In this document: piece after piece, positions 1 through 64,000 of the stretch
How the letters are laid out: each line of letters starts with the position of its first letter
Position numbering within the stretch: the stretch's first letter is position 1
Origin: Vulcanimicrobiota bacterium
GTDB lineage: Bacteria; Vulcanimicrobiota; Vulcanimicrobiia; Vulcanimicrobiales; Vulcanimicrobiaceae
DNA length: 64,000 nt
Assembly: GCA_003168375.1 (NCBI GenBank)
Contig: PMSI01000007.1
Location: 124,001 to 188,000, forward strand
Reading direction: 5' to 3'
The notes under the pieces: model-generated
What the model saw: the letters and a program-made list of their open reading frames with translations, nothing else
What the model was told of the DNA's origin: nothing
Databases searched by the model: none
Position numbers and translations under genes: made by a program

Positions 1-519
1 GCGGAGGCGCGGCTCGCCACCGACCTCGCGCGCGCCGCGCTGGACGAGCGCCCGGCGCCGGTGATGCCGACCCCGCGCGACCTGCCGCCACCGCCGGCGA
101 TGCCCCCGATGTCGGGTACGCCGGGTATGTCGCGTATGCCGGACATGCCGGGCATGCCGGGTATGCCGGGGATCGCCCGCGGCGGGTCTCGCGGCGAGGG
201 TCCCGGCGGTTTCGGGGGCGGCGGTTTCCGCATGCACGGGTCGCACGGGTTCGACGCGATGAGCCTCGCCGAAGCGATGAAGATCGAGAGCGGTCCCGAG
301 GCAAAACAGCTCGCCCAGACGGCCGTCGACGCGAACGCCGCCGCGCAGCGCGCGGCGCTGGCCGGAAATGTCGCCGAAGCCTCCCGGCAAACCCGGCTCA
401 GCGCGGACCTCATGTCGGCGGTGAACGCGCTCGTCGCGCTCAACCATCCCGAGATGCGTCGGCAGGGAAACCTCCGCATCGAGATTCAGCGCGAAATGCG
501 GCCACCCGGGACGCAGTGA
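1..519 (+). CDS. 3' part of a Met/Pro/Gly-rich protein of unknown function
   Basis: The frame is open from the left edge, so the start lies outside the window; 172 residues are visible. About residues 22-60 are a low-complexity tract of short Met-Pro and Met-Pro-Gly repeats followed by a Gly-rich stretch. The last 90 residues are Ala-rich and probably helical. No family or catalytic motif is recognised. The gene runs toward the convergent coxG gene, 110 bp away, and does not obviously belong to the CODH-like locus. A surface or periplasmic protein with a flexible linker would fit the composition, but that is a guess. Confidence 0.6.
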   Translation, partial: AEARLATDLARAALDERPAPVMPTPRDLPPPPAMPPMSGTPGMSRMPDMPGMPGMPGIARGGSRGEGPGGFGGGGFRMHGSHGFDAMSLAEAMKIESGPEAKQLAQTAVDANAAAQRAALAGNVAEASRQTRLSADLMSAVNALVALNHPEMRRQGNLRIEIQREMRPPGTQ

Positions 520-629
520 GGGGACTCCGCCGCTCGCGGCGGCGAACCTCGCGGTAGGACGGACCCGGCGCGCTGCCTCGTGCAGCCCACACCCGGCGTC
601 GGGTCCGTCCGCCTCGCGGCTGCGGTTCG

Positions 630-1070
630 TCAGACGAGCTTGGCGAGGTTCGCGGCGAACGCCGCGATGGTTTTCTGCGCGACGCCTTCGATCAGGCGGC
701 CGCCGACCGTCGCGACGATCCCGCTGATCTGCGCGTCGGCGTGCAGAGCGACGTGCGTCTTGCCGTCGCGCGCGGTCGCGGTCGAGACGATCGTCGCGCT
801 GACCCCGCCGCGGCCGCGCAACTCGTCGCCCTTCACCTTGAGCGTCGCGACGTGGGTCGCGTCGTCGAACGACTCGACGACGATCGTCGCGCGGTAGCTC
901 ACCGAGACCGGGCCGATTTTTACCGCGACCTTCGCGCGGTACGTCCGCTCGTCGACCATTTCGGTGATCTCGGCATTGGGTATGCAGGTCGCGACGCGCG
1001 GGACGTCTTTGAGCAGCGGCCACACGCGCTCGAGCGGCGCGTCGACGTCGAAGGCGTCGTCGATCGTCAC
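630..1070 (-). CDS. coxG: CoxG-like SRPBCC-fold protein (CO dehydrogenase subunit G family)
   Basis: A 146-residue protein of the CoxG/SRPBCC family, which in characterised cox clusters helps recruit or mature the molybdenum hydroxylase at the membrane. Family hallmarks are the N-terminal strand FDVDAPLERVWPLLKDV, the PNAEI segment with its preceding Cys near residue 29, and the C-terminal GGRLIEGVAQKTI helix. The GTG start at 1068-1070 overlaps the stop of the upstream xdhC-type gene in a GTGA junction. The frame stays open farther upstream, but only as a shadow of that gene. It is the last gene of a five-gene leftward run, all overlapping by 4 bp, so translational coupling is likely. Confidence 0.85.
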   Translation of the reverse strand: MTIDDAFDVDAPLERVWPLLKDVPRVATCIPNAEITEMVDERTYRAKVAVKIGPVSVSYRATIVVESFDDATHVATLKVKGDELRGRGGVSATIVSTATARDGKTHVALHADAQISGIVATVGGRLIEGVAQKTIAAFAANLAKLV

Positions 1071-1864
1071 GGCAAGGACGCCGGGGTGCGCGCGTTGTGG
1101 ACGGGCAACGTTCCCTCGCTCAGCCGGCCGCCGCGGCGCGCTTCGCGGAGTGCGATGATCTCGGCGGCGATCGAGATCGCCGTCTCCTCGGGAGTGCGCG
1201 CGCCGATGTCGAGACCGATCGGTGCGCTGATGCGTGCCAAGTCGTCGTCGCCGACGCCGTGCGCGCGCAGCTCCTCGATGCGGTTCGCGTGCGTGCGGCG
1301 GCTCCCCATCGCACCGATGTAGCCGGCCTCGGTGCGTAGCGCGACGCGCAGCAGCGGGATGTCGAACTTCACGTCGTGGGTGAGCACGATCAGTGCGGTC
1401 CGCGTGTCGACCGGCGCCTTCGCGAGGAACTCGTCGGGCCACGCCACGACGATCTCGTCGGCATCGGGGATGCGCTGCTTCGTCGCGAACACCGGTCGCG
1501 CGTCGATCACGGTCACCTGGTAGCCGAGATACTTGCCGATCCGCGCCATCGCGCGCGAGAAGTCGATCGCTCCGAACACGTACATCACCGGCTTCGGCGC
1601 GTAGGCGGCGATGAACAGCCGCACCTCGACGCCGACCGGCTCGCCGTCCTCGCCGAACGAGCGCGTCGCGGTCTCACCGACGGCGAGGAGCGCGCGCGCC
1701 TCGCCTGCCCCCGCGACGTTCAGCCCGGGCGTGCCGAGATCGCCGGACACGTCGTCGTCGAAGACGAGCAGCTTCGCTCCGGCCTGCGGGCCGTCGATGC
1801 GCGTGACGAGCGCGACCGGGCGGTCGGCGTGCAGCGCTTCCGCCAGACGCTCGAAGAGCGTCAC
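1067..1864 (-). CDS. XdhC/CoxI C-terminal (Rossmann) domain protein
   Basis: 265 residues. The Rossmann-like half of the XdhC/CoxI family spans about 90-215: YVFGAIDFSRAMARIGKYLG, then VTVIDARPVFAT and GYIGAMGSRR. XdhC proteins bind molybdenum cofactor and insert it, in sulfurated form, into xanthine-dehydrogenase-type enzymes. Here this half is separate from the Cys-containing N-terminal half, which is the next gene upstream. The GTG start at 1862-1864 overlaps the upstream stop (GTGA). The canonical GxG dinucleotide motif reads VFGAID, so the nucleotide site may be degenerate. Assignment rests on motif recognition and cox-locus context. Confidence 0.8.
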   Translation of the reverse strand: MTLFERLAEALHADRPVALVTRIDGPQAGAKLLVFDDDVSGDLGTPGLNVAGAGEARALLAVGETATRSFGEDGEPVGVEVRLFIAAYAPKPVMYVFGAIDFSRAMARIGKYLGYQVTVIDARPVFATKQRIPDADEIVVAWPDEFLAKAPVDTRTALIVLTHDVKFDIPLLRVALRTEAGYIGAMGSRRTHANRIEELRAHGVGDDDLARISAPIGLDIGARTPEETAISIAAEIIALREARRGGRLSEGTLPVHNARTPASLP

Positions 1865-2175
1865 CAGTCGAGCCGCTCGACGAAGACGTGGATCGTCCCG
1901 CCGCAGGTCAGTCCGACCGAGATCGCGTCGGCGTCGCTGATCCCGTAGCTGACCAGGCGCGGGCGACCGGTTGCGATCGCATCCTGCGCTTCCTCGTAGA
2001 CCGCCGACTCGACGCAGCCGCCGCTCACCGAGCCGGCGACGGCGCCGCGCTCGCTGACCGCCAGGACCGCGCCCGGGTCGCGGGGGGCCGAGTTCTCCAC
2101 GCCGACGACGGTCGCGACCGCCACGCGCTGCCCCTCGGCCCGCCAGCGCTCGATCGTGTCCAGAACGTCGATCAT
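1861..2175 (-). CDS. XdhC/CoxI N-terminal domain protein (stand-alone)
   Basis: A 104-residue protein corresponding only to the N-terminal XdhC_CoxI domain. It contains the conserved NSAPRDPGAVLAV strand, the GGCVE motif (Cys 54) and a second Cys in LTCGG (Cys 91). In full-length XdhC/CoxI proteins these elements belong to the cofactor-binding half. Its ATG sits in an ATGA overlap with the stop of the VWA gene. The two XdhC halves are therefore adjacent separate genes that presumably act as a pair. The call is firm; which half binds molybdenum cofactor here is inference. Confidence 0.82.
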   Translation of the reverse strand: MIDVLDTIERWRAEGQRVAVATVVGVENSAPRDPGAVLAVSERGAVAGSVSGGCVESAVYEEAQDAIATGRPRLVSYGISDADAISVGLTCGGTIHVFVERLDW

Positions 2176-3329
2176 GCGATCCTTCCTTCGATGGCGTCCG
2201 CCACCGCGTCCAGCGTTCGCAGGCTATGACCCGACAAGAACGCGTCGAGATACGGTAGCGCGGCGGCCATCCCTCGCGCGAGCGGCTCGTATGCCGCGTG
2301 GCGTTTGTGCGGGTTCACCCACACGATCCGCCGCGCGAGCCGGCGCAAGCGTTGCAGTTCGGTGCCGACGAGCGCCGGATCGTCGCGCTCCCAGCCGTCG
2401 GAGAGGATCACGACGGTCCCGCCGCGCGCCGCACCGCGCTGCGCGAAGCCGTCGTTGAACGCGCGCAGCGCCGCGCCGATCCGCGTCCCGCCGCCGTAGT
2501 CGCGCACCGCCGACGCGATCGCGCTCATCAGGCGCTCGTCGCCGGCGCGCTTCAACAGCGGCGTCAGGTCGGTGAGCCGGGTCGCGAAGGCAAAGGCGCG
2601 CACCGCGGGCCGCGCGACCGCGGTGACGCGAGCGTACTGCAGCAGCGCCCGAGCGAACGGCGCCATCGAGCCCGAGACGTCGAGGATGAAGACGACGGGC
2701 CGCAGCCGCTCGCGGCGGCGCGACGCGCGCCGGCGGAGCAGCTCGCCGGCCGTGCGCGACGCGCCGCGCAGCGTTCCGCGGAAATCGAAGCGGTCGCCGT
2801 GGGCGTGGGCACGCCGGCGACGCGAGGTGCGGTACTCGCCCGCGACGCGGACGCGGGCGATCAGCCGCAGCATCGCGGCTCGTTCGCTCTCGTCGAAATC
2901 CTCGAACGCTTTGTCGGTGAGCCGGTGTTCGCTCGAAGCCATGATCCATTGCGTCGGCGCGCGTTCGGCGAGGCGCTCGTCCGCGGGACGGTCCGACGGA
3001 GCCGGCGGGATCGATTCGCGCTGCGGAAGGTCGCGCGCTTGGCGGCGCGGCGGCGCGTCGACGGAGCGGACGAGCCGGCGCAGCGCGTCCGCGTCACCGA
3101 GCGCGCCGAAGAATTCCAGAAAGGCCACGTGGAACGCATCGAGGTCGTCGATCGACGGCAGCATCGCCGCGCGTGCGCGCCAGTAGAGCTCGCTCGCCGA
3201 ACGCGCCGGAAGCGCCAACAGCACCTCCGCGAACGTGCGAGCCCGCCGCGTCCCGGCGACGACGCCTCGAGCGCGCAGCGCGCGATCGAAGCCCGCCGCC
3301 GTCGTTACCTCATCATCGCTCCGTGTCAT
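2172..3329 (-). CDS. coxE: CoxE-like von Willebrand factor A domain protein
   Basis: 385 residues. The C-terminal half is a VWA domain with an intact metal-ion-dependent adhesion site, DVSGSM at about 217-222, and later GGGTRIG and [10 protein letters not shown] segments. The central region is Arg-rich (RRRRAHAH and similar). Together with the adjacent MoxR ATPase it matches the CoxD/CoxE chaperone pair. In Oligotropha-type systems that pair remodels the CODH active site, building the Cu-S-Mo cluster in form I enzymes. The ATG overlaps the moxR stop (ATGA at 3326-3329). The frame remains open upstream for another 900 nt, but only antisense-like within moxR, so the coupled ATG was chosen. Confidence 0.85.
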
Positions 3330-4207
3330 CCTCCGCCATCCGCCGCGGCGATGATCGAGGTTGCCGACGCGAGCGCCGTCTCGATGTCCTCCGGGTACTT
3401 CAGAACGCTCCCGAGCGAGCGCTCGAACACGTCGGCGCCCAGCCGCTGGGCGCCGAGCAGCTGCAGCGTCTGGGCCCAGTCGAGCGATTCCGAGATCCCC
3501 GGCGCTTTGCGCAGTTCGTGCTCGCGCAGGGCCGCCGATGCCCGCGCGACGTCGGCGGCGAGCGCCGGCGCGAGCTGCGGAAGGTGGAGCCGCAGGATCT
3601 CGATCTCCCGCTCGACCGACGGGTGGCCGATCCAGTGGTAGAAGCACCGCCGCTTGAGCGCGTCGTGCAGGTCGCGGGTGCGGTTCGAGGTCAGCACGAC
3701 GATCGGCGGATGGCTCGCCGCGACCGTGCCCCGCTCGGGGATCGAGATCGCGAAGTCGGCGAGGAACTCCAGCAGAAACGCCTCGAACTCGTCGTCGGCG
3801 CGGTCGATCTCGTCGATCAGCAGCACGATGCCGCGCGGGCGTGTCGCCCCGAGCGCCGCGAGCAGCGGCCGGCGGATCAGGAACTCGTCGTGATACAGAT
3901 CCGGCGTGTGCTCGTGCGAGCCTTCGGCGGCGCGGATCGCGAGCAGCTGCTTCCCGTAGTTCCAGTCGTACGCCGCCGCCGCGAGATCCAGGCCCTCGTA
4001 GCACTGCAGGCGGAGAAGCTGCGCTCCGAAGACGCTCGCCAATGCCCGTGCCGCGTCGGTCTTTCCGACGCCGGCGTCGCCTTCGAGCAGCACCGCGCGC
4101 TCGAGCGCGACCGCGCACGCGAGCGCCGTCGCGAGCCCGGCGTCCGCGACGTACCCGGCTTCCAGGAGGCGCCGCCGGAGGTCGTCCACGTCGACGGAAT
4201 TCGGCAT
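3326..4207 (-). CDS. coxD: MoxR-family AAA+ ATPase (CoxD-like)
   Basis: 293 residues. Walker A GDAGVGKT is at 43-50, Walker B LLIDEID at about 129-135, sensor 1 in [11 protein letters not shown], and the arginine-containing [10 protein letters not shown] segment follows. MoxR ATPases pair with VWA proteins as metal-enzyme chaperones, and the VWA partner overlaps it downstream. The ATG at 4205-4207 faces coxS across 87 bp, so promoters for both arms must lie in 4208-4294. No clear -35/-10 pair can be seen there. First gene of the leftward maturation operon. Confidence 0.9.
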
Positions 4208-4294
4208 TCACCAGCGATTCTGGGAGCTGCAAGGATATTCCGGCGTCGCATCGGTAGCTTCCGGGTCCCCCGGTTGTCCCACGGAGACGCTCTC

Positions 4295-4870
4295 ATGCAG
4301 ATCGACCTCACCGTCAACGGGAAGCAAACGTTCATCGACGTGGAGCCGCGCTTGCTCCTGGTGCACGCGCTCCGCGACTCGCTGAACCTCACCGGCACCC
4401 ACGTCGGGTGCGATACCTCGAGCTGTGGCGCGTGCACGGTGCTGCTCGACGGCGTCTCGGTGAAGAGCTGCACCGTCTTCGCCGTCCAGGCGAGCGGTCA
4501 CGAGGTGACCACGATCGAGGGGATCGGCACCGCCGACTCGCTGCACCCGATGCAGGAGGCGTTCTGGACCGCGCACGGTCTGCAGTGCGGTTACTGCACG
4601 ACCGGGATGATCGTGAGCGCGGTCGATCTGCTCAAGCGCAACCCCGATCCGAGTGACGACGAAATTCGCGCGGGGCTCGAAGGGAATCTGTGCCGCTGCA
4701 CGGGGTATGAGAACATCGTGAAAGCCGTGCGCGCCGCCGGCGCGGCGATGCGCGCGGGCGATCCGAGGCACAGCGTGAACGAGCTGATGCCGATCCATCC
4801 GCCGACCGTAGAACCGCCGCCGAGCGGCGAGGCGATCATCCCGCAGCAGCTCCAGGAGGCGAAGGTCTGA
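4295..4870 (+). CDS. coxS: CO dehydrogenase-like small subunit, [2Fe-2S] protein CoxS
   Basis: 191 residues. The N-terminal plant-type ferredoxin domain has Cys 39, 44, 47 and 59, and the C-terminal helical [2Fe-2S] domain has [11 protein letters not shown] and LCRCTGY. These carry electrons from the Mo centre to FAD. The ATG is preceded by GGAGA at the right distance. The last 30 residues form a Pro-rich tail beyond the usual CoxS end. The stop overlaps the coxL start by one base (TGATG). First gene of the S-L-M operon, an order typical of form II CODH-like enzymes rather than the M-S-L order of form I. Confidence 0.95.
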
Positions 4871-7214
4871 TGGCGTTCACGACGATGGTCGGCGCGCGTA
4901 TCCGCCGCCGCGAAGATCCCCGCCTCATCACCGGCCGCGCGACGTACGTCGACGACGTACGGCAGGTGGGCACGGTCTACGCCGCCTTCGTGCGCAGCCC
5001 GTACGGCCACGCCAAGATCACGAGCATCGACACCGCCCAGGCCAAGAGCGATCCGCACGTACTCGCGGTCTACACCGGCGAGGACCTGCATCACGCGCAC
5101 AACCTCAAGGCGTCGCTGCCGGTCGCGCACAAGATGCCCGACCTCAAGACGCCCCCGCACTACGTGCTGGCGCTCGATGAGGCCCGCGTCGTCGGCGAAG
5201 CGGTCGCGATCGTCGTCGCCGACTCGCCGTATACCGCGCGCGACGCCGCCGAAAAGGTCGTCGTCGAGTACGAGCAGCTCCCGGCGGTCGTCGATATCGA
5301 GAAGGCGGCGGCCGGGCCGCCGTACGTGCACGAGTCGCTCGGTACGAACGTGGCGTTCACGATGCCGTTTTCCGCCGGTGATCCCGACAAGGCGTTCGCC
5401 GAGGCCGACGTGACGATCAAACAGCGCATCGTCAACCAGCGCGTCGCTCCGGTGCCGATCGAACCCCGCTCGATGGTCGCCAGCTACGACGCCGGGATGC
5501 AGCAGCTCACGCTCTACTCCGCCACGCAGATCCCGCATTTGCTGCGCACGCAATTGGCGATCGCCCTGGGTCTGCCCGAGAACAAGATCCGCGTGATCGC
5601 GCCCGAAGTCGGCGGCGGTTTCGGGGCCAAGCTGAACGTCTACGCCGAAGAAGTGGTCGTGAGCTGGGTCGCGATGCAGCTCGAACGCCCGGTGAAGTAC
5701 ATCGAGACGCGCTCGGAGTGCTTCCAGGCGATGATCCACGGGCGCGACCAGATCGACGACCTGGAGGTCGCCGCGAAGAACGACGGCACGATCACGGCGT
5801 TGCGGTTGAAGATCACCGCGAACATGGGCGCCTACCACCAGCTCCTCACGCCGGTGATTCCGACGCTCACGATGCTGATGGCTCACGGCTGCTACAAATT
5901 CGAAAATATCGCCGCCGAGGTCGTCGGCGTGTTCACCAACACGATGTCGACCGACGCCTACCGCGGCGCGGGCCGGCCCGAGGCGACGTTCTTCATCGAG
6001 CGCGCGATCGATATGGTCGCGCAGCGCCTCAAGCTCGATCCGGTCGACGTGCGGCGCAAGAACTTCATCGCATCCAGTGCGTTCCCGCACACGACCGCGA
6101 CCGGGCTCACGTACGACTCGGGCGACTACGAGACGACGATGGACAAGGCGCTCGCGATCATCGACTATGCGGGCCTGCGCAAGCAGCAAGAAGAGTTGCG
6201 CAAACAAGGACGCTACCTCGGCATCGGGATTTCGACGTACGTCGAGGTCTGCGGGATGGGGCCGTCGGCGGCGATGCCGGCCGCCGGTTGGGACTCGGCG
6301 ACGATCCGCGTCGAGCCGACGGGCAGCATCACGGTGCTGACCGGCGTCTCGCCGCACGGCCAGGGTCAGGAGACGACGTTCGCGCAGATCGTCGCCGACG
6401 AGCTGGGCGTGCCGATCGACCACGTGTCGGTGATCCACGGCGACACCGACAAGGTGCAGTACGGGGTCGGCACGTTCGGTTCGCGCGGCACCGCGGTCGG
6501 CGGCGCCGCGCTGAAGCTGGCGATCGACACGATCCAGGCGAAGGCGGTCAAGATCGCCGCGCACCAGTGGGAAGCGAATCCCGACGACGTCGAGTACCGC
6601 GACGGCAAGATGCAGGTGAAGGGCGATCCGTCGAAGTCGATGACGACCGCCGAGGCCGGCTTCCTGGCGTTCATGGGCGACAAGCTGCCGCCCGGGCTCG
6701 AGCCCGGGCTCGACGCGACGCGCCGCTTCGAACCGCCGAACTTCGTCTTTCCGTTCGGCACGCACATCTGCGTGGTCGAGGTCGACGCGCAGTCGGGCGA
6801 GGTGAAGTTCGTCAAGTACCTTGCAGTCGACGATTGCGGGCGGCTGATCAATCCGATGATCGCCGAAGGGCAAATCCACGGCGGGATCGCCCAGGGTCTG
6901 TCGCAGGCGCTGTTCGAGGAGGTCGTCTATGACGGCAACGGCCAGCTGCTCACCGGAACGCTGATGGACTACGCGATCCCGCACGCCGAGCAAGTCCCGC
7001 ACTACGAGCTCGATCACACCGTCACACCGACGACCGTGAACCCGCTCGGGATCAAGGGGATCGGCGAAGCGGGGACGATCGGCTCGACGCCGGCGGTCGC
7101 GAACGCAGTCATCGACGCGCTCGCGCCGTTCGGCGTCGTGCACATCGACATGCCGTTGAAACCCGAAAAACTCTGGGCCGCGATGCAGGCCGTGCCGTCG
7201 AACGGGAGCGTGCG

Positions 7215-7218
<4 letters not shown>
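4870..7218 (+). CDS. coxL: Form II CO dehydrogenase-like large (molybdenum-binding) subunit
   Basis: 782 residues, the normal length for the xanthine-oxidase-family Mo subunit. It holds the molybdopterin cytosine dinucleotide domains and a catalytic-type Glu at about 733 in GIKGIGEAGTIG. The active-site loop reads AYRGAGR (363-369). That is the form II signature; form I enzymes proven to oxidise CO carry AYxCSFR with the Cu-ligating Cys. This protein has no such Cys, so CO oxidation cannot be assumed and another hydroxylation substrate is plausible. Located between coxS and coxM, overlapping both. Confidence 0.93.
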
Positions 7219-8069
<851 letters not shown>

Positions 8070-8124
8070 CGAGATCGCACCGCTACACGGTCGGGTAGGG
8101 TCGCCCGGCCCTCGGCGTCTAGTC

Positions 8125-8206
8125 TTTCGGGCACCACTCCAGGGCAAGCGCCCGGACCGGGCAAAGCCGCCTGGTCCGGGGTCCATCCCGACAGCCAGGG
8201 GCTCAT
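8125..8206 (+). promoter_or_regulatory. Candidate GEMM-I-like (cyclic dinucleotide) riboswitch leader
   Basis: Directly upstream of the beta-helix lipoprotein. AGGGCAA (8141-8147) is followed by a GCCC/GGGC hairpin with a 5-nt loop, then GCAAAGCC (8161-8168). A second nested hairpin follows, CCTGG/CCAGG outside and CGGG/CCCG inside. GGGCAA and GCAAAGCC flanking a hairpin resemble the conserved core of GEMM-I RNAs. The usual GACG before CAAAGCC and the GNRA loop are not evident, so the match is partial. A PAS-GGDEF cyclase encoded at 49904-50830 makes a c-di-GMP ligand conceivable. Confidence 0.35.
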
Positions 8207-8208
8207 CC

Positions 8209-9207
8209 ATGCGACTTGCCGCCGTTCGTCTGTTCACCGTTCTTGCAACCGGTGCGCTCTTGAGCGCCTGCGGCGGCGGAGGCGGCGGGTCGACCTCGCC
8301 GGCCGTGCTTCCCGGGGTGACGTCGCCCGACGGGGCTGCGCGCGCGGTGAACTCCGCGACGCGGAATGCGCCGGCGCCCGTGACGACCGCGCCGCCCCCG
8401 GCTGGCTGCACGTACGTCGTGACAAAGAACCCGGCGACGCAGCTCGATACGTCGAGGACTGCCAAATCGTTCACCACCGGCTCGGGTGAAGACGCGGAGG
8501 AGTCCGGCGAGCACGAAGGCGAGCGCGGCGGCAGAGGTCGCCTGAACCTCGACGCGACGGGCTGCGACTACGGCATCTATCTGGGACCGAAGTCGAAACA
8601 CGCGCGCATTCGGAACGCACGCATCCACGGCGCCGGTCGCGCCCAAATCGTCGCCGAGGGGTCCGACGACCTTCAGATCACCGACACGGCGACCGACGGC
8701 GGCTCGTTCGCCAGCATCGAATTCACCTACGGAGCGAGCGGCTCGGTCGAGCGTTCGTTCGTCACCAACGCGTTTGTCGGGATCATCTACAACTTCAGCT
8801 CGCGCGGCCTCGTCGGCGAGACATTGGTCACGAACACGTCGTTCTTGGGGATCGACATCACCGCAAACTCGAACGTAACGGTTGAAGACACGCGCATCGA
8901 CAATTCGATGAACGTCGGCGGCGGCGTAGCGGTCCAGCTCGGTGCGAACGGCGTCCTGCGCAACGTCACCGCGATTGGTGCGGGCGTGCCGAATATCGGT
9001 ATACAGGCCGGTTTCTTCTTCGGCTACCTCAATCCGCATGTGTCGACCAGCCACCTCACGGCGATCAACAACCAGTATGGTTTCATCAGCTACTGCATAG
9101 CCGGCATCAACAGCGTAGCCGACCTCACGAACGCGCACGACGTCGCGCAGAACAGCACGGTGGCCAACTACTTCATTCTGACCAGCGCCTGCCCGTCGCC
9201 CCCGTAA
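8209..9207 (+). CDS. Secreted lipoprotein with parallel beta-helix (pectate-lyase-like) repeats
   Basis: 332 residues. It begins with a lipoprotein signal peptide ending in the lipobox LLSAC, followed by a Gly/Ser linker. From about residue 120 onward there are recurring short strands with Asn/Thr/Ile/Val periodicity (IRNARIHGAG, LQITDTATDGG, VTVEDTRIDNS, GVLRNVTAIG), as in right-handed beta-helix proteins. No catalytic residues of a named carbohydrate enzyme are recognised. A cell-surface binding or adhesive role is inferred. The ATG follows the structured leader described separately. Confidence 0.75.
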   Translation: MRLAAVRLFTVLATGALLSACGGGGGGSTSPAVLPGVTSPDGAARAVNSATRNAPAPVTTAPPPAGCTYVVTKNPATQLDTSRTAKSFTTGSGEDAEESGEHEGERGGRGRLNLDATGCDYGIYLGPKSKHARIRNARIHGAGRAQIVAEGSDDLQITDTATDGGSFASIEFTYGASGSVERSFVTNAFVGIIYNFSSRGLVGETLVTNTSFLGIDITANSNVTVEDTRIDNSMNVGGGVAVQLGANGVLRNVTAIGAGVPNIGIQAGFFFGYLNPHVSTSHLTAINNQYGFISYCIAGINSVADLTNAHDVAQNSTVANYFILTSACPSPP

Positions 9208-9334
9208 GACGAGCCCATCACCGAGCAAACCGCTTGGGTTACCGAGCTACTGAACCCGGGGACCTTGCTGCCGTGCCGCGGCTCGCGGATAAGTCGCAAC
9301 ACGTCGCGGCACCGCATGGTACGGTAGTGGTGTC

Positions 9335-10693
9335 ATGCCGGCGCGAGCCACACCGGTCGAGCGCGCGATCGACGCGCTGCAAAAACTACCCGTCGGGGAT
9401 CTGGCGGCGCGCGACCACGTGCGGACGGTCCGCTCGACCGTCGCCGTCGCGAACGACGACGAGATCTTGCGCTTCCTCCGGCTCCTCGACCGGTTGGACG
9501 TCGACGCGGCGCAGGTCGAGCGCGGCCTCGAGCGTGCGCACGCGACGGTTCCGGTCGAGCGGCGGGTCGCGCTGGCGAAGCTGCGCCAGGCGCTGGAGCC
9601 GGTGCGCGACGGTGTGCTGCGGCATCTCGCCGCACCGCCGAGCGATCTGCGGTTCGTCGTCGACCTGCGTGCCGCACTGATGACGTACGTCGCGAAGCGC
9701 GCCGACGCCGCCGAGTTGGCGCCGCTCGACGACGACCTGCGCGCGTTTCTCGCCGCGCGGCTCGACCTGGGGCTGCTCGAGCTGCGGCGGCTCACCTGGG
9801 CCGATTCGGCCGCGCTGCTCGAACGGCTGGCGCGCTCGGAGGCGGTCCACGCAGTGCGCGGCTGGTTCGATTTGAAAGACCGGCTCGACGACGATCGCCG
9901 CGTCTACGCGTTCTTCCACCCTGCGCTGCCCGGGACGCCGCTGGTCTTCACCGAGGTCGCGTTGACCGATGAGATGCCGACGTCGATCCGAGCGATCCTC
10001 AACAAGGACGCCGAGCGGGTCGACGCCGCGTCGGCACGCTCCGCGACGTTCTACTCGATCTCGAACTGCGAGCCCGGCCTGACGGGGATCCCGTTCGGCA
10101 ACGCGCTGATCAAGCACGCGGTCGAACAACTGCGCCTCGAGTTGCCGCGTCTGCGAACCTTTGCGACGCTCTCGCCGCTGCCCGGCTTCGCCGGTTGGGT
10201 GCGCGGGCTCGGCGAACGCGTCTCGCCCGAGGTTCGCGCGTCGCTCGCGATCCCCGGCTGGCACCGCAGCGCAACCGCGAGCGCGGAGCTGCGCGAACCG
10301 TTGCTGCGGCTCGCCGCGCGCTATCTGCTCGCCGCCAAGCGCGGCGACGGGGCGCCGCGCGACCCGGTCGCGCGGTTCCACCTCGCGAACGGCGCGCAGG
10401 TCGAACGCCTCGATTGGCTCGCCGATCCGACGCCGCGCGGGATCGAGCAATCGTACGGCGTGATGGCGAACTACCGCTACGCACTCGACCGCTACCCCGC
10501 GAATCAGCTCGCGTATGCGTCGAGCCACAGCATCGATGCGAGCTCCGCGGTGCGCGCGCTGGCGCTCGCCGATCCGACGATTCTCGAAGAGTCGCCGCCC
10601 GCGATCTCGCGCCGGGCGGCGCTCCTCGCCGCGATGCGCGGCGTCGCGTCGCGCGCGAGGAAGCTGATGTCGCGAGCGCCCGCTAGGGCCTGA
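9335..10693 (+). CDS. Malonyl-CoA decarboxylase
   Basis: 452 residues, close to the usual MCD length. It decarboxylates malonyl-CoA to acetyl-CoA. The N-terminal half is the helical oligomerisation domain. The C-terminal half is the GCN5-like catalytic domain with TFATLSPLPGFAGW (Ser), FHLANGA with the catalytic His, and the GIEQSYGVMANYRY segment typical of the family. Both catalytic residues known from the human enzyme (Ser and His) have visible counterparts. It stands alone, 127 bp after the lipoprotein gene and without matABC-like neighbours. It may recycle malonyl-CoA or relieve its inhibition of other enzymes. Confidence 0.9.
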   Translation: MPARATPVERAIDALQKLPVGDLAARDHVRTVRSTVAVANDDEILRFLRLLDRLDVDAAQVERGLERAHATVPVERRVALAKLRQALEPVRDGVLRHLAAPPSDLRFVVDLRAALMTYVAKRADAAELAPLDDDLRAFLAARLDLGLLELRRLTWADSAALLERLARSEAVHAVRGWFDLKDRLDDDRRVYAFFHPALPGTPLVFTEVALTDEMPTSIRAILNKDAERVDAASARSATFYSISNCEPGLTGIPFGNALIKHAVEQLRLELPRLRTFATLSPLPGFAGWVRGLGERVSPEVRASLAIPGWHRSATASAELREPLLRLAARYLLAAKRGDGAPRDPVARFHLANGAQVERLDWLADPTPRGIEQSYGVMANYRYALDRYPANQLAYASSHSIDASSAVRALALADPTILEESPPAISRRAALLAAMRGVASRARKLMSRAPARA

Positions 10694-10735
10694 GCGAGAT
10701 CGAGCGCGGCCGTGAGGCGTTCGACCCGAAACCTG

Positions 10736-11107
10736 CTATCGCGGTTTCTCGAGTTGCTTTCGCATCTTTTCGAGCGTTTGGAAGCGCTTCTTCTCCACCG
10801 CCTGAACGCGTCGTTTTTCTGATTCGAAGAGATCGAGTAGTCGGCGCCTTTCAGCGTCGGTGAGTGCGCCTGCGTCCTTTCCTTGGGGGGTCCCGGGCGT
10901 CCAGAATTGCCCGCTGATCACCGGGTCGCTCTTTTCCTGGGCTTGCGTGATCCTCCCGCGGAGAACGCGTGGCGGCACGATGGAGAAGAACGTCTTTTGA
11001 TACGTCTCGTTTGGATTGTTATCGCGATATTTCCGAGGCAGCTGCTTCGGTAAGTGTGGATTCTTCGATATCCAACTGACGAGCCGCGGAATATCTTTCG
11101 CGTTCAC
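10736..11107 (-). CDS. Distal half of a gene interrupted by TGA; charged C-terminal region
   Basis: 123 residues from a GTG at 11105-11107. The frame is the same as the signal-peptide gene ending at 11165, and the 19 codons between that TGA and the GTG read as ordinary protein (PYNYGSNVGPTFDDPSTAA). The GTG is therefore probably not a true start, and the two pieces are one ancestral 270-codon gene. The C-terminus is rich in Lys, Arg, Glu and Gln and is probably a coiled coil. Its base composition is noticeably less GC-rich than its neighbours. No family recognised. Confidence 0.5.
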   Translation of the reverse strand: MNAKDIPRLVSWISKNPHLPKQLPRKYRDNNPNETYQKTFFSIVPPRVLRGRITQAQEKSDPVISGQFWTPGTPQGKDAGALTDAERRRLLDLFESEKRRVQAVEKKRFQTLEKMRKQLEKPR

Positions 11108-11164
11108 CGCCGCGGTGCTGGGATCGTCGAACGTCGGACCGACGTTGCTACCGTAATTGTACGG

Positions 11165-11548
11165 TCAACAAAGGCCCGTCTCAGTCGTACCGTCCTGCCC
11201 CTTCGGCGTCGCGACGAGCGTGGAGATCCCATTGGTGCTGAGGAATATCCGGCTCGAGAAATACGGGCCCGCCCGGACACACCAGACCTCGACCGTGAGG
11301 TCGTGGCCTTTGCCGTCGTCCCAATGAAATCGCTTGAAGAGCCAGTCGACCTCATCGCCCGGGAGGCCGCTCAACGGCGCGTCGACTCCCTCGATCGGTT
11401 CGGGTTTCTGCGGCGGGCAATTGCCCTCGTGCGGCCTGGAATAGACCAGCGGCCCGGCAATGACGGCGACTGACGGGGTCGCGCCGGAAAGCCCGGCGGC
11501 GATGGCGATCGCCGCCACCACGGATATTCGCATCACCCCACGATCCAT
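11165..11548 (-). CDS. Proximal half of a TGA-interrupted secreted protein gene
   Basis: 127 residues with an N-terminal signal peptide (MRISVVAAIAIAAG core, probable cleavage after the SVAVIAG region). A mature domain follows with the conserved-looking segments DEVDWLFKRFHWDDG and VEVWCVRAGPYFSSRIF. It ends GLC-TGA, and coding continues in the same frame for 143 more codons. GGAGG precedes the ATG by five bases. It may be a short secreted protein in its own right, the first part of a nonsense-mutated gene, or a gene with readthrough. The function is not recognised. Confidence 0.55.
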   Translation of the reverse strand: MDRGVMRISVVAAIAIAAGLSGATPSVAVIAGPLVYSRPHEGNCPPQKPEPIEGVDAPLSGLPGDEVDWLFKRFHWDDGKGHDLTVEVWCVRAGPYFSSRIFLSTNGISTLVATPKGQDGTTETGLC

Positions 11549-11657
11549 GAGGACCTCCGCCCTCCGGAATTGCGTGGAGCGAGAGTATCGAACCTGCTTA
11601 ACGGCTCCCGTCGGCTGCGGCGACGTCGCGTAATGCGCTCCCCACTGGACGGAGCGC

Positions 11658-13382
11658 TCAGCCCGGCGTCACGCCGGGTTTCGGGCCGCAACCGTCGAGC
11701 GGCGCGAGGGGCGGCGGCGTCGACGTGAGGCCGAAGAAGACCGGCAGCCACGACGTGCCGTCGGTCATGTAGGTTCCGCTGACGTTCAGCGTCTGGCCGG
11801 GCGCGAGGCCGAAGCCTCTGACGAGAGAGCGCTGCGAAGGATCGCTGACGCAGCGGATTTCGGTCGGTGCAGGGTCGCCGGCGAACCACATCGTCGTCGT
11901 GACGCCGCCGTTCGCGCCGGGCTGCTCGTACAAGTAGACGTTCTGCGGCGTCGCGGTCGGGTTCGCGAGCTGCAGCGAGACGCTGCGCAGTACGCCGTAG
12001 TCCCCCGCCAGCGGCGCACGCTGACCGGCCTGCGCGACGATGTCGGGCCGCAGGTTCGGGAACGCGGCCAGACCGTTCGCGTAGTACCGGACGCCGACCG
12101 CGAACGGCGCCGGCTCCGCACCACCCACCGCGTACGAGAGCGCGAGCGGCGGCACGTTCGAGAGCGAGAACTCTCCGCGCCGGAAATGACCGTCGCTGGG
12201 GTGTTCCGGCTGCACTAGCAGCGTTGCCGGGTCGATGCCGCTGCTCGCGGCGACGATCGTGACGGTGACCGGTGCGCCGTCGAGGACGCGCAGATCGTAG
12301 ATGCCGGCGAGCAGTTGTCCGGGCAGCATGTTCCCTGCGCCGAGCGGGATCAGATACGGCACGTTCGGGGCGAGCGCGGCGACGAAGCTCTCCTGCGGCG
12401 CGCGTTCGAGCAGGTACCGCAGCGTTGAGAGATGACCGACGTAGGGGAACGCGTCCGACGGTCCGGCGGCGGCGCCGAGCACCTGCACGCGAGCCCCGGC
12501 CGTCGGCTGGAGCGCGAGGTACAGCCGTCGCGTCGAAGCATCCGAGACGTGATACGCATAGACGCGCACCGGACGCGTCGCGTCGATCGTGCCGCGAAAC
12601 AGCACGCCGTCGTCGAGCGGTCCGAGCCGTTCGGGATCGTCGCTGTAGAACAACACGACGGGATCGAGCTGCGGCAGCGCGCCGACCCGCACATGAACGT
12701 TTGTGGTACCGCTCTGGTCGACGAACTGGTCGTTGCCGCGCACGATGACGGTCGCCCGCGCCTCGAGGGCATCGCCGCCCCGCAGCGGGCCGGTCGTGAC
12801 ACCGTTCGCGGTGAGCGTCGCGCCCGGCTGGAGCTTTGCCAGCTGCGCGATCGCAGCCTGGACGCGCGCGACCGCGAATTGCGGCGAGACCGTTCCCGCC
12901 AGCTCAACGGTCACGTCGCTTGGAACGACGCCCGCCGGCGGCGCGACCAGCACGTTTACCACGGCCGAATCCCCGGCGGCGTCGGAGAGCGTCACCGTCC
13001 CGCGCCCGTTGGCGCGCCCGGTCAGCGATAACGTTCGGCGCAGGTCGTCATAGCGTACGTCCACGCCGTCGAACGACGCCTGCGCGGTGAGCGGCCCGAC
13101 GCCACCCGCGACGTTGACGACGACGGTCCCGCCGGGAACGACACCAACCCGCGCCCGGTCGACGCGAATCGGAGCTGAAGGCAACGCGCTCGGCGCGGCC
13201 GACGGCGTCCCCGACGGTATCCCTGACGGCACGGGTGACGGCGTCGCCTGCGGCGGCATCGTCATCGACGGGATCGGCGGTGGTGGCGGCGGCGTCGGCG
13301 GCGACTGCGCCGCGCCGAACCCCGCGCCGGCCACGAAGAATCCGAGAGTCGCCGCCGCCACGGCCGCCGCGTTGAACGTCAT
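11658..13382 (-). CDS. Large exported protein with Pro-rich linker, function unknown
   Basis: 574 residues from the ATG at 13382, which gives a clean signal peptide (AAAVAAATLGFFVAGAGFGAAQS) behind a GGAAGG site. A GTG at 13439 would add a charged 19-residue leader and is less likely. After cleavage come about 50 residues of Pro/Ser/Thr repeats (PPPPPPIP, PSGIPSGTPSAAPS). A beta-rich body follows, apparently starting with a bacterial-Ig-like segment (VVPGGTVVVNVAGG). One Cys pair near the C-terminus (IRCVSD, DGCGPKP) could form a disulphide. No enzyme motif seen. Probably periplasmic or surface-exposed. Confidence 0.7.
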   Translation of the reverse strand: MTFNAAAVAAATLGFFVAGAGFGAAQSPPTPPPPPPIPSMTMPPQATPSPVPSGIPSGTPSAAPSALPSAPIRVDRARVGVVPGGTVVVNVAGGVGPLTAQASFDGVDVRYDDLRRTLSLTGRANGRGTVTLSDAAGDSAVVNVLVAPPAGVVPSDVTVELAGTVSPQFAVARVQAAIAQLAKLQPGATLTANGVTTGPLRGGDALEARATVIVRGNDQFVDQSGTTNVHVRVGALPQLDPVVLFYSDDPERLGPLDDGVLFRGTIDATRPVRVYAYHVSDASTRRLYLALQPTAGARVQVLGAAAGPSDAFPYVGHLSTLRYLLERAPQESFVAALAPNVPYLIPLGAGNMLPGQLLAGIYDLRVLDGAPVTVTIVAASSGIDPATLLVQPEHPSDGHFRRGEFSLSNVPPLALSYAVGGAEPAPFAVGVRYYANGLAAFPNLRPDIVAQAGQRAPLAGDYGVLRSVSLQLANPTATPQNVYLYEQPGANGGVTTTMWFAGDPAPTEIRCVSDPSQRSLVRGFGLAPGQTLNVSGTYMTDGTSWLPVFFGLTSTPPPLAPLDGCGPKPGVTPG

Positions 13383-13442
13383 CGCGGCGCCCTTCCCCCG
13401 CCTCCGGGCCCCTTCCGCTTCCTCGTCAGCCTGAGCCACCGC

Positions 13443-13670
13443 TCAGAGGTTGCGCCGCAAATCGTCGACGTCGATCTTTGCATTCGCGAGAATACCGCGC
13501 AAGGTTCCGACCGGGACGTCCCGGTTGCCGTGCACGGGAACCGATGCGAAGCGTCCGTCAGGATGATCGAGGATCACGTGCGAGCCTGTCTGCCGGGCGA
13601 CCCGGAATCCGAGGCGCTGCAACGCGCGCACCAGTGCGGGCCCGCTCACAACGGGCATCTTCGCGCTCAT
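13443..13670 (-). CDS. hicA: HicA-family mRNA interferase toxin
   Basis: 75 residues with the complete HicA fold signature: ALVRALQRLGFRVARQTGSH including the catalytic His of GSHVIL, then VPVHGNRDVPVGTLRGIL. HicA toxins bind and cleave mRNA and are neutralised by HicB. The antitoxin gene lies 12 bp upstream on the same strand, giving the hicB-hicA order. The ATG at 13668-13670 fits. The pair sits between an exported-protein gene and lhr. No other phage or plasmid genes accompany it. Confidence 0.88.
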   Translation of the reverse strand: MSAKMPVVSGPALVRALQRLGFRVARQTGSHVILDHPDGRFASVPVHGNRDVPVGTLRGILANAKIDVDDLRRNL

Positions 13671-13682
13671 CGGTTCGACCGT

Positions 13683-13916
13683 TTACGCGGCGACGGTGAC
13701 GATTTCGAGCCGCGCGCTGTCGGCGTCGGCGCCGGGCACGTCGAGCCCCTTTTCGCGCCGGTACTCGATCGAAAGTTGGATGGCGTCCTTCGCCATCCTG
13801 AGCGCGTCGTCGCGGTCGATTCCGAACGTATGGATCTCGGGGAAGGCCGGCACGATGACGCGCACGGTGTCTTCATCGGATTCTAGAATCACGGCGTACC
13901 GAAGCGGGTCGGTCAT
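13683..13916 (-). CDS. hicB: HicB-family antitoxin
   Basis: 77 residues: LRYAVILESDEDTVRVIVPAFPEIHTFG followed by DRDDALRMAKDAIQLSIEYR, the HicB N-terminal domain that occludes HicA. It is short and lacks an obvious C-terminal DNA-binding domain, which would normally support autoregulation. The start was placed at MTDPLRYAV (13914-13916); longer in-frame readings run into the divergent lhr leader. It precedes hicA by 12 bp and is presumably co-transcribed with it. Confidence 0.85.
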   Translation of the reverse strand: MTDPLRYAVILESDEDTVRVIVPAFPEIHTFGIDRDDALRMAKDAIQLSIEYRREKGLDVPGADADSARLEIVTVAA

Positions 13917-13930
13917 GTCGGAAAGGTTCG

Positions 13931-14023
13931 CCGTGGTGGGGGCCAGTCCGCCTCCCCTGTCCGGGCGAAGCCTCGGCTTGGCCACAAAGGCAGCTGGCCG
14001 CAAACGGACACCGTGCCCCCGGG
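13931..14023 (+). promoter_or_regulatory. Structured leader upstream of lhr, class unknown
   Basis: The 100-bp gap between divergent hicB and lhr can fold on the + strand. GGGGGC (13938-13943) pairs with GCCCCC (14015-14020), GTCCG (13946-13950) with CGGAC (14005-14009), and GGCCA (13980-13984) with TGGCC (13995-13999) around a 10-nt loop. A small AAGC/GCTT hairpin precedes the last one. The structure ends just before the Shine-Dalgarno of lhr. It does not match a riboswitch class I can name and may be fortuitous in GC-rich DNA. Confidence 0.3.
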
Positions 14024-14038
14024 TTGAAGGGAAGAACC

Positions 14039-17000
14039 GTGCTGGCCGACTTTCATCCGCTCGTCGGCGATTGGTTTGCTTCTCGCTACGGCGAGCCGAC
14101 CGAGCCGCAGATCCAAGGCTGGCCGCTCATCCGCGCCGGCCGGGACGTGCTCATCTCCGCGCCGACGGGCTCCGGGAAGACGCTGGCTGCGTTCACGCTC
14201 TGCCTCGACGACCTGATCCGCCGCGCCGCGGACGGCGATCTGCCCAACGAGACGCTCGTCGTCTACGTCTCGCCGCTCAAGGCGCTCACCAACGACATTC
14301 GCAAGAACCTCGAGACCCCGCTGGCCGAGCTGCTCGCGGCGGCCGAAGCGGCCGGCGTCGCGCTGGCGCCGATTCGCACCGCCACGCGGACCGGCGACAC
14401 GCCGCAGTCCGAGCGCGCGCGCATGCTGCGCAAGCCCCCGCACGTGCTCGTCACCACCCCCGAGTCGCTGTACATGATGCTGACGGCCGAGAAGTCGCGG
14501 GCGCTCTTCGCGCGCGTGCACACCGTCATCGTCGATGAGATCCATGCGGTGGCCGCCGACAAGCGCGGCTCGCACCTGGCGCTCACGCTGGCGCGCCTCG
14601 ACCAGCTCGTGCTGCGCGAGAGCGGGCGCACGCCGCAGCGGATCGGGCTGTCGGCGACGGTGCGCCCGATCGAGCAGGTAGCCCGATTTCTGTCGCCCGC
14701 CGCGCAGATCGTCGACATCGGCCACCGCCGCCGGATGACCCTCGCCGTCGAGGTGCCGCTCGACGAGCTGAGCAGCGTCGCGAGCAACGAGATGTCGGGC
14801 GAGATCTACGATCGCCTCGCCGAACTGATCCGCGCGCACCGCACGACGCTCGTCTTCGTCAGCACGCGCCGGATGAGCGAGCGGGTGACCTTCGCGCTCT
14901 CGCAGCGGCTCGGCGAGGGCGTCGTGATGCCGCATCACGGCAGCCTCGCGAAAGAGCTGCGCTTCGACGCCGAGAACCGGCTCAAGAACGGCGAGCTCAA
15001 GGCGGTCGTCGCAACTGCCTCGCTCGAGCTCGGGATCGACATCGGATCGATCGATCTGGTCGTGCAGCTCGGCTCGCCGCGCTCGATCGCGGTCGCGCTG
15101 CAGCGCATCGGCCGGTCGGGGCACTGGGTCGGCGCGATCCCCGAAGGCCGGCTGTTCGCGACGACCCGCGACGAGCTGCTCGAGTGCGCGGCGCTGGTGC
15201 GCGCGATCCGCAGCGGCGCGATGGACGCACTGCGCATCCCGGTCGCGCCGCTCGACATCCTCGCGCAGCAGCTGGTCGCCGCGTGCGCCGCGGACGACTG
15301 GGAAGTCGATGCGCTGTTCGAGATGGTGCGCGCCGCGTATCCGTACCGCGATCTCTCACGGAAAGACTTCGACGACGTCGTGGTGATGCTCGCGGACGGC
15401 GTCGCGACCTCGCGCGGACGCAGCGGCGCGTACCTCCACCACGACCGCGTCAACGGCAAGGTGCGCGGGCGCCGCGGCGCGCGGATGGCGGCGATCACCT
15501 CGGGCGGCGCGATCCCCGAGACGGCGAACTACAACGTCGTCGTCGAGCCGGACGGGCACGTGGTGGGCACGGTCGACGAAGACTTCGCGGTCGAGAGCAT
15601 GGCGGGCGACATCTTCCTGCTCGGCACCACGTCGTGGCAGATCCGCCGCGTCGAGCCGGGCGTCGTGCGTGTCGCCGACGCGCACGGCGCGCCGCCGTCG
15701 ATCCCGTTCTGGAACGGCGAAGGACTTGGCCGCACGATCGAGCTCTCGCGCGAGGTCGCCGCGCTCCGCACCGCGATCGACGAGCGCGACGACGCCGAGG
15801 CGCAGCAGTGGCTGATCGAGGAGTGCTGCCTCGACCGCGGCGGCGCCGAACAGGCGGTCGCGTACGTGCGCGCCGGCAAGGCCATCCTCGGCACCGTTCC
15901 CACCGACACGACGATCGTCGCCGAGCGGTTCTTCGACGAAGCCGGCGGGATGCAACTGATCCTGCACACGCCGTTCGGTGCGCGGATCAATCGCGGGTGG
16001 GGCCTCGCCCTGCGCAAGAAGTTCTGCCGCTCGTTCAACATCGAGCTCCAGGCGGTGGCGACCGATAACGGTGTCTGCCTCTCGCTGAGCGATCAGCACG
16101 CCTTCCCGCTCGAGATCGTCTTCGAGTACGTCAAGTCGGCGAGCGTCGAGGCGACGCTCACCCAGGCGCTCCTCGCCGCGCCGATGTTCGGCGCGCGCTG
16201 GCGCTGGAACGCGACGCGCGCGCTGGCGATCCTGCGCATGCGCGACGGAAAGAAGGTCCCCCCGCAGCTGCAGCGGATGCGCGCCGAGGATCTGCTCGCA
16301 TCGTGCTTCCCGGATGCGGCTGCGTGCGCCGAGAACCTCACCGGGCCGATCCGCATCCCCGACCACGTGCTCGTGCGCGAGACGATCGACAACTGCCTGC
16401 GGGAGGCGATGGACCTCGACGGTCTGATCGACGTGCTGCGCGCGGTCGAGAGCGGCGACATCAAGACGGTCGCCGTCGATACGCCCGAGCCCTCGCCGTT
16501 CTGCCACGAGATCCTCAACGCGAACCCGTACGCCTACCTCGACGACGCGCCGCTCGAAGAGCGCCGCACCCGCGCCGTCACGCTCCGCCGCACGATCCGC
16601 AGCGACGCGGAGTCGGGCGCCGGGATCCTCGATCCCGCGGCGATCGCCGAGGTCACCGAATCGGTGTGGCCGGTCGTGCGCGAAGCCGACGAGCTGCACG
16701 ACGCGCTCGACACGCTGATCGTGCTGCAGCCGGTCGCCGAATGGGCCGGCTGGTTCGACGAGCTCGTCGCGCAGCGGCGTGCGACGACGCTGGCGCACGG
16801 CGACGCGCGCTACTGGACCTGCGCCGAACGCCTCGACCTCGCGAAGCTCGCCTATCCCGCCGCCACGATCGCGCCGGAGATCGCCGCGCTTCCCGCGCTG
16901 CAGCCGTTACCGGAGCGCCAAGAGGACGCGTTCGCCGAGATCCTGCGCGGCTGGCTCGAATCGAGCGGCCCCGTAACCGTCGCCGGCCTCGCGGAACGGT

Positions 17001-18142
17001 TCGCCGTCGATCCGGCGACGGTGGAGATGGGGCTGATCCGCCTCGAGACCGAGGGCCAGGTTCTGCGCGGCCGCTTCCACGGTTCCGGCGAGGAGGAGTG
17101 GTGCAACCGCCGCGTGCTCGCGCGCATCCACCGCCTCACGCTCGGAACGCTGCGGCGAGAGATCGAACCCGTCAGCACCGCCGAGTACGTGCGCTTCCTG
17201 CATCGCTGGCAGCACGTTACGCCCGCGTCGCGCCTGCACGGCATCGACGGGACGCTGCAGATCGTCAAGCAGCTCGAAGGCTACGAGATCCCCGCGGCGG
17301 CGTGGGAGGCGTCGATCTTGCCGGCGCGCGTGGCGCGCTACAAGCGCGAGTACCTCGACCAGCTCTGCTACTCGGGCGAGGTGATGTGGGGCCGGCTCTC
17401 GCCGCACCCAGCCCTAACGCCGCCCGACGACGAAGAGCGGCAGCGCCGCATCCGGCCGACGACGATTTCGCCGATCGCGCTGTTCAAGCGCGAGGACGCC
17501 GAGTCACTGATCGTCGCGCGCGACGGTGAAGCGAACGCCGCGCTCTCGCACGCCGGGCGCGAAGTGCTCGAGGAGATCGGCCGCCGCGGCGCACCGTTCT
17601 TCGCCGACATCGTGCGCGGCACGAAGCGGCTCCCGAGCGAGGTGGAAGAAGCGCTCTGGCAGCTCGTCGCCGCAGGGCTGGTGACCGCCGACGGCTTCGA
17701 TGCGCTGCGCTCGCTGATCGATGCGAAACGCCGGCTCGGCGAAAAAGGCTTGCGCGCGCGACCGCGTTCGTCGAGCGGCCGCTGGACGCTGCTGACCGCC
17801 GCGACCGAACGGATCGACGCGGAGTCGTTCGCGCGCCGCCTGCTCGAACGCTGGGGAGTGCTGTTCCGCGACGTCGTCGCACGCGAGACGCTCGCGCCGC
17901 CGTGGCGCGAGCTGCTGCGCGCGCTGCGCCGGATGGAAGCCCGCGGCGAGATTCGCGGCGGCCGCTTCGTCGCGGGCTACGTCGGCGAGCAGTTCGCGCT
18001 CCCCGAAGCGATCGAAGCGCTACGCGCCGCGCGCCGCAGCGGCGACGATTCCGAGGTCGTCGATGTCTCCGACTACGACCCGCTGCGGATCGCCGCCGCG
18101 CTGCTCCCCGTTGCGCCGAAGGCGCTGCGCTCCGTCTCGTAA
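14039..18142 (+). CDS. lhr: Lhr-type large DEAD/DEAH-box helicase
   Basis: 1367 residues from a GTG at 14039, preceded by GAAGGGAAG; a TTG 15 nt earlier is less likely. Superfamily 2 motifs are in place: APTGSGKT (41-48), TPESLY, DEIH (166-169), GLSATV and the motif VI region ALQRIGRSGH. The long C-terminal half (DEAD-assoc and winged-helix-like regions, with LIRLETEGQVLRGRF) is characteristic of Lhr, a 3'-5' helicase linked to DNA repair. The stop converges on a secreted-protein gene 4 bp away. A full-length, apparently intact single-gene unit. Confidence 0.93.
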   Translation: MLADFHPLVGDWFASRYGEPTEPQIQGWPLIRAGRDVLISAPTGSGKTLAAFTLCLDDLIRRAADGDLPNETLVVYVSPLKALTNDIRKNLETPLAELLAAAEAAGVALAPIRTATRTGDTPQSERARMLRKPPHVLVTTPESLYMMLTAEKSRALFARVHTVIVDEIHAVAADKRGSHLALTLARLDQLVLRESGRTPQRIGLSATVRPIEQVARFLSPAAQIVDIGHRRRMTLAVEVPLDELSSVASNEMSGEIYDRLAELIRAHRTTLVFVSTRRMSERVTFALSQRLGEGVVMPHHGSLAKELRFDAENRLKNGELKAVVATASLELGIDIGSIDLVVQLGSPRSIAVALQRIGRSGHWVGAIPEGRLFATTRDELLECAALVRAIRSGAMDALRIPVAPLDILAQQLVAACAADDWEVDALFEMVRAAYPYRDLSRKDFDDVVVMLADGVATSRGRSGAYLHHDRVNGKVRGRRGARMAAITSGGAIPETANYNVVVEPDGHVVGTVDEDFAVESMAGDIFLLGTTSWQIRRVEPGVVRVADAHGAPPSIPFWNGEGLGRTIELSREVAALRTAIDERDDAEAQQWLIEECCLDRGGAEQAVAYVRAGKAILGTVPTDTTIVAERFFDEAGGMQLILHTPFGARINRGWGLALRKKFCRSFNIELQAVATDNGVCLSLSDQHAFPLEIVFEYVKSASVEATLTQALLAAPMFGARWRWNATRALAILRMRDGKKVPPQLQRMRAEDLLASCFPDAAACAENLTGPIRIPDHVLVRETIDNCLREAMDLDGLIDVLRAVESGDIKTVAVDTPEPSPFCHEILNANPYAYLDDAPLEERRTRAVTLRRTIRSDAESGAGILDPAAIAEVTESVWPVVREADELHDALDTLIVLQPVAEWAGWFDELVAQRRATTLAHGDARYWTCAERLDLAKLAYPAATIAPEIAALPALQPLPERQEDAFAEILRGWLESSGPVTVAGLAERFAVDPATVEMGLIRLETEGQVLRGRFHGSGEEEWCNRRVLARIHRLTLGTLRREIEPVSTAEYVRFLHRWQHVTPASRLHGIDGTLQIVKQLEGYEIPAAAWEASILPARVARYKREYLDQLCYSGEVMWGRLSPHPALTPPDDEERQRRIRPTTISPIALFKREDAESLIVARDGEANAALSHAGREVLEEIGRRGAPFFADIVRGTKRLPSEVEEALWQLVAAGLVTADGFDALRSLIDAKRRLGEKGLRARPRSSSGRWTLLTAATERIDAESFARRLLERWGVLFRDVVARETLAPPWRELLRALRRMEARGEIRGGRFVAGYVGEQFALPEAIEALRAARRSGDDSEVVDVSDYDPLRIAAALLPVAPKALRSVS

Positions 18143-18146
18143 CTCG

Positions 18147-18842
18147 TTACGGCCCCGGCCGCACCGGGCTGTTCAGCGACGGCTCGATCGCCGGGTCGGG
18201 CCTGGTGCTTCCCGACGGGGAGAAGTTCCCCATCGTCGACGTCGGGCCGCCGGTGACGTATCCCGTCGGTCGCCCCGCGCGGCGGCACGCGACCGGTTCA
18301 CGCGGCTGGGTTATCCAGGCCGTTCCCGTCCTCGCAGCGAGGTAAATGTATGTCGCATCGGGCCCCAGGGAGAACTCACAATCGAGGCTGACAACCGCCT
18401 CGCGGCGTGAGTCGTCGAAGAAGTCAGGGATGATCGGCCATCGTCTCACGAGATCCTCGGAAAGATGAGAGTATCGACGTACCTCGTCGGTCGCGTCGAT
18501 CGCTCGCCGGAGAAACGCGGGATCGTGGTTCAACAGCCCGCGTGAGAGGTACACGGCGCCGACCGCCGTCGATGCCGCGTTCCGCGAAGAATCGTCGTGA
18601 TCGTGCCGCCAAAAAGCAGCGCACTTGTCGAACAGCGGAGCCGCGACCGCGGCTTGCGCGTCGCTGATGCCCCGCACCAGCGCCTCGGCATAGGCTGCCG
18701 TGCCCGGACAGACGGCCGCGACCCGCTGCGCGACCAGCGGCGTCAGCATCGGCGGCGCTTGCGCATCCGATGCCTGCGCCGACACCGCCGAGCCGGCGGC
18801 CAGAACGATGGCGCCGAGGACGGAGACTACCCGAGTTCCCAT
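18147..18842 (-). CDS. Secreted protein of unknown function, paralog A of a tandem pair
   Basis: 231 residues with a signal peptide (VVSVLGAIVLAAGSAVSAQA, cleavage after AQA). The mature part is helical and shares with its neighbour the segments APP.L, AVCPGTAAYAEALVRGISDAQAA and the C-terminal motif PDPAIEPSLNSPVRPGP. Three Cys are present in the mature protein. No enzymatic motif is recognised. It is convergent with lhr and 16 bp downstream of its paralog, so the pair is probably co-transcribed and arose by tandem duplication. Confidence 0.75.
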   Translation of the reverse strand: MGTRVVSVLGAIVLAAGSAVSAQASDAQAPPMLTPLVAQRVAAVCPGTAAYAEALVRGISDAQAAVAAPLFDKCAAFWRHDHDDSSRNAASTAVGAVYLSRGLLNHDPAFLRRAIDATDEVRRYSHLSEDLVRRWPIIPDFFDDSRREAVVSLDCEFSLGPDATYIYLAARTGTAWITQPREPVACRRAGRPTGYVTGGPTSTMGNFSPSGSTRPDPAIEPSLNSPVRPGP

Positions 18843-18858
18843 GACGTACGGCAGCTCG

Positions 18859-19371
18859 TTACGGCGACGGCCGTACCGGGTCGTTCAGGATCGGCTCGAT
18901 CGCCGGGTTGGGGCGCGCGCCCGGATTCTGATCCTGCGAGTAGCGGGGGATCGATGCGATCCACGGATCGGCTTGCGCGAACGCATCGCGCCGCATCGTG
19001 ATCCTCGTCTTCGCGGCCGCCGCGACCGCCAGGCGAAGTGCTTCCGGGTCGTTGTTGAGTTGAGCCCGGGCGATCGCGATGGCACCGAGCGCGAGGTCGG
19101 CTGCGTCATTTTTCCACTGGTACTCGAACAGCCGGATCTGTCGCGAACAGGCAGCGAATTTTGGCTGGGCCGCTGAGGCCTCGTCGGCCGTGATCCCGCG
19201 GACGAGCGCGTCGGCGTAGCTGCGCGTCCCCGGGCACGCCACCGCAACGGTGTCGGCGAGGACCACGGACAGAACCGGCGGGGCATGCGCGTCGTCCGCG
19301 AGCGCTAGCGCCGGAGTCGCTGCGGCCAGAATCGCCGCGCCGAGCATGGAGGCTATCACCCGACTACCCAT
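18859..19371 (-). CDS. Secreted protein of unknown function, paralog B of a tandem pair
   Basis: 170 residues from the ATG at 19369-19371, with a signal peptide ending near ALALA-DDAHAPP. It shares with the downstream gene AVACPGTRSYADALVRGITADEASAA and the terminal PNPAIEPILNDPVRPSP, while the middle has diverged and lacks about 60 residues of the longer copy. Helical and Ala-rich. The frame remains open far upstream across the aldo/keto reductase gene, but only as an antisense shadow. Function unknown; export is the one well-supported property. Confidence 0.75.
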   Translation of the reverse strand: MGSRVIASMLGAAILAAATPALALADDAHAPPVLSVVLADTVAVACPGTRSYADALVRGITADEASAAQPKFAACSRQIRLFEYQWKNDAADLALGAIAIARAQLNNDPEALRLAVAAAAKTRITMRRDAFAQADPWIASIPRYSQDQNPGARPNPAIEPILNDPVRPSP

Positions 19372-19419
19372 GGTCCCATTGTCACGCCGGAACCTGGGAA
19401 CGCGCCGAGGAAGCGTCTC

Positions 19420-20421
19420 GTGATGCGCACCGTCCGGCTGGGCCGTACCGGCCTCAAGATCTCGGAGATCTGCCTCGGCACCATGACCTTCGGCCTGCAG
19501 ACGGATCGCGAGGAGTCGTTCGCGATCATGGACGCAGCGGAGGGAGCCGGGATCGACTTTCTCGACGTCGCCGACGTCTATCCGGTCGGCGGAACGCTCG
19601 AAACGGTCGGCCGCACCGAGGAGATCGTCGGCGACTGGCTGCGCGGAAAGCGCGACCGGTTCGTCGTCGCGACCAAGGTCTACAACGCGATGGGGCCCGG
19701 ACCGAACGACATCGGCAACTCGCGGCGGCACATCATCGCCGCGTGCGATGCGTCGCTGCGCCGGCTGAAGACCGACTACATCGATCTGTACTACATTCAT
19801 CGCTGGGATGCGGAGACGCCGATCGACGAGACGCTCTGGGCGTTCGACGATCTTCGACGCGCCGGTAAGATCCGGTATGCGGCGTGCAGCAACGTCGCCG
19901 CTTGGCAGATGCTCACCGCGCTGTGGACTGCGGACCGCGAGCGCACGATCCGGTTCGACGCGGTGCAGCCGCGTTACAACATCCTGTTCCGGCAGATCGA
20001 GTCGGAGCTGCTGCCCGCGGCGCAGGCGCACGGCGTCGGCGCGGTTGTGTTCAACCCGCTCGCCGCCGGGATGCTGACCGGGAAATACAAGCGCGGCGAA
20101 GCGCCGCGCGAGGGTACGCGCTTCGCGCTGGGCACCGCGGCGTCGCTCTACCAGCAGCGGTACTGGCAGGACGCGACGATCGACGTGGTCGAGCGGCTCG
20201 CCGCCGACGTCGCTTCGCGCGGCAAGTCGATCACGCACGTGGCGCTGCGCTGGGTGCTCGACCAGCCCGGCGTCACGTCGGCGATCGTCGGCGCGAGCCG
20301 GGCCGAGCAGTTGCGCGATTCGCTGCACGCGCTCGAGATCGAGCTCGACGACGACGACCGGCGCGCATGCGACGAGGCGTGGTACGCGCTGCCGCGGCGG
20401 CGGCCGGAGGAAGAGCGCTGA
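19420..20421 (+). CDS. Aldo/keto reductase family oxidoreductase
   Basis: 333 residues, typical AKR length. The tetrad is visible: Asp and Tyr in LDVADVY, Lys in VVATKVYN, His in YYIHRWD. The NADPH-binding C-terminal part has GVTSAIVGASRAEQL. GTG (19420) and ATG (19423) are adjacent possible starts behind GAGG. The sequence resembles the broad-substrate AKR11/14-like groups, so the substrate cannot be told. Its stop overlaps the start of the membrane hydroxylase gene by one base, suggesting a two-gene operon. Confidence 0.9.
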   Translation: MMRTVRLGRTGLKISEICLGTMTFGLQTDREESFAIMDAAEGAGIDFLDVADVYPVGGTLETVGRTEEIVGDWLRGKRDRFVVATKVYNAMGPGPNDIGNSRRHIIAACDASLRRLKTDYIDLYYIHRWDAETPIDETLWAFDDLRRAGKIRYAACSNVAAWQMLTALWTADRERTIRFDAVQPRYNILFRQIESELLPAAQAHGVGAVVFNPLAAGMLTGKYKRGEAPREGTRFALGTAASLYQQRYWQDATIDVVERLAADVASRGKSITHVALRWVLDQPGVTSAIVGASRAEQLRDSLHALEIELDDDDRRACDEAWYALPRRRPEEER

Positions 20422-21032
20422 TGACGACGTTTGCGAGCTTCTGGCGGCACGGCAGCAACACGCTGCTGCTGGTCCTCGCCCTCGCGTTGGCGGCGCTGTT
20501 CGCGACGCACGCGCTCGGCTTCGCGGCGGCGAGCCTCGGCGCGATCGCGATCGGCGCGCTGGTGTTCTTCGTCTCCGAGTACACGACGCACCGCTTCATG
20601 CTGCACGCCACGCCGCAGAAGAACGCTTTCGTGCTCAAGCTGCAGCACCGCTTGCACTACGACCACCACGTGAACCCGAGCGAGCTCGGCCTCCTGTTCC
20701 TGCCGGTCTGGTTCGTCATCCCGGTCGCCGCGCTCACGCTCGCGATCTATTTCGCTGCGACGCGAAACTGGAACACGAGCGCCGCGCTGCTGCTCGGCAG
20801 CGTCCTGGGCCTGCTGTGGTACGAATGGGTGCACTACGTCGCGCACATTCCGTTCGTCCCGAAAACGCCGTTCGGACGCTGGATCAAGAAGTACCACCTT
20901 TGGCACCACTTCAAGAACGAACGCATGTGGTTCGGGGTGACGAATCCGAGCATGGATATCGTCGGTCGCACCTACGCGCGCGTCGACGAGATCGACCGCT
21001 CCGATACGACCCGCGTGCTCTTCCCGAAGTAA
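20421..21032 (+). CDS. Membrane fatty-acid-hydroxylase superfamily protein
   Basis: 203 residues with about four hydrophobic segments. It carries the His-rich di-iron motifs of the sterol desaturase/fatty acid hydroxylase superfamily: HRFMLH, HRLHYDHH, HYVAH and HLWHH. These enzymes use O2 to hydroxylate lipids or carotenoids in the membrane. The exact substrate cannot be read from the sequence. Translation is coupled to the upstream aldo/keto reductase (TGATG). A dispersed repeat copy starts 2 bp after the stop. Confidence 0.85.
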   Translation: MTTFASFWRHGSNTLLLVLALALAALFATHALGFAAASLGAIAIGALVFFVSEYTTHRFMLHATPQKNAFVLKLQHRLHYDHHVNPSELGLLFLPVWFVIPVAALTLAIYFAATRNWNTSAALLLGSVLGLLWYEWVHYVAHIPFVPKTPFGRWIKKYHLWHHFKNERMWFGVTNPSMDIVGRTYARVDEIDRSDTTRVLFPK

Positions 21033-21033
21033 C

Positions 21034-21055
21034 GTCATTCTGAGCTCGTCGAAGG
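21034..21055. repeat. Dispersed TGAGCTTGTCGAAGG-type repeat, copy 1
   Basis: GTCATTCTGAGCTCGTCGAAG follows the stop of the hydroxylase gene and matches the reverse complement of the common core CCTTCGACAAGCTCAGG with one change. It lies in the 107-bp gap before the cytochrome gene. Confidence 0.7.
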
Positions 21056-21139
21056 GAGGCGAAGGACGGGCGACCCCGAGCGTCGCAAGCAGCCGAAGGC
21101 TCGCCTCCGAGCCGATGACACCGGAAGGGGTGGCTTCGC

Positions 21140-23950
21140 GTGCGTAGGACGCTGATCTCGCTGGCCTTCGCAGCCGCGACGGTGATCCTCGCCGCGCGGG
21201 CGGCGGCCGGCGCGCCGGCGAGCTCGGTTCCGATCCCCTTGCATTCGCCGGACCCCTGCCGGTACGCGCGGCCCGTCCCGGCGGCGCTGCGCCTGCCGGC
21301 CGTCGTCCCGCCCGGTGAGCCGGCGGCGATCGAGCAGAAGATGCTGGCGTATCTGAGCTCGTACGAGTACCGCAAGCTGGGCTGGTGCGTCGACAAGTAC
21401 GTGCGCGACACCGGCCCGTACATCGACCACGAGTACTACGGCACGCATCCGGCCGTGCGCATCTACTACTCGCCCGAGATGATGGACTGGCTGCGGCACG
21501 GCCGTGTCGGCGTGCCCAAAGACGGCGCGGTGATTCTCAAGGAGCAGTACTCGCCGCCGCCCGCCGCGCGGTACGACGGGCTCACGGCCGACGCCCTGAG
21601 CCCCGGTGACTGGACCGTGATGATCCGGCGCTCGTCGGCGTCGCGCGACGGCTGGTTCTGGGCCGAGGTCTTCACGGGGATGAAGGCCGGGCCGACCACG
21701 CAGTATCCATGGGCGGGGTTCGGCCTCTACTGCCTGCGCTGTCACGCGTCGGCGAACGATGCGATGACGTTCGCGTCGCTCAACAACATCCATGGCTATC
21801 CGGGCGACCCGATCACGTTCAAGGTCGACAACTCGTGGCGATGGCCGGTGCACGCCCCCGCGGCCGCGGCACCAGCCGCTGCGGCGAGCGCTCAGCCGGA
21901 ACCGGAACACGAGAAGAATGCGGTCCACCCTGCGCTGGTGTCGCACGCGCCGCCGGTTTCGATGCAGACGTTCCCGCCCGAGCCGCTCGACGACGTGCTG
22001 TCGAACCCGCACCCGCGCCATCCACCCGAGTTCCTCACCTCCGGTCAGTGCATGAGCTGTCACAGCGCTTCGTCCGGCGGAGCGCCGGGTCCGGTGATGT
22101 GGCTGACGCCGTCGCCGTCGTACACGCCGCCGCCCTCGCCGCCGCCCGGACCGGCGGGCGTGAACGTCTCGGAGTACGGCGAGTGGCGCTGGTCCCCGAT
22201 GGGGCTCGCGGGACGCGACCCGGTGTTCTTCTCGCAGCTCGAGAGCGAGCTCTCGTACATCGACGGGATCCCGGCGCGCGAGATCGACGGGAACCATCCG
22301 CAGCTGACGCGCGACACGCTCAAGCAACAGGTCGTCGACACCTGCATGCGCTGCCACGGCGTGATGGGCAAACGCACGAACGACATCGAGCACGGTCCGA
22401 GCGCGCACTTCGACCTGCATTGGGTGTTCCAGAGCGATCCCGCGAAGGCCACCTTCCATTACGGCGGGCTGGCGCGCGACGGGATCAGCTGCACCGTCTG
22501 CCACCACATCGTGCAGACGAAGGAAGAAGCCGCTTCGCTCGCGTTCGTACTGGAGAATCGCAGCACCGGACTGTTCTCGGTCGGCCCGTCGGACAAACTG
22601 CACGGACCGTTCAAGGACGACATGATCGCGGTCCACCCGATGAACGAGTCGCTCGGCTCCAAGCCGGTGTTCGGCGCGATCACGAAGTCGGCGCGGCTGT
22701 GTGCGAGCTGCCACAGCATCAACCTGCCCGTCGTCGACAAGCCGGCCAAGATCCACCCGATCACGCCGGCGATGACGCACGACGTCGAGCAGAACACCTA
22801 CGTCGAGTGGGTGAACAGTCGCTTCCAGACCGAGTACAAGCCCGTCGCCGGCGCGCAGTCGTGCCAGGATTGCCATATGTCTGGCGCCGTCGACAACGAC
22901 CGTTTGGACGTCCATCAGCAGCAAGTGCAGACGCAGATCGCCCTCGTGCAAGACCAGACCTATCCGCAATCCGAGCACCGCGCTTCGCTCGAAGGGATCA
23001 ACGTCCGCTACCGCAAGACGGACTTCCGCCGCCACGAGCTGCTGGGCCTGAACGCGTTCCTGCTCCGCACCTTCCAGACGAACTCGGACGCGCTCGGCGT
23101 GCGGCTGAACGACTACATGTCCGGCTCGTCGACCGATCTCGACGACGCGATCGGCAACGTGGTGCGGCAGGCGCAGCACAAAACCGCGAAGGTCGACCTC
23201 GCGGCGCGCGTCGAGAACGGCACGCTGCTGGCCGAGGTCGGCGTCACGAATCTGACCGGTCACCGGTTCCCGAGCGGCGTCGGTTTCCGCCGGGCCTGGA
23301 TCGAGCTCAAGGTGACCGATCCCGACGGAAAGCTCGTCTGGGCATCCGGGATGACGAACGAGAGGGGCGAGATCGTCGACGGAACCGACCCGGTGAAGGT
23401 GCTGCCGACGGAGTACTTCACGCGCGGCGCCGGCGGCAAGCAGCAGTATCAGAAGCACTTTGACGTGCGCCGCCCGGTCTCGCGGCCCGACGAGGTGCAG
23501 ATCTTCGAAGAGCTCGTTGCGGACCGCGCCGGCGACTTCACCGAGAGCTTCATCCGCCGCGACCACCACGTGAAGGACAACCGTCTGCTGCCGCAAGGCT
23601 GGCGCAAGGACGGCGTACCCGGGATCCCGCTACCGCCGAACTGGCTCGCCGCCACGCACCCGGAGGGCGAGTTCGTCGAGAGCGACCCGAACTACGCGGA
23701 CGGGAAGGGCCGCGCCGTCACGGCATACCGGGCGCAGCTCCGTACCGCCGTCGCCCCGGAGCGGCTGCGCGTCGAGGCGACGCTCTGGTACCAGTCGTGG
23801 GAGCCGGCGTTCAAGCGGCAGCGGACGAGCGGCACGGGCCCCGCCGCGACGCGCCTGCGCGTGCTGCTCGGCAACCTGAAGCTCGAGCGAACGCCGATGG
23901 AGGCATGGAAGCTGAAGATCGCATCCGCGTCCTCCGCCCTGTCACCCTGA
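21140..23950 (+). CDS. Exported hexaheme c-type cytochrome with P460-like N-terminal domain
   Basis: 936 residues, GTG start after GGAAGGGG, signal peptide ending near ARAAAGAPA. Six CxxCH haem sites: CLRCH, CMSCH, CMRCH, CTVCH, CASCH and CQDCH. Before the first site the segment DWTVMIRRSSASRDGWFWAEVFTGM resembles cytochrome P460-type domains. A Pro-rich linker separates haems 1 and 2. A beta-rich domain of about 150 residues (LLAEVGVTNLTGHRFPSGVGFRRAWIEL) follows haem 6, as in cytochrome c-552/4-like proteins. No transmembrane anchor is seen after the signal. A periplasmic or extracellular redox role is likely; electron partner and substrate are unknown. The final codons and stop fall in a repeat remnant. 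Confidence 0.88.
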   Translation: MRRTLISLAFAAATVILAARAAAGAPASSVPIPLHSPDPCRYARPVPAALRLPAVVPPGEPAAIEQKMLAYLSSYEYRKLGWCVDKYVRDTGPYIDHEYYGTHPAVRIYYSPEMMDWLRHGRVGVPKDGAVILKEQYSPPPAARYDGLTADALSPGDWTVMIRRSSASRDGWFWAEVFTGMKAGPTTQYPWAGFGLYCLRCHASANDAMTFASLNNIHGYPGDPITFKVDNSWRWPVHAPAAAAPAAAASAQPEPEHEKNAVHPALVSHAPPVSMQTFPPEPLDDVLSNPHPRHPPEFLTSGQCMSCHSASSGGAPGPVMWLTPSPSYTPPPSPPPGPAGVNVSEYGEWRWSPMGLAGRDPVFFSQLESELSYIDGIPAREIDGNHPQLTRDTLKQQVVDTCMRCHGVMGKRTNDIEHGPSAHFDLHWVFQSDPAKATFHYGGLARDGISCTVCHHIVQTKEEAASLAFVLENRSTGLFSVGPSDKLHGPFKDDMIAVHPMNESLGSKPVFGAITKSARLCASCHSINLPVVDKPAKIHPITPAMTHDVEQNTYVEWVNSRFQTEYKPVAGAQSCQDCHMSGAVDNDRLDVHQQQVQTQIALVQDQTYPQSEHRASLEGINVRYRKTDFRRHELLGLNAFLLRTFQTNSDALGVRLNDYMSGSSTDLDDAIGNVVRQAQHKTAKVDLAARVENGTLLAEVGVTNLTGHRFPSGVGFRRAWIELKVTDPDGKLVWASGMTNERGEIVDGTDPVKVLPTEYFTRGAGGKQQYQKHFDVRRPVSRPDEVQIFEELVADRAGDFTESFIRRDHHVKDNRLLPQGWRKDGVPGIPLPPNWLAATHPEGEFVESDPNYADGKGRAVTAYRAQLRTAVAPERLRVEATLWYQSWEPAFKRQRTSGTGPAATRLRVLLGNLKLERTPMEAWKLKIASASSALSP

Positions 23951-23960
23951 CGTCGAAAGG
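23939..23960. repeat. Degenerate dispersed-repeat remnant at the cytochrome gene end
   Basis: TGTCACCCTGACGTCGAAAGG matches the arms of the dispersed repeat (TGTCACCCTGA and GTCGAAGG) with the middle deleted. It encodes the last residues LSP and the TGA stop of the hexaheme cytochrome. Confidence 0.5.
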
Positions 23961-23993
23961 AAAAAGAAAAAGCCCGGGGACGGATCCCCGGGC
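23961..23993 (-). terminator. Rho-independent terminator of the zinc-ribbon gene
   Basis: A perfect 9-bp stem GCCCGGGGA/TCCCCGGGC (23972-23980 with 23985-23993) and a 4-nt loop. Read on the minus strand it is followed by TTTTTCTTTTT (complement of 23961-23971), a strong intrinsic terminator 31 bp after the zinc-ribbon stop. It may also help terminate the convergent cytochrome gene, although that strand has only a weak T tract. Confidence 0.85.
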
Positions 23994-24024
23994 CTCTTCG
24001 TTTCGTACGCGGTCGCGCTAGCGC

Positions 24025-24372
24025 TTAGCGATACGACTGGCGCTGCTGGAAGCAGTCGCGGCAGTAGACCGGCTTGTCGCCGCGCGGCTGGAACGGAACT
24101 TCCGCAACCTTGCCGCAGCCGCTGCAGGTGGCCTGGAACATCTCGCGCTGGGGACGGCCTCCGCCGTATCCGCCGCCCGCATACGAGCCTCCGCCGCCGC
24201 CGCCGCTGCTGCTGGCACCGCCGCCGCGCTGGCTCTTGCGAGCAGCTCGGCAATCGGGGCAACGGTTGGGCTTGTTGGTGAAGCCCTTCGCGGCGAAGAA
24301 CTCTTGCTCTCCGGCCGAGAATGTGAAGGGCGCATTGCAGTCGGTGCAATTCAGGGTTTCGTCAGTGTACAT
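24025..24372 (-). CDS. Small protein with two zinc ribbons
   Basis: 115 residues. The N-terminal ribbon CTDCNAPFTFSAGEQEFFA..RCPDCR matches the probable zinc-ribbon domain (zf-trcl type). The C-terminal ribbon is CSGCGKVAEVPFQPRGDKPVYCRDC. A flexible Gly/Ser-rich linker of about 25 residues lies between them. Such proteins are common in Chloroflexi and related lineages, often of unknown function, possibly RNA- or ribosome-associated. The ATG at 24370-24372 is the natural start. A strong terminator follows, so it is monocistronic. Confidence 0.85.
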   Translation of the reverse strand: MYTDETLNCTDCNAPFTFSAGEQEFFAAKGFTNKPNRCPDCRAARKSQRGGGASSSGGGGGGSYAGGGYGGGRPQREMFQATCSGCGKVAEVPFQPRGDKPVYCRDCFQQRQSYR

Positions 24373-24841
24373 CGGTTAACTCCGGCGTCGGGGGGTTTTG
24401 TTGAAGACGGACGATGTACCTGAACTGGGAGAACGCCTGAGCGCCAGACCACGGGGACACGACTCGTACTATCAGCCGGACGAAAGACGCCTCGGTTCGT
24501 CAGGCTCGATCACTCTAACACAACTCCCAGCCAAATAGTGCCATAGCCGTTCGTAAGGACGGCGTAAGGGAGCAGGGAGGCGCCGCAGCAGTGGAAACGG
24601 GGGCTCAGTCGCCCCGGTTAACGACGTAGTCCCAGGTAAAGCCGGCGGCGACTCCGACGGCTCCGAACACAATAGCGGCGACGAGCATGACACTGGCTGG
24701 GACCCGGGCCGCATCGGGGGAGTTCCTTTGCAGGCCGGCGGCACGGGCGTGGAACTGGTCTTCGCGCCGCGCCGCGGGCCAATCCGGCAGCCGGGGCGAA
24801 CGCGTCGTCCCAAACCGCACCACCTCCCCGAAGGAGTTCCC
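24373..24841. other. Gap of about 470 bp without a convincing gene
   Basis: Between the divergent zinc-ribbon gene and infA. It should hold both promoters, but no clear -10/-35 pair stands out. One minus-strand reading from 24688 to 24605 would encode a 27-residue hydrophobic peptide (core [15 protein letters not shown]) without a Shine-Dalgarno site. Longer readings here have coding-unlike composition. It is less GC-rich around 24370-24560 than the flanking genes. Confidence 0.4.
24605..24688 (-). CDS. Possible 27-residue membrane peptide
   Basis: ATG at 24686-24688, ending TGA at 24605. One predicted transmembrane helix ([16 protein letters not shown]) followed by [10 protein letters not shown], with a plausible positive-charge balance for a cytosolic C-terminus. 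The frame continues open upstream without a better start, and no Shine-Dalgarno is visible. It could equally be chance. Nothing about its role can be inferred. Confidence 0.2.
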
Positions 24842-25135
24842 ATTCCCCCTCCCCGCAGACGCAAAGGCGGCGGCGGCAAGAAGCGCCGCGAACCGCTGAC
24901 GCCCGTCGTCAAAGAAGATACGCTGAGCCTGGTCGGCCGCGTCATCGAAACGTTTCCCAGCTCGACGTTCAAGGTCGAGCTCGAGAACGGCCACACGATC
25001 CTCGCGAGCCTCGCGGGACGTCTGCGCCGCTTCCGCATCCGCATCACGCCGGGCGACGACGTCGACGTCGAGCTCTCGCCGTACGACCTGACGCGCGGGC
25101 GGATCACCTATCGCCGGCAGGGACGGAACGCCTAG
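24842..25135 (+). CDS. infA: Translation initiation factor IF-1, extended N-terminus, possible AUU start
   Basis: The C-terminal 72 residues are a canonical IF-1 OB fold: [56 protein letters not shown]-1 binds the ribosomal A site during initiation. Ahead of it lies a Pro/Arg/Lys/Gly-rich leader ([16 protein letters not shown]). No ATG, GTG or TTG lies near the core. AAGGAG at 24831-24836 is ideally spaced from an in-frame ATT at 24842, giving about 97 residues. A TTG at 24728 behind GGGGGAG would add 38 residues. The ATT is preferred but unproven. Unlike most genomes, the gene is not beside secY or rpmJ. Confidence 0.78.
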
Positions 25136-25163
25136 CGTTCACGGCGAACAGGCACGACCCAAG

Positions 25164-25670
25164 ATGCGATCGTCACGCGCCTTGGTGTTGGTCGTGCTGT
25201 TCGTCGCCGCGGTCGCGGCGGCGTGGTGGTTCACCACCCGGCGCCAGCAGAGCACCGTCGGCGATGCGATCACGGTGTACTACGCGAAGGCCGACGGGAC
25301 GACGCTCGTCCCGTGGCAGCTCTCGCTCGGGCCCGCCCGCGACCGGAAGAGCGCGGCGTTCTATGCCGCGACCCAGTGCGTCGCAGGCCCGCCCTCCGGG
25401 ACCGAGGCCGTTCGCTTCCCCGCCGGAACGCACGTGCGGGCGCTCGACGTTGAGGGATCGACCGCAGACGTCGATATCTCTAAAGAGATCGCGTCCTCCG
25501 CCGAAGGCGGGTTCGCGGAATCGGCAGAGTTCAAGGCGCTCGTCTGGACCCTTACGCAGCCGAAGCTCGGTATCGATTCGGTAAAGGTGAGGATCGGAGG
25601 CAAGCGCGTCGCAACGCTCCCCGGAGGACATCTCGAGCTCGATGAACCGCTCTCGCGTTCGAGTTTTTAG
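25164..25670 (+). CDS. GerMN-domain lipoprotein/membrane-anchored protein
   Basis: 168 residues with an uncleaved-looking N-terminal helix (LVLVVLFVAAVAAAWWF). A GerMN (sporulation/germination) domain follows: ITVYYAKADGTTLVPWQL, FYAATQCVAGPPSGTEAVRFPAGTHVRAL, VDISKEIASS, FKALVWTLTQ. The domain is found well outside spore formers, often next to cell-wall amidases. Here it overlaps the amidase gene by 29 bp, so the two are surely co-translated and probably act together in peptidoglycan turnover. No lipobox is seen. Confidence 0.82.
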   Translation: MRSSRALVLVVLFVAAVAAAWWFTTRRQQSTVGDAITVYYAKADGTTLVPWQLSLGPARDRKSAAFYAATQCVAGPPSGTEAVRFPAGTHVRALDVEGSTADVDISKEIASSAEGGFAESAEFKALVWTLTQPKLGIDSVKVRIGGKRVATLPGGHLELDEPLSRSSF

Positions 25671-27519
25671 CCTGGTCGCACTGTGCCTCGCGTGCGCGCT
25701 TCCGGCGCGCGCGCAGGACCGCCCGCCGAATCTCTGGTTCCAGGGGACGCGGCTGATCTTCGAGCACGCCGTCGCCCTGCCGGGCGACCTCGGGGTGAGC
25801 ACGCGCGACGCGGGGCTGCGCCGCTTCCTCGACCGGCTCGGCGCGACCGTCTCGTACCAGCCGCAGCAGCGCTACGTCGTGATCACTGCCGAAGACCGCC
25901 GCACGATCGTCTTCACGCTCGGCGATCCGTCGTACACCGTCGCCGGCGTACGCGCGCAAGCCCCGTTCGCGCCGCTCGCCGACGGTGACGACGTGGTGCT
26001 CCCGTTCTTCACGCTCGCCCGAGCGCTCTACGTCGAGCCGCTCGCCCAGCCCAATGAGATCGTGCTCCAGCCGCGGATCGGCGCGCTCGACGTGCGCACC
26101 GACGCCGGCCGGACGATCGTCACCGTGCGCGGCGCGATGCCGTTGCTGATCGCCACCACCGGTGAGTCGCCGGAGCGCCTGCAGCTCTCGTTCACCGGTC
26201 TCGGCTCCGCGCTCGCGCCCGGGCGGCGCGCGGCCGGACCGGCGGTCGACACGATCGACGTCGCGGTCGGCGGAACCACGAAGGTCCCGACCACGACGAT
26301 CACGTTCGAGGGCGCGCGCGGTTCGACGCACCGCGTCCTGCCGTCGGGTTCGCCCGACGCCTACACCGTCGTGTTCGAGCCGGGCACGGAGGCGCCGCTG
26401 ACCCTTCCGACGGCGGCTCCGCCGATCGTCGCGGGCCGCGCGACCGTCACCGATCTCACCATCGAGCCGGGACCTGATGATGCCCTCGCCGTGCGCGTCA
26501 CGCTGAGCGGTGCTGCGAGCTACGAGTGGCACCGGCTGGCCGACAACCGCTGGTATCTCGATCTCGACAACACGACGCTCGCCGGGCCGGGCCGCGACGA
26601 GCATCCCGCGTTCGGCGCGGTGCAGTCGGTGCGCGTGCGCCAGACGGGTTCGGCGGATGCGCCGGCGGTCCGCATCGCGTTCACGACCACCAGCCAGCAG
26701 CGCATCGACCTGACGCCGAGCGACGCCGGCCTGGTCATCACCGTCGCGACGTCGCCGCCGAGCGACCTCGCGCGTATCGGGAGCGGCCGCACCGGCGGCG
26801 CGCCGGTGGTCGCGAGCGCGACCGCGAGCCCGGATCCCAACGCTTCGCCGGGCGACGGCAGCGGGCCGCCAGGCTGGAAGTTCGGGACCAACAGCAACTC
26901 CAAGGTGATCGTGATCGACCCCGGCCACGGCGGCGCCGATCAGGGCACCGCGCATAACGGCATCGTCGAAAAAGCAGTGACGCTCGACATCGCGCAACGG
27001 CTGCGCGCGGTGCTGGTCGCGCAGGGCTGGACGGTGCGCCTCACCCGCGACGCGGACGTCGATCCGGTCAGCTCCGACAACCTGGCGAAGATGCGGGCGG
27101 ACGGGAAGCCGAACGCCGACGACCGCGCCTACCTGCAAACCCGCTGCGACGTCGCGAACAATCTCGGCGCGCGGCTCTTCATCAGCATCCACGTCAACGC
27201 GGCGCCGCTCGAGAGCGCACGCGGGACCACGGTCTACTGGTACAAGCCGCAGGACGCGCCGTTCGCGCAAGCGATCGAAAAGAATCTCATCCCGCTCGCC
27301 GGGACTCAGGACGACGGCACGCGGCACGAGAACCTCTACGTCGTGCGCCACACCTCGATGCCCGCCGTCTTGGTCGAAACCGCGTTCGCCACGAACCCCG
27401 GCGACGTCGCGCTGCTGCGGCAGCCGTCGTTCCTGCAGCACGTGGCGCAGGGGATCGCCAACGGCGTGAAAGCGTACGCCGGATCGCCGAGCGCCAACGC
27501 GCTGAGCCAGCAGCAGTAG
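25642..27519 (+). CDS. N-acetylmuramoyl-L-alanine amidase with AMIN domains
   Basis: 625 residues. Signal peptide ending at LPARAQ. Then a copper-amine-oxidase-like N-terminal fold, an AMIN-type region, and a C-terminal amidase_3 domain from about 418: VIVIDPGHGGADQG (Zn His), GIVEKAVTLDIAQRL (Zn Glu), ISIHVNAA (Zn His), VLVETAFATNPGD (catalytic Glu). It cleaves the amide bond between MurNAc and the peptide stem in the envelope. It is encoded between a GerMN protein and glutamate racemase, overlapping both, which makes a cell-wall operon. Confidence 0.92.
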   Translation: MNRSRVRVFSLVALCLACALPARAQDRPPNLWFQGTRLIFEHAVALPGDLGVSTRDAGLRRFLDRLGATVSYQPQQRYVVITAEDRRTIVFTLGDPSYTVAGVRAQAPFAPLADGDDVVLPFFTLARALYVEPLAQPNEIVLQPRIGALDVRTDAGRTIVTVRGAMPLLIATTGESPERLQLSFTGLGSALAPGRRAAGPAVDTIDVAVGGTTKVPTTTITFEGARGSTHRVLPSGSPDAYTVVFEPGTEAPLTLPTAAPPIVAGRATVTDLTIEPGPDDALAVRVTLSGAASYEWHRLADNRWYLDLDNTTLAGPGRDEHPAFGAVQSVRVRQTGSADAPAVRIAFTTTSQQRIDLTPSDAGLVITVATSPPSDLARIGSGRTGGAPVVASATASPDPNASPGDGSGPPGWKFGTNSNSKVIVIDPGHGGADQGTAHNGIVEKAVTLDIAQRLRAVLVAQGWTVRLTRDADVDPVSSDNLAKMRADGKPNADDRAYLQTRCDVANNLGARLFISIHVNAAPLESARGTTVYWYKPQDAPFAQAIEKNLIPLAGTQDDGTRHENLYVVRHTSMPAVLVETAFATNPGDVALLRQPSFLQHVAQGIANGVKAYAGSPSANALSQQQ

Positions 27520-28292
27520 TGCTCGGACTCTACGACTCCGGGCTCGGCGGATTGACCGTGCTCGCCGCGCTGCGCGCCGCCGGGATCGATCAAGACGTCG
27601 TCTATTTCGCCGACCAGGCCCACGTCCCGTACGGTGACAAGAGCGACGGTGAGCTGCACGGCTACCTGACCGAGAACCTCGCGCTGCTCGCCGGGCAACG
27701 CGTCGACGCCGTCGTCACCGCATGCAACACGAGCTGTGCGGTCGCGCAGCACTATGGCTGGCCCGCGACGCCGTTCCCGGTCCTCGACCTCATCCTGAAC
27801 GCGGGCCGGTCGTTCGCCGGCACGCGGCACCGTCGCATCGCGGTGATCGCGACCGCGGCGACCGTGCGCAGCGGTGCCTACGCGCGAGCGATCCGCACGG
27901 CAGTGCCGTACGCGCACGTGCACGAGATCGCCGCGCCGAGGCTCGTTCCGATCGTCGAGGCTGGTGAGGCCGACACGACCGCCGGACGCGATGCCGTCGC
28001 GCAGGTCGTGGCGCAGATCCCGTCCGACGTCGAGGCGCTCGTCTACGGCTGCACGCACTACCCGCTGCTCGACCGCTGGTTCGCGGCCGCGCTCGATCCG
28101 CGCATCGAGCGTATCGACCCGGCCGCCGGACAAGCCGCCGCGGCAAAGGCGCTGGTCGCCGAGCTCGGCCTGCCGCCCGGCACCTCGAGCACGACCTACT
28201 ACACCAACGGCGAGCCGCAGGCGTTCGAAGCCGCCGTCCGCCGCTGGACCGGCGATACGACCGGCAGAGTCGCCACGCTTATCACCCGCTAA
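27519..28292 (+). CDS. murI: Glutamate racemase
   Basis: 257 residues, normal length. Supplies D-glutamate for peptidoglycan. The two catalytic cysteines are present in ACNTSCA and YGCTHYP, and the substrate-binding start YDSGLGG and PYGDKS are intact. The GTG start at 27519 overlaps the amidase TAG stop by one base. It converges on the PAP2-like gene 27 bp downstream. High confidence in identity and activity. Confidence 0.95.
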   Translation: MLGLYDSGLGGLTVLAALRAAGIDQDVVYFADQAHVPYGDKSDGELHGYLTENLALLAGQRVDAVVTACNTSCAVAQHYGWPATPFPVLDLILNAGRSFAGTRHRRIAVIATAATVRSGAYARAIRTAVPYAHVHEIAAPRLVPIVEAGEADTTAGRDAVAQVVAQIPSDVEALVYGCTHYPLLDRWFAAALDPRIERIDPAAGQAAAAKALVAELGLPPGTSSTTYYTNGEPQAFEAAVRRWTGDTTGRVATLITR

Positions 28293-28319
28293 AGCGGCGA
28301 CCGCCTCGCGTCGCGACGG

Positions 28320-28985
28320 TCACCAGACGTGGAATAGGCGGAAGAAGAGCAGCGTCGTGGCGATCGCCAGCAGCGTTCCGGCGATTACTTGCAGCAAGGT
28401 GTGCGCGCCCAGGTAGACGCGCGACCAGCCGACCAGCGGGATCAGAATGTAGAACGGCGCCGGACGCAATCCGAACAGGACGGTCAGCGCGACCAGCGGC
28501 GCGGTGATCCCGAGTGCGTGCGTCGAGATCTTCCAGTAGCGGGTGATCCACTGCACGATCAGCGAGCTGAGGGCGTAGGCGGCCATCGAGGCCGTCATGA
28601 TCGCGGGCGCGTGGATAAGCCACATATCGAGCGCGCCCAGCGCGTAGAAGACGACGAACGCGATGAAGACGCGCTCGCGCTCGGCCCGGATCGACATGTC
28701 GAGATCCGAGATGCGATCGGTCGCGTAGAGATAGAAGATGAACAGCATCGGCGCGATCGAGGTGAAGAACGCGCTGTTGAAGAGCAGCACCCAGAAGTCG
28801 GTCGCGCCGTTCGAGCGGGCCCCGGCGAGGATGACGAACAGGGCGAGCGAGGTCAGAAACGGGTTGCAGACGGTCGAGAAGATCCGCGCGACGTCGGTCC
28901 AGACTCGCTTGCGGACGCGCAACGCGGTCGGCGGCGAGAGGGGGGCCTGCACGGGGCCGGGCTTTCGGCCCCCACTGTCGAACAT
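28320..28985 (-). CDS. PAP2-like multi-pass membrane protein
   Basis: 221 residues with about six transmembrane segments. The C-terminal motif SRVYLGAHTLLQVIAG matches PAP2 phosphatase motif 3 (SRxxxGxHxxxD), but with Gln where Asp is usual. The motif 2 equivalent is ISTHALG, and motif 1 is not obvious, so catalysis is uncertain. PAP2 proteins typically dephosphorylate lipid or prenyl phosphates, which would fit the adjacent dxs. The ATG chosen at 28985 lies only 6 bp from the divergent dxs start, leaving no room for promoters, so the real start may be further in. Confidence 0.7.
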   Translation of the reverse strand: MFDSGGRKPGPVQAPLSPPTALRVRKRVWTDVARIFSTVCNPFLTSLALFVILAGARSNGATDFWVLLFNSAFFTSIAPMLFIFYLYATDRISDLDMSIRAERERVFIAFVVFYALGALDMWLIHAPAIMTASMAAYALSSLIVQWITRYWKISTHALGITAPLVALTVLFGLRPAPFYILIPLVGWSRVYLGAHTLLQVIAGTLLAIATTLLFFRLFHVW

Positions 28986-28991
28986 CCCGGG

Positions 28992-30878
28992 ATGATCCTG
29001 GAACGCATCGCGTCCCCAGCCGACGTCAAGCGCCTCACCCGTCCCGAACTCGACCAGCTCGCGACGGAGATCCGTCAGACCTTGATTCGCGTCTGCGCCG
29101 CGAACGGCGGGCACCTCGCGCCGAACCTCGGCGTCGTCGAGCTGACGCTGGCGCTGTTCCGCATTCTCGAACTGCCGCAGGACTCGATCGTGTGGGACGT
29201 CAGCCATCAGAGCTACGTCCACAAGCTCCTGAGCGGCCGCGCCGCGCGCTTCGACACGCTGCGCCAGGGCGGCGGGATCAGCGGTTTCTCGATGCGGAGC
29301 GAGTCGGAGTTCGATGTGTTTGGTGCCGGACACGCGTCGACGTCGATCTCGGCCGCGCTCGGAATGGTGACCGCGCGCGATCTCGCGGGGCGCCACGACA
29401 CCGTCGTCGCGATCATCGGCGACGGGGCGCTCACCGGAGGGCTCGCCTACGAGGCGATCAACAACGCCGGCCTGCTCAAGAGCAACTTCATCGTCGTCCT
29501 CAACGACAACGAGATGTCGATCGCGCCGAACGTCGGATCGATCGCCTCGTATCTCGGGATGCTGCGCTCGAAGCCGCTGTTCACCAAAGGGCGCGAGATC
29601 GTCAAGGGCGTGCTCGACCACGTCCCGCTCGGCGACACGGCGCGCAAAGCGCTCTCGACCGCGGAGCTGGCCGGGATGCGGTTCGCGCTGCACGACCACA
29701 AGGCGCCGGTGTTCTTCGAGGAGATGGGGTTCCGGTACGTCGGGCCGATCGACGGACACGACCTCGACACGCTCATCGACGTGATCTCAAACGCTCGAAA
29801 GATCGAGGGTCCGGTCCTGCTCCACGTGAAGACGGTGAAGGGCAAGGGCTACGGGATCGCGGAGGGCGACAGCCGCACGTTTCACGGCGTCGGTCCCGGC
29901 GTCTATCATCCCGACGAAGGAAAGCTCGAGAAGAAGGCGTCGCGGCCGACGTTCGCGCAGGCGTTCGCCGACGCGCTGATCGCCGCCGCGCAGCGCGACC
30001 TGCGCGTGATCGGGATCACTGCCGCGATGCCCGACGGCACGGGGCTCGCGAAGTTCGCCAAGAGTTTTCCGCACCGCTATTTCGACGTCGGGATCGCCGA
30101 GGCGCACGCGGTCTGTTTCGCCGCCGGCGCGTCGACGCGCGGGCTCAAGCCGGTCTGCGCGATCTACTCGACCTTCCTGCAGCGCGCCTACGACCAGGTC
30201 GTGCACGACGTCGTCGTTCAGTCGCTCCCGGTCGTCTTCGCGATCGACCGGGCGGGGTTCGTCGGCGACGACGGCCCGACACACATGGGCCTCTACGACG
30301 TCGCCTACCTGCGCACGCTGCCCGGGATCACCATCATGGCGCCGCGCAGCGAGGCGGAGGTCGCGCCGATGCTCGACCTCGCGCTGACGCTCGACGCGCC
30401 GGCCGCGATCCGGTATCCGCGGGGCTCGACCAGCGGGAAGCACGACGAACCGCCCGCGCCGCTCGTCCTGGGGCGAGCCGAGGTGCTGCGAAGCGGCAGC
30501 GACGTCGCGATCCTGGCGCTCGGAAACACCGTCGATGCCGCGCTGGATGCCTACGACGCGCTTGAAGCCGAGGGACTCCGGCCGACGGTCGTCAACGCGC
30601 GGTTCGTCGTACCGCTCGATGAGACGCTCTTGCTCGAGCTGGCCGAGACGCACCGGCGGTTCATCACGCTCGAAGAGCACAGCCTCGCCGGCGGGTTCGG
30701 GTCGGCCGTCGTCGAGTTCGTGAACGATCACGGACTGGATGTGATCGTCGAGCGTATCGGCGTCCCGAACGTCCTCGTGCAGCACGCGAAGCCCGAGGCC
30801 CAGCGCGCCCACTTCGGGCTCTCCGGCGACAACGTCGCCGCGCGCGTCCGCGCCCTCACGCCGGCCAGGACAGCCTAG
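28992..30878 (+). CDS. dxs: 1-deoxy-D-xylulose-5-phosphate synthase
   Basis: 628 residues, the standard size. First enzyme of the MEP isoprenoid pathway: pyruvate plus glyceraldehyde-3-phosphate to DXP, using thiamine diphosphate. The TPP/Mg motif IGDGALTGGLAYEAINNAG is intact, with SHQSYVHKLLSGR near the N-terminus and DRAGFVGDDGPTHMG in the pyrimidine domain. The start MILERIASPADVKRL aligns with the usual Dxs N-terminus. No clear Shine-Dalgarno precedes it. secG follows 84 bp later. Confidence 0.95.
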   Translation: MILERIASPADVKRLTRPELDQLATEIRQTLIRVCAANGGHLAPNLGVVELTLALFRILELPQDSIVWDVSHQSYVHKLLSGRAARFDTLRQGGGISGFSMRSESEFDVFGAGHASTSISAALGMVTARDLAGRHDTVVAIIGDGALTGGLAYEAINNAGLLKSNFIVVLNDNEMSIAPNVGSIASYLGMLRSKPLFTKGREIVKGVLDHVPLGDTARKALSTAELAGMRFALHDHKAPVFFEEMGFRYVGPIDGHDLDTLIDVISNARKIEGPVLLHVKTVKGKGYGIAEGDSRTFHGVGPGVYHPDEGKLEKKASRPTFAQAFADALIAAAQRDLRVIGITAAMPDGTGLAKFAKSFPHRYFDVGIAEAHAVCFAAGASTRGLKPVCAIYSTFLQRAYDQVVHDVVVQSLPVVFAIDRAGFVGDDGPTHMGLYDVAYLRTLPGITIMAPRSEAEVAPMLDLALTLDAPAAIRYPRGSTSGKHDEPPAPLVLGRAEVLRSGSDVAILALGNTVDAALDAYDALEAEGLRPTVVNARFVVPLDETLLLELAETHRRFITLEEHSLAGGFGSAVVEFVNDHGLDVIVERIGVPNVLVQHAKPEAQRAHFGLSGDNVAARVRALTPARTA

Positions 30879-30962
30879 CAGCCAGGATTTTCCCCGGGCG
30901 GGGGGCAAGCCTCGGCGGTTCTTTTCCCCGTAGTTCCGGCTGAGGCCGGGGAGTTACCAATC

Positions 30963-31343
30963 GTGTTTTCCGTGCTGCTCGCAGCCGCGTCGGCTGCGCC
31001 GGCGACCGCCGCCAAGGCGGTTCCCGCTGCGCAGGCCTCACTGGCCCCGCTGGTCGTCCAGACGAACCCTCAGTTCGATCTGACGCCGCACTCGTTTCTG
31101 GCGCAGCACGTGCCGTGGCTCACCCACACGTTCGGCGGGCTGTTCGTCGTCCTCGGCGTGCTGTTGGTGGTCTTGCTCGCATTGCAGACGACCAAGCAAG
31201 AGGGGCTGAGCGGTACGGTCGGCGGACGCGTCGAGTCGACGACGCGCCGGCTCGGACTCGACGCCCAAATCGCTCGCGTCACGCAGACGGTCGCGGTCGC
31301 CTTCGTCGTCGTCGCCACGATCGTCAGCCTCTCAGGAATATAA
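30963..31343 (+). CDS. secG: Preprotein translocase subunit SecG
   Basis: 126 residues, longer than the usual 75-110. The family core is GVLLVVLLALQTTKQEGLSGTVGGR, two transmembrane helices flanking the LLQxxKxxGLSG-type loop. The second helix (VAVAFVVVATIVSLSG) ends the protein. The N-terminal 45 residues are an Ala/Pro-rich, signal-like extension. It assists SecYE-dependent export. The GTG start at 30963 follows a hairpin-rich spacer. oppD starts 8 bp after the stop, so they are probably co-transcribed. Confidence 0.85.
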   Translation: MFSVLLAAASAAPATAAKAVPAAQASLAPLVVQTNPQFDLTPHSFLAQHVPWLTHTFGGLFVVLGVLLVVLLALQTTKQEGLSGTVGGRVESTTRRLGLDAQIARVTQTVAVAFVVVATIVSLSGI

Positions 31344-31351
31344 GGGCTCGC

Positions 31352-32397
31352 TTGGCGCTGCTCGAGGTCCACGACCTCAAGACGACGTTCAAGACCGAGG
31401 ACGGCGTCGTCGCGGCCGTCAACGGGCTCTCGTTTGCGGTCGACCCGGGCTCGACGCTCGGGATCGTCGGTGAGTCGGGCTCCGGGAAGTCGGTCACCTC
31501 GCTCTCGATCATGCGCCTCATCGCACAGAACGGGCGCATCGAACGCGGCAAGATCCTGTTCAAGGGCGAGAACCTGCTCGAGAAGAGCGAAGCCGAGATG
31601 CGCAAGATCCGCGGCCGCGACATCGCGATGATCTTCCAGGATCCGATGACCTCGCTCAACCCGGTTCTCACGATCGGCGAGCAGATCGCGGAGGCGACGC
31701 GCCTCCACCTCGGGCTCAACAAAAAAGATGCGCTCGACAAGGCCGTCGAGATGCTGAAGCTGGTGAAGATTCCGGTGCCGGAGAAGCGGCTGCGCGACTA
31801 TCCGCACCAGTTCTCCGGCGGGATGCGGCAGCGCGTCATGATCGCGATGGCGCTCTCGTGCGACCCCGCGGTGCTGATCGCCGACGAGCCGACGACCGCG
31901 CTGGACGTGACGATCCAAGCCCAGATCCTCGAGCTGATGAACGAGATGCAGCAGCGGCTCGGCTCGGCGATCGTCTTGATCACGCACGACCTCGGCGTCG
32001 TCGCCGAGACGTGCGAAAACGTGCTGGTCATGTACGGCGGGAACATGGTTGAATACGGCACCGCCACCGAGATCTTCGAGTCGCCGAAGATGCCGTACAC
32101 GATGGGGCTGTTGGAGTCGCTGCCCCGTCTCGACCAAGCCGGCTCGCGGCTCATCCCGATCGACGGTCAGCCGCCGAACCTGCTGCGGATGCCGCCCGGA
32201 TGCGCGTTCGCACCGCGCTGCCGCTACCGGATGCCGATCTGCGACAACCCGGTGCCGCTGTACGACTTCGGCGCGGGACACCTCGCCCGGTGCTATCTCT
32301 ACGATCAGCAGGCCGAGGGGCAGAAGCCGATCGCGGCGGAGAACCGGCCGACCGTTCCCGACTCCGCGGTCGCGCGTACGCCGCAGGCGCTCGCCCG

Positions 32398-32401
<4 letters not shown>
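31352..32401 (+). CDS. Oligopeptide/dipeptide ABC transporter ATPase, DppD/OppD type
   Basis: 349 residues from a TTG at 31352 with AAGGG five bases before it. Walker [12 protein letters not shown] signature FSGGMRQR, Walker [13 protein letters not shown], and the C-terminal oligopeptide-family Cys cluster ([15 protein letters not shown]). It energises peptide or nickel import with a partner ATPase and two permeases. The partner is the next gene, overlapping by GTGA; no permease or binding protein is encoded in this window. The substrate is therefore unknown. Confidence 0.9.
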
Positions 32402-33446
<1,045 letters not shown>

Positions 33447-33447
<1 letters not shown>

Positions 33448-33489
33448 TCACCCTGACCCTTCGCCAAGCTCAGGATGACGTCGAAGGGG
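33447..33489. repeat. Dispersed repeat, copy 2 (full-length form)
   Basis: GTCACCCTGACCC-TTCGCCAAGCTCAGG-ATGACGTCGAAGGGG, lying immediately after the oppF stop. Both outer arms (GTCACCCTGA, and ATGAC with GTCGAAGG) and the core are present, so this looks like a complete unit of about 43 bp with partial dyad symmetry. Confidence 0.75.
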
Positions 33490-33497
33490 CGGCGGAC

Positions 33498-33532
33498 AAA
33501 AAAAATGAGGAGCGGTCGAACGACCGCTCCTC
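33498..33532 (-). terminator. Rho-independent terminator of the histone-like gene
   Basis: GAGGAGCGGTCG (33507-33518) pairs perfectly with CGACCGCTCCTC (33521-33532). On the minus strand the hairpin is followed by eight T (complement of 33498-33505). It lies 26 bp past the stop of the Lys/Ala-rich gene. Confidence 0.88.
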
Positions 33533-33558
33533 TCTGACATTCCGGTTATCGCCGGATG

Positions 33559-34074
33559 TCAGCCCTTTTTCTTGCGACCGCCGGCTTTCTTCTTGCGACC
33601 GCCGGCCTTTTTCTTGCGACCGCCGGCGGCTTTCTTACGCCCGCCCGCGGCTTTCTTCTTGCGACCACCGGCGGCTTTCTTACGCCCGCCCGCGGCCTTC
33701 TTCTTGCGACCACCAGTCTTCTTGGCAGCCTTCTTGCGACCGCCGGTCTTCTTGGCAGCCTTCTTACGACCACCGGTCTTCTTGGCAGCCTTCTTGCGAC
33801 CGCCGGTCTTCTTGGCAGCCTTCTTACGACCGCCGGTCTTCTTGGCAGCCTTCTTACGACCGCCGGTCTTCTTGGCGGCTTTCTTGCGACCGCCGGTCTT
33901 CTTGGCAGCCTTCTTGCGACCGTCGGTCTTCTTGGCAGCCTTCTTGCGGCCGTTGGTCGATTTCTTAGCGGCTGCTTTCTTGCGGCCGGCGCCCTTGCGG
34001 CGTCCGCCGCGGCGCTTCGCCGGTGCAGCGGCTGGTGCTGCGGCTGGTGCGCCGTTCGTTGTTTCCGAGTCCAT
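33559..34074 (-). CDS. Histone H1-like Lys/Ala/Gly/Arg-rich repetitive protein
   Basis: 171 residues, extremely basic. A short acidic/Ala-Pro start (MDSETTNGAPAAAPAAAPA) leads to [14 protein letters not shown]. Eight near-identical decapeptides AAKKTGGRKK follow, then shorter units of KKAGGRK type. Composition and repeat style match bacterial H1/Hc1/AlgP-like nucleoid proteins that bind DNA without sequence specificity. The ATG at 34072-34074 is followed by a plausible start. It is divergent from topA across 229 bp, and an own intrinsic terminator closes the gene. No globular domain is present. Confidence 0.8.
   Translation of the reverse strand: MDSETTNGAPAAAPAAAPAKRRGGRRKGAGRKKAAAKKSTNGRKKAAKKTDGRKKAAKKTGGRKKAAKKTGGRKKAAKKTGGRKKAAKKTGGRKKAAKKTGGRKKAAKKTGGRKKAAKKTGGRKKKAAGGRKKAAGGRKKKAAGGRKKAAGGRKKKAGGRKKKAGGRKKKG
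33721..33960. repeat. 30-bp coding minisatellite, eight units
   Basis: Exact 30-bp periodicity from 33721, each unit beginning CTTGGCAGCC and reading TTCTTGCGACCGCCGGTCTT afterwards, with scattered third-position changes (for example CTTGGCGGCT at 33871). Each unit encodes the decapeptide AAKKTGGRKK on the minus strand. Adjacent 33560-33715 holds shorter, less regular units of the same type. Confidence 0.95.
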
Positions 34075-34303
34075 TCAACCTCCTCGTCCGCGCGGACGGA
34101 GTTGTTCTATCCAAGACGCGCCGACAAAACGCCGACACATCGTTAGTCGCAGAATACACAGATTTCGTGTTTCGTGCAACTCTTGGCCCGGAGCGGCTGT
34201 TCCGCGCGCGCGCCGCGCGACGGAATTGGCCCGGCTTGACGTCCGGGTTTATACTGTGGCCCGAAGCTCGTCCTCGAGCGAGCCGTACCCGCTGGAGACC
34301 GTT

Positions 34304-36466
<2,163 letters not shown>

Positions 36467-36470
36467 CATC

Positions 36471-37820
36471 ATGGCAGACGTCACGGTCATCGGGGGCGGA
36501 CTCGCCGGAAGTGAAGCGGCCTGGCAGGCGGCGCGGCGCGGCGCGACGGTCGTGCTGTACGAGATGCGCCCGCACAAGCGCGGACCGGCGCACCACACCG
36601 GGATGCTGGCGGAGCTGGTCTGTTCGAACTCGCTGCGCGGCGCCGCGCTCGAGAACGCGGTCGGCCTGCTGAAGGAAGAGCTGGCGCGGCTCGATTCGCT
36701 CATCGTCACCTCGGCGCGTGAGGCCGCGGTGCCGGCCGGCGGTGCGCTCGCCGTCGATCGCGAGCGCTTCGGAGCGCTGGTCGAGTCGCGTCTGACGGCG
36801 CTCCCGAACGTCGAGATCCGGCGCGAAGAGATCACCGCCATCCCGCCGGGCGGCACGGTGATCGTCGCCTGCGGTCCGCTGCCGTCGGATCCGCTCGCGC
36901 AGGCTCTCGATGCGCTGGTCGGCGGCCGGCTGCACTACTACGACGCCGCCGCGCCGATCGTGTCGCTCGATTCGCTCGACCTGACGGCGATGTACCGGAA
37001 GTCGCGTTACGACAAGGGCGAGGGCGACGACTACCTCAACATCCCGCTCGACCGCGAGACCTACGCGCGTTTCGTCGAAGACTTGCGGACGCTGCCGAAG
37101 CACGATCCGCACGGCTTCGAGCTCGATGCCGCGTCGGGCGACGTGCCGTACTTCGAAGGCTGCCTGCCGATCGAAGAGCTCGCCGCGCGCGGCGAGGACA
37201 CGTTGCGCTTCGGACCGCTCAAACCGGTCGGACTGCGCGATCCGCGCACCGGGACGGCGCCGCACGCCGTCGTGCAGCTGCGCAAGGAGAACGCCGCGGG
37301 GACCGCGCTCAACCTGGTCGGTTTCCAGACACGGCTGACCTGGCCGGCGCAAAAGGAGGCGTTTGGCAAGTTGCCGGGTCTCGCGAACGCCGAATGGCTG
37401 CGGCTGGGCGTGATGCACCGCAACACCTTCGTCGACTCGCCGCGCTTGCTCACCGCCGATCTGCGGCTGCGTGCGAACCCGCGCGTGTTCTTTGCCGGTC
37501 AGATCACCGGCGCCGAAGGTTACGTCGAGGCTGCCGCGTGCGGAACGATCGCGGGGATCGCCGCGGCGCGAGAGCGGCTCGGCCTCGGGGCCGTCGCGGT
37601 TCCCGCCGACACCGCGCTCGGTGCCGTCGTGGCGCACCTGCAGAACGCCGCGTCACCGGACTTCCAGCCCGCCAACGTCACCTGGACGTTCTTCTCGCCG
37701 CTCGACCAGGTGGTTCGCGACAAGCGCGCGCGCCGCGCGAAGCTGGCCGAGCGAGCGCTCGCGAAGATCGACGCCTTCGCGGCGGCGGTGCAACCTGCGA
37801 GGGTCTTGGCCGGTACCTAA
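36471..37820 (+). CDS. trmFO: tRNA (uracil-5-)-methyltransferase TrmFO, folate/FAD-dependent
   Basis: 449 residues, normal length. Makes m5U54 in tRNA using methylene-tetrahydrofolate and FADH2. FAD motif [17 protein letters not shown] at the N-terminus; the family signature [17 protein letters not shown] with its Cys; and [18 protein letters not shown] near the end. The ATG at 36471 is 4 bp after the topA stop. The order topA-trmFO-hslVU is as in Firmicutes but without xerC between trmFO and hslV. Confidence 0.95.
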
Positions 37821-37825
37821 CCACC

Positions 37826-38355
37826 ATGCACATACGGTCGACGACGATCTGCGCCGTCCGCAGGGACGGGAAGATCGCCATGGCGGGCGACGGGCAGGTG
37901 ACGGTCGACAAGACCGTCATGAAGCACGGCGCGCGCAAAGTGCGCGCGATCGCCGGCGGTAAGGTGCTCGCCGGGTTCGCCGGCAGCGCCGCCGACGGGA
38001 TCACGCTGCTCGAGAAGTTCGAGGGCAAGATGAGCGCCTACAAGGACAACGTCTTGCGTGCCGCCGTCGAGCTCGCGAAGGACTGGCGCCAAGACCGCGC
38101 GCTGCGCCGGCTCGAAGCGCTGCTGATCGTCGGGACCGCGGAGCACCTGTTCGTGCTGAGCGGGACCGGCGACGTGATCGAGCCGGACGAAGGCGTCGCC
38201 GCGATCGGCAGCGGCGGACCGTACGCGCAGGCCGCCGCGATGGCGCTGCTCGGCCACTCCTCGCTCGACGCGACGGAGATCGCCCGCGAGGCGCTGCGCA
38301 TCGCCGGCCGCATCGACATCTACACCAACGACGACGTTCAGGTATTGACCCTCCC

Positions 38356-38359
<4 letters not shown>
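37826..38359 (+). CDS. hslV: ATP-dependent protease peptidase subunit HslV
   Basis: 177 residues. N-terminal-nucleophile peptidase of the HslUV protease. The sequence begins [21 protein letters not shown], so a five-residue propeptide must be removed to expose Thr 6 as nucleophile. The GDGQVT segment, Lys in [13 protein letters not shown] and [11 protein letters not shown] are conserved. The ATG at 37826 is 5 bp after the trmFO stop, and the stop overlaps hslU in a GTGA junction. Confidence 0.95.
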
Positions 38360-39795
<1,436 letters not shown>

Positions 39796-39829
39796 CTCTT
39801 CGTTGGGGCTTGGCACGATCGGGGAGTGA

Positions 39830-40498
39830 TCAATGATGCTGCAGCGACGTCGCGACGAGGTAGATCGCGCCGATCGCGTTGTTGAGCGCGTGCAAGGTGA
39901 TCGGTACCCAGAGGTTCCCGGTCGCGGCGTACGCGAGCGCATTGACGAAGCCGAGTACGGCCAGCAGCGGGAAGAGCACGAGGTCGCCATGGACGCCGCC
40001 GAAGAGCAGAGCCGTGATCAGCGCGCTGGCGAGCACGCCCAGGCGCGGAGCGAGCGCGCCGAAGAGCAGGCCGCGAAATACGATCTCTTCGACGACGGGA
40101 GCGAGGAGGACCATCGTGGCGGTGGCGAGACCGATTCCGACGATCGTCATCGCCGGCACGTTGGTGACGACGTCGAAATGCTCGAAGCCGCTCTGCACGT
40201 GGTTCGTCTGATGCGTGAGGGCCAGTAGCGCGCCGGTCCCGATGCGGGCGAGGAAGAGCGCGGCGAAACCGATCAGGATCATGCGGAGATCGCGGTACGT
40301 GAAGGGGCGGAAGGGACGAAGCCCCGTCGGGCGCAGGCGCGACCATGCGAACCATCCGGTGAGCGCATATGCGATCGCCTCGCTCACGGCGACCACCGGG
40401 TGCCCGGAATTGAGCGACGGCATATTTCCCGTCGCGAGGATGACCGCGATGAGGATCACGATCATCGCCACGAACAAGGCGACCGTCACGATCGCCAT
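39830..40498 (-). CDS. CPBP-family intramembrane metalloprotease
   Basis: 222 residues from the first ATG (40496-40498). Motifs of the CPBP/abortive-infection family: EEIVFRGLLFG, the FGGVH segment and LHALNN, supplying the glutamates, histidines and asparagine of the intramembrane active site. Six or more hydrophobic segments. The frame is open farther up, and a CTG at 40567 sits exactly in a CTGA overlap with the stop of the upstream secreted-protein gene; starting there would add 23 residues. Substrate unknown; the family includes prenyl-protein proteases and bacteriocin-immunity proteins. Confidence 0.82.
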   Translation of the reverse strand: MAIVTVALFVAMIVILIAVILATGNMPSLNSGHPVVAVSEAIAYALTGWFAWSRLRPTGLRPFRPFTYRDLRMILIGFAALFLARIGTGALLALTHQTNHVQSGFEHFDVVTNVPAMTIVGIGLATATMVLLAPVVEEIVFRGLLFGALAPRLGVLASALITALLFGGVHGDLVLFPLLAVLGFVNALAYAATGNLWVPITLHALNNAIGAIYLVATSLQHH

Positions 40499-40563
40499 CG
40501 CGGCGATGCTCGAGAGGAGGCCGTTCCAGAACGGGACGCCGATGCGGTTCGCCGAGAAGATGG

Positions 40564-40950
40564 TCAGCGGGTCGCCGCCAGATCGCGTCCCGCGCAGTGC
40601 GTCACGGCCGCCACGCGTGCCGAGCGCATCCGCTCGGGCGCGAGGATCTCGAGCGCGACCCACGGCGCCGGACCGTGCGGCGTCCAGCGGTCGGTGACCG
40701 ACTGCGCGACGGCGCCGTCACCGCTCAAGGCGAGCCGTCCGGTCGGCGAGACCGTGCCGTCGCTGCGGACGAAACGGTACGATACCTCGCGGCGCGCGCG
40801 CGCGTCGTAGGCGACGATCGTGGCACGGCTGAGGATCGCGCAGGAACCGGCGAGCGGACGCGCGTCGAGGGTCACGGCCAGGGTGCCGGAGCCGAGCGCA
40901 TCGGGTCCGGTAGCCAGCATCGCGAGGAGGGCGCCCACCAGAACGCGCAT
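40564..40950 (-). CDS. Small secreted protein of unknown function
   Basis: 128 residues with a signal peptide (VLVGALLAMLATGPDALGSG region) and a short beta-rich mature domain (LAVTLDARPLAGSCAILSRATIVAYDA, VSYRFVRSDGTVSPTG). One Cys near the front and one near the C-terminus of the mature part may form a disulphide. Encoded just upstream of, and overlapping or abutting, the CPBP protease gene, so probably co-expressed. No family recognised. Confidence 0.65.
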   Translation of the reverse strand: MRVLVGALLAMLATGPDALGSGTLAVTLDARPLAGSCAILSRATIVAYDARARREVSYRFVRSDGTVSPTGRLALSGDGAVAQSVTDRWTPHGPAPWVALEILAPERMRSARVAAVTHCAGRDLAATR

Positions 40951-41011
40951 CGTAGGATCATCCTACCCCTCGGCCCATTACCGGGCACTTACGCCAGGAG
41001 GGTTCCCCCCG

Positions 41012-41275
41012 ATGAAATCATCCGTCTCGCGCGGTCTCGCACTCAAGCGCCTCGCCGGCCTCCCGTTCGCGGCGCTCGCCGTCGGCGCGACCTTGTCCGC
41101 GGTGCAAGCCGCCGCGCCGCCCGACAACAAAAAGCAGTTCAAGTATCAGGACAAGCCCGGACCCAAGGGCGTCAAGTGCGTGGGCTGCCGGTTCTTCGTG
41201 AAGCCGAACGGGTGCACGATCGTTCACGGCAAGATCAGCCCGAACGGCTGGTGCATCGCCTACGCGCCCAAGTAG
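41012..41275 (+). CDS. High-potential iron-sulfur protein (HiPIP)
   Basis: 87 residues. An export signal (LKRLAGLPFAALAVGATLSAVQA) precedes a 50-residue domain with the four Cys of the HiPIP [4Fe-4S] site: CVGC, NGC and the terminal GWCIAYAPK. The Phe/Arg/Phe and Trp surroundings are typical. HiPIPs shuttle single electrons in the periplasm, usually between a bc1-like complex and an oxidase. GGAGGG precedes the ATG. It stands alone, in front of def but with its own spacing. Confidence 0.88.
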   Translation: MKSSVSRGLALKRLAGLPFAALAVGATLSAVQAAAPPDNKKQFKYQDKPGPKGVKCVGCRFFVKPNGCTIVHGKISPNGWCIAYAPK

Positions 41276-41354
41276 CCCCTCGACAGCCTTTTCCCGCCGG
41301 CCGGCGGGCGGAACTCCGATGGTTCGCCCGCCGGTTATACTGGAAGCACTGCTT

Positions 41355-41885
41355 ATGGCGTACATCCGCGAGATCATCACCGACGGTCATCCCACGCTGC
41401 GCAAGGTTGCGAAGAAGGTCGATCCGGCCGACATCGCCGACCCGATGTTCCAGCAGCTCCTCGACGACATGTTCGAGACGATGTACGATGCGCCGGGGAT
41501 CGGGCTGGCCGCGCCGCAGATCGGGGTCTCGAAGCGCGTCTTCACCGTCGATCTCCAGGATGACGAGGACGCTCACGGTCCGCTGGTGGTGATCAATCCG
41601 AAGTTCACGGTCACCGAAGGCGAGGTCGAATCGGTCGAAGGCTGCCTCTCGGTCCCCGGGATGGTCGGCGATCTGACGCGCTTCGAACGCGTCGTCTGCA
41701 CCGGGCTCGACCGCCAGGGCAAGAAGATCACGCTCGAGGGCAGCGGTCTTTTCGCGCGTTGCCTGCAGCACGAGATCGACCACCTCAACGGTGTGCTGTA
41801 CATCGACAAGGCGAAGAACATTCGTCCGGCGACGACCGACGAAGAAGTGGCGGAGGCCGATGCGGTCGCCGCCGGCACTCGCTGA
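41355..41885 (+). CDS. def: Peptide deformylase
   Basis: 176 residues. All three metalloenzyme motifs are intact: GIGLAAPQIG, EGCLSVPG and HEIDHLNG, so the Fe/Zn ligands Cys, His and His are present. It removes the formyl group from nascent N-terminal Met. The start was placed at MAYIREIITDGHP (41355); an earlier ATG would add 12 non-conserved residues. Ends in a CTGA junction with fmt, whose product supplies the formyl group def removes. Confidence 0.94.
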   Translation: MAYIREIITDGHPTLRKVAKKVDPADIADPMFQQLLDDMFETMYDAPGIGLAAPQIGVSKRVFTVDLQDDEDAHGPLVVINPKFTVTEGEVESVEGCLSVPGMVGDLTRFERVVCTGLDRQGKKITLEGSGLFARCLQHEIDHLNGVLYIDKAKNIRPATTDEEVAEADAVAAGTR

Positions 41886-42790
41886 AACTGCTCGTCTTCG
41901 GGACCAGCGCGTTCGCCGTCCCGATTCTGGAAGCGCTCGCCGGACGGCACGATGTCATCGGCGTCGTCACACAGCCCGATCGCCCCGCGGGCCGCGGCCA
42001 CCAGCTGGCCGCGACGCCGGTGAAGCACGCCGCCGAGGCCCGCGGGCTGCGCGTCTACACGCCCACGAGGCTGAAGCCGTTTGCGGACGAGGCGCGCGCC
42101 GCCGGCGCCGAGGCGTTCGTCGTCGCGTCGTACGGGAAGATCGTGCCGCAGACGCTGCTCGACGCCGTACCGATCGCGTTCAACGTCCACCCTTCACTGC
42201 TGCCGCTCTACCGCGGTGCGACGCCGCTGCAGTCGGCGATCCGCGACGGCCGCCTGGAGACCGGCGTCACGATCATCGCGATGGATGCGGGGATGGACAC
42301 CGGCGAGGTGCTGCTGCAAGAGCGCACGCCGATCGGGCCGGAAGAAACCTACGGCGAGCTGCACGACCGGCTGGCCGCGCGCGGCGCGGAACTCGTCGTC
42401 GAGGCGCTCGATCGCTACGCGAACGAGTCGCTCGAACGCAAGCCGCAAAGCGCGGTCGCGCGCGAGCTGGGATTCTCCGAAGAGGAGGTTGCGGCGACCG
42501 CCACGCGGCCGCTGCGGAAAGGCGATCTCATGATCGATTGGTCGCAGCCCGCTCGCAGAATTGTCGATACGGTTCGCTCACTGTCTCCAGCCCCGGCGGC
42601 GCGGACCGAGGGAGCAGGGGAGAGACTCAAGGTGCTTCGAGCGCACGTCGCAGCGGATGAAGAGGTGGCGGGGACCTTCTGCTGCGCAGGCGACGGCCGT
42701 ATGGTCGTTCTCGATCTCGTCGTGCCGCCCGGACGTGCGCCGATGCCCGGCGATGTGTACGCGCGCGCAGCGCACCAGAGAAATCCATGA
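41882..42790 (+). CDS. fmt: Methionyl-tRNA formyltransferase, apparent CTG start
   Basis: 302 residues if translation begins at the CTG at 41882-41884, so the protein starts (M)KLLVFGTSAFAVPILEAL exactly where homologs start. No ATG, GTG or TTG exists in frame between there and a point 120 nt back inside def, and that extension is non-homologous. Formyl-THF site FNVHPSLLPLYRGATPLQ and MDAGMDTGE are complete, and the C-terminal tRNA-binding OB domain is present. It overlaps def (CTGA) and rsmB (ATGA). Confidence 0.92.
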   Translation: MKLLVFGTSAFAVPILEALAGRHDVIGVVTQPDRPAGRGHQLAATPVKHAAEARGLRVYTPTRLKPFADEARAAGAEAFVVASYGKIVPQTLLDAVPIAFNVHPSLLPLYRGATPLQSAIRDGRLETGVTIIAMDAGMDTGEVLLQERTPIGPEETYGELHDRLAARGAELVVEALDRYANESLERKPQSAVARELGFSEEEVAATATRPLRKGDLMIDWSQPARRIVDTVRSLSPAPAARTEGAGERLKVLRAHVAADEEVAGTFCCAGDGRMVVLDLVVPPGRAPMPGDVYARAAHQRNP

Positions 42791-44103
42791 GCGAACCGAG
42801 AGCGACGACGGCGCGCGAGGTCGCGCTGCAGGTGTGCCGCGACGTGTTCGGACCGACTCCGCGCGACGCGCGCGAGGCGCTCGACTACCGTTTGCGCAAG
42901 ACCGAACTGGCTCCGCGTGACCGCGCGTTCGCGACCGAACTCGCGTACGGCGCGATCAAGATGCGGCGGTATCTCGACTTCGAGCTGCAGCCGTACATCG
43001 GCGAGCGCGCGAAGTCGCTGCCGCAGCCGATCGCGGAGATCCTCCGGCTGGGAACGTACCAGTTGCGCCTGATGGGTGGTGTCGAGGACTACGCCGCGGT
43101 CTCGGAGAGCGTCGGGCTCGCCCGCAAGTACGGCCATAAGGGGACCGCGGGCCTGGTCAACGCCGTGCTGCGAAAGGTCGCCGCCGAGCCGCCCCGCGAG
43201 ACCGATCTCGCGACGCGCGCGTCGCTCCCGAACTGGGTCGTCAACCACTGGCGCGAGCGTTTCGGCGAGGAGCGGCTCGACGCGATCCTCGGCGGGGTGA
43301 ACGCGCCCGCCGCGGCCGGCGTGTGCATCGACCTGCGGAACACGACGCGTGAGGGGGCGCAGCACGCGCTCGCCGAGGCCGGGATCGCGGCCGCGCCGAG
43401 CCCCTTCGCACTGGACGTCTTGGTGCTCGAACCCGCGGCGTCGGCGGCCGAGCTCGAACGGCTTGCGAACCATCGCTGGCACCTGCACGGCGAAGCATCG
43501 TCGTTTCCGGTGGACATCCTCGATCCGCAGCCGGGGCAGCGCGTCGTCGAACTCTGCTGCGGGCGCGGCAACAAGACGCTGCAGATCGTGAGCCGTACCC
43601 GCGGTGAAGGTTCGCTGCTCGCGGTCGACGATGACCCGCGCAAGATCGCGCAGACGGCCGCCCGGCTCGACGCGGCCGGGATCGCGTCGATCGCGCTGGT
43701 CACCGCCGACGTGACGGCGATGGATGCGACCGCCGACGCCGATGTGGTGCTGCTCGACGCGCCGTGCTCGGGGCTCGGAATCCTGGGCCGGCAGCCCGAG
43801 GCGCGCTGGCGCAAGGCGTCCGACGATCCGGTGCGCATGGCGAGCATCCAGAAAAAGCTGCTCGACTCCGCGGCGCGGAGCGTGAAACCCGGCGGCGCAC
43901 TGGTCTACGCGGTCTGCTCGACCGATCGCCGCGAAGCCGAGGAGATCGTCGAGGGCTTCATGGCGGCCCAGGCCGAGTTCGCGCGCGACGCGATACCCGC
44001 GCGATACGCTCCGTTCTTGACGCCGTTCGGCGACGTGCTGGTACCGCCCGGGATCGGCGGGCGCGACGGATTTTACATAGCGAGGATGAAGCGCTCGCCA
44101 TGA
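42787..44103 (+). CDS. rsmB: 16S rRNA m5C967 methyltransferase
   Basis: 438 residues. N-terminal NusB-like RNA-binding domain (AREVALQVCRDVFG, DRAFATELAYGAI, ILRLGTYQLRLMGG). C-terminal SAM-dependent domain with VVELCCGRGNKTLQI, the motif LLDAPCSGLG carrying the release Cys and YAVCSTDRREAEE with the catalytic Cys. The ATG overlaps the fmt stop. The def-fmt-rsmB run then leads directly into the FHA/phosphatase/rodA genes, 13 bp later. Confidence 0.94.
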   Translation: MSEPRATTAREVALQVCRDVFGPTPRDAREALDYRLRKTELAPRDRAFATELAYGAIKMRRYLDFELQPYIGERAKSLPQPIAEILRLGTYQLRLMGGVEDYAAVSESVGLARKYGHKGTAGLVNAVLRKVAAEPPRETDLATRASLPNWVVNHWRERFGEERLDAILGGVNAPAAAGVCIDLRNTTREGAQHALAEAGIAAAPSPFALDVLVLEPAASAAELERLANHRWHLHGEASSFPVDILDPQPGQRVVELCCGRGNKTLQIVSRTRGEGSLLAVDDDPRKIAQTAARLDAAGIASIALVTADVTAMDATADADVVLLDAPCSGLGILGRQPEARWRKASDDPVRMASIQKKLLDSAARSVKPGGALVYAVCSTDRREAEEIVEGFMAAQAEFARDAIPARYAPFLTPFGDVLVPPGIGGRDGFYIARMKRSP

Positions 44104-44116
44104 CCGCGCGAGTGCC

Positions 44117-44731
44117 GTGAACGTTTTCGCCCGCATCGAGCACGTCTGTGCGCGCGTCGTCGAGGACGCCTTCGCGCGGGTCTTTCCGAGCGCGCTGGAC
44201 CCCGCGCAGATCGGCCGCCGGCTGGTGTCGACCGCCCAGGCCTCGCCGAGCGACCTGTACCTCGTGCGCGTCCATCCGGCCGACTACGCACGGCTTGCGA
44301 CCGACCGCGATTTTCTCGAAGGGCGCTGGAGCGCGATGGTGCGTGAAGCGCTCCCGCGCGAGCGCGCCGAGGCCGCACGCGTCGTGCTCGACGAGGACCC
44401 CGACGTGGTCTCCGGTTCGCTCGCGATCGAAGTGGTGGTCGACGAGCGCGCGCAATCGCTCGCCCTCGAGCGGCCCGACGGAGCGCGCGTGCCGCTCAGC
44501 GACGGCCTCAGCCTGGGGCGCGCCGACGACAACGGGGTGAAGCTCCGCGACGCGCGCGCGTCGCGCAATCACGCTCGCATCGTCGCCGACGGTACCGGCT
44601 GGAGCGTCGAAGATCTCGGGTCGTCGAACGGGACCTTCGTCGACGGCGCCCAGGTCCGGCGGGCGCGCCTCGACCGCGGCCAGACGCTGACGATCGGCGA
44701 GACCCATCTCAAGGTGGTCGACGCGCCATGA
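44117..44731 (+). CDS. FhaA-like protein: DUF3662 domain plus FHA domain
   Basis: 204 residues, GTG start. The N-terminal FhaA-type domain (NVFARIEHVCARVVEDAFARVFPSALDPAQIGRRL, then SDLYLVRVHPADY) is followed by a short linker and a C-terminal FHA domain: LSLGRADDNGVKL, ASRNHARI, DLGSSNGTFVDG. FHA domains bind phosphothreonine peptides. In mycobacteria FhaA links Ser/Thr kinase signalling to peptidoglycan and MurJ/CwsA. The order fhaA-fhaB-PP2C-rodA that follows is the actinobacterial one. Overlaps the next gene by 4 bp. Confidence 0.88.
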   Translation: MNVFARIEHVCARVVEDAFARVFPSALDPAQIGRRLVSTAQASPSDLYLVRVHPADYARLATDRDFLEGRWSAMVREALPRERAEAARVVLDEDPDVVSGSLAIEVVVDERAQSLALERPDGARVPLSDGLSLGRADDNGVKLRDARASRNHARIVADGTGWSVEDLGSSNGTFVDGAQVRRARLDRGQTLTIGETHLKVVDAP

Positions 44732-45144
44732 CCGACCCGCGCCTGCTCACGCTGGGGCTCTCCGCCGCGTACGCCGTTTACGCCGTGCTGGTTCGCGACC
44801 GGCGCGGCGCGCCTCCAGCGCGCGCGATCGAGGCCGCGATCCCGACCGGCATCGAATTGACGGTCGCGCATGCCGGGACCATCAAGACGTATCGCTTCGG
44901 GCGGCGTATACTCGTCGGGAGGGCACCGAGCGCCGACCTTCGTCTCGACGACCCGCGGGTGAGCCGGCTGCACGCGCGAATCGAGATGCGAGACGACGGG
45001 GTCTACGTGGAAGACTTGGGAAGCCGCAACGGGACGGCGGTCGACGGCGAGGCCGTCACCGGCCCGCGGCGGCTCGAGGTCGACGACGAGATGACCGTCG
45101 GCGCGGCAGCCCTCGTCTTTCGGGGAGTCGGAGCATGGAGATAG
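44728..45144 (+). CDS. FhaB-like membrane-anchored FHA protein
   Basis: 138 residues. An N-terminal hydrophobic segment (LLTLGLSAAYAVYAVLV) precedes an FHA domain with all phosphothreonine-contact positions: ILVGRAPSADLRL, VSRLHARIE, DLGSRNGTAVDG. Layout matches actinobacterial FhaB (FipA), a small FHA adaptor at the division and elongation sites. The ATG overlaps the fhaA-like stop, and the stop overlaps the PP2C-like gene by 10 bp. The window has no Ser/Thr kinase to phosphorylate a ligand for it. Confidence 0.88.
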   Translation: MTDPRLLTLGLSAAYAVYAVLVRDRRGAPPARAIEAAIPTGIELTVAHAGTIKTYRFGRRILVGRAPSADLRLDDPRVSRLHARIEMRDDGVYVEDLGSRNGTAVDGEAVTGPRRLEVDDEMTVGAAALVFRGVGAWR

Positions 45145-45929
45145 CGGTCGGGTCGCGACCCGGGATCCACAGCGGCGACGAAGCCTACGTCGCCGAGATC
45201 GTCGCGCCCGGCATCGTCCTGCTCGCGGTCGCCCACGGCTTCGGCCGGATCCGCGAAAAGCCCGTGCCGGCCGTCGCGACCCAGGCCGTCCGCGACAGCC
45301 TGAAGCGCCGCGTCCGCGGCGAGCGCCGCGACCCCCGCGCCGCCCTCGCTGCCGCGTTCTCGGCGGCCAACGCGCGCGTCTTCGCGCACTCCGGCAGCAC
45401 CGACGACTACGTCGCCTCGGGAACCTCGCTCACCGCCGCGTTGATCGTCGGCGACCATGCTTTCGTCGGCCACGTCGGCGCGACGCGCGCGTACCTCGGC
45501 CGCGAGGGCGTCCTCTCGACGTTGACGACGGCCGACGCGATCGGGGAGGGTTCGCTCCGCCTGCTGACGCGCTCGCTCGGCACGCAGCCGACGCTGGAGC
45601 CGGCGCTCGCGCACGTGCGCCTCATGCACGGCGACGCGCTGGTGCTCTCGAGCGGCGCGCTGCACGAGCTGCTCGACGATCAGGAGATCGCCGACGCGCT
45701 GCGCGCTTCCGTCTCGTCTGAAGACGTCACCGCGCGGCTGCTCGCGATCGCGGGGATCCGCGGCGGGGGCGGCGGCACGGTGATCGTGGGCCGCGCGTTC
45801 AACGAGGCGGCGCCGGAGACGACGCGCCGCCGCCCGCAGACGCGCGACGCGGCGCTCGCGCTCGGGTTGATGCTCGCGGCAGCGATCGTCGCCGTCGTTC
45901 TCCTCCGCATGATGTTCCCCGGGACGTGA
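45135..45929 (+). CDS. PP2C-fold protein lacking catalytic metal ligands (probable pseudophosphatase)
   Basis: 264 residues with a C-terminal transmembrane helix (ALALGLMLAAAIVAVVLLRMMF). The PP2C fold is followable, but the metal-binding motifs are substituted. VADGMGG is VAHGFGR, GDSR is GATR, the SDG motif is SSG, and the terminal DN motif is GGGGTVIVG. Only the GTSLTAAL core remains standard. Known PP2C enzymes need these Asp residues for Mn/Mg, so catalysis is doubtful and a binding or scaffold role is likelier. Its position corresponds to pstP in Actinobacteria. Confidence 0.8.
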   Translation: MEIAVGSRPGIHSGDEAYVAEIVAPGIVLLAVAHGFGRIREKPVPAVATQAVRDSLKRRVRGERRDPRAALAAAFSAANARVFAHSGSTDDYVASGTSLTAALIVGDHAFVGHVGATRAYLGREGVLSTLTTADAIGEGSLRLLTRSLGTQPTLEPALAHVRLMHGDALVLSSGALHELLDDQEIADALRASVSSEDVTARLLAIAGIRGGGGGTVIVGRAFNEAAPETTRRRPQTRDAALALGLMLAAAIVAVVLLRMMFPGT

Positions 45930-45960
45930 TCCTTCGACGGGCTCAGGACAGGCTCAGGCA
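45929..45960. repeat. Dispersed repeat, copy 4
   Basis: ATCCTTCGACGGGCTCAGG followed by ACAGGCTCAGGC, filling most of the 36-bp gap between the PP2C-like gene and rodA and starting at the last base of the PP2C stop codon. Confidence 0.8.
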
Positions 45961-45965
45961 TAGCC

Positions 45966-47207
45966 ATGCCTGAAGCGCTCACACGCTTGCGGGCGTGCGC
46001 GCCGATGGTCGTCGCTCTCGTGCTCGCCGCGCTGACGCTGCGGCTGGCCCCGCGCGGTGCGTTGCTCCCCGACTGGCTGCCGTTCGCGCTCGCGGGCCTC
46101 GCACTCGCGTGGCCTGCGCTGCGGCCTGCCGGCGTGACGCGCGACGACACGCTGCCGGCCCTGGCGGTGCTCCTCTCGTCGGTCGGACTCGCCGTCGTCG
46201 CTCGCCTGCAGCCGGAGCTCGCGCAGAAGCAGATCGTGTGGCTGGGATTCTCGTTGGTACTCGCCGTCGCGGCGGGGCCCGTGTTTGCGCGTTTTCGCGT
46301 GCTCGCCGCCTATAAGTACATCTGGATCCTCGGCACGATCGCGCTGTTCGTCGCGCTCGCATTGTTCGGACAGGAAGTCAACGGTGCGCGCTTGTGGATC
46401 AGGCTCGGACCGATCCAGTTCGAACCGGTCGAAGTGATCAAGCTGCTGATCGTGCTGTTCATGGCGTCGTACCTGAACGATACCGCCGACGTCATCGCGC
46501 GCACGCGGCCGTGGTCGCTGCGCGCGAACGCGAAGTATCTCGGACCGCTGTTTCTGGGCTGGGGCGTCTCGATGGGGATCCTCGTCTTTGAGCACGACCT
46601 CGGGATGGCGGTGCTGCTGCTCGCGACCTTCGTCGCGATGCTGTACGTCGCGACGCGCCGCATCGATCTGGTCGCCGGGGCCACCGGGATCTTCGGGCTC
46701 GCCGCATGGTGGGCGGCGACGCACTACTCGTACGTCGAGCGCCGCATCGCCGTGTGGAGGGACCCGTTCCACGATCCGCTGGGGGCGGGCTATCAGGCGG
46801 TGCAGTCGCTGTTCTCCCTCGCGAACGGCGGCCTGTTCGGGACCGGCTACGCGCAGGGCCGCCCGGACTACATCCCCGAGGTCGCGACCGACTACGTGTA
46901 CGCGGCGTTCGGCGAGGAATGGGGCGCGATCGGCTCGATCGTGCTGCTGCTGGTCTTCCTGACCGTCGTGCTGCGCGCGCTGCGCGTCGCGCAACGTCAA
47001 CCGGACCTGTACGCGAAGCTGCTCGCGACCGGGCTCGCCGCGGTGTTCGGCTTCCAGATCGTGATCATCATCGGCGGGGTGCTCCGGCTCTTCCCGCTGA
47101 CCGGGATCACGCTGCCGTTCATCTCGTACGGCGGCAGCTCGCTGGTGACCAATTTCCTCCTGGTCGCCCTGCTCTGGGCGATCTCCAGCGAGCGCCGCAC
47201 CGCCTAA
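45966..47207 (+). CDS. rodA: SEDS-family peptidoglycan glycosyltransferase (RodA/FtsW)
   Basis: 413 residues, about ten transmembrane helices. SEDS hallmarks: NGARLWIRLGPIQFEPVEVIKLLIVLF, the catalytic-type Asp region FEHDLGMAVLLL, the large loop with GTGYAQGRPDYIPEVATDYVYAAFGEEWG, and LFPLTGITLPFISYGGSSL. It polymerises lipid II during elongation or division. Context (FHA-FHA-PP2C) favours RodA over FtsW. No class B penicillin-binding protein, its usual partner, follows. Confidence 0.92.
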   Translation: MPEALTRLRACAPMVVALVLAALTLRLAPRGALLPDWLPFALAGLALAWPALRPAGVTRDDTLPALAVLLSSVGLAVVARLQPELAQKQIVWLGFSLVLAVAAGPVFARFRVLAAYKYIWILGTIALFVALALFGQEVNGARLWIRLGPIQFEPVEVIKLLIVLFMASYLNDTADVIARTRPWSLRANAKYLGPLFLGWGVSMGILVFEHDLGMAVLLLATFVAMLYVATRRIDLVAGATGIFGLAAWWAATHYSYVERRIAVWRDPFHDPLGAGYQAVQSLFSLANGGLFGTGYAQGRPDYIPEVATDYVYAAFGEEWGAIGSIVLLLVFLTVVLRALRVAQRQPDLYAKLLATGLAAVFGFQIVIIIGGVLRLFPLTGITLPFISYGGSSLVTNFLLVALLWAISSERRTA

Positions 47208-47335
47208 AAATTTTCCGGACAAGCGAGCGGTTTGTGGATATTCGCTCGGTGAGGCGGGTAAGCGTGGAATCCGGCTTTGGGAACCTTGGGCGGCCTAAAC
47301 ATCCATGGCCGCGCGCCGATAGCCAAAGGACCACT

Positions 47336-47551
47336 ATGACGGACCAGCAGACCGCGGCGCCCCCGGGCGAGGAGCGGATCCACGCGGAACTCGAACGGCG
47401 CCGCGGGCCCCGTCGTGCCGGCGCGAACGGTGAGCTCGAGGAGCAGTCCGAGCGCCGCCAGACCGACCGCCGCAAGAAGAAGCCCGGATTCGCCGGCCTC
47501 TGGGGCGCGATTTTCGGCCACAGCCAAGCGGAAGAGAAAACCGGCAACTGA
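47336..47551 (+). CDS. Small charged protein of unknown function
   Basis: 71 residues. Hydrophilic and Glu/Arg-rich N-terminal two-thirds (ERIHAELERRRGPRR, EQSERRQTDRRKKK), then an amphipathic FAGLWGAIFGHS segment that could touch the membrane. AAAGGA precedes the ATG at 47336 at a good distance. It occupies the position where pbpA or kinase genes would sit in an actinobacterial cluster. No family recognised. Confidence 0.55.
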   Translation: MTDQQTAAPPGEERIHAELERRRGPRRAGANGELEEQSERRQTDRRKKKPGFAGLWGAIFGHSQAEEKTGN

Positions 47552-47569
47552 TCTGCGACGGTCCGGCCG

Positions 47570-48124
47570 TCAAGCGGCCAGGTCGTGGGTGAAGATCGAA
47601 TCGAGGATCGCGGCGATCGCCGGATCGATCTCGCGCAGTCGCGCGCGCGTCGCGCGCGGCCAGGGTGAGCGGGGGTCGTTCGCCTCGACCCACGCGCGCA
47701 GCGATTCCGCGAAGTACTCGTCCAGTCCCGAGGCGGCGTACGGCGTGATGAATGCGCGCGCGTTGCGAAACGCGCGGCGCACGCGCGGGTCGACGCCGCT
47801 GAGATAGACGCCGCCGCCGAGCGCGCAGTCGAGCGCGTGCGCGAACTCGTGGGCGACCGTCATCGGCGAGGTCGAGCGCAGATACACCGCGCGCTCCTCG
47901 ACGACGAACAGCCCGGCCGGCGGAACGGGCCAGTCGTCGACTCCGCTCGCGAGCCGCCGCAGCGCGCGCGAACGGTCGCGGTACGCTTCGCGTGGGCGCA
48001 GGTGGACGACGCGAACGCCGGCGCTCGCGGCGACGCGCAGCGCGCCGATGCCGAAACGGTCGAGTACCGCGTCGATCGCGGCGGAGGCTTCGGGACTGGC
48101 ATCGACGGCGGGACGGTCTCGCAT
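47570..48124 (-). CDS. ATLF-like zinc metallopeptidase
   Basis: 184 residues. Zinc motif HEFAHALD near 90-97, with a downstream DEYFAESLRAWV Glu as likely third ligand, about 45 residues later. The HExxH...(F/Y)FAE layout and size recall anthrax-toxin-lethal-factor-like (ATLF) peptidases, which are often annotated in bacteria without known targets. No signal peptide, so cytoplasmic. It lies alone between divergent and convergent neighbours; its start is 115 bp from the cupin gene. Assignment to the exact family is tentative. Confidence 0.7.
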   Translation of the reverse strand: MRDRPAVDASPEASAAIDAVLDRFGIGALRVAASAGVRVVHLRPREAYRDRSRALRRLASGVDDWPVPPAGLFVVEERAVYLRSTSPMTVAHEFAHALDCALGGGVYLSGVDPRVRRAFRNARAFITPYAASGLDEYFAESLRAWVEANDPRSPWPRATRARLREIDPAIAAILDSIFTHDLAA

Positions 48125-48239
48125 CCCTCGCAGGGTAGCCGCACGGTGCGACCCGAGCGATGACGGCGTTGTGACGGGGCACGGCGAAAGGCCGGCGCTC
48201 TGCGACTACGGAACCGTCGCAACGGGAAGAGAGGCCGAT

Positions 48240-48632
48240 TTGACGTCTCGTGCGGCGATGATTCCACGCGAAAAGCTCACCGCGTTTGCTCCAGGGATCC
48301 AGTGGGCCGTCTTGCCGGGCGACGGGATGACGTTGGTCTACTGGGTCTTCGAGCCGCCTGCGTGCGGTGAGGTTCCGCTGCACGACCACGTCGTCGCGCA
48401 AGGCGGCGTCGTGCTGGAGGGCTCGATCCACCTGCGCTATGCCGACGGCTCGACGAGTACGCTAGGCGCGGGCGACTGTTACACGCTCGCGTCGGGCGTC
48501 CCGCACGGCGCGACGTTCACCGAACGCTGCGTCGTCCTCGACGTGTTCGCGCCAAACCGGGTCGAGTACGAGGAGCGTTTCGCCGCCGGCGCGCAAGCCG
48601 ACCGGTTCGTCGTGGTCGGCGGGTCGCAATGA
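48240..48632 (+). CDS. Cupin-domain protein
   Basis: 130 residues from a TTG at 48240 (AGAGAGG just upstream); an ATG at 48258 would shorten it by six residues. Single cupin barrel: VPLHDHVVAQGGVVLEGSIHLRYADG is motif 1 with two His, and LASGVPHGATF is motif 2 with the third His, so a metal site is likely. Function not predictable from the fold alone. The stop overlaps the start of a DUF442-like phosphatase gene (ATGA). Confidence 0.78.
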   Translation: MTSRAAMIPREKLTAFAPGIQWAVLPGDGMTLVYWVFEPPACGEVPLHDHVVAQGGVVLEGSIHLRYADGSTSTLGAGDCYTLASGVPHGATFTERCVVLDVFAPNRVEYEERFAAGAQADRFVVVGGSQ

Positions 48633-49195
48633 CCTACCCGTTCCCGACGATCAACTGTCTCGCGTTCGTCGCCTACAGCGGCGCCCGCATCGTGCTCGAT
48701 CGCTTCTACGTCACCGGACAGCCGTCGTCGCCGGCGTACCCCGCGCTCGCCGCCGCCGGGGTCACCTCGGTCGTCTGCGTGCGCCAGCCCGGCGAGCCGG
48801 TCGCGCCGCCGCCCGCCCCGCCGCCGCCTCCCTTCGACACGACCGAAGCGGCGACGCTCGAAGCCCTCGGCGTCTCGTACCAGAACATCCCGATCACGCG
48901 CACGATGTCGCAGCAGCAGTTCGATGTCGCGGCCACCGAGGCCGCGTTGGCGCTGCTGAACAACTCGGCCCAGGGTCCGGCGCTGATCCACTGCTCGACC
49001 GGCGACCGCGCCTCGTCCGTGTTCGCGGCCTTGCTGATCCTCGCCGGACGTCTGTCGAACCGCGACGCCGCGGACTACGCCACGAACTCGCTGCTGCTCG
49101 CGAACCCGAACATGGTCGACCTCGTCCTCGGCTACACGGCTCCGCCGTCGATGGCCCCCCGGGTGAAGGCCGCCGCGGCGGCATTTCCCGGCTAA
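48629..49195 (+). CDS. DUF442-like (tyrosine phosphatase fold) protein
   Basis: 188 residues. FYVTGQPSSPAYPALAAAGVTSVVCVRQPGE and the active-site loop HCSTGDRASS give a C-x4-R arrangement as in the DUF442 / Blh phosphatase-like group, rather than the C-x5-R of classical PTPs. A Pro-rich insertion (PPPAPPPPP) lies near residue 55. No signal peptide. In other bacteria such domains are linked to sulfide or biofilm regulation, but no partner is seen here. Co-translated with the cupin gene. Confidence 0.72.
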   Translation: MTYPFPTINCLAFVAYSGARIVLDRFYVTGQPSSPAYPALAAAGVTSVVCVRQPGEPVAPPPAPPPPPFDTTEAATLEALGVSYQNIPITRTMSQQQFDVAATEAALALLNNSAQGPALIHCSTGDRASSVFAALLILAGRLSNRDAADYATNSLLLANPNMVDLVLGYTAPPSMAPRVKAAAAAFPG

Positions 49196-49259
49196 GCGGC
49201 TCTCAACCCGGGGCCCGTCCTTGCCGATCACTCGAACACGGCACCAGGGAGGGCAGCGC

Positions 49260-49826
49260 GTGGCTATGGAGATTCTTGCGATGGGCGTCGGCGGAGCCGT
49301 CGCGGCGGCCGCCATGCGGCTCTATCGTGTCCACCGCGATTCGAAGGACGCCGCGACGTGGATCCTCGTCGCGAACATGAACACGCTCCTGCGGCTCGAT
49401 CTCGACCACATCACGGGCGACGACCGGAACGACGGCTTGCGCGAGATGCGGGCCTGCCTCAAAGACCTCGCGGCGAAGCGCCGGCCCAAGGAACGGGCCC
49501 TACTGGAGCGCTACAACGCGCTGGTCGGGATCGCGATCGCCTTCGGCGAGAAAGTCCACGGCGCCGACGGTACCGTCGACTTGCGGGCGGTGGCGAACCG
49601 GCGCAGTCACGTGCAGAACGCGCTGGTGATCGGGGACCGTGTCGAAGCCGCGCTCGGCGGGATCGCCGAGATCGCGAACGACGCTCAGGCGTCGAGGAGC
49701 GACCGGACCGTCCAGAAGGCCGCGACCGCAATCCCGGCGCTCGCGACGAGGGCGAACGGCCACAGCGGCCGGCCCAGAGCCGCCGCCGCGCTCGCCGCTA
49801 TCGCTTCCCCTTTGATATCTTTGTAA
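49260..49826 (+). CDS. Membrane-anchored protein of unknown function
   Basis: 188 residues from a GTG at 49260 (GGGAGGG seven bases before). A short hydrophobic N-terminus (ILAMGVGGAVAAAAM) could be an anchor. The body is helical with NMNTLLRLDLDHITGDDRNDGLREMRACLKDL and KERALLERYNALVGIAIAFGEKVHG. No family recognised. Its TAA stop lies inside an AT-rich palindrome that precedes the diguanylate cyclase gene. Confidence 0.6.
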   Translation: MAMEILAMGVGGAVAAAAMRLYRVHRDSKDAATWILVANMNTLLRLDLDHITGDDRNDGLREMRACLKDLAAKRRPKERALLERYNALVGIAIAFGEKVHGADGTVDLRAVANRRSHVQNALVIGDRVEAALGGIAEIANDAQASRSDRTVQKAATAIPALATRANGHSGRPRAAAALAAIASPLISL

Positions 49827-49835
49827 TACAAAGAT
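49817..49835. promoter_or_regulatory. Perfect 8-bp inverted repeat, probable operator
   Basis: ATCTTTGTAATACAAAGAT: two perfect 8-bp arms around AAT, strikingly AT-rich in a very GC-rich region. It lies 69 bp before the diguanylate cyclase ATG and overlaps the end of the upstream gene. Size and symmetry suit a dimeric winged-helix repressor such as a PadR-type protein; no such regulator gene is adjacent. Confidence 0.55.
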
Positions 49836-49903
49836 GTGACGGGCGTCAACGCCCGATTTGGGCCGAGTCGCGGATACCCGAATCGCCGATACAAGAAAGG
49901 CAG

Positions 49904-50830
49904 ATGAAGGACACCATGGGGCGGCTCGGGATCAGCGTGATGCGCGAACAGTTCGAAGACGCGCTCGCCGCCGAGAAACGCAAGCTCGAGACGACGTTGG
50001 CGGCGATCGCCGACGCGGTCGTCACCGTGCTCGCCGACGGGCGCATCGAGTTCGTGAACGCCGCCGCGCAGCGGCTCCTGGCCGTCGAAGCGGCCGACGT
50101 GCGCGGCAAGCCGGTGCACCAAGTGCTGCGCCTGCTGGACGCGGAGGCCCACCCGATCGACATCGTCGCGCAGGCCGGCGCCGGGGAAAACGTCCGGCGC
50201 GGCAGCGCATACCTGCGCACGCGGAACGGGACGATCGACGTTGCGTACGTCGCCTCGCGCATCGATGCCGAGGAGGGCGGGACCGTCGTGGTGCTGCGCG
50301 ACGTCACCGTCGAGCACGGCGTCGCCTTGCGGCTCTCGTTCGAGGCCGCGCACGATCCGCTCACGGGGCTGGAGAACCGGCGCGCATTCATCGACCGGCT
50401 CGACGAAGCGGTCCGCGGTGCGCGCGAGCGCGGCGAGCACCACGCGCTCGCCTTTCTCGACCTCGACCGCTTCAAGATCGTGAACGACCGCTTCGGCCAC
50501 GCCGTGGGCGATCGCCTGCTGCGCGAGATCGGCGCCGTGATGGGACGGGTCGTGCGCGGCGGTGACGTGCTGGCCCGGATCGGCGGCGACGAGTTCGCGC
50601 TGCTCTTGGCGAGCTGCCGCGTCGAGGACGCGCGCCGGATCGCGGAAAAGCTGCGGGCAGCCGTCGACGCCTATCGCATCGAGCATCACGGTCAGCGGCT
50701 CAGCGTCGGGGTCTCGGTCGGGCTCGCACCGATCGAGGCCGACACGCCGAGCGCGGCGCAAGCGCTCGCCGAAGCCGACGCCGCCTGTTATCAGGCGAAG
50801 GCGGCCGGCCGCAACGCTATCGCGGGCTGA
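49904..50830 (+). CDS. PAS-GGDEF diguanylate cyclase
   Basis: 308 residues. The N-terminal PAS domain (about 25-140) has TTLAAIADAVVTVLADGRIEFVN; then a GGDEF domain with DPLTGLENRRAFIDRL, FLDLDRFKIVND and the active-site loop ARIGGDEFALLL. The RGGD five residues before GGDEF is a canonical I-site, so product inhibition by c-di-GMP is expected. No transmembrane segment, hence a cytosolic sensor-cyclase. The ATG is preceded by GAAAGG with a short spacer. An upstream palindrome suggests transcriptional control. Confidence 0.9.
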   Translation: MKDTMGRLGISVMREQFEDALAAEKRKLETTLAAIADAVVTVLADGRIEFVNAAAQRLLAVEAADVRGKPVHQVLRLLDAEAHPIDIVAQAGAGENVRRGSAYLRTRNGTIDVAYVASRIDAEEGGTVVVLRDVTVEHGVALRLSFEAAHDPLTGLENRRAFIDRLDEAVRGARERGEHHALAFLDLDRFKIVNDRFGHAVGDRLLREIGAVMGRVVRGGDVLARIGGDEFALLLASCRVEDARRIAEKLRAAVDAYRIEHHGQRLSVGVSVGLAPIEADTPSAAQALAEADAACYQAKAAGRNAIAG

Positions 50831-50863
50831 CACGCCCGCGCTGCCGCAAATGGTATCGCAGAG

Positions 50864-51168
50864 ATGAGCCTGCCGAAGCTGTTCCGCGCCATCTTCACGG
50901 CGCGTGCCGATCCCGGGAAACCGGACGACGGGCCATCGCACGTCGGCCGCGGACCCTTAGAGTGGTTCGACAACGTTCGCGTTCGCTCGACGCCCGCCAC
51001 CGAAGCGATCGGCATCGCCGGGCGGCTCGGACAATCTACGGAGAAACGACTCCCTCATCGACCGGTATCGAGGTGTTCGGCGAACACGCTCGCGACTACG
51101 CCATATCCGTACATTTCACGGACGGCGAATGGGAACCGGTGCCCGGCCGCGACGAGCCTCCGAAGTGA
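50864..51168 (+). pseudogene. Frameshifted small gene of unknown function
   Basis: Reading from the ATG at 50864 gives a protein up to TEAIGIAGRLG (about 51030), after which it continues senselessly. The -1 frame from there gives TIYGETTPSSTGIEVFGEH and DYAISVHFTDGEWEPVPG to a stop at 51168. Joined, the two halves form one sensible protein of about 101 residues with an intact domain junction. I recall homologous-looking proteins with a YGETTPS..G.EV core but cannot name the family. Either a recent frameshift or a base error in the sequence. Confidence 0.6.
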
Positions 51169-51207
51169 ACGCTGACCGCCTATCTACGATAGTCCGAGCA
51201 TCATCGG

Positions 51208-51918
51208 CTATACGCTGAGGTAGCGGTCGTGGAGCTCGCGGTCGGAGGCGAGGGTGGCCGGCGCGCCTTCCCAGACGGTGCGGCCTTTCTCGATCACCAC
51301 GGCGCGGTCGCAGAGCGTCGTCAGCGCCGCGAGATGCTTGTCGACGACGAGCACCGATTGGCCGCGTTCGCGCAGGCGGCGCAGCACGGACCAGATCTCC
51401 TTGCGCACGATCGGCGCGAGCCCTTCGGTCGCTTCGTCGAGGATCACGAGCCGCGGACCGAGCAGCAGCGCGCGGCCGATCGCGAGCATCTGCTGCTCGC
51501 CGCCGGAGAGCTGGCTCCCGAGGGCACCGGCGCGGTCGGCGAGACGCGGGAACAATCCGAAGATCTCGGCGAGGGTCCACGGGTTCGCGAGGCGGCCGTG
51601 GTTCGCCGCGGTGGCGATCAGGTTCTCGCGAACCGTGAGGGTCGGGAACACCTCGCGTCCTTCCGGAACCAGGCCGATGCCGTGCCGTGCGATGCGATAC
51701 GGCGGGGCGTTGGTGACGTCGGTTCCGGCGAACGTCACGCGGCCGGCGCTGGCGGGGCACAATCCGAGGATCGTGCGGATCGTCGTCGTCTTGCCCATCC
51801 CGTTGCGGCCGACCAGCGCGATGCTCTCGCCCTCATCGACGTGCAGGCTGGCGCCGAACAGGACGCGGCTGCGGCCGTAGCCGGCGTCGATCCCGTCGAC
51901 GTTCAGCAGGCGGCTCAT
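51208..51918 (-). CDS. livF: Branched-chain-type ABC transporter ATPase LivF
   Basis: 236 residues. Walker A GRNGMGKTT, signature LSGGEQQML, Walker B LVILDEATEGLAP, the LivF-type EGLAP wording. Partner of LivG in HAAT importers. The ATG overlaps the livG stop (51915-51918). Last gene of the leftward livKHMGF-like operon facing the anthraniloyl-CoA operon, so the imported substrate is more likely an aromatic acid than leucine. Confidence 0.93.
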   Translation of the reverse strand: MSRLLNVDGIDAGYGRSRVLFGASLHVDEGESIALVGRNGMGKTTTIRTILGLCPASAGRVTFAGTDVTNAPPYRIARHGIGLVPEGREVFPTLTVRENLIATAANHGRLANPWTLAEIFGLFPRLADRAGALGSQLSGGEQQMLAIGRALLLGPRLVILDEATEGLAPIVRKEIWSVLRRLRERGQSVLVVDKHLAALTTLCDRAVVIEKGRTVWEGAPATLASDRELHDRYLSV

Positions 51919-52664
51919 CCGTCGTCGCCGAGGTACGCTTCGCGCACGCGCGGATCGGTGCGGATCGTCTCGTAGCTTCCGCTCGCGATCGCGTGTCCGG
52001 CGACGAGCACGGTGACGCGATCGGCGAGCTCGGCGACCGCCTGCATGTCGTGTTCGATCAGCAGCATCGCGACCGCGGGTTTGATCTCGCGCAGCAGCGC
52101 GATCATCGCCCGGCTCTCGTCGTGCCCGAGCCCGGCCATCGGTTCGTCGAGCAGCAGCACGGCAGGTTCTTGCGCAAGCGCGATCGCCAGCTCCAGAAGC
52201 CGTTGCTCGCCGTGCGCGAGGTCCGATGCGCGGGTGTTTGCGCGCGGGCCGAGGCCGACGCGCACGAGCGCGGCGCGTGCCGGGTCGCGCAGCGCGGCAT
52301 CGCGCGCCGCCGATCTCCAGAAGCGCATTGACGTCGCCGCGCGTGCCTGTACCGCGAGCGCGACGTTGTCCTCGGCAGTGAAGTCGGCGACGATCGTCGT
52401 GATCTGAAACGAGCGCGCGATGCCGAGGCGCGCGCGTGCGTCAGGCCCCAGCCGCGTGACGTCGCGGTCGCCGAAGCGGATCGTTCCGGCGTCGGGCGCC
52501 ACCTCTCCCGCGAGCTGCGCGAGCAGCGTCGTCTTGCCGGCGCCGTTGGGGCCGATCAGCGCGTGACATTCGCCCGTGCGCACCTCGAGCGCGACGTCGT
52601 CGCTGACGACCAGTGCTCCGAACGCCTTGCGCAGCCCGCGCACGGCGAGCACGGTGTCAGCCAT
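51915..52664 (-). CDS. livG: Branched-chain-type ABC transporter ATPase LivG
   Basis: 249 residues from the ATG at 52662-52664. Walker A GPNGAGKTT, Walker B VLLLDEPMAGLGHDE, LivG-type helical region ARLGIARSFQ. The signature reads LAHGEQRLLELA, with Ala-His where Ser-Gly is usual, as in many LivG proteins. Overlaps livM by 8 bp and livF by 4 bp, indicating one translationally coupled operon. Confidence 0.92.
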   Translation of the reverse strand: MADTVLAVRGLRKAFGALVVSDDVALEVRTGECHALIGPNGAGKTTLLAQLAGEVAPDAGTIRFGDRDVTRLGPDARARLGIARSFQITTIVADFTAEDNVALAVQARAATSMRFWRSAARDAALRDPARAALVRVGLGPRANTRASDLAHGEQRLLELAIALAQEPAVLLLDEPMAGLGHDESRAMIALLREIKPAVAMLLIEHDMQAVAELADRVTVLVAGHAIASGSYETIRTDPRVREAYLGDDG

Positions 52665-53562
52665 CGTTCGCACCGGCAAGCCAGCCGTACAGCCCGCGCT
52701 TCGCGAACAGCACGACGACGAGCAGGATCGCACCCAGCAGCAGCATCCAGTGCTCGGTAAAGCCCGCCAGGAACGACTCCAGCCCGAGCAGCACCGCCGC
52801 GCCGTAGATCGCGCCCACCAGCGAGCCGAGCCCGCCGAGGATCACCATGACGAGGAACTCGCCCGAGCGCGTCCACGAGGCCATGTCGGTGCTGACGAAG
52901 CGGGCGTATTCCGCCCACAGCGCACCGGCGAGCCCGGCACCCGCTCCGGCGACGACGAACGCGACCAGCTTGTAGCGAAAGGTCGGGAAGCCGAGCGCGA
53001 GCATGCGGCGCTCGCTGCTGCGCGCGCCGCGCAGCACCATCCCGAAGCGGGACTCGACCAGCTGCGCCGCGAGCGCGACGAACGCGAGCAGCAGCCCCAG
53101 GCAGACGAAGTACAGTGCGTTCGGGTCGCGCAGGTTGACCAGCGGCAGCACGCTGCGCGCGTCGAGCGGCAGCCCGTCGTTTCCGCCCCACGCCTTCACT
53201 GCGACCAGCGTGAAGAACACCATCTGCGCGAACGCGAGCGTGATCATGATGAAGAAGATCCCGGTGGTGCGCAGCGAGAGCGTGCCGACGATTGCCGCCA
53301 GCACCGCGGCCGCGACGACGGCGGCGGGCCACGCGATGAGCGCGGCATCGATCCCGTGCTGCGCGAGCACCGCGATCGTGTAGCCGCCGACCGCGAAGTA
53401 CGCGGCGTGCCCGAAGCTCACCAGCCCGCCGTAGCCGACGATGAGGTCGAGGCTGACCGCGGCGAGTGCCAGGATCAAGATCCGGGTGACCGTGTTCACC
53501 CAGAACGGCTGGTCGAGCACCGCCGCCAGCGGCGGCAACGCGATCAGCAGTGCGAGCGTCAC
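52657..53562 (-). CDS. livM: Branched-chain-type ABC transporter permease LivM
   Basis: 301 residues, about eight to ten transmembrane helices. Family segments: DLIVGYGGLVSFGHAAYFAVGGYTIAVL, TTGIFFIMITLAFAQMVFF and the coupling-helix region MLALGFPTFRYKLVAFVVAG with GGLGSLVGAIYGA. Inner-membrane channel subunit pairing with LivH. The start lies 29 bp after livH. Confidence 0.92.
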   Translation of the reverse strand: MTLALLIALPPLAAVLDQPFWVNTVTRILILALAAVSLDLIVGYGGLVSFGHAAYFAVGGYTIAVLAQHGIDAALIAWPAAVVAAAVLAAIVGTLSLRTTGIFFIMITLAFAQMVFFTLVAVKAWGGNDGLPLDARSVLPLVNLRDPNALYFVCLGLLLAFVALAAQLVESRFGMVLRGARSSERRMLALGFPTFRYKLVAFVVAGAGAGLAGALWAEYARFVSTDMASWTRSGEFLVMVILGGLGSLVGAIYGAAVLLGLESFLAGFTEHWMLLLGAILLVVVLFAKRGLYGWLAGANDG

Positions 53563-53590
53563 GATCAGGATGGCGGCGCGGCGGCGCGAT

Positions 53591-54505
53591 CTAACGAGAG
53601 CCGACAGGAAACAGCCCTCGCGGCTTCCAGACCAGGACGATCGCCATCAGGACGTAGATTGCGATCGCCGACAGGCCGCCGCCGAGCGAATCGGCGAGCG
53701 CCGGCGCGGCGACCGGCTTCAGCAGCACGGGGATGTACGCGCGGCCCAGCGTGTCGACCAGCCCGACGAGCAGCGCACCGATGAACGCGCCGCGGATCGA
53801 ACCGAGCCCGCCGACGACGATCGCGACGAAGGTGAGGATCAGGATCTGTTCGCCCATCCCGACCTGCACCGCCAGGATCGGCGCGAGCAGCGCGCCGGCG
53901 ACGCCTGCCAGAAGTGCGCCGAGCGCGAAGACGATCGTGTTCAGCTTCGCGATGTCGACGCCCAGCGCGGCAACCGTCTCGCGATGCGTCGCGCCGGCGC
54001 GGATCAGCATCCCGAGCCGCGTCCGCGAGATCAGCACGTAGAGGCCGGCCGCGACGGCCAGCCCGGCCGCGATCAGGAGCAGGCGATACGTCGGGTACGT
54101 CAGTCCCGCGAACGTCACGGCCCCGGTGAGCGCGCCGGGGACGTCCATCCGAACCGGCGTCTTGCCCCACGCGATGGCGACGCCGTCGTTCGCGATCAGA
54201 ATCAGTGCGAACGTCGCCAGCACCTGATCGAGATGCTCGCGCCGGTAGAGCCGCCGGATGACGACCAGCTCCATCACGACGCCGGCGAGTGCGGCGGCAC
54301 CCGCGCCGGCGAGCACGGCGAGCACGAACGGCGCACCGCGTCCCGCGGCCGACGCGGCGACGAACGCGCCGAGCATGTAGAGCGAACCGTGCGCCAGATT
54401 GATCACGCCCATGATCCCGAACACCAGCGTGAGCCCCGCGGCGAGCAAGAAGATCATCACCCCGAATTGCAAGCCGTTCAAGATCTGCTCAATCGCTAGC
54501 GACAA
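53591..54505 (-). CDS. livH: Branched-chain-type ABC transporter permease LivH
   Basis: 304 residues. LivH hallmarks: LNGLQFGVMIFLLAAGLTLVFGIMGVINLAHGSLYMLGA at the N-terminus and the coupling loop ETVAALGVDIAKLNTIVFALGA, then VVGGLGSIRGAFIGALLVGL. Hydrophobic throughout. Separated from livK by 54 bp that contain a dispersed repeat copy, so the binding-protein gene may be differentially expressed. Confidence 0.92.
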   Translation of the reverse strand: MSLAIEQILNGLQFGVMIFLLAAGLTLVFGIMGVINLAHGSLYMLGAFVAASAAGRGAPFVLAVLAGAGAAALAGVVMELVVIRRLYRREHLDQVLATFALILIANDGVAIAWGKTPVRMDVPGALTGAVTFAGLTYPTYRLLLIAAGLAVAAGLYVLISRTRLGMLIRAGATHRETVAALGVDIAKLNTIVFALGALLAGVAGALLAPILAVQVGMGEQILILTFVAIVVGGLGSIRGAFIGALLVGLVDTLGRAYIPVLLKPVAAPALADSLGGGLSAIAIYVLMAIVLVWKPRGLFPVGSR

Positions 54506-54512
54506 ATCATCC

Positions 54513-54536
54513 TGTCATCCTGAGCTTGTCGAAGGG
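54513..54536. repeat. Dispersed repeat, copy 5
   Basis: TGTCATCCTGAGCTTGTCGA followed by AGGG, the reverse complement of the core, in the livK-livH intergenic gap. Confidence 0.85.
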
Positions 54537-54559
54537 CTGCTCGATCGCGAGCGACACTG

Positions 54560-55747
54560 CTACGTCATTTTGCAGGCGCCCGAGTACACGTCGCCGGTGT
54601 CCCGCATGATCTTTCCGACGCCGCGAAGCTGCAGCTTCTGGGTCTTCGGATCGCGGACGACTTTCATGCTGTACCAGTCCTGGATCGGGTACTGGTTCGG
54701 GCCGAATTTGAACGCGCCGCGCGTCGACTGGAAATCGGCTTTGCGCAGCGCGGCCCGGAACGCGTCGGCCTTCGAGAGGTCGCCGTTCACCGCCCGCAGC
54801 GCGCTGGCGATCAGCTTCGCGGTGTCGTAGCCCTGGCTGGCGTACGGGGTCGGTTCGCGGTGGTATTTTCCGATGTACTCGGTGACGAACTTCTTGTTCG
54901 CGGCGAACGGCAGGTCTTCGAGCCAGTGGGCCGTCCCGTACAGGTCCTCGGCGTCGTTGCCGACCGCGCCGATGACGTGGTTCTCGAGCGAGAACTCCGG
55001 CAGCACGACCTTCATCGTCTTTTTCAACCCGGCTTGGGTGAACTGCTTGAGGAAGCTGATGCCGAGCCCGCCGGGCAGGAAGTAGTAGATGCCGTCGGCG
55101 TTCGCGGCGCGGATGCGCGCCAGCTCCGCCGAGTAGTCGGTCTGGTCGAGCGCGGTGTAGATCTCTTCGACGATCTGACCGTGGTAGGTGCGCTTGAACC
55201 CGTTGATCGCGTCCTTGCCGGTCGTGTAGTTCGGCGCCACGACGACCATCTTCTTGATGCCGAGGTACTGCGCGTACTGCCCCGTCGCTTCGTGCGGCGT
55301 GTCGTTCTGCCAGGACACGACGAAGAAGTTCTTGTTGCAGCCCTTCCCCGCCAACTGCGAGGGACCGGAGTTGGGGCTCACGTAGAAGGCGCCCGCCTCG
55401 ACCACGTCCGGCACGACTTGCAGGGCCACGTTCGAGTAGATGATCCCGGTGAAGAGCTGGATCTTGTCCTGCAGCAGAAACTTGCTGGCGATCTGCTTTC
55501 CGTTGGCCGGTTTGAGGCCGTCGTCTTCGACGATCACCTGGACCGGGACGCCGCCCAGCTTGCCGTGCTCCTCGTCGATCGCGAGCTGGAAGCCGTCGCG
55601 CATGTCCTCGCCCAGGTATCCGCCCGCGGTCGACAGGGTGGTTATCATCCCGATCTTGAGCGGCGGCGGGTCGGCGGCGAACGCGGCGGAGCCGGCCAGC
55701 GACAGCACCAGGAGCGCGGCGACTGACGCGCGAGCGAACGTGAGCAT
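54560..55747 (-). CDS. livK: ABC transporter substrate-binding protein (LivK/HAAT family)
   Basis: 395 residues with a signal peptide (ARASVAALLVLSLAGSAAFA). Periplasmic-binding-protein type 1 fold: LKIGMITTLSTAGGYLGEDMRDGFQLAIDE, VQVIVEDDGLKPANGKQIASKFL, GIKKMVVVAPNYTTGKDAINGF. This subclass often binds aromatic acids. GAGGGA precedes the ATG. It is divergent from the anthraniloyl-CoA monooxygenase gene across 139 bp with one repeat copy, making a shared regulatory region likely. Confidence 0.9.
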   Translation of the reverse strand: MLTFARASVAALLVLSLAGSAAFAADPPPLKIGMITTLSTAGGYLGEDMRDGFQLAIDEEHGKLGGVPVQVIVEDDGLKPANGKQIASKFLLQDKIQLFTGIIYSNVALQVVPDVVEAGAFYVSPNSGPSQLAGKGCNKNFFVVSWQNDTPHEATGQYAQYLGIKKMVVVAPNYTTGKDAINGFKRTYHGQIVEEIYTALDQTDYSAELARIRAANADGIYYFLPGGLGISFLKQFTQAGLKKTMKVVLPEFSLENHVIGAVGNDAEDLYGTAHWLEDLPFAANKKFVTEYIGKYHREPTPYASQGYDTAKLIASALRAVNGDLSKADAFRAALRKADFQSTRGAFKFGPNQYPIQDWYSMKVVRDPKTQKLQLRGVGKIMRDTGDVYSGACKMT

Positions 55748-55763
55748 CAGGGTCCCTCTCTTC

Positions 55764-55808
55764 GATCCTTCGACAAAGCTCAGCTCTGACCGCGGGTCAG
55801 GATGACAA
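55764..55808. repeat. Dispersed repeat, copy 6
   Basis: GATCCTTCGACAAAGCTCAG, then CTCTGACCGCGGGTCAGGATGACA. The core carries a one-base insertion, and the following arms (TGACC/GGTCA) form a small inverted repeat. Sits in the divergent gap between livK and the monooxygenase operon. Confidence 0.75.
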
Positions 55809-55886
55809 TGGGGGCGGCGAAGGAACGAAATTAGTTTAGGCGTAAATTATCGAGGCCGCAAGTATCCCGGCGCTTGGGGGTCCACT

Positions 55887-58175
55887 GTGCGAATCGTCTG
55901 CATCGGCGGCGGGCCGGCAGGTCTGTTCTTCTCGATCGTCATGAAGTCCGCGCGGCCGGACGCCGAGATCGTCGTGCTCGAGCGGAACAAGCCCGACGAC
56001 ACGTTTGGGTGGGGCGTCGTCTTCTCCGATCAGACGCTGGGCAACATCGCCGCCGCCGATCCCACGACGTACGAGCGGATCGTGGAGAGCTTCGTCCATT
56101 GGGACGACATCGACGTCCACTACCGCGGCCGCGTGATTCGCGTGGGGGGTCAGGGCTTCGCGGGCCTGGCGCGCAAGAAGCTGCTGAACATCCTCCAGAG
56201 CCGCGCGCTCGAGGTCGGGGTCGATCTGCGTTTCGAAATCGAGGCGAACGACGAGGAGATGGCCGGCGCCGACGTGCTGGTGATCGCCGACGGCGCGAAC
56301 AGCCCGACGCGGCGCAAGTACGCCGAGCGCTTCGGCACGACGCTGGAGACGCGGCGGAACCGCTACATCTGGCTAGGTACGCAGCAACGCTTCGACGCGT
56401 TCACGTTCGCGTTCGAGGAGACCCCGCACGGCTGGTTCCAGGTGCATGCGTACCAGTTCGAGGCCGGCACCGGGACCGTGATCGTGGAGTGCCGGGAGGA
56501 GGCCTGGCGTGCGGCCGGACTCGACCGGGCGAGCATCGACGAATCGCTCGCGTTCTGCGAGCGGCTGTTCGGGCGGTACCTCGGCGGCTATCCGCTGATG
56601 AGCAACGCGCGGCACCTCGCGAACCCTTGGATCGCGTTCGTGCAGGTCAACAACGCGCGCTGGTTCGACGGGAACCGCGTCCTGGTCGGCGACGCGGCGC
56701 ACACGGCGCACTTCTCGATCGGCTCGGGGACGAAGCTGGCGCTCGAGGACGCGATCGGCCTTGCGGCCGCCCTGTGCCGCAACAGCGATCGCACGCGGGC
56801 CTTCGAGGAGTACGAAGCCGAGCGGCGGATCGAGGTGCTGCGGCTCCAGAACGCCGCGCGCAACAGCACCGAGTGGTTCGAGAACGTCGCGCGATACGCC
56901 AGCCTGGAGCCGGAGCAGTTCGCGTACAGCCTGCTCACGCGCAGCCAGCGCCTGACGCACGACAACCTGCGCCTGCGCGACCGCGAGTACATCGAAAACA
57001 TCGAGGCCTGGCTCTCGCAGCGCGCGGGGACGCCGAAGCCGGTCCCGCCGATGTTCGCGCCGTTCCGGCTGCGCGAACTGCAGCTCGCGAACCGCGTCGT
57101 CGTCTCGCCGATGGCGATGTACTCGTGCGCCGACGGTACGCCCAACGACTTCTACCTCGTTCACCTCGGTGCGCGGGCGCAGGGTGGAGCGGGGCTCGTG
57201 TTCACCGAGATGACGTGCGTCGCGCCTGACGCGCGCATCTCACCGGGATGTGCCGGAATGTATCGCGACGAGCACGTCCCCGCTTGGACGCGCATCGTCG
57301 ACTTCGTGCACGCGTACACGCGCGCGAAGATCGCGCTGCAGCTGGGGCACGCGGGGCCGAAGGGTTCGACGCAGCGTGGCTGGGAAGAGCCGGACGAGCC
57401 GCTGCGCGATGCAAACTGGCCGCTATTGGCGCCTTCGCCGATCGCGTACGGCGAGCGCAACCAGCTGCCGCGCGCGATGACGAACGACGACCTGAAACGG
57501 GTCAAGCGGCAGTTCGTTCGCGCGGCGGAGATGGGTGAGGCGTGCGGTTTCGACATGCTCGAGCTGCACTGCGCGCACGGCTATTTGCTCTCGAGCTTCA
57601 TCACGCCGCTCACCAACCGGCGCACCGACGCGTACGGCGGCACGCTCGCGAACCGCCTGCGCTACCCGCTGGAGGTGTTCGCCGCAATCCGTGCCGTCTG
57701 GCCGGCGTACAAGCCGATCTCGGTGCGCATCTCGGCGACCGATTGGGTCGAAGGCGGGATCACCCCAAACGACGCGGTCGAGGTCGCGCGCGCGTTCGAC
57801 GCGGCCGGCGCCGATCTGATCGACGTCTCGGCGGGACAGACCTCGCGGCTCGCGCAGCCGGTCTACGGGCGCATGTTCCAGACGCCGTTCTCCGACAAGA
57901 TCCGCAACGAGCTGCGCATCGCGACGATGGCGGTCGGGAACATCACCGACGCCGATCAGGTCAACAGCATCATCGCGGCGGGACGCGCCGATCTGGTCGC
58001 ACTGGCGCGGCCGCACCTCGCCGACCCGTACTTCACGCTGCACGCCGCCGCGCAGCTCGGCTACGACGAGCAGCACTGGCCGGAGCAGTACCTGCCGGGC
58101 CGCGAGCAGTACTTGCGCAACCTGCGCCGCGCCGCGCAGATGGCGGCCGACGCCGCCGCGGAGGTGACGCGATGA
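55887..58175 (+). CDS. Anthraniloyl-CoA (2-aminobenzoyl-CoA) monooxygenase/reductase
   Basis: 762 residues, a two-domain fusion. Residues 1-390 form an FAD aromatic hydroxylase ([14 protein letters not shown], then [14 protein letters not shown]). From about 393 there is an Old Yellow Enzyme-like FMN domain ([54 protein letters not shown]). This architecture is the 2-aminobenzoyl-CoA monooxygenase/reductase of the aerobic hybrid pathway, which hydroxylates then reduces the ring of the CoA ester. Salicylyl-CoA-type hydroxylases share it, so the exact aryl-CoA is inferred. GTG start at 55887. Its stop overlaps the SDR gene (ATGA). Confidence 0.88.
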
Positions 58176-58951
58176 GCGGCCCGCTCGCGGGCCGGCACGC
58201 GCTGGTCACCGGCGGCGGACGGGGGATCGGTGCCGCGATCGCGACCGCACTCGCGGCCGAGGGCGCGCGCCTCACGCTGCTCGGCCGCGACAGGACGGTG
58301 CTGGAGGCGCACGCGGCGACGTTGCCGCCGAGCGCGCAGGCCCACGCCGTGGTCGCCGACGTCGCCGACGCGGCGGCCGTTGCGGCGGCGTTTACCGCCG
58401 CGCGCGCCGCGCACGGCGAGGTGGAGATACTGGTGAACAACGCCGGGATCGGGGTCAGCATGCCGTTCGCGAAGCTCGACGAGGCGACGTGGAACGCGGT
58501 GATCGCGACCAACCTGACCGGCACGTACCACTGCACGCGCGCGGCGGTGCCGGCGATGCTCGCGGCGCGGCGCGGCCGCATCGTCAACATCGCGAGCACC
58601 GCCGGGCTCGTCGGCGGCCGTTACATCGCCGCGTACACGGCGGCGAAGCACGGCGTGGTCGGCCTCACGCGCGCGCTGGCCACGGAACTCGGGCCGAGCG
58701 GGATCACCGTCAATGCGGTCTGCCCCGGCTTCACCGAGTCGGAGATGCTCGACCGCACGCTTTCGGCGATCGTCACGGCGACCGGCCGGACGGCGGAGAC
58801 CGCCGCGTCGGCGCTGCTGGCGCGCAACCCGCTCGGGCGATTCGTCCGTCCCGGCGAGGTCGCGGCGGCGGTCGTGTGGCTGTGCCGGGCCGAGGCGGAC
58901 GCGATCACCGGACAGGCGATCGCGATCGACGGCGGCGAGGTGCAGCACTAA
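58172..58951 (+). CDS. Short-chain dehydrogenase/reductase
   Basis: 259 residues. Classical [11 protein letters not shown] at 12-19, NNAGIG, NIAST with the catalytic Ser, and YTAAK with Tyr/Lys. In aerobic aryl-CoA pathways an SDR acts as a 3-hydroxyacyl-CoA dehydrogenase in the ring-derived beta-oxidation; that role is inferred from its position between the monooxygenase and MarR genes. The stop overlaps the next ATG by one base. Confidence 0.9.
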
Positions 58952-59442
58952 TGCTCCAGCGCCGCGACACCGAGTCGCGAGCGACGCACGACGACCACCT
59001 GTCGGTCCGCGTCTGGCTGCGGCTGCTGACCTGCACGACGCTGGTCGAGGGGCGCGTCGCGGGCCTGCTGCGCGACGACTTCGACACGACCCTCCCGCGC
59101 TTCGACTTCCTCTCGCAGCTCGAACGGAATCCGGCCGGGCTGCGCATGACGGAGATCTCGCAGCGAATGATGGTGACCGGCGGGAACATCACGCGGATCG
59201 CGGACCAGCTGCTCGTCGAGGGGCTGATCACGCGCAGCGTCGCGCCCGGCGACCGGCGCGCGTCGATCGTGAAGCTCAGCGCCGCCGGACGCCGAGCGTT
59301 CGCCGAGATGGCGCGCCGCCACGAGGAGTGGATCGTGGAGATGTTCGCGGGACTCGCCGAGGCCGAACGCAACCAGCTCTACGCGCTGCTCGCCAAGCTG
59401 AAGCGCCACCTGAACGCCGTCGAAAGCGAAGTGAGAGGCTGA
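58951..59442 (+). CDS. MarR-family transcriptional regulator
   Basis: 163 residues. Winged helix with [52 protein letters not shown], the MarR signature with DxRxxxxxLT-like wording. MarR proteins in aromatic operons usually respond to the aryl-CoA intermediate and repress the divergent promoters. The gene is embedded inside the operon (TAATG with the SDR, TGATG with the hydratase), so it would be autoregulated. Likely operator sites lie in 55748-55886. Confidence 0.9.
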
Positions 59443-60263
59443 TGAAACGAGACCAGACCTACGCGACGTATGCGGCGCAGAACTTTCGCTGGCAGGTCGC
59501 CGGCGGCGTCGCGACGCTGACGCTGAACCGGCCCGAGCGCAAGAACCCGCTCACCTTCGCGTCGTACGCCGAGCTGCGCGACCTGTTCCGCGGCCTCGTT
59601 CGCGCGTGCGACGTCGACGCGGTGGTCATCACCGGCGCGGGCGGGAACTTCTGCTCCGGCGGCGATGTCCACGAGATCATCGGCCCGCTGACCGAGATGG
59701 CGATGCCTGAGCTACTCGCGTTCACGCGAATGACCGGCGATGTCGTCAAGGCGATGCGAGCCTGCCCGCAACCGATCGTGGCGGCGGTCGACGGGGTCTG
59801 CGCCGGTGCCGGCGCGATGCTCGCGCTCGCCGCGGATGTGCGCTACGGTACGCCGCGAGTGCGCGTGGCGTTCCTGTTCACCCGGGTCGGGCTCGCCGGA
59901 GCCGACATGGGCGCGTGTACGCTGCTGCCGCGCGTGATCGGCCACGGGCGCGCTTCGGAGCTGCTGTTCAGCGGCCGTTCGATGAGCGCAGACGAAGCGT
60001 TCGCGTGGGGTTTCTTCAACCGGTTGTGCGAGCCGGACACGATGCAGCGCGAGGCCGCGGCGTTCGCCAAGGCACTCGCGGACGGGCCGACGTTCGGTCA
60101 CGCGATGACGAAGAAGATGCTCCACCAAGAATGGTCGATGGGACTCGACGAGGCGATCGAGGCGGAAGCGGAGGCGCAGGCGATCTGCATGGCGACGCGC
60201 GACTTCCGGCGCGCCTACGAAGCGTTCGCCGCGAAGCGGACCCCCGTGTTCGAAGGCGACTGA
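59442..60263 (+). CDS. Enoyl-CoA hydratase/isomerase family protein
   Basis: 273 residues. Crotonase fold: [26 protein letters not shown] for the first oxyanion-hole part, [19 protein letters not shown] for the second, and [23 protein letters not shown]. The first catalytic Glu position (GxGxxL) reads AGAGAML, while the second carries Asp/Gly rather than Glu, so hydratase chemistry may differ. Position between regulator and acyl-CoA dehydrogenase indicates a role in the ring-cleavage or beta-oxidation steps of the operon. Confidence 0.88.
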
Positions 60264-61439
60264 ATGAGCGACACGACGTTTCTGTCCTGGCCGTTCTTCG
60301 AAGACGATCACCGCACGCTGGCGTCGGGGCTCGACCGCTGGGCATCGGAGCACGTTCGCGACGACGAGTATCACGACGTCGAGGCGGGATGCCGTGCGCT
60401 GGTCGCCGATCTCGGCCGCGACGGCTGGCTGCGGTACGCCGTCCCGGCGCGGTTCGGCGGGGCGTTCGAGGAGGTCGACTCGCGCGCGGTCTGCATCGTG
60501 CGCGAGACGCTGGCCCGGCACAACGCGCTGGCCGACTTTGCGTTCGCGATGCAGGGCCTGGGCAGCGCGCCGATCGTGCTGGCCGGCGAGCGCGAGCTGC
60601 AGGCGAAGTACCTGCCGGCGGTCTGCGCCGGGAAGGCCATCGCGGCGTTCGCGCTCTCCGAGACCGATGCAGGATCCGACGTGGCCGCGATCGCGACGAC
60701 GGCACGTCGTGAAGGTGACGAGTACGTCCTCGACGGTGAGAAGACGTGGATCTCGAACGGCGGGATCGCCGATTTCTACGTCGTCTTTGCGCGCACGGGC
60801 GAAGAGGCCGGGAGCCGCGGCCTCAGCGCATTTCTCGTCGACGCCGACGCGCCGGGGCTCGAGATATCCGGCCCCATCGAGCTCATCGCGCCGCACCCGC
60901 TGGCGACGCTGCACCTCTACGGCTGCCGGGTCCCGGCGACACACCGGCTCGGCGCGGCGGGCGACGGTTTCAAACTCGCGATGCGTTCGCTCGACATATT
61001 CCGGGCGAGCGTCGCCGCGGCCGCGCTGGGGCTCGCAAGGCGCGCGCTCGATGAGGCGCTGGACCGTGCGACGACGCGGGCGATGTTCGGACGAACGCTG
61101 GCCGAGTTTCAGCTGACACAGGCGGCGATCGCCGAGATGGCGACCGGGATCGACGCGAGCGCGCTGCTCACGTACCGCGCCGCGTGGGTTCGCGACGTGC
61201 TACATGAGTCGACGACGAGCGAAGCCGCGATGGCGAAGCTCACCGCGACCGAGACGGCGCAACGCGTCATCGATCGCACGGTGCAGCTTCACGGTGCGCT
61301 GGGCGTGACCCGCGGAACGATCCCCGAGCGGCTCTACCGCGAGATCCGCGCGCTGCGCATCTACGAGGGCGCGAGCGAGGTGCAGCAGCTGATCGTCGCG
61401 CGCCAGACGCTGGCCCGCCACCGCGAGGACGCCGAATGA
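60264..61439 (+). CDS. Acyl-CoA dehydrogenase
   Basis: 391 residues, standard ACAD size. FAD/substrate motifs [14 protein letters not shown] and KTWISNGG, the helix [16 protein letters not shown], and the catalytic-base region [16 protein letters not shown] with Glu as in short/medium-chain ACADs. The ATG starts directly after the hydratase stop, and the stop overlaps the ligase gene (ATGA). In an aryl-CoA pathway it would oxidise a saturated or partly reduced CoA ester derived from the ring. Confidence 0.92.
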
Positions 61440-63133
61440 GCACCACCGCGCACGTCGACACGTTCGCCCGCGACCATCTTCCGCCGCACGAGGAGTGGCC
61501 AGACTTTCTGTTCACGCTGCCGCAGCTGCAGTATCCCGAGCGGCTCAACTGCGCCGCCGAGCTGCTGGACGGCACGATCGCGAACGGGCACGGTGGCCGC
61601 GCCGCCATCGTGACTCCGGAGCGCGGGCTTTCGTACGACGAACTGCTCGCCGAGGCGAACCGCATCGCCAACCTGCTGATCGACGACCTCGGCCTCGTCC
61701 CGGGAAACCGCGTGCTGTTGCGCGGCTTCAACAACGAGGTGATGGCGGCGTGCTGGCTTGCCGTGGTGAAGGCCGGCTGCGTCGTCGTCACGACGATGCC
61801 GCTGCTGCGCGCGAAAGAGCTGACCGACGTGATCCAGGCGGCGCAGGTCAGCCACGCGATCTGCGATCTGCGGCTCGCCGATGGGCTGGAGAGCGCACGG
61901 CCGACCTGTCCGACGCTCCGCACCGTTGTCTACTCGCACGACGATCGCCCGAGCGGACTCGCGGCGATGACGGCGCGCAAGCCACCGGTGTTCGCGAACG
62001 CCGATACGGCCGCCGACGACGTCTGCATGATAGCGTTCACCTCGGGGACGACCGGGCGTCCGAAGGGGACGATGCATTTCCACCGCGACGTGCTCGCGAT
62101 CTGCGATACGTTCCCGCCTTCGTCGTTCGCACCGGCGACGGGCGACGTGTTTGTCGGAACCCCGCCGCTGGCGTTCACCTACGGTCTGGGCGGAGCGCTG
62201 CTGTTCCCGCTGCGCGCCGGCGCGTCGACGGTGCTGCTCGAGAAGCCGTCACCCGGCGTGCTCCTCGAGGCGATCCAGCGCTTCGGTGCGACCGTGTGCT
62301 TCACCGCGCCGACCTCGTACCGCGCGATGGCGCCGCTGGCGAAGGACTACGATCTGCGGCGGCTGCGCGCGTGCGTGTCGGCCGGCGAGACGCTGCCGGT
62401 CGCGACCCGCACGCTGTGGGAGAGCGCGACCGGCGTGCGGATCATCGACGGTATCGGCTCGACCGAGATGCTGCACATCTTCATCGCCGCATCCGGCGAC
62501 GCGATCAAGCCCGGCGCGACGGGGATCCCCGTCCCGGGCTACGTCGCCTGCATCCTCGACGACGACGGCGCGCCGCTGCCGCCCGGAAACGTCGGTCGCC
62601 TCGCGGTGAAAGGCCCGACCGGCTGCCGGTATCTCGCCGACCCGCGGCAACGAGAGTACGTGCAGAACGGCTGGAACCTCACCGGCGATGCGTACTTGCT
62701 CGACGCGGACGGCTACTTCTGGTATCAAGCGCGCACCGACGACATGATCATCTCGTCGGGCTACAACATCGCCGGCCCTGAAGTCGAAGGCGCGCTGCTC
62801 GAACATCCGCGGGTCCTCGAATGCGCGGTCGTCGGTGTCCCCGACGAAGCGCGCGGAACGATCGTCAAAGCATTCGTCGTCCTCCGCCCCAACACCGACG
62901 CCACCAATCCCGATGTCACCCCGCCCCTCGATGTCACCCTGACCCTTCGACAAGCTCAGGAGAAGGGTGCGGCTGACCAAGCCGCACTCGTGGCGGAGCT
63001 GCAGGACTTCGTCAAGGCGCGCATCGCGCCGTACAAGTACCCGCGCGCGATCGAGTTCGTCGATGAACTGCCGCGTACCGAAACCGGGAAGCTCCAGCGC
63101 TTCAAGTTGCGTACCGCGGAGGTGAACGCATGA
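61436..63133 (+). CDS. Benzoate/2-aminobenzoate-CoA ligase family enzyme
   Basis: 565 residues. ANL superfamily: [18 protein letters not shown] (P-loop), [11 protein letters not shown] (A5), [22 protein letters not shown] (hinge) and the terminal catalytic Lys in [10 protein letters not shown]. The benzoate-CoA ligase subgroup is indicated by the [16 protein letters not shown]-terminus and [12 protein letters not shown]. It activates an aromatic acid with ATP and CoA for the monooxygenase. Codons at 62933-62968 in the C-terminal domain ([11 protein letters not shown]) derive from a dispersed repeat, a probably tolerated loop insertion. Confidence 0.9.
62933..62968. repeat. Dispersed repeat inside the aryl-CoA ligase gene, copy 7
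   Basis: GTCACCCTGACCCTTCGACA with AGCTCAGGAGAAGGG, in frame, encoding about [13 protein letters not shown] second partial arm GATGTCACC lies 20 bp before it, so about 18 residues here look repeat-derived. Confidence 0.88.
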
Positions 63134-63534
63134 CGATCCTGCAGCCGCCGGGCTGGCCGCGCCCGAAGGGTTATTCCTGCGGCGTCAGCGCCGAAGGGAC
63201 CAGCGTCTTCGTCAGCGGCCAGATCGGCTGGGACGAACATGGCCGCTTTCCGGTAAGCGATATCGCCGGCCAAGTGCGAACGGCGCTGAAGAACGTGCTG
63301 ACCGTCCTGGGCGAAGCCGGCGCACGCCCGGAGCACGTCGTGAGAATGACCTGGTTCATCACCGACAAACGCGCATATCTCGCCGCCCAGCGCGAGATTG
63401 GCGAAGCCTATCGCGAGGTGATGGGCCGGCACTTCCCAGCGATGTCCGTCCTCGAGGTCAGCGCGCTCCTCGAGGACGATGCGAACGTCGAGATCGAGGC
63501 AACCGCCGTCATCCCGCCCCCATTGTCATCCTGA
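63130..63534 (+). CDS. RidA/YjgF-family imine/enamine deaminase-like protein
   Basis: 134 residues. RidA fold: YSCGVSAEGTSVFVSGQIGWDEHGRF, QVRTALKNVLTVLGEAGA, VVRMTWFITDKRAYL, MSVLEVSALLEDDANVEIEATAV. The Arg that defines canonical RidA (in the R-x-A/C-V segment) is not evident; the position reads LEVSAL, so it belongs to another Rid subgroup. In this operon it could hydrolyse the enamine or imine formed from reduced 2-aminobenzoyl-CoA and release ammonia. The last residues (PLSS) and stop come from a repeat. Confidence 0.85.
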   Translation: MTILQPPGWPRPKGYSCGVSAEGTSVFVSGQIGWDEHGRFPVSDIAGQVRTALKNVLTVLGEAGARPEHVVRMTWFITDKRAYLAAQREIGEAYREVMGRHFPAMSVLEVSALLEDDANVEIEATAVIPPPLSS

Positions 63535-63567
63535 CCCTTCGACGAGCTCAGGGTGACACCGAAGGGC
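63524..63567. repeat. Dispersed repeat overlapping the ridA-like stop, copy 8
   Basis: TGTCATCCTGACCCTTCGAC, GAGCTCAGGGTGACACCGAAGGG: full-length form with both arms (TCATCCTGA and GTGACACCGAAGGG). Codons for the last two Ser and the TGA stop of the RidA gene lie in it. Confidence 0.85.
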
Positions 63568-63610
63568 GGGGATGTTCACTAACCGCTCTCGCGGGGAAAA
63601 GGAGCGGCGT

Positions 63611-63829
63611 ATGGACGACCGATCGACCGAACGCACCGAGACCGACGAGCGCGTCGCCGAGAATCAATCGCCCGCCCCGATCGCGTCCTTGACGCGAGAT
63701 GCGAAGACCGACACCGACCCGGCGACCGGGCTGCCGCGCGGCCAGCACGACGACGACGCGAGCCCGCTCGACCCCGGCGAACCGCTCAATCCGTTCGGGG
63801 GCAAGCCGTCCGACGAGCGAGGCCCATAG
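63611..63829 (+). CDS. Small acidic, probably disordered protein
   Basis: 72 residues from the ATG at 63611, with AAAGGAG just upstream. Asp/Glu/Pro/Thr-rich without hydrophobic segments (DDRSTERTETDERVAENQ, then DDDASPLDPGEPLNPFGG), so likely intrinsically disordered and cytosolic. The stop is 1 bp from the end of the convergent deacetylase-like gene. No family recognised. Confidence 0.5.
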   Translation: MDDRSTERTETDERVAENQSPAPIASLTRDAKTDTDPATGLPRGQHDDDASPLDPGEPLNPFGGKPSDERGP

Positions 63830-63830
63830 C

Positions 63831-64000
63831 TCACCGGCGCTGTGTCGGAGGCGTTTGCGCGACGTACCAGTCGAGGATCTCGCTCGCGGTCATCACGCAC
63901 GCGCCGTAGCGCTCACGGGCGAGTGCGAGGACGCGGTCGAGCGCGGCGATCCGATGCGGCGTGCCGGTGAGATATGGGTGCAGCGCGAGCGCGAGGATCT
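63831..64000 (-). CDS. C-terminal part of a polysaccharide-deacetylase-like protein
   Basis: Fifty-five codons plus stop are visible; the rest lies beyond the right edge. The visible end reads ILALALHPYLTGTPHRIAALDRV, then LARERYGACVMTASEILDWYVAQTP. HPxxxGxPHRIxxL followed by a segment ending EIxDWY is characteristic of the C-terminus of NodB-like polysaccharide deacetylases, including the allantoinase/PuuE-like subgroup. The metal-binding residues would be in the missing part. Confidence 0.65.
   Translation of the reverse strand, partial: ILALALHPYLTGTPHRIAALDRVLALARERYGACVMTASEILDWYVAQTPPTQRR

Follow-up and report, generated by a model that had tools for sequence, protein, structure and literature searches.

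Nucleoid proteins with lysine-rich repeat tails include the HU homologues HupB and HupS. In Chlamydia, Hc2 (encoded by hctB) is reported in the relevant part of its source to range from 165 to 237 aa through 36-aa elements (PMC2848022). AlgP of Pseudomonas is described, in the corresponding part of another account, as a DNA-binding protein with a histone H1-like repeat tail and a putative helical N-terminal domain of 124 aa, which associates with polyphosphate granules (PMC9239181). Basic repeats have also been tied to topoisomerase I itself: lysine repeats give processivity to Streptomyces TopA, and actinobacterial TopA is presented in the same part of that source as devoid of zinc fingers (PMC7398561). 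Polyphosphate and polyhydroxyalkanoate (PHA) granules were reported in 2022 for the first cultivated member of Eremiobacterota/Vulcanimicrobiota, and the part of the report concerned gives a complete genome of 3.50 Mbp for Vulcanimicrobium alpinum (PMC9758169; names as corrected in PMC10582173). The locus considered here belongs to the same phylum and lies in a 4.43-Mb genome of seven contigs. No publication describing the gene adjacent to topA came up among the entries listed by the literature searches made.

The H1-like gene and its repeat array

The window (the whole stretch of 64,000 nucleotides analysed) carries the following features in and beside the coding region.

33559..34074, minus strand: H1-like basic repeat protein, 171 aa; open reading frame with ATG, a divergent basic frame being found at 90 topA places
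34015..34074, minus strand: N-terminal segment ahead of the repeats (MDSETTNGAPAAAPAAAPAK); start without K or R, mostly acidic in relatives
33700..33952, minus strand: 30-bp array of eight units AAKKTGGRKK, one with D for G (Tandem Repeats Finder and unit reading)
33565..33714, minus strand: shorter units of 7 and 8 aa (GRKKAAG, GRKKKAAG, GRKKKAG) (Tandem Repeats Finder and unit reading)
Left neighbour of the H1-like gene: oligopeptide-type ABC ATPase (Pfam: PF00005 and oligo_HPY)

Eight 30-bp units with almost no drift, flanked by shorter relatives of the same unit, had been described in the original prediction, and both features were borne out. Tandem Repeats Finder returned a period of 30, 8.4 copies, 93% matches and a score of 436 for 33700-33952, the top score among 41 rows for the window (the next two, 204 and 121, fall inside the same frame), and related shorter units with periods of 21 and 45 for 33565-33714. 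When anchored on GRK, the eight 10-aa units displayed a mean pairwise nucleotide identity of 0.926 and differed from their own consensus by nine synonymous substitutions and one non-synonymous substitution. Along the protein, MDSETTNGAPAAAPAAAPAKRRGGRRKGAG is followed by (G)RKK repeats up to the C-terminus, with the 7- and 8-aa units coming after the 30-bp array.

Low complexity, together with long overlapping open frames on the opposite strand, would suit a GC-rich minisatellite with a chance open frame, an explanation rendered extremely improbable by the recurrence of start, Shine-Dalgarno sequence, promoter and composition at 90 places despite repeat turnover. That the frame recurs with a Shine-Dalgarno sequence at 90 topA places, and that it departs in length from the closest relative solely by 27 bp, in frame, both argue for a gene. 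On the sequence evidence, the frame is a real, order-wide, H1-like basic repeat gene, with a putative function read from its composition.

Repeat turnover and conserved composition

The nearest relative (G127) has seven units against eight in the window, and the two genes differ by 8 substitutions over 486 aligned bases and one 27-bp in-frame gap within the array. Within the genus, AAKKTGG occurs seven times in the window protein, six in G127, 10 in G121, four in G128, once each in G122 and G126, and not at all in G119, G120, G123 and G124, counts which compare different species with one genome per species and call for the caution due to repeats in MAG assemblies, where short reads may collapse them. 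A change in array length, which the original prediction placed between strains, is seen here between related species (the same unit difference and 27-bp indel), and the protein spans 86-171 aa (median 132.5) over 82 complete copies.

Composition was summarised for these 82 of the 90 copies, leaving out G035, G039 and G058 (contig ends) and G054, G061, G083, G093 and G110 (N stretches). Net charge per residue lies between 0.30 and 0.51 (median 0.43), acidic residues are confined to the first 30 positions in 80 of the 82, and F, W, Y, C and H are absent after residue 30 in 81. The basic tail of the window protein sets in near residue 20, and a tail of such composition would not be expected to fold. 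The H1-like character that had been proposed for the protein accords with this composition, which resembles that of histone H1 tails and Hc2. As for the N-terminus, the first 10 residues are without K or R in all 90 copies, at least two acidic residues stand among the first 16 in 89, and the loose motif M[DE]...N[GD][GED] is present in 52, a uniformity inflated by the weight that start-codon choice gave to acidic N-termini. The copy in G035 (L144) has GRPKAAVGRKKATV units, unlike other copies; we take these to look like AT-hooks.

Units, length and unit number turn over, with charge, gene position and control region staying much the same; the N-terminus, promoter and leader are conserved parts that the original prediction had not included.

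Distribution and gain of the gene

A search for topA in 149 genomes of the phylum gave a match in 139, of which 17 (families f13-f16) were weak, at about 30% identity. Upstream stretches were examined at 120 places plus the window; outside this set lie G025, G034 and G080, in which topA is at a contig end, and the ten genomes with no topA match (nine of them f1). Families f13-f16 were left out of the counts, and the topA pattern gave no frame in 12 stretches read there, nor in G010. A divergent K/R-rich frame beside topA was found at 89 places by filter and in G035 by reading, making 90 places in 88 genomes, all of f1 or f2. These two families form one order, in which the partner gene is present at 90 of the 94 topA places read; the other four (G029, G030, G069 and G086) stop 185-242 bp upstream, too short to tell, and in G086 the gene with its leader lies at the edge of a separate contig. 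No partner was found at 27 places (13 in f3 and 14 in f4-f12); it is absent from the 24 of these that have at least 1.4 kb of upstream sequence. Beyond the phylum, such a frame is lacking at all 36 topA loci that offer 700 bp or more upstream, counting ATG starts only.

Searches for the protein were also made genome-wide. A profile of 45 chosen copies (A4) matched the topA neighbour in all seven f1 genomes tried, matched the f2 genome G031 at a place other than the topA neighbour, and found nothing in any of the 17 genomes tried beyond these two families. With the window protein as phmmer query, none of the 14 f3 genomes was matched among 117 of the class. One search among relatives missed an H1-like gene on account of an N stretch (L023).

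In 7 of the 13 f3 stretches, topA is preceded on its own strand by a homologue of the window ABC ATPase (70-76% identity), which ends 160-641 bp before it, with no divergent basic frame between; the homologue was found in none of the 14 f4-f12 upstream stretches. This ATPase-topA neighbourhood without the basic gene suggests that the H1-like gene was inserted, and the ancestor of f1 and f2 would have gained it in the interval from the gene for the oligopeptide-type ABC ATPase to topA.

The genome of the window holds two HU genes elsewhere and a second H1-like frame of 100 aa without an acidic N-terminus (L002 1576-1875, G000:C7), so the role of the topA-adjacent protein may be specialised. Further genomes of the genus also have matches like this second frame at places other than beside topA. 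An unrelated 523-aa frame in the same genome (L241, G000:C4:809089-809250) opens with a lysine-rich repeat tail (MSTSKKTTRKKTTRKK...), which points to such tails having been added to further proteins in this genome.

Promoter, leader and terminator of the H1-like gene

The control elements of the gene in the window are as follows.

34151..34179, minus strand: predicted promoter TTGCAC-17-TATTCT (relatives' promoter finder)
34115..34141, minus strand: leader hairpin 1, stem with G-U pairs, just past the predicted transcription start
34085..34098, minus strand: leader hairpin 2 (CGUCC-GCGC-GGACG), immediately 5' of the Shine-Dalgarno sequence
34079..34084, minus strand: Shine-Dalgarno sequence AGGAGG (from the sequence; kept in relatives)
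33507..33532, minus strand: intrinsic terminator, 11-bp stem and T run (terminator scan)

A promoter near TTGCAT-17-TATGAT precedes 88 of the 90 copies, the finder having detected none in f2 (G031 and G032), and the spacer is 17 nt at 87 of the 88 places outside f2, a length to which the scoring gave a small bonus. Promoters of the window's own genus are weaker matches (TATTCT), and that of the window was not listed by a stricter consensus promoter scan. Terminator-like sites lie 3' of 54 of the 82 complete copies, compared with 1.6% of shuffles.

In most copies the leader is roughly 70 nt with two hairpins. The 88 leaders comprise 81 distinct sequences, which fold with a median z of -2.2 against shuffles; 47 of the 81 fall below -2, and the window leader stands at -1.58. 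The sequence of hairpin 2 is conserved and hardly covaries; the hairpin is absent in the g33 group and G129 and altered in G073b, G076, G077 and G035, and its loop differs in length between genomes, which speaks against a fixed DNA operator. In 43 of the 81 distinct leaders, no more than 5% of shuffles attain the stem of hairpin 1, and the alignments bear on this hairpin unequally. RNAalifold on the MAFFT alignment A1 called zero pairs, hairpin 1 varying in both length and sequence, and in A2, made up of 33 leaders chosen from a single class, covariation was absent from the named structure and shuffles did equally well or better. Compensatory changes in hairpin 1 were seen only in the model-fitted alignment A3 (120 matches reduced to 86 distinct and 71 kept, antisense and partial matches being dropped), with 693 of 726 cells paired against a shuffled mean of 0.905 and maximum of 0.917. 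As A3 leans towards the structure, the case for hairpin 1 was rested on differing 9-10-bp stems at the same place in G072, G076, G093 and G094, and the hairpin is likely, but not proven, to be genuine.

A further comparison is provided by the leader model R1, built from one leader class. It gave 19 matches above 30 bits in 19 of the 41 family genomes, all at the H1-like gene, including one in G086 at the contig edge beside that gene; one R1 search drew on 83 chosen sources. There was no match at E 0.001 in 20 of the 41, and three weak matches lay away from the gene. At E 0.1 the leader of the window itself went unmatched by R1, and other leaders of its genus were matched only weakly, so the window hairpins rest on position and folding (z -1.58). 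Rfam gave three matches up to E 1 for window positions 33400-34400, all far under the gathering scores.

Occlusion of the Shine-Dalgarno sequence by the leader was considered as a general mechanism and rejected, the mean unpaired probability being 0.412 for native and 0.416 for shuffled leaders, with 47 of 88 under the mean of their respective shuffles. Among leaders of the window's own genus, nine of ten hide the sequence more than the mean of their own shuffles.

These leaders bear on the proposal that RNA or ribosomes are the main target of the protein, which would use the hairpins to control its own mRNA. Repeats rich in arginine and lysine are suited to RNA, the R1 matches make the leader look gene-specific, and the behaviour of the own-genus leaders points the same way; yet the lack of occlusion across all 88 leaders, the loss or alteration of hairpin 2 in the genomes named above, and the many genomes that R1 either misses or matches elsewhere make this proposal very unlikely.

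topA and the shared intergenic region

On the other side of the intergenic region lie the following features.

34226..34255, plus strand: predicted topA promoter TTGGCC-18-TATACT (promoter scan)
34304..36466, plus strand: topA, encoding 720 aa with two stretches of Topo C4 zinc fingers and without a lysine-rich tail (Pfam)
3' of topA: GidA/TrmFO-type protein (Pfam), which we take to be TrmFO

With the topA start at GTG 34304 (Topoisom_bac, 410 bits), the gap between the two divergent genes is 229 bp, as originally predicted. A TTGAC-8/9-TATA element in the topA promoter (window 34236-34255) is present at 89 of the 90 places with the partner gene and at 16 of the 31 without a found partner, namely 12 of 13 in f3 and all four f1/f2 places cut short upstream, but it is lacking at the 14 in f4-f12; occurring also at partner-less places, the element probably predates the partner. 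A second TTGAC, about one turn upstream of the element in f3, looks like the -35. In many f1 genomes (e.g. L096 and L102) the -10 box TATACT ends about 7 nt ahead of the GTG, a short distance that points to a leaderless topA mRNA; at 63 of 89 places, 10-12 nt separate the end of the box from the first aligned topA codon, and in the window the distance is about 48 nt. A shared operator at fixed distance from both genes was rejected, the spacing from the H1-like -35 to the topA motif running from 8 to 316 bp.

trmFO adjoins topA in 27 of the 29 f1/f2 loci with at least 1.2 kb downstream, and the ABC ATPase lies within 1.8 kb of topA in 24 of the 29 with at least 2.5 kb upstream; five loci from four g33 genomes (L019, L022, L024, L026 and L037) have no ATPase neighbour and retain the H1-like/topA pair. 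Conservation of the neighbourhood as a whole lowers the weight of the adjacency. The idea that both genes are served by one intergenic region holds as regards the arrangement, which is kept through the order, but is weakened by the separate predicted promoters, their variable spacing, the topA motif at places without the partner, and the conserved flanks. Coupling of the H1-like gene to topA is plausible but unproven, and the earlier interpretation as a whole is partly supported.

Two TopA frames from other classes of the phylum carry basic repeats: L217 (G012) has a lysine-rich C-terminal tail (+19 net per 40 aa), and L216 (G011) stays open over 158 aa of basic repeats ahead of the enzyme (+15; putative start). 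At 28 loci of f1, TopA is without a basic tail and its net charge does not exceed +11 per 40 aa.

The H1-like protein might, on such grounds, be a separate-chain counterpart of the actinobacterial TopA lysine tail, binding both DNA and TopA and either raising processivity or setting the TopA level against compaction, whence the adjacency to topA. It is divergent from topA at every informative f1/f2 place (90), the five ATPase-less g33 loci included; TopA is tail-less in f1, yet basic repeats are carried by the enzyme of G012 and the frame of G011; and the lysine repeats of Streptomyces TopA confer processivity, as the cited part of PMC7398561 has it. Against this, the gene is missing from f3, where TopA also carries no basic tail (9 of 9 read), so TopA works without a partner, and 11 of 13 TopA frames in f4-f12 are also without a strong basic tail. 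The zinc fingers that the same source part denies to actinobacterial TopA are present in the window enzyme, gene order around topA is conserved anyway, and basic tails occur on unrelated proteins such as L241. This counterpart role is unlikely. An extension of it, of which we are no less doubtful, is that a basic DNA clamp fused to topoisomerase I elsewhere would in this order be a separate protein encoded beside it. TopA activity would then depend on the ratio of the two, the tail protein would be under the control of a dedicated two-hairpin leader, and tail length would evolve as repeats are gained and lost.

Proposed function

The preferred reading, to which a probability of roughly 0.6 is assigned, is that the gene product is a lineage-specific, abundant, intrinsically disordered DNA-packing protein that acts in the manner of chlamydial Hc2 or of a histone H1 tail. 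Its numerous, spaced (G)RKK clusters would bind and neutralise the DNA backbone, in which case selection would act mainly on charge, spacing and approximate length, and units could be gained, lost or replaced. A contact site may be formed by the short N-terminus without basic residues, the only stretch of the peptide that recurs. The gene's own promoter would drive transcription, and the two-hairpin leader of most genomes probably sets mRNA stability or translation. The anatomy and distribution of the gene, its recurrent promoter and leader and its absence from the relatives tested are established at the level of sequence; from there we infer its expression level, disorder, DNA binding, compaction and the role of the leader. 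The same composition would also suit binding to polyphosphate, RNA or TopA, HC2 scores fall short of the cut-offs, and the profile match in G031 is not at the topA neighbour, all of which tell against DNA packing.

A tether or spacer of polyphosphate or PHA granules on the nucleoid, like AlgP/PhaF of Pseudomonas, is another role to consider, given the H1-like, DNA-binding tail and granule association of AlgP (PMC9239181, relevant part) and the granules of the first cultivated phylum member (PMC9758169, relevant part). The 124-aa N-terminal domain of AlgP has no counterpart of equal size here, however, and the unit is RKK rather than KPAA, which makes a granule role distinctly unlikely.

The gene is a clear case of a protein that keeps changing its sequence and yet retains its charge, gene position and control region throughout a bacterial order. 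The 82 natural copies offer graded tail lengths and units for asking how many basic repeats DNA compaction, or help to a topoisomerase, needs. A tail acting on TopA in trans is the most interesting of the remaining readings.

Comparison with known systems

The window protein scored 20.8 bits (E 4.7e-4) against HC2 (PF07382; gathering cut-off 40 bits) and 22.4 bits against NF038052 histone_lik_HC2 (cut-off 135 bits), and is left unmatched up to E 0.1 by the Burkholderia H1-like model NF038053 (cut-off 80 bits; best other protein 24.4 bits, in G031). Among eight topA-adjacent relatives and the L002 paralogue, that of G031 alone passed HC2 (43.4). The protein is accordingly named H1-like and not assigned to the family. 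It does fall within the descriptive class of H1-like nucleoid proteins, namely highly basic low-complexity repeats without a folded domain, the lack of a fold being deduced from composition.

HupB and HupS differ from the window protein, which has no HU family match in the Pfam scan. AlgP/PhaF, as far as the cited part describes them, share the H1-like basic repeat tail, but an N-terminal domain of about 124 aa stands ahead of theirs; the window protein has no comparable helical domain, begins its tail near residue 20, is nearly all tail and repeats RKK, not KPAA. The C-terminal domain of actinobacterial TopA, on the portion of the source concerned, resembles it in having basic repeats tied to topoisomerase I, whereas here the repeats belong to a separate divergent gene and TopA keeps its zinc fingers and has no basic tail. 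Compared with Hc2, the window protein has a GRKK unit, a different N-terminus and scores below the cut-offs, and its position beside topA and its leader may set it apart as well; with Hc2 and the Burkholderia type, as those are portrayed in the source parts available, it shares small size, richness in lysine, short repeats and a length that depends on them.

Follow-up and report, generated by a model that had tools for sequence, protein, structure and literature searches.

PASTA kinases are usually regarded as being opposed by phosphatases of the PstP/Stp1 type, and mycobacteria depend on PstP for viability. The window, a DNA stretch of 64,000 nucleotides that corresponds to G000:C2:124001-188000, carries in the pstP position a PP2C-fold gene in which the core metal-binding Asp residues are replaced. 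The locus raises the question of whether this gene is a product of error or local decay, a phosphatase that is being slowly abandoned, or a protein kept for a role other than catalysis.

Gene neighbourhood and fold of the PP2C protein

The gene order fmt-rsmB-fhaA-fhaB-PP2C-rodA is common to the sampled class, the window included (Table 1). By this synteny the window PP2C gene is the pstP ortholog, and a paralog or an acquired gene in its place is ruled out. Its ORF is uninterrupted from an ATG start to a TGA stop, overlaps the last 10 nt of fhaB and is separated from rodA by 36 nt. The first-pass annotation had placed an intact gene in the pstP position, coupled to two FHA genes and rodA, and all of this was confirmed. 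In almost every row of the comparison, both FHA genes retain their phosphothreonine-binding residues, and degeneration of the FHA domains along with the phosphatase is ruled out accordingly. The name rodA denotes position only, because the SEDS protein scores slightly higher against the FtsW model (252 bits) than against the RodA model (238 bits) and stays under the cut-off of both. A small zincin-like protein with an HEFxHAxD motif, for which only weak Pfam matches (M90 and Mx1) were obtained, adjoins rodA (window 47570-48124, minus strand), and a zincin-like HEFxHAxD protein is also found near rodA in genome G055 (L154 85-684).

Table 1. Features of the PP2C locus in the window.
Feature	Position	Strand	Basis
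rsmB, upstream neighbour kept across the class	42787..44103	+	
fhaA-like gene: FhaA_N domain and FHA domain, phosphothreonine-binding residues intact	44117..44731	+	
fhaB-like gene: N-terminal hydrophobic segment and FHA domain, phosphothreonine-binding residues intact; 10-nt overlap with PP2C	44728..45144	+	
PstP-type PP2C-fold gene, metal site lost, 264 aa; putative pseudophosphatase	45135..45929	+	profiles, alignment, AlphaFold, structure matches
Remains of motif 1 (G14-D15-E16; active orthologs have NED), acidic pair present, order changed	45174..45182	+	alignment
H34 at the motif-2 Asp site (PstP D38)	45234..45236	+	alignment
A116 at the motif-5 Asp site of GDSR (PstP D118)	45480..45482	+	alignment
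G174 at the motif-8 Asp site of SDG (PstP D191)	45654..45656	+	alignment
Gly211-214 at the motif-11 'DN' site (PstP D229)	45765..45776	+	alignment
Predicted C-terminal membrane helix of PP2C, residues 236-260	45840..45914	+	AlphaFold, hydropathy
SEDS glycosyltransferase (RodA/FtsW family), directly after PP2C	45966..47207	+	

Two PP2C profiles of Pfam matched the protein with scores over their cut-offs (PF00481, 29 bits with a cut-off of 20.3; PF13672, 24.6 bits with a cut-off of 24). Against the Stp1/IreP equivalog model NF033484 it scored 74.4 bits, under the curated cut-off of 230, which is also missed by the PP2C proteins of intact relatives. The AlphaFold model has a mean pLDDT of 88 and a pTM of 0.78 and ends in the predicted helix, within which residues 239-257 show a mean Kyte-Doolittle value of 2.84. 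The best solved structures matched by the model in Foldseek were tPphA (E 1.6e-15) and PstP (E 9.5e-15), and all of the best matches were PP2C phosphatases. VIA-align returned Z values of 23.5-29 over the best matches, all of them PP2Cs, and structure alignment gave a Z of 29.2 for tPphA and of 26.3 for PstP (212 residues, rmsd 3.0). The window protein is a member of the PP2C/PPM superfamily by descent and fold, and a PP2C fold followed by one C-terminal membrane helix is confidently predicted, as had been proposed from the sequence at first pass. Close homologs come from metagenome-assembled genomes labelled Candidatus Eremiobacterota or WPS-2, many of which were recovered from permafrost and bog; the window's genome is assigned to this group of soil and permafrost bacteria.

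Loss of the metal site

The motif series of the window protein reads VAHGFGR (32-38), GATR (115-118), LSSGALH (171-177) and RGGGGGTVIVG (209-219), where PstP of Mycobacterium tuberculosis and Stp1 have VADGMGG, GDSR, SDG and DN. The core Asp positions are occupied by H34, A116, G174 and a Gly within 211-214, and all four core metal-binding Asp residues (motifs 2, 5, 8 and 11) are absent. The first-pass annotation had read the same residues and concluded that every key Asp is replaced; this stands for the four core positions but not for motif 1 (RxNED in active orthologs), where D15-E16 are still present. Motif 1 of the window protein has lost its phosphate-binding Arg, which most of the genus retains in the form 'QRGGDE'. 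In the genus, the segment from 'LTT' to 'RLLTRSLG', in the PP2C flap region, is ~14-20 residues shorter than in the sister genera and in the family and class orthologs.

In a 2025 classification (PMC12088040), the Asp residues of motifs 2, 5, 8 and 11 are described as conserved across bacterial PP2C groups. Because either of the single substitutions D38G and D229G removes >90% of the pNPP activity of PstP (PMC3052367), and because PHLPP2, a PPM protein that retains a single metal, is inactive (PMC12002173), PPM chemistry indicates that the window protein has very likely lost catalysis. It would be very surprising if the protein were still an active phosphatase with a rearranged metal site built, for example, from D15, E16 and H34. 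In favour of such a site, motif 1 still has its acidic pair, His could serve as a metal ligand and the degraded site of PHLPP2 retains one zinc (PMC12002173); yet that one-metal site does not sustain activity, the four core Asp are gone, including the two that are each worth >90% of activity in PstP, and the replacing residues differ among sister genera.

Asp states among relatives

Searches covered 11 genomes of the window genus (g1) and 99 of the family. Clade A consists of 14 genomes, which belong to the window genus and to g19 and g29, its sister genera; f2 and f3 serve as the order and class outgroups, and family orthologs with all four Asp are designated f1-intact. At the same locus, Asp is found at motifs 2, 5, 8 and 11 alike in 12/12 f3, 3/3 f2 and 9/9 complete f1-intact orthologs. 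No clade-A genome (0/14) has the Asp of motif 5, 8 or 11, and that of motif 2 occurs within the clade only in g29. The replacements vary among the clade-A genera (H/A/G/G, E/G/G/F and D/Q/G/H), and within the window genus the former motif residues are almost fixed (VAHGFGRI, HVG[AG]TRAY and L[SA]SGALH[EG]). The gene is present in all 14 genomes, none of which shows a frameshift or a stop. Sequencing error and a local pseudogene are excluded because the substitutions recur in independent genomes of the genus, all of them with an open frame; the loss of Asp is a fixed property of the clade A lineage. The alignment with close homologs that had been suggested at first pass as a check on conservation therefore came out in favour of a conserved loss. 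Two natural intermediates were observed in other genera: the g6 orthologs (L049 and L050) are D-E-D-D, with the motif-5 Asp changed to Glu, and the g22 ortholog (L062) is D-D-S-D, with the motif-8 Asp changed to Ser.

In a tree of concatenated RodA, RsmB, FhaA and Fmt, clade A (14 rows, SH-aLRT 100) lies beside the near-intact g6 (89). A second group without Asp at motifs 5 and 8, clade B (31 rows, SH-aLRT 100), is located elsewhere in the family, and the intact family orthologs group apart. Parsimony calls for three transitions to the dead state together with four gene absences. The tree disfavours one shared loss of activity in clades A and B, though a topology uniting them was not rejected by the AU test (p 0.30); because of this value, separate origins of the dead state are favoured but unproven. 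At least the motif-2 Asp was lost separately in the two clades, since it is kept in g29 and in three basal clade-B genomes.

Clade B includes truncated PP2C proteins without motifs 8 and 11, as well as at least four deletions of the PP2C gene beside retained fhaA, fhaB and rodA. In six genomes (G019, G029, G033, G036, G056 and G060; L162-L167), PP2C is absent and fhaB runs straight into rodA. Searches for Stp1-type proteins gave no match anywhere in these six genomes but E values of 1e-34 to 1e-42 in intact relatives, and Pkinase matches remain in all six. Because the gene decays and is deleted while fhaA, fhaB and rodA stay, any non-catalytic role of PP2C appears to be dispensable in clade B.

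Selection on the PP2C protein

In NG86 comparisons of genus pairs, a crude measure that gave 0.43 on few changes for the closest pair (window versus G004), the median dN/dS was 0.250 for RsmB, 0.228 for FhaA, 0.123 for FhaB, 0.215 for PP2C and 0.184 for RodA. In the g19 pair, the values were 0.080 for PP2C and 0.074 for RodA. The clade-A PP2C is under purifying selection, in agreement with the earlier view of a dead PP2C that is nonetheless conserved. Distances of the PP2C core relative to RodA gave ratios of 1.07 in clade A, 1.03 in the intact family orthologs, 0.87 in f3, 0.33 in f2 and 1.71 in clade B. Together with the dN/dS values, these ratios show that in clade A, but not in clade B, the dead protein is constrained about as strongly as the intact family orthologs. 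The strongest constraint, in f2, suggests some relaxation within the family. In the window genus, 25/30 former motif columns are invariant, versus 122/192 elsewhere in the protein (Fisher p 0.038).

These data bear on the main rival to a retained function, namely that the phosphatase became unneeded in the family and is being slowly decommissioned, the clade-A protein being a remnant with little function of its own that owes its survival chiefly to translational coupling, a stable fold or chance. Clade B displays what would be its later stages (accelerated divergence, truncation, repeated deletion and, finally, genomes with no PP2C match left), and motif 1 is already altered in family orthologs that have all four Asp. 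In clade A, however, the gene has been neither lost nor interrupted in any of the 14 genomes, its dN/dS and relative rate equal those of the intact family orthologs, and the former motif positions are more invariant than the rest of the protein. We consider slow decommissioning unlikely, though well worth keeping in mind.

Kinase side and other phosphatases

The PASTA kinase of the window's genome (G000) is encoded at G000:C6 (L170, G000:C6:478500-485500), apart from the fha-rodA cluster. Its VAIK, HRDVKPAN and DFG motifs are intact and PASTA repeats are present, so that loss of the kinase side is ruled out. The kinase gene directly follows a class B PBP-like ORF (pbpA) and precedes ruvC-, ruvA- and ruvB-like ORFs, the PBP-like and ruv-like calls having been read from the translations. 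The actinobacterial set has been described as one cluster (PMC6554272). Here pbpA and the kinase are not contiguous with the PP2C cluster, so the contiguity that marks PstP is lacking, and the set is split into two loci, with fha-PP2C-rodA in the window and pbpA-PASTA kinase at G000:C6.

Searches of G000 with PF13672, PF00481 and NF033484 revealed no further Stp1/PstP-type PP2C that could have taken over. Within clade A, additional PF13672 matches were limited to G006, G007 and G038; the extra PP2C of G007 (L135) is flanked by a VWA protein on one side and a kinase-like protein on the other. Compensation by expansion of SpoIIE-type PPM proteins was likewise rejected, as their numbers do not match the loss: there are 10 in G000, 12 in G017, which is intact, and 2 in G014, which is degenerate.

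The persistence of the activation-loop Thr residues of the kinase and of the phosphothreonine-binding residues of the FHA domains would suit a substrate trap or competitor, in which the dead PP2C, instead of serving the synthase as a scaffold, still binds the kinase at its phosphothreonine sites, shields these and so makes kinase signalling last longer. The motif-1 Arg found in most of the genus would fit as well, and STYX is a precedent for competition by a pseudophosphatase (PMC10211241). Against this, PP2C proteins bind phosphate largely via the metals, which are expected to be absent here, the Arg is gone from the window protein itself, and the genome holds no other Stp1/PstP-type PP2C to compete with. 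Such a trap seems improbable, more so than slow decommissioning.

Proposed role as a pseudophosphatase

Retention under normal constraint argues for a non-catalytic job, and the position of the gene together with the membrane anchor points to the kinase-FHA-RodA system as its context. The reading that we favour is that the window protein is a PstP-derived pseudophosphatase, probably acting as a non-catalytic, membrane-anchored partner of this system. The pstP ortholog, as part of the split set, would have lost its dinuclear metal site and catalysis in the common ancestor of the window genus and its sister genera, and the clade-A protein would have been retained as a folded pseudophosphatase in the membrane. 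As a binding partner, it may still dock on former substrates or partners, i.e. the PASTA kinase, an FHA protein or RodA. Translational coupling would cause it to be made next to FhaB and RodA, and the docked protein could keep components that are phosphorylated or bound by FHA proteins in place at the membrane, or shield them there, with phosphate marks being cleared via turnover or other phosphatases. At first pass, a scaffold or sensor rather than a phosphatase had been suggested; our confidence in the docking or scaffold role is moderate to weak. A fuller version is put forward tentatively, as rather short of probable: a bacterial PP2C pseudophosphatase would be a dedicated non-catalytic component of PASTA-kinase/FHA/RodA cell-wall control, with a writer and readers but no dedicated eraser, and the same phosphatase would have been lost separately in another clade of the family, which then deleted the gene.

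Comparison with known systems

The closest parallel is PstP of M. tuberculosis (Actinobacteria), which shares with the window protein the PP2C fold, a single membrane helix after the PP2C domain and the fhaA-fhaB-pstP-rodA locus, as well as the status of sole candidate Stp-type phosphatase opposing the PASTA kinase. The window protein differs in lacking the four core metal ligands, in having almost nothing past the helix and in the location of pbpA and the PASTA kinase at another locus. Stp1/IreP (NF033484) and tPphA provide its best sequence and structure matches, but the score of the window protein is far below that equivalog's cut-off and it has no metal site. Animal TAB1 and PHLPP1/2 are also retained PP2C folds with lost metal ligands; however, they are eukaryotic, TAB1 and PHLPP2 each bind one metal (PMC12002173), and they have no link to PASTA kinases, FHA proteins or RodA. 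The Ser/Thr pseudokinases of bacteria (PMC12599244) are likewise dead members of bacterial Ser/Thr kinase signalling, but there the kinase is dead, whereas here a dead phosphatase accompanies an intact kinase. No published bacterial PP2C pseudophosphatase was found in the open-access literature, which yielded eukaryotic cases only; in the accessible portion of the 2025 classification of bacterial PP2Cs (PMC12088040), the word 'inactive' is absent and no pseudophosphatase is encountered.

At this one locus, the phylum provides a natural gradation that runs from active-type and near-intact (g6) genes through those that are dead yet conserved (clade A) to truncation and deletion (clade B), with the kinase and the FHA proteins kept throughout. 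This gradation makes it possible to test what role the phosphatase protein has beyond catalysis and how a kinase circuit manages when its eraser is missing.

Other features of the window

Elsewhere in the window, a histone H1-like protein of 171 aa composed of KKTGGRKKAA repeats is encoded at 33559-34074 (minus strand). The gene contains a 30-base tandem array (33700-33952, 93% matches) and lies just upstream of topA in the opposite orientation, and its antisense frame inflates the topA ORF.
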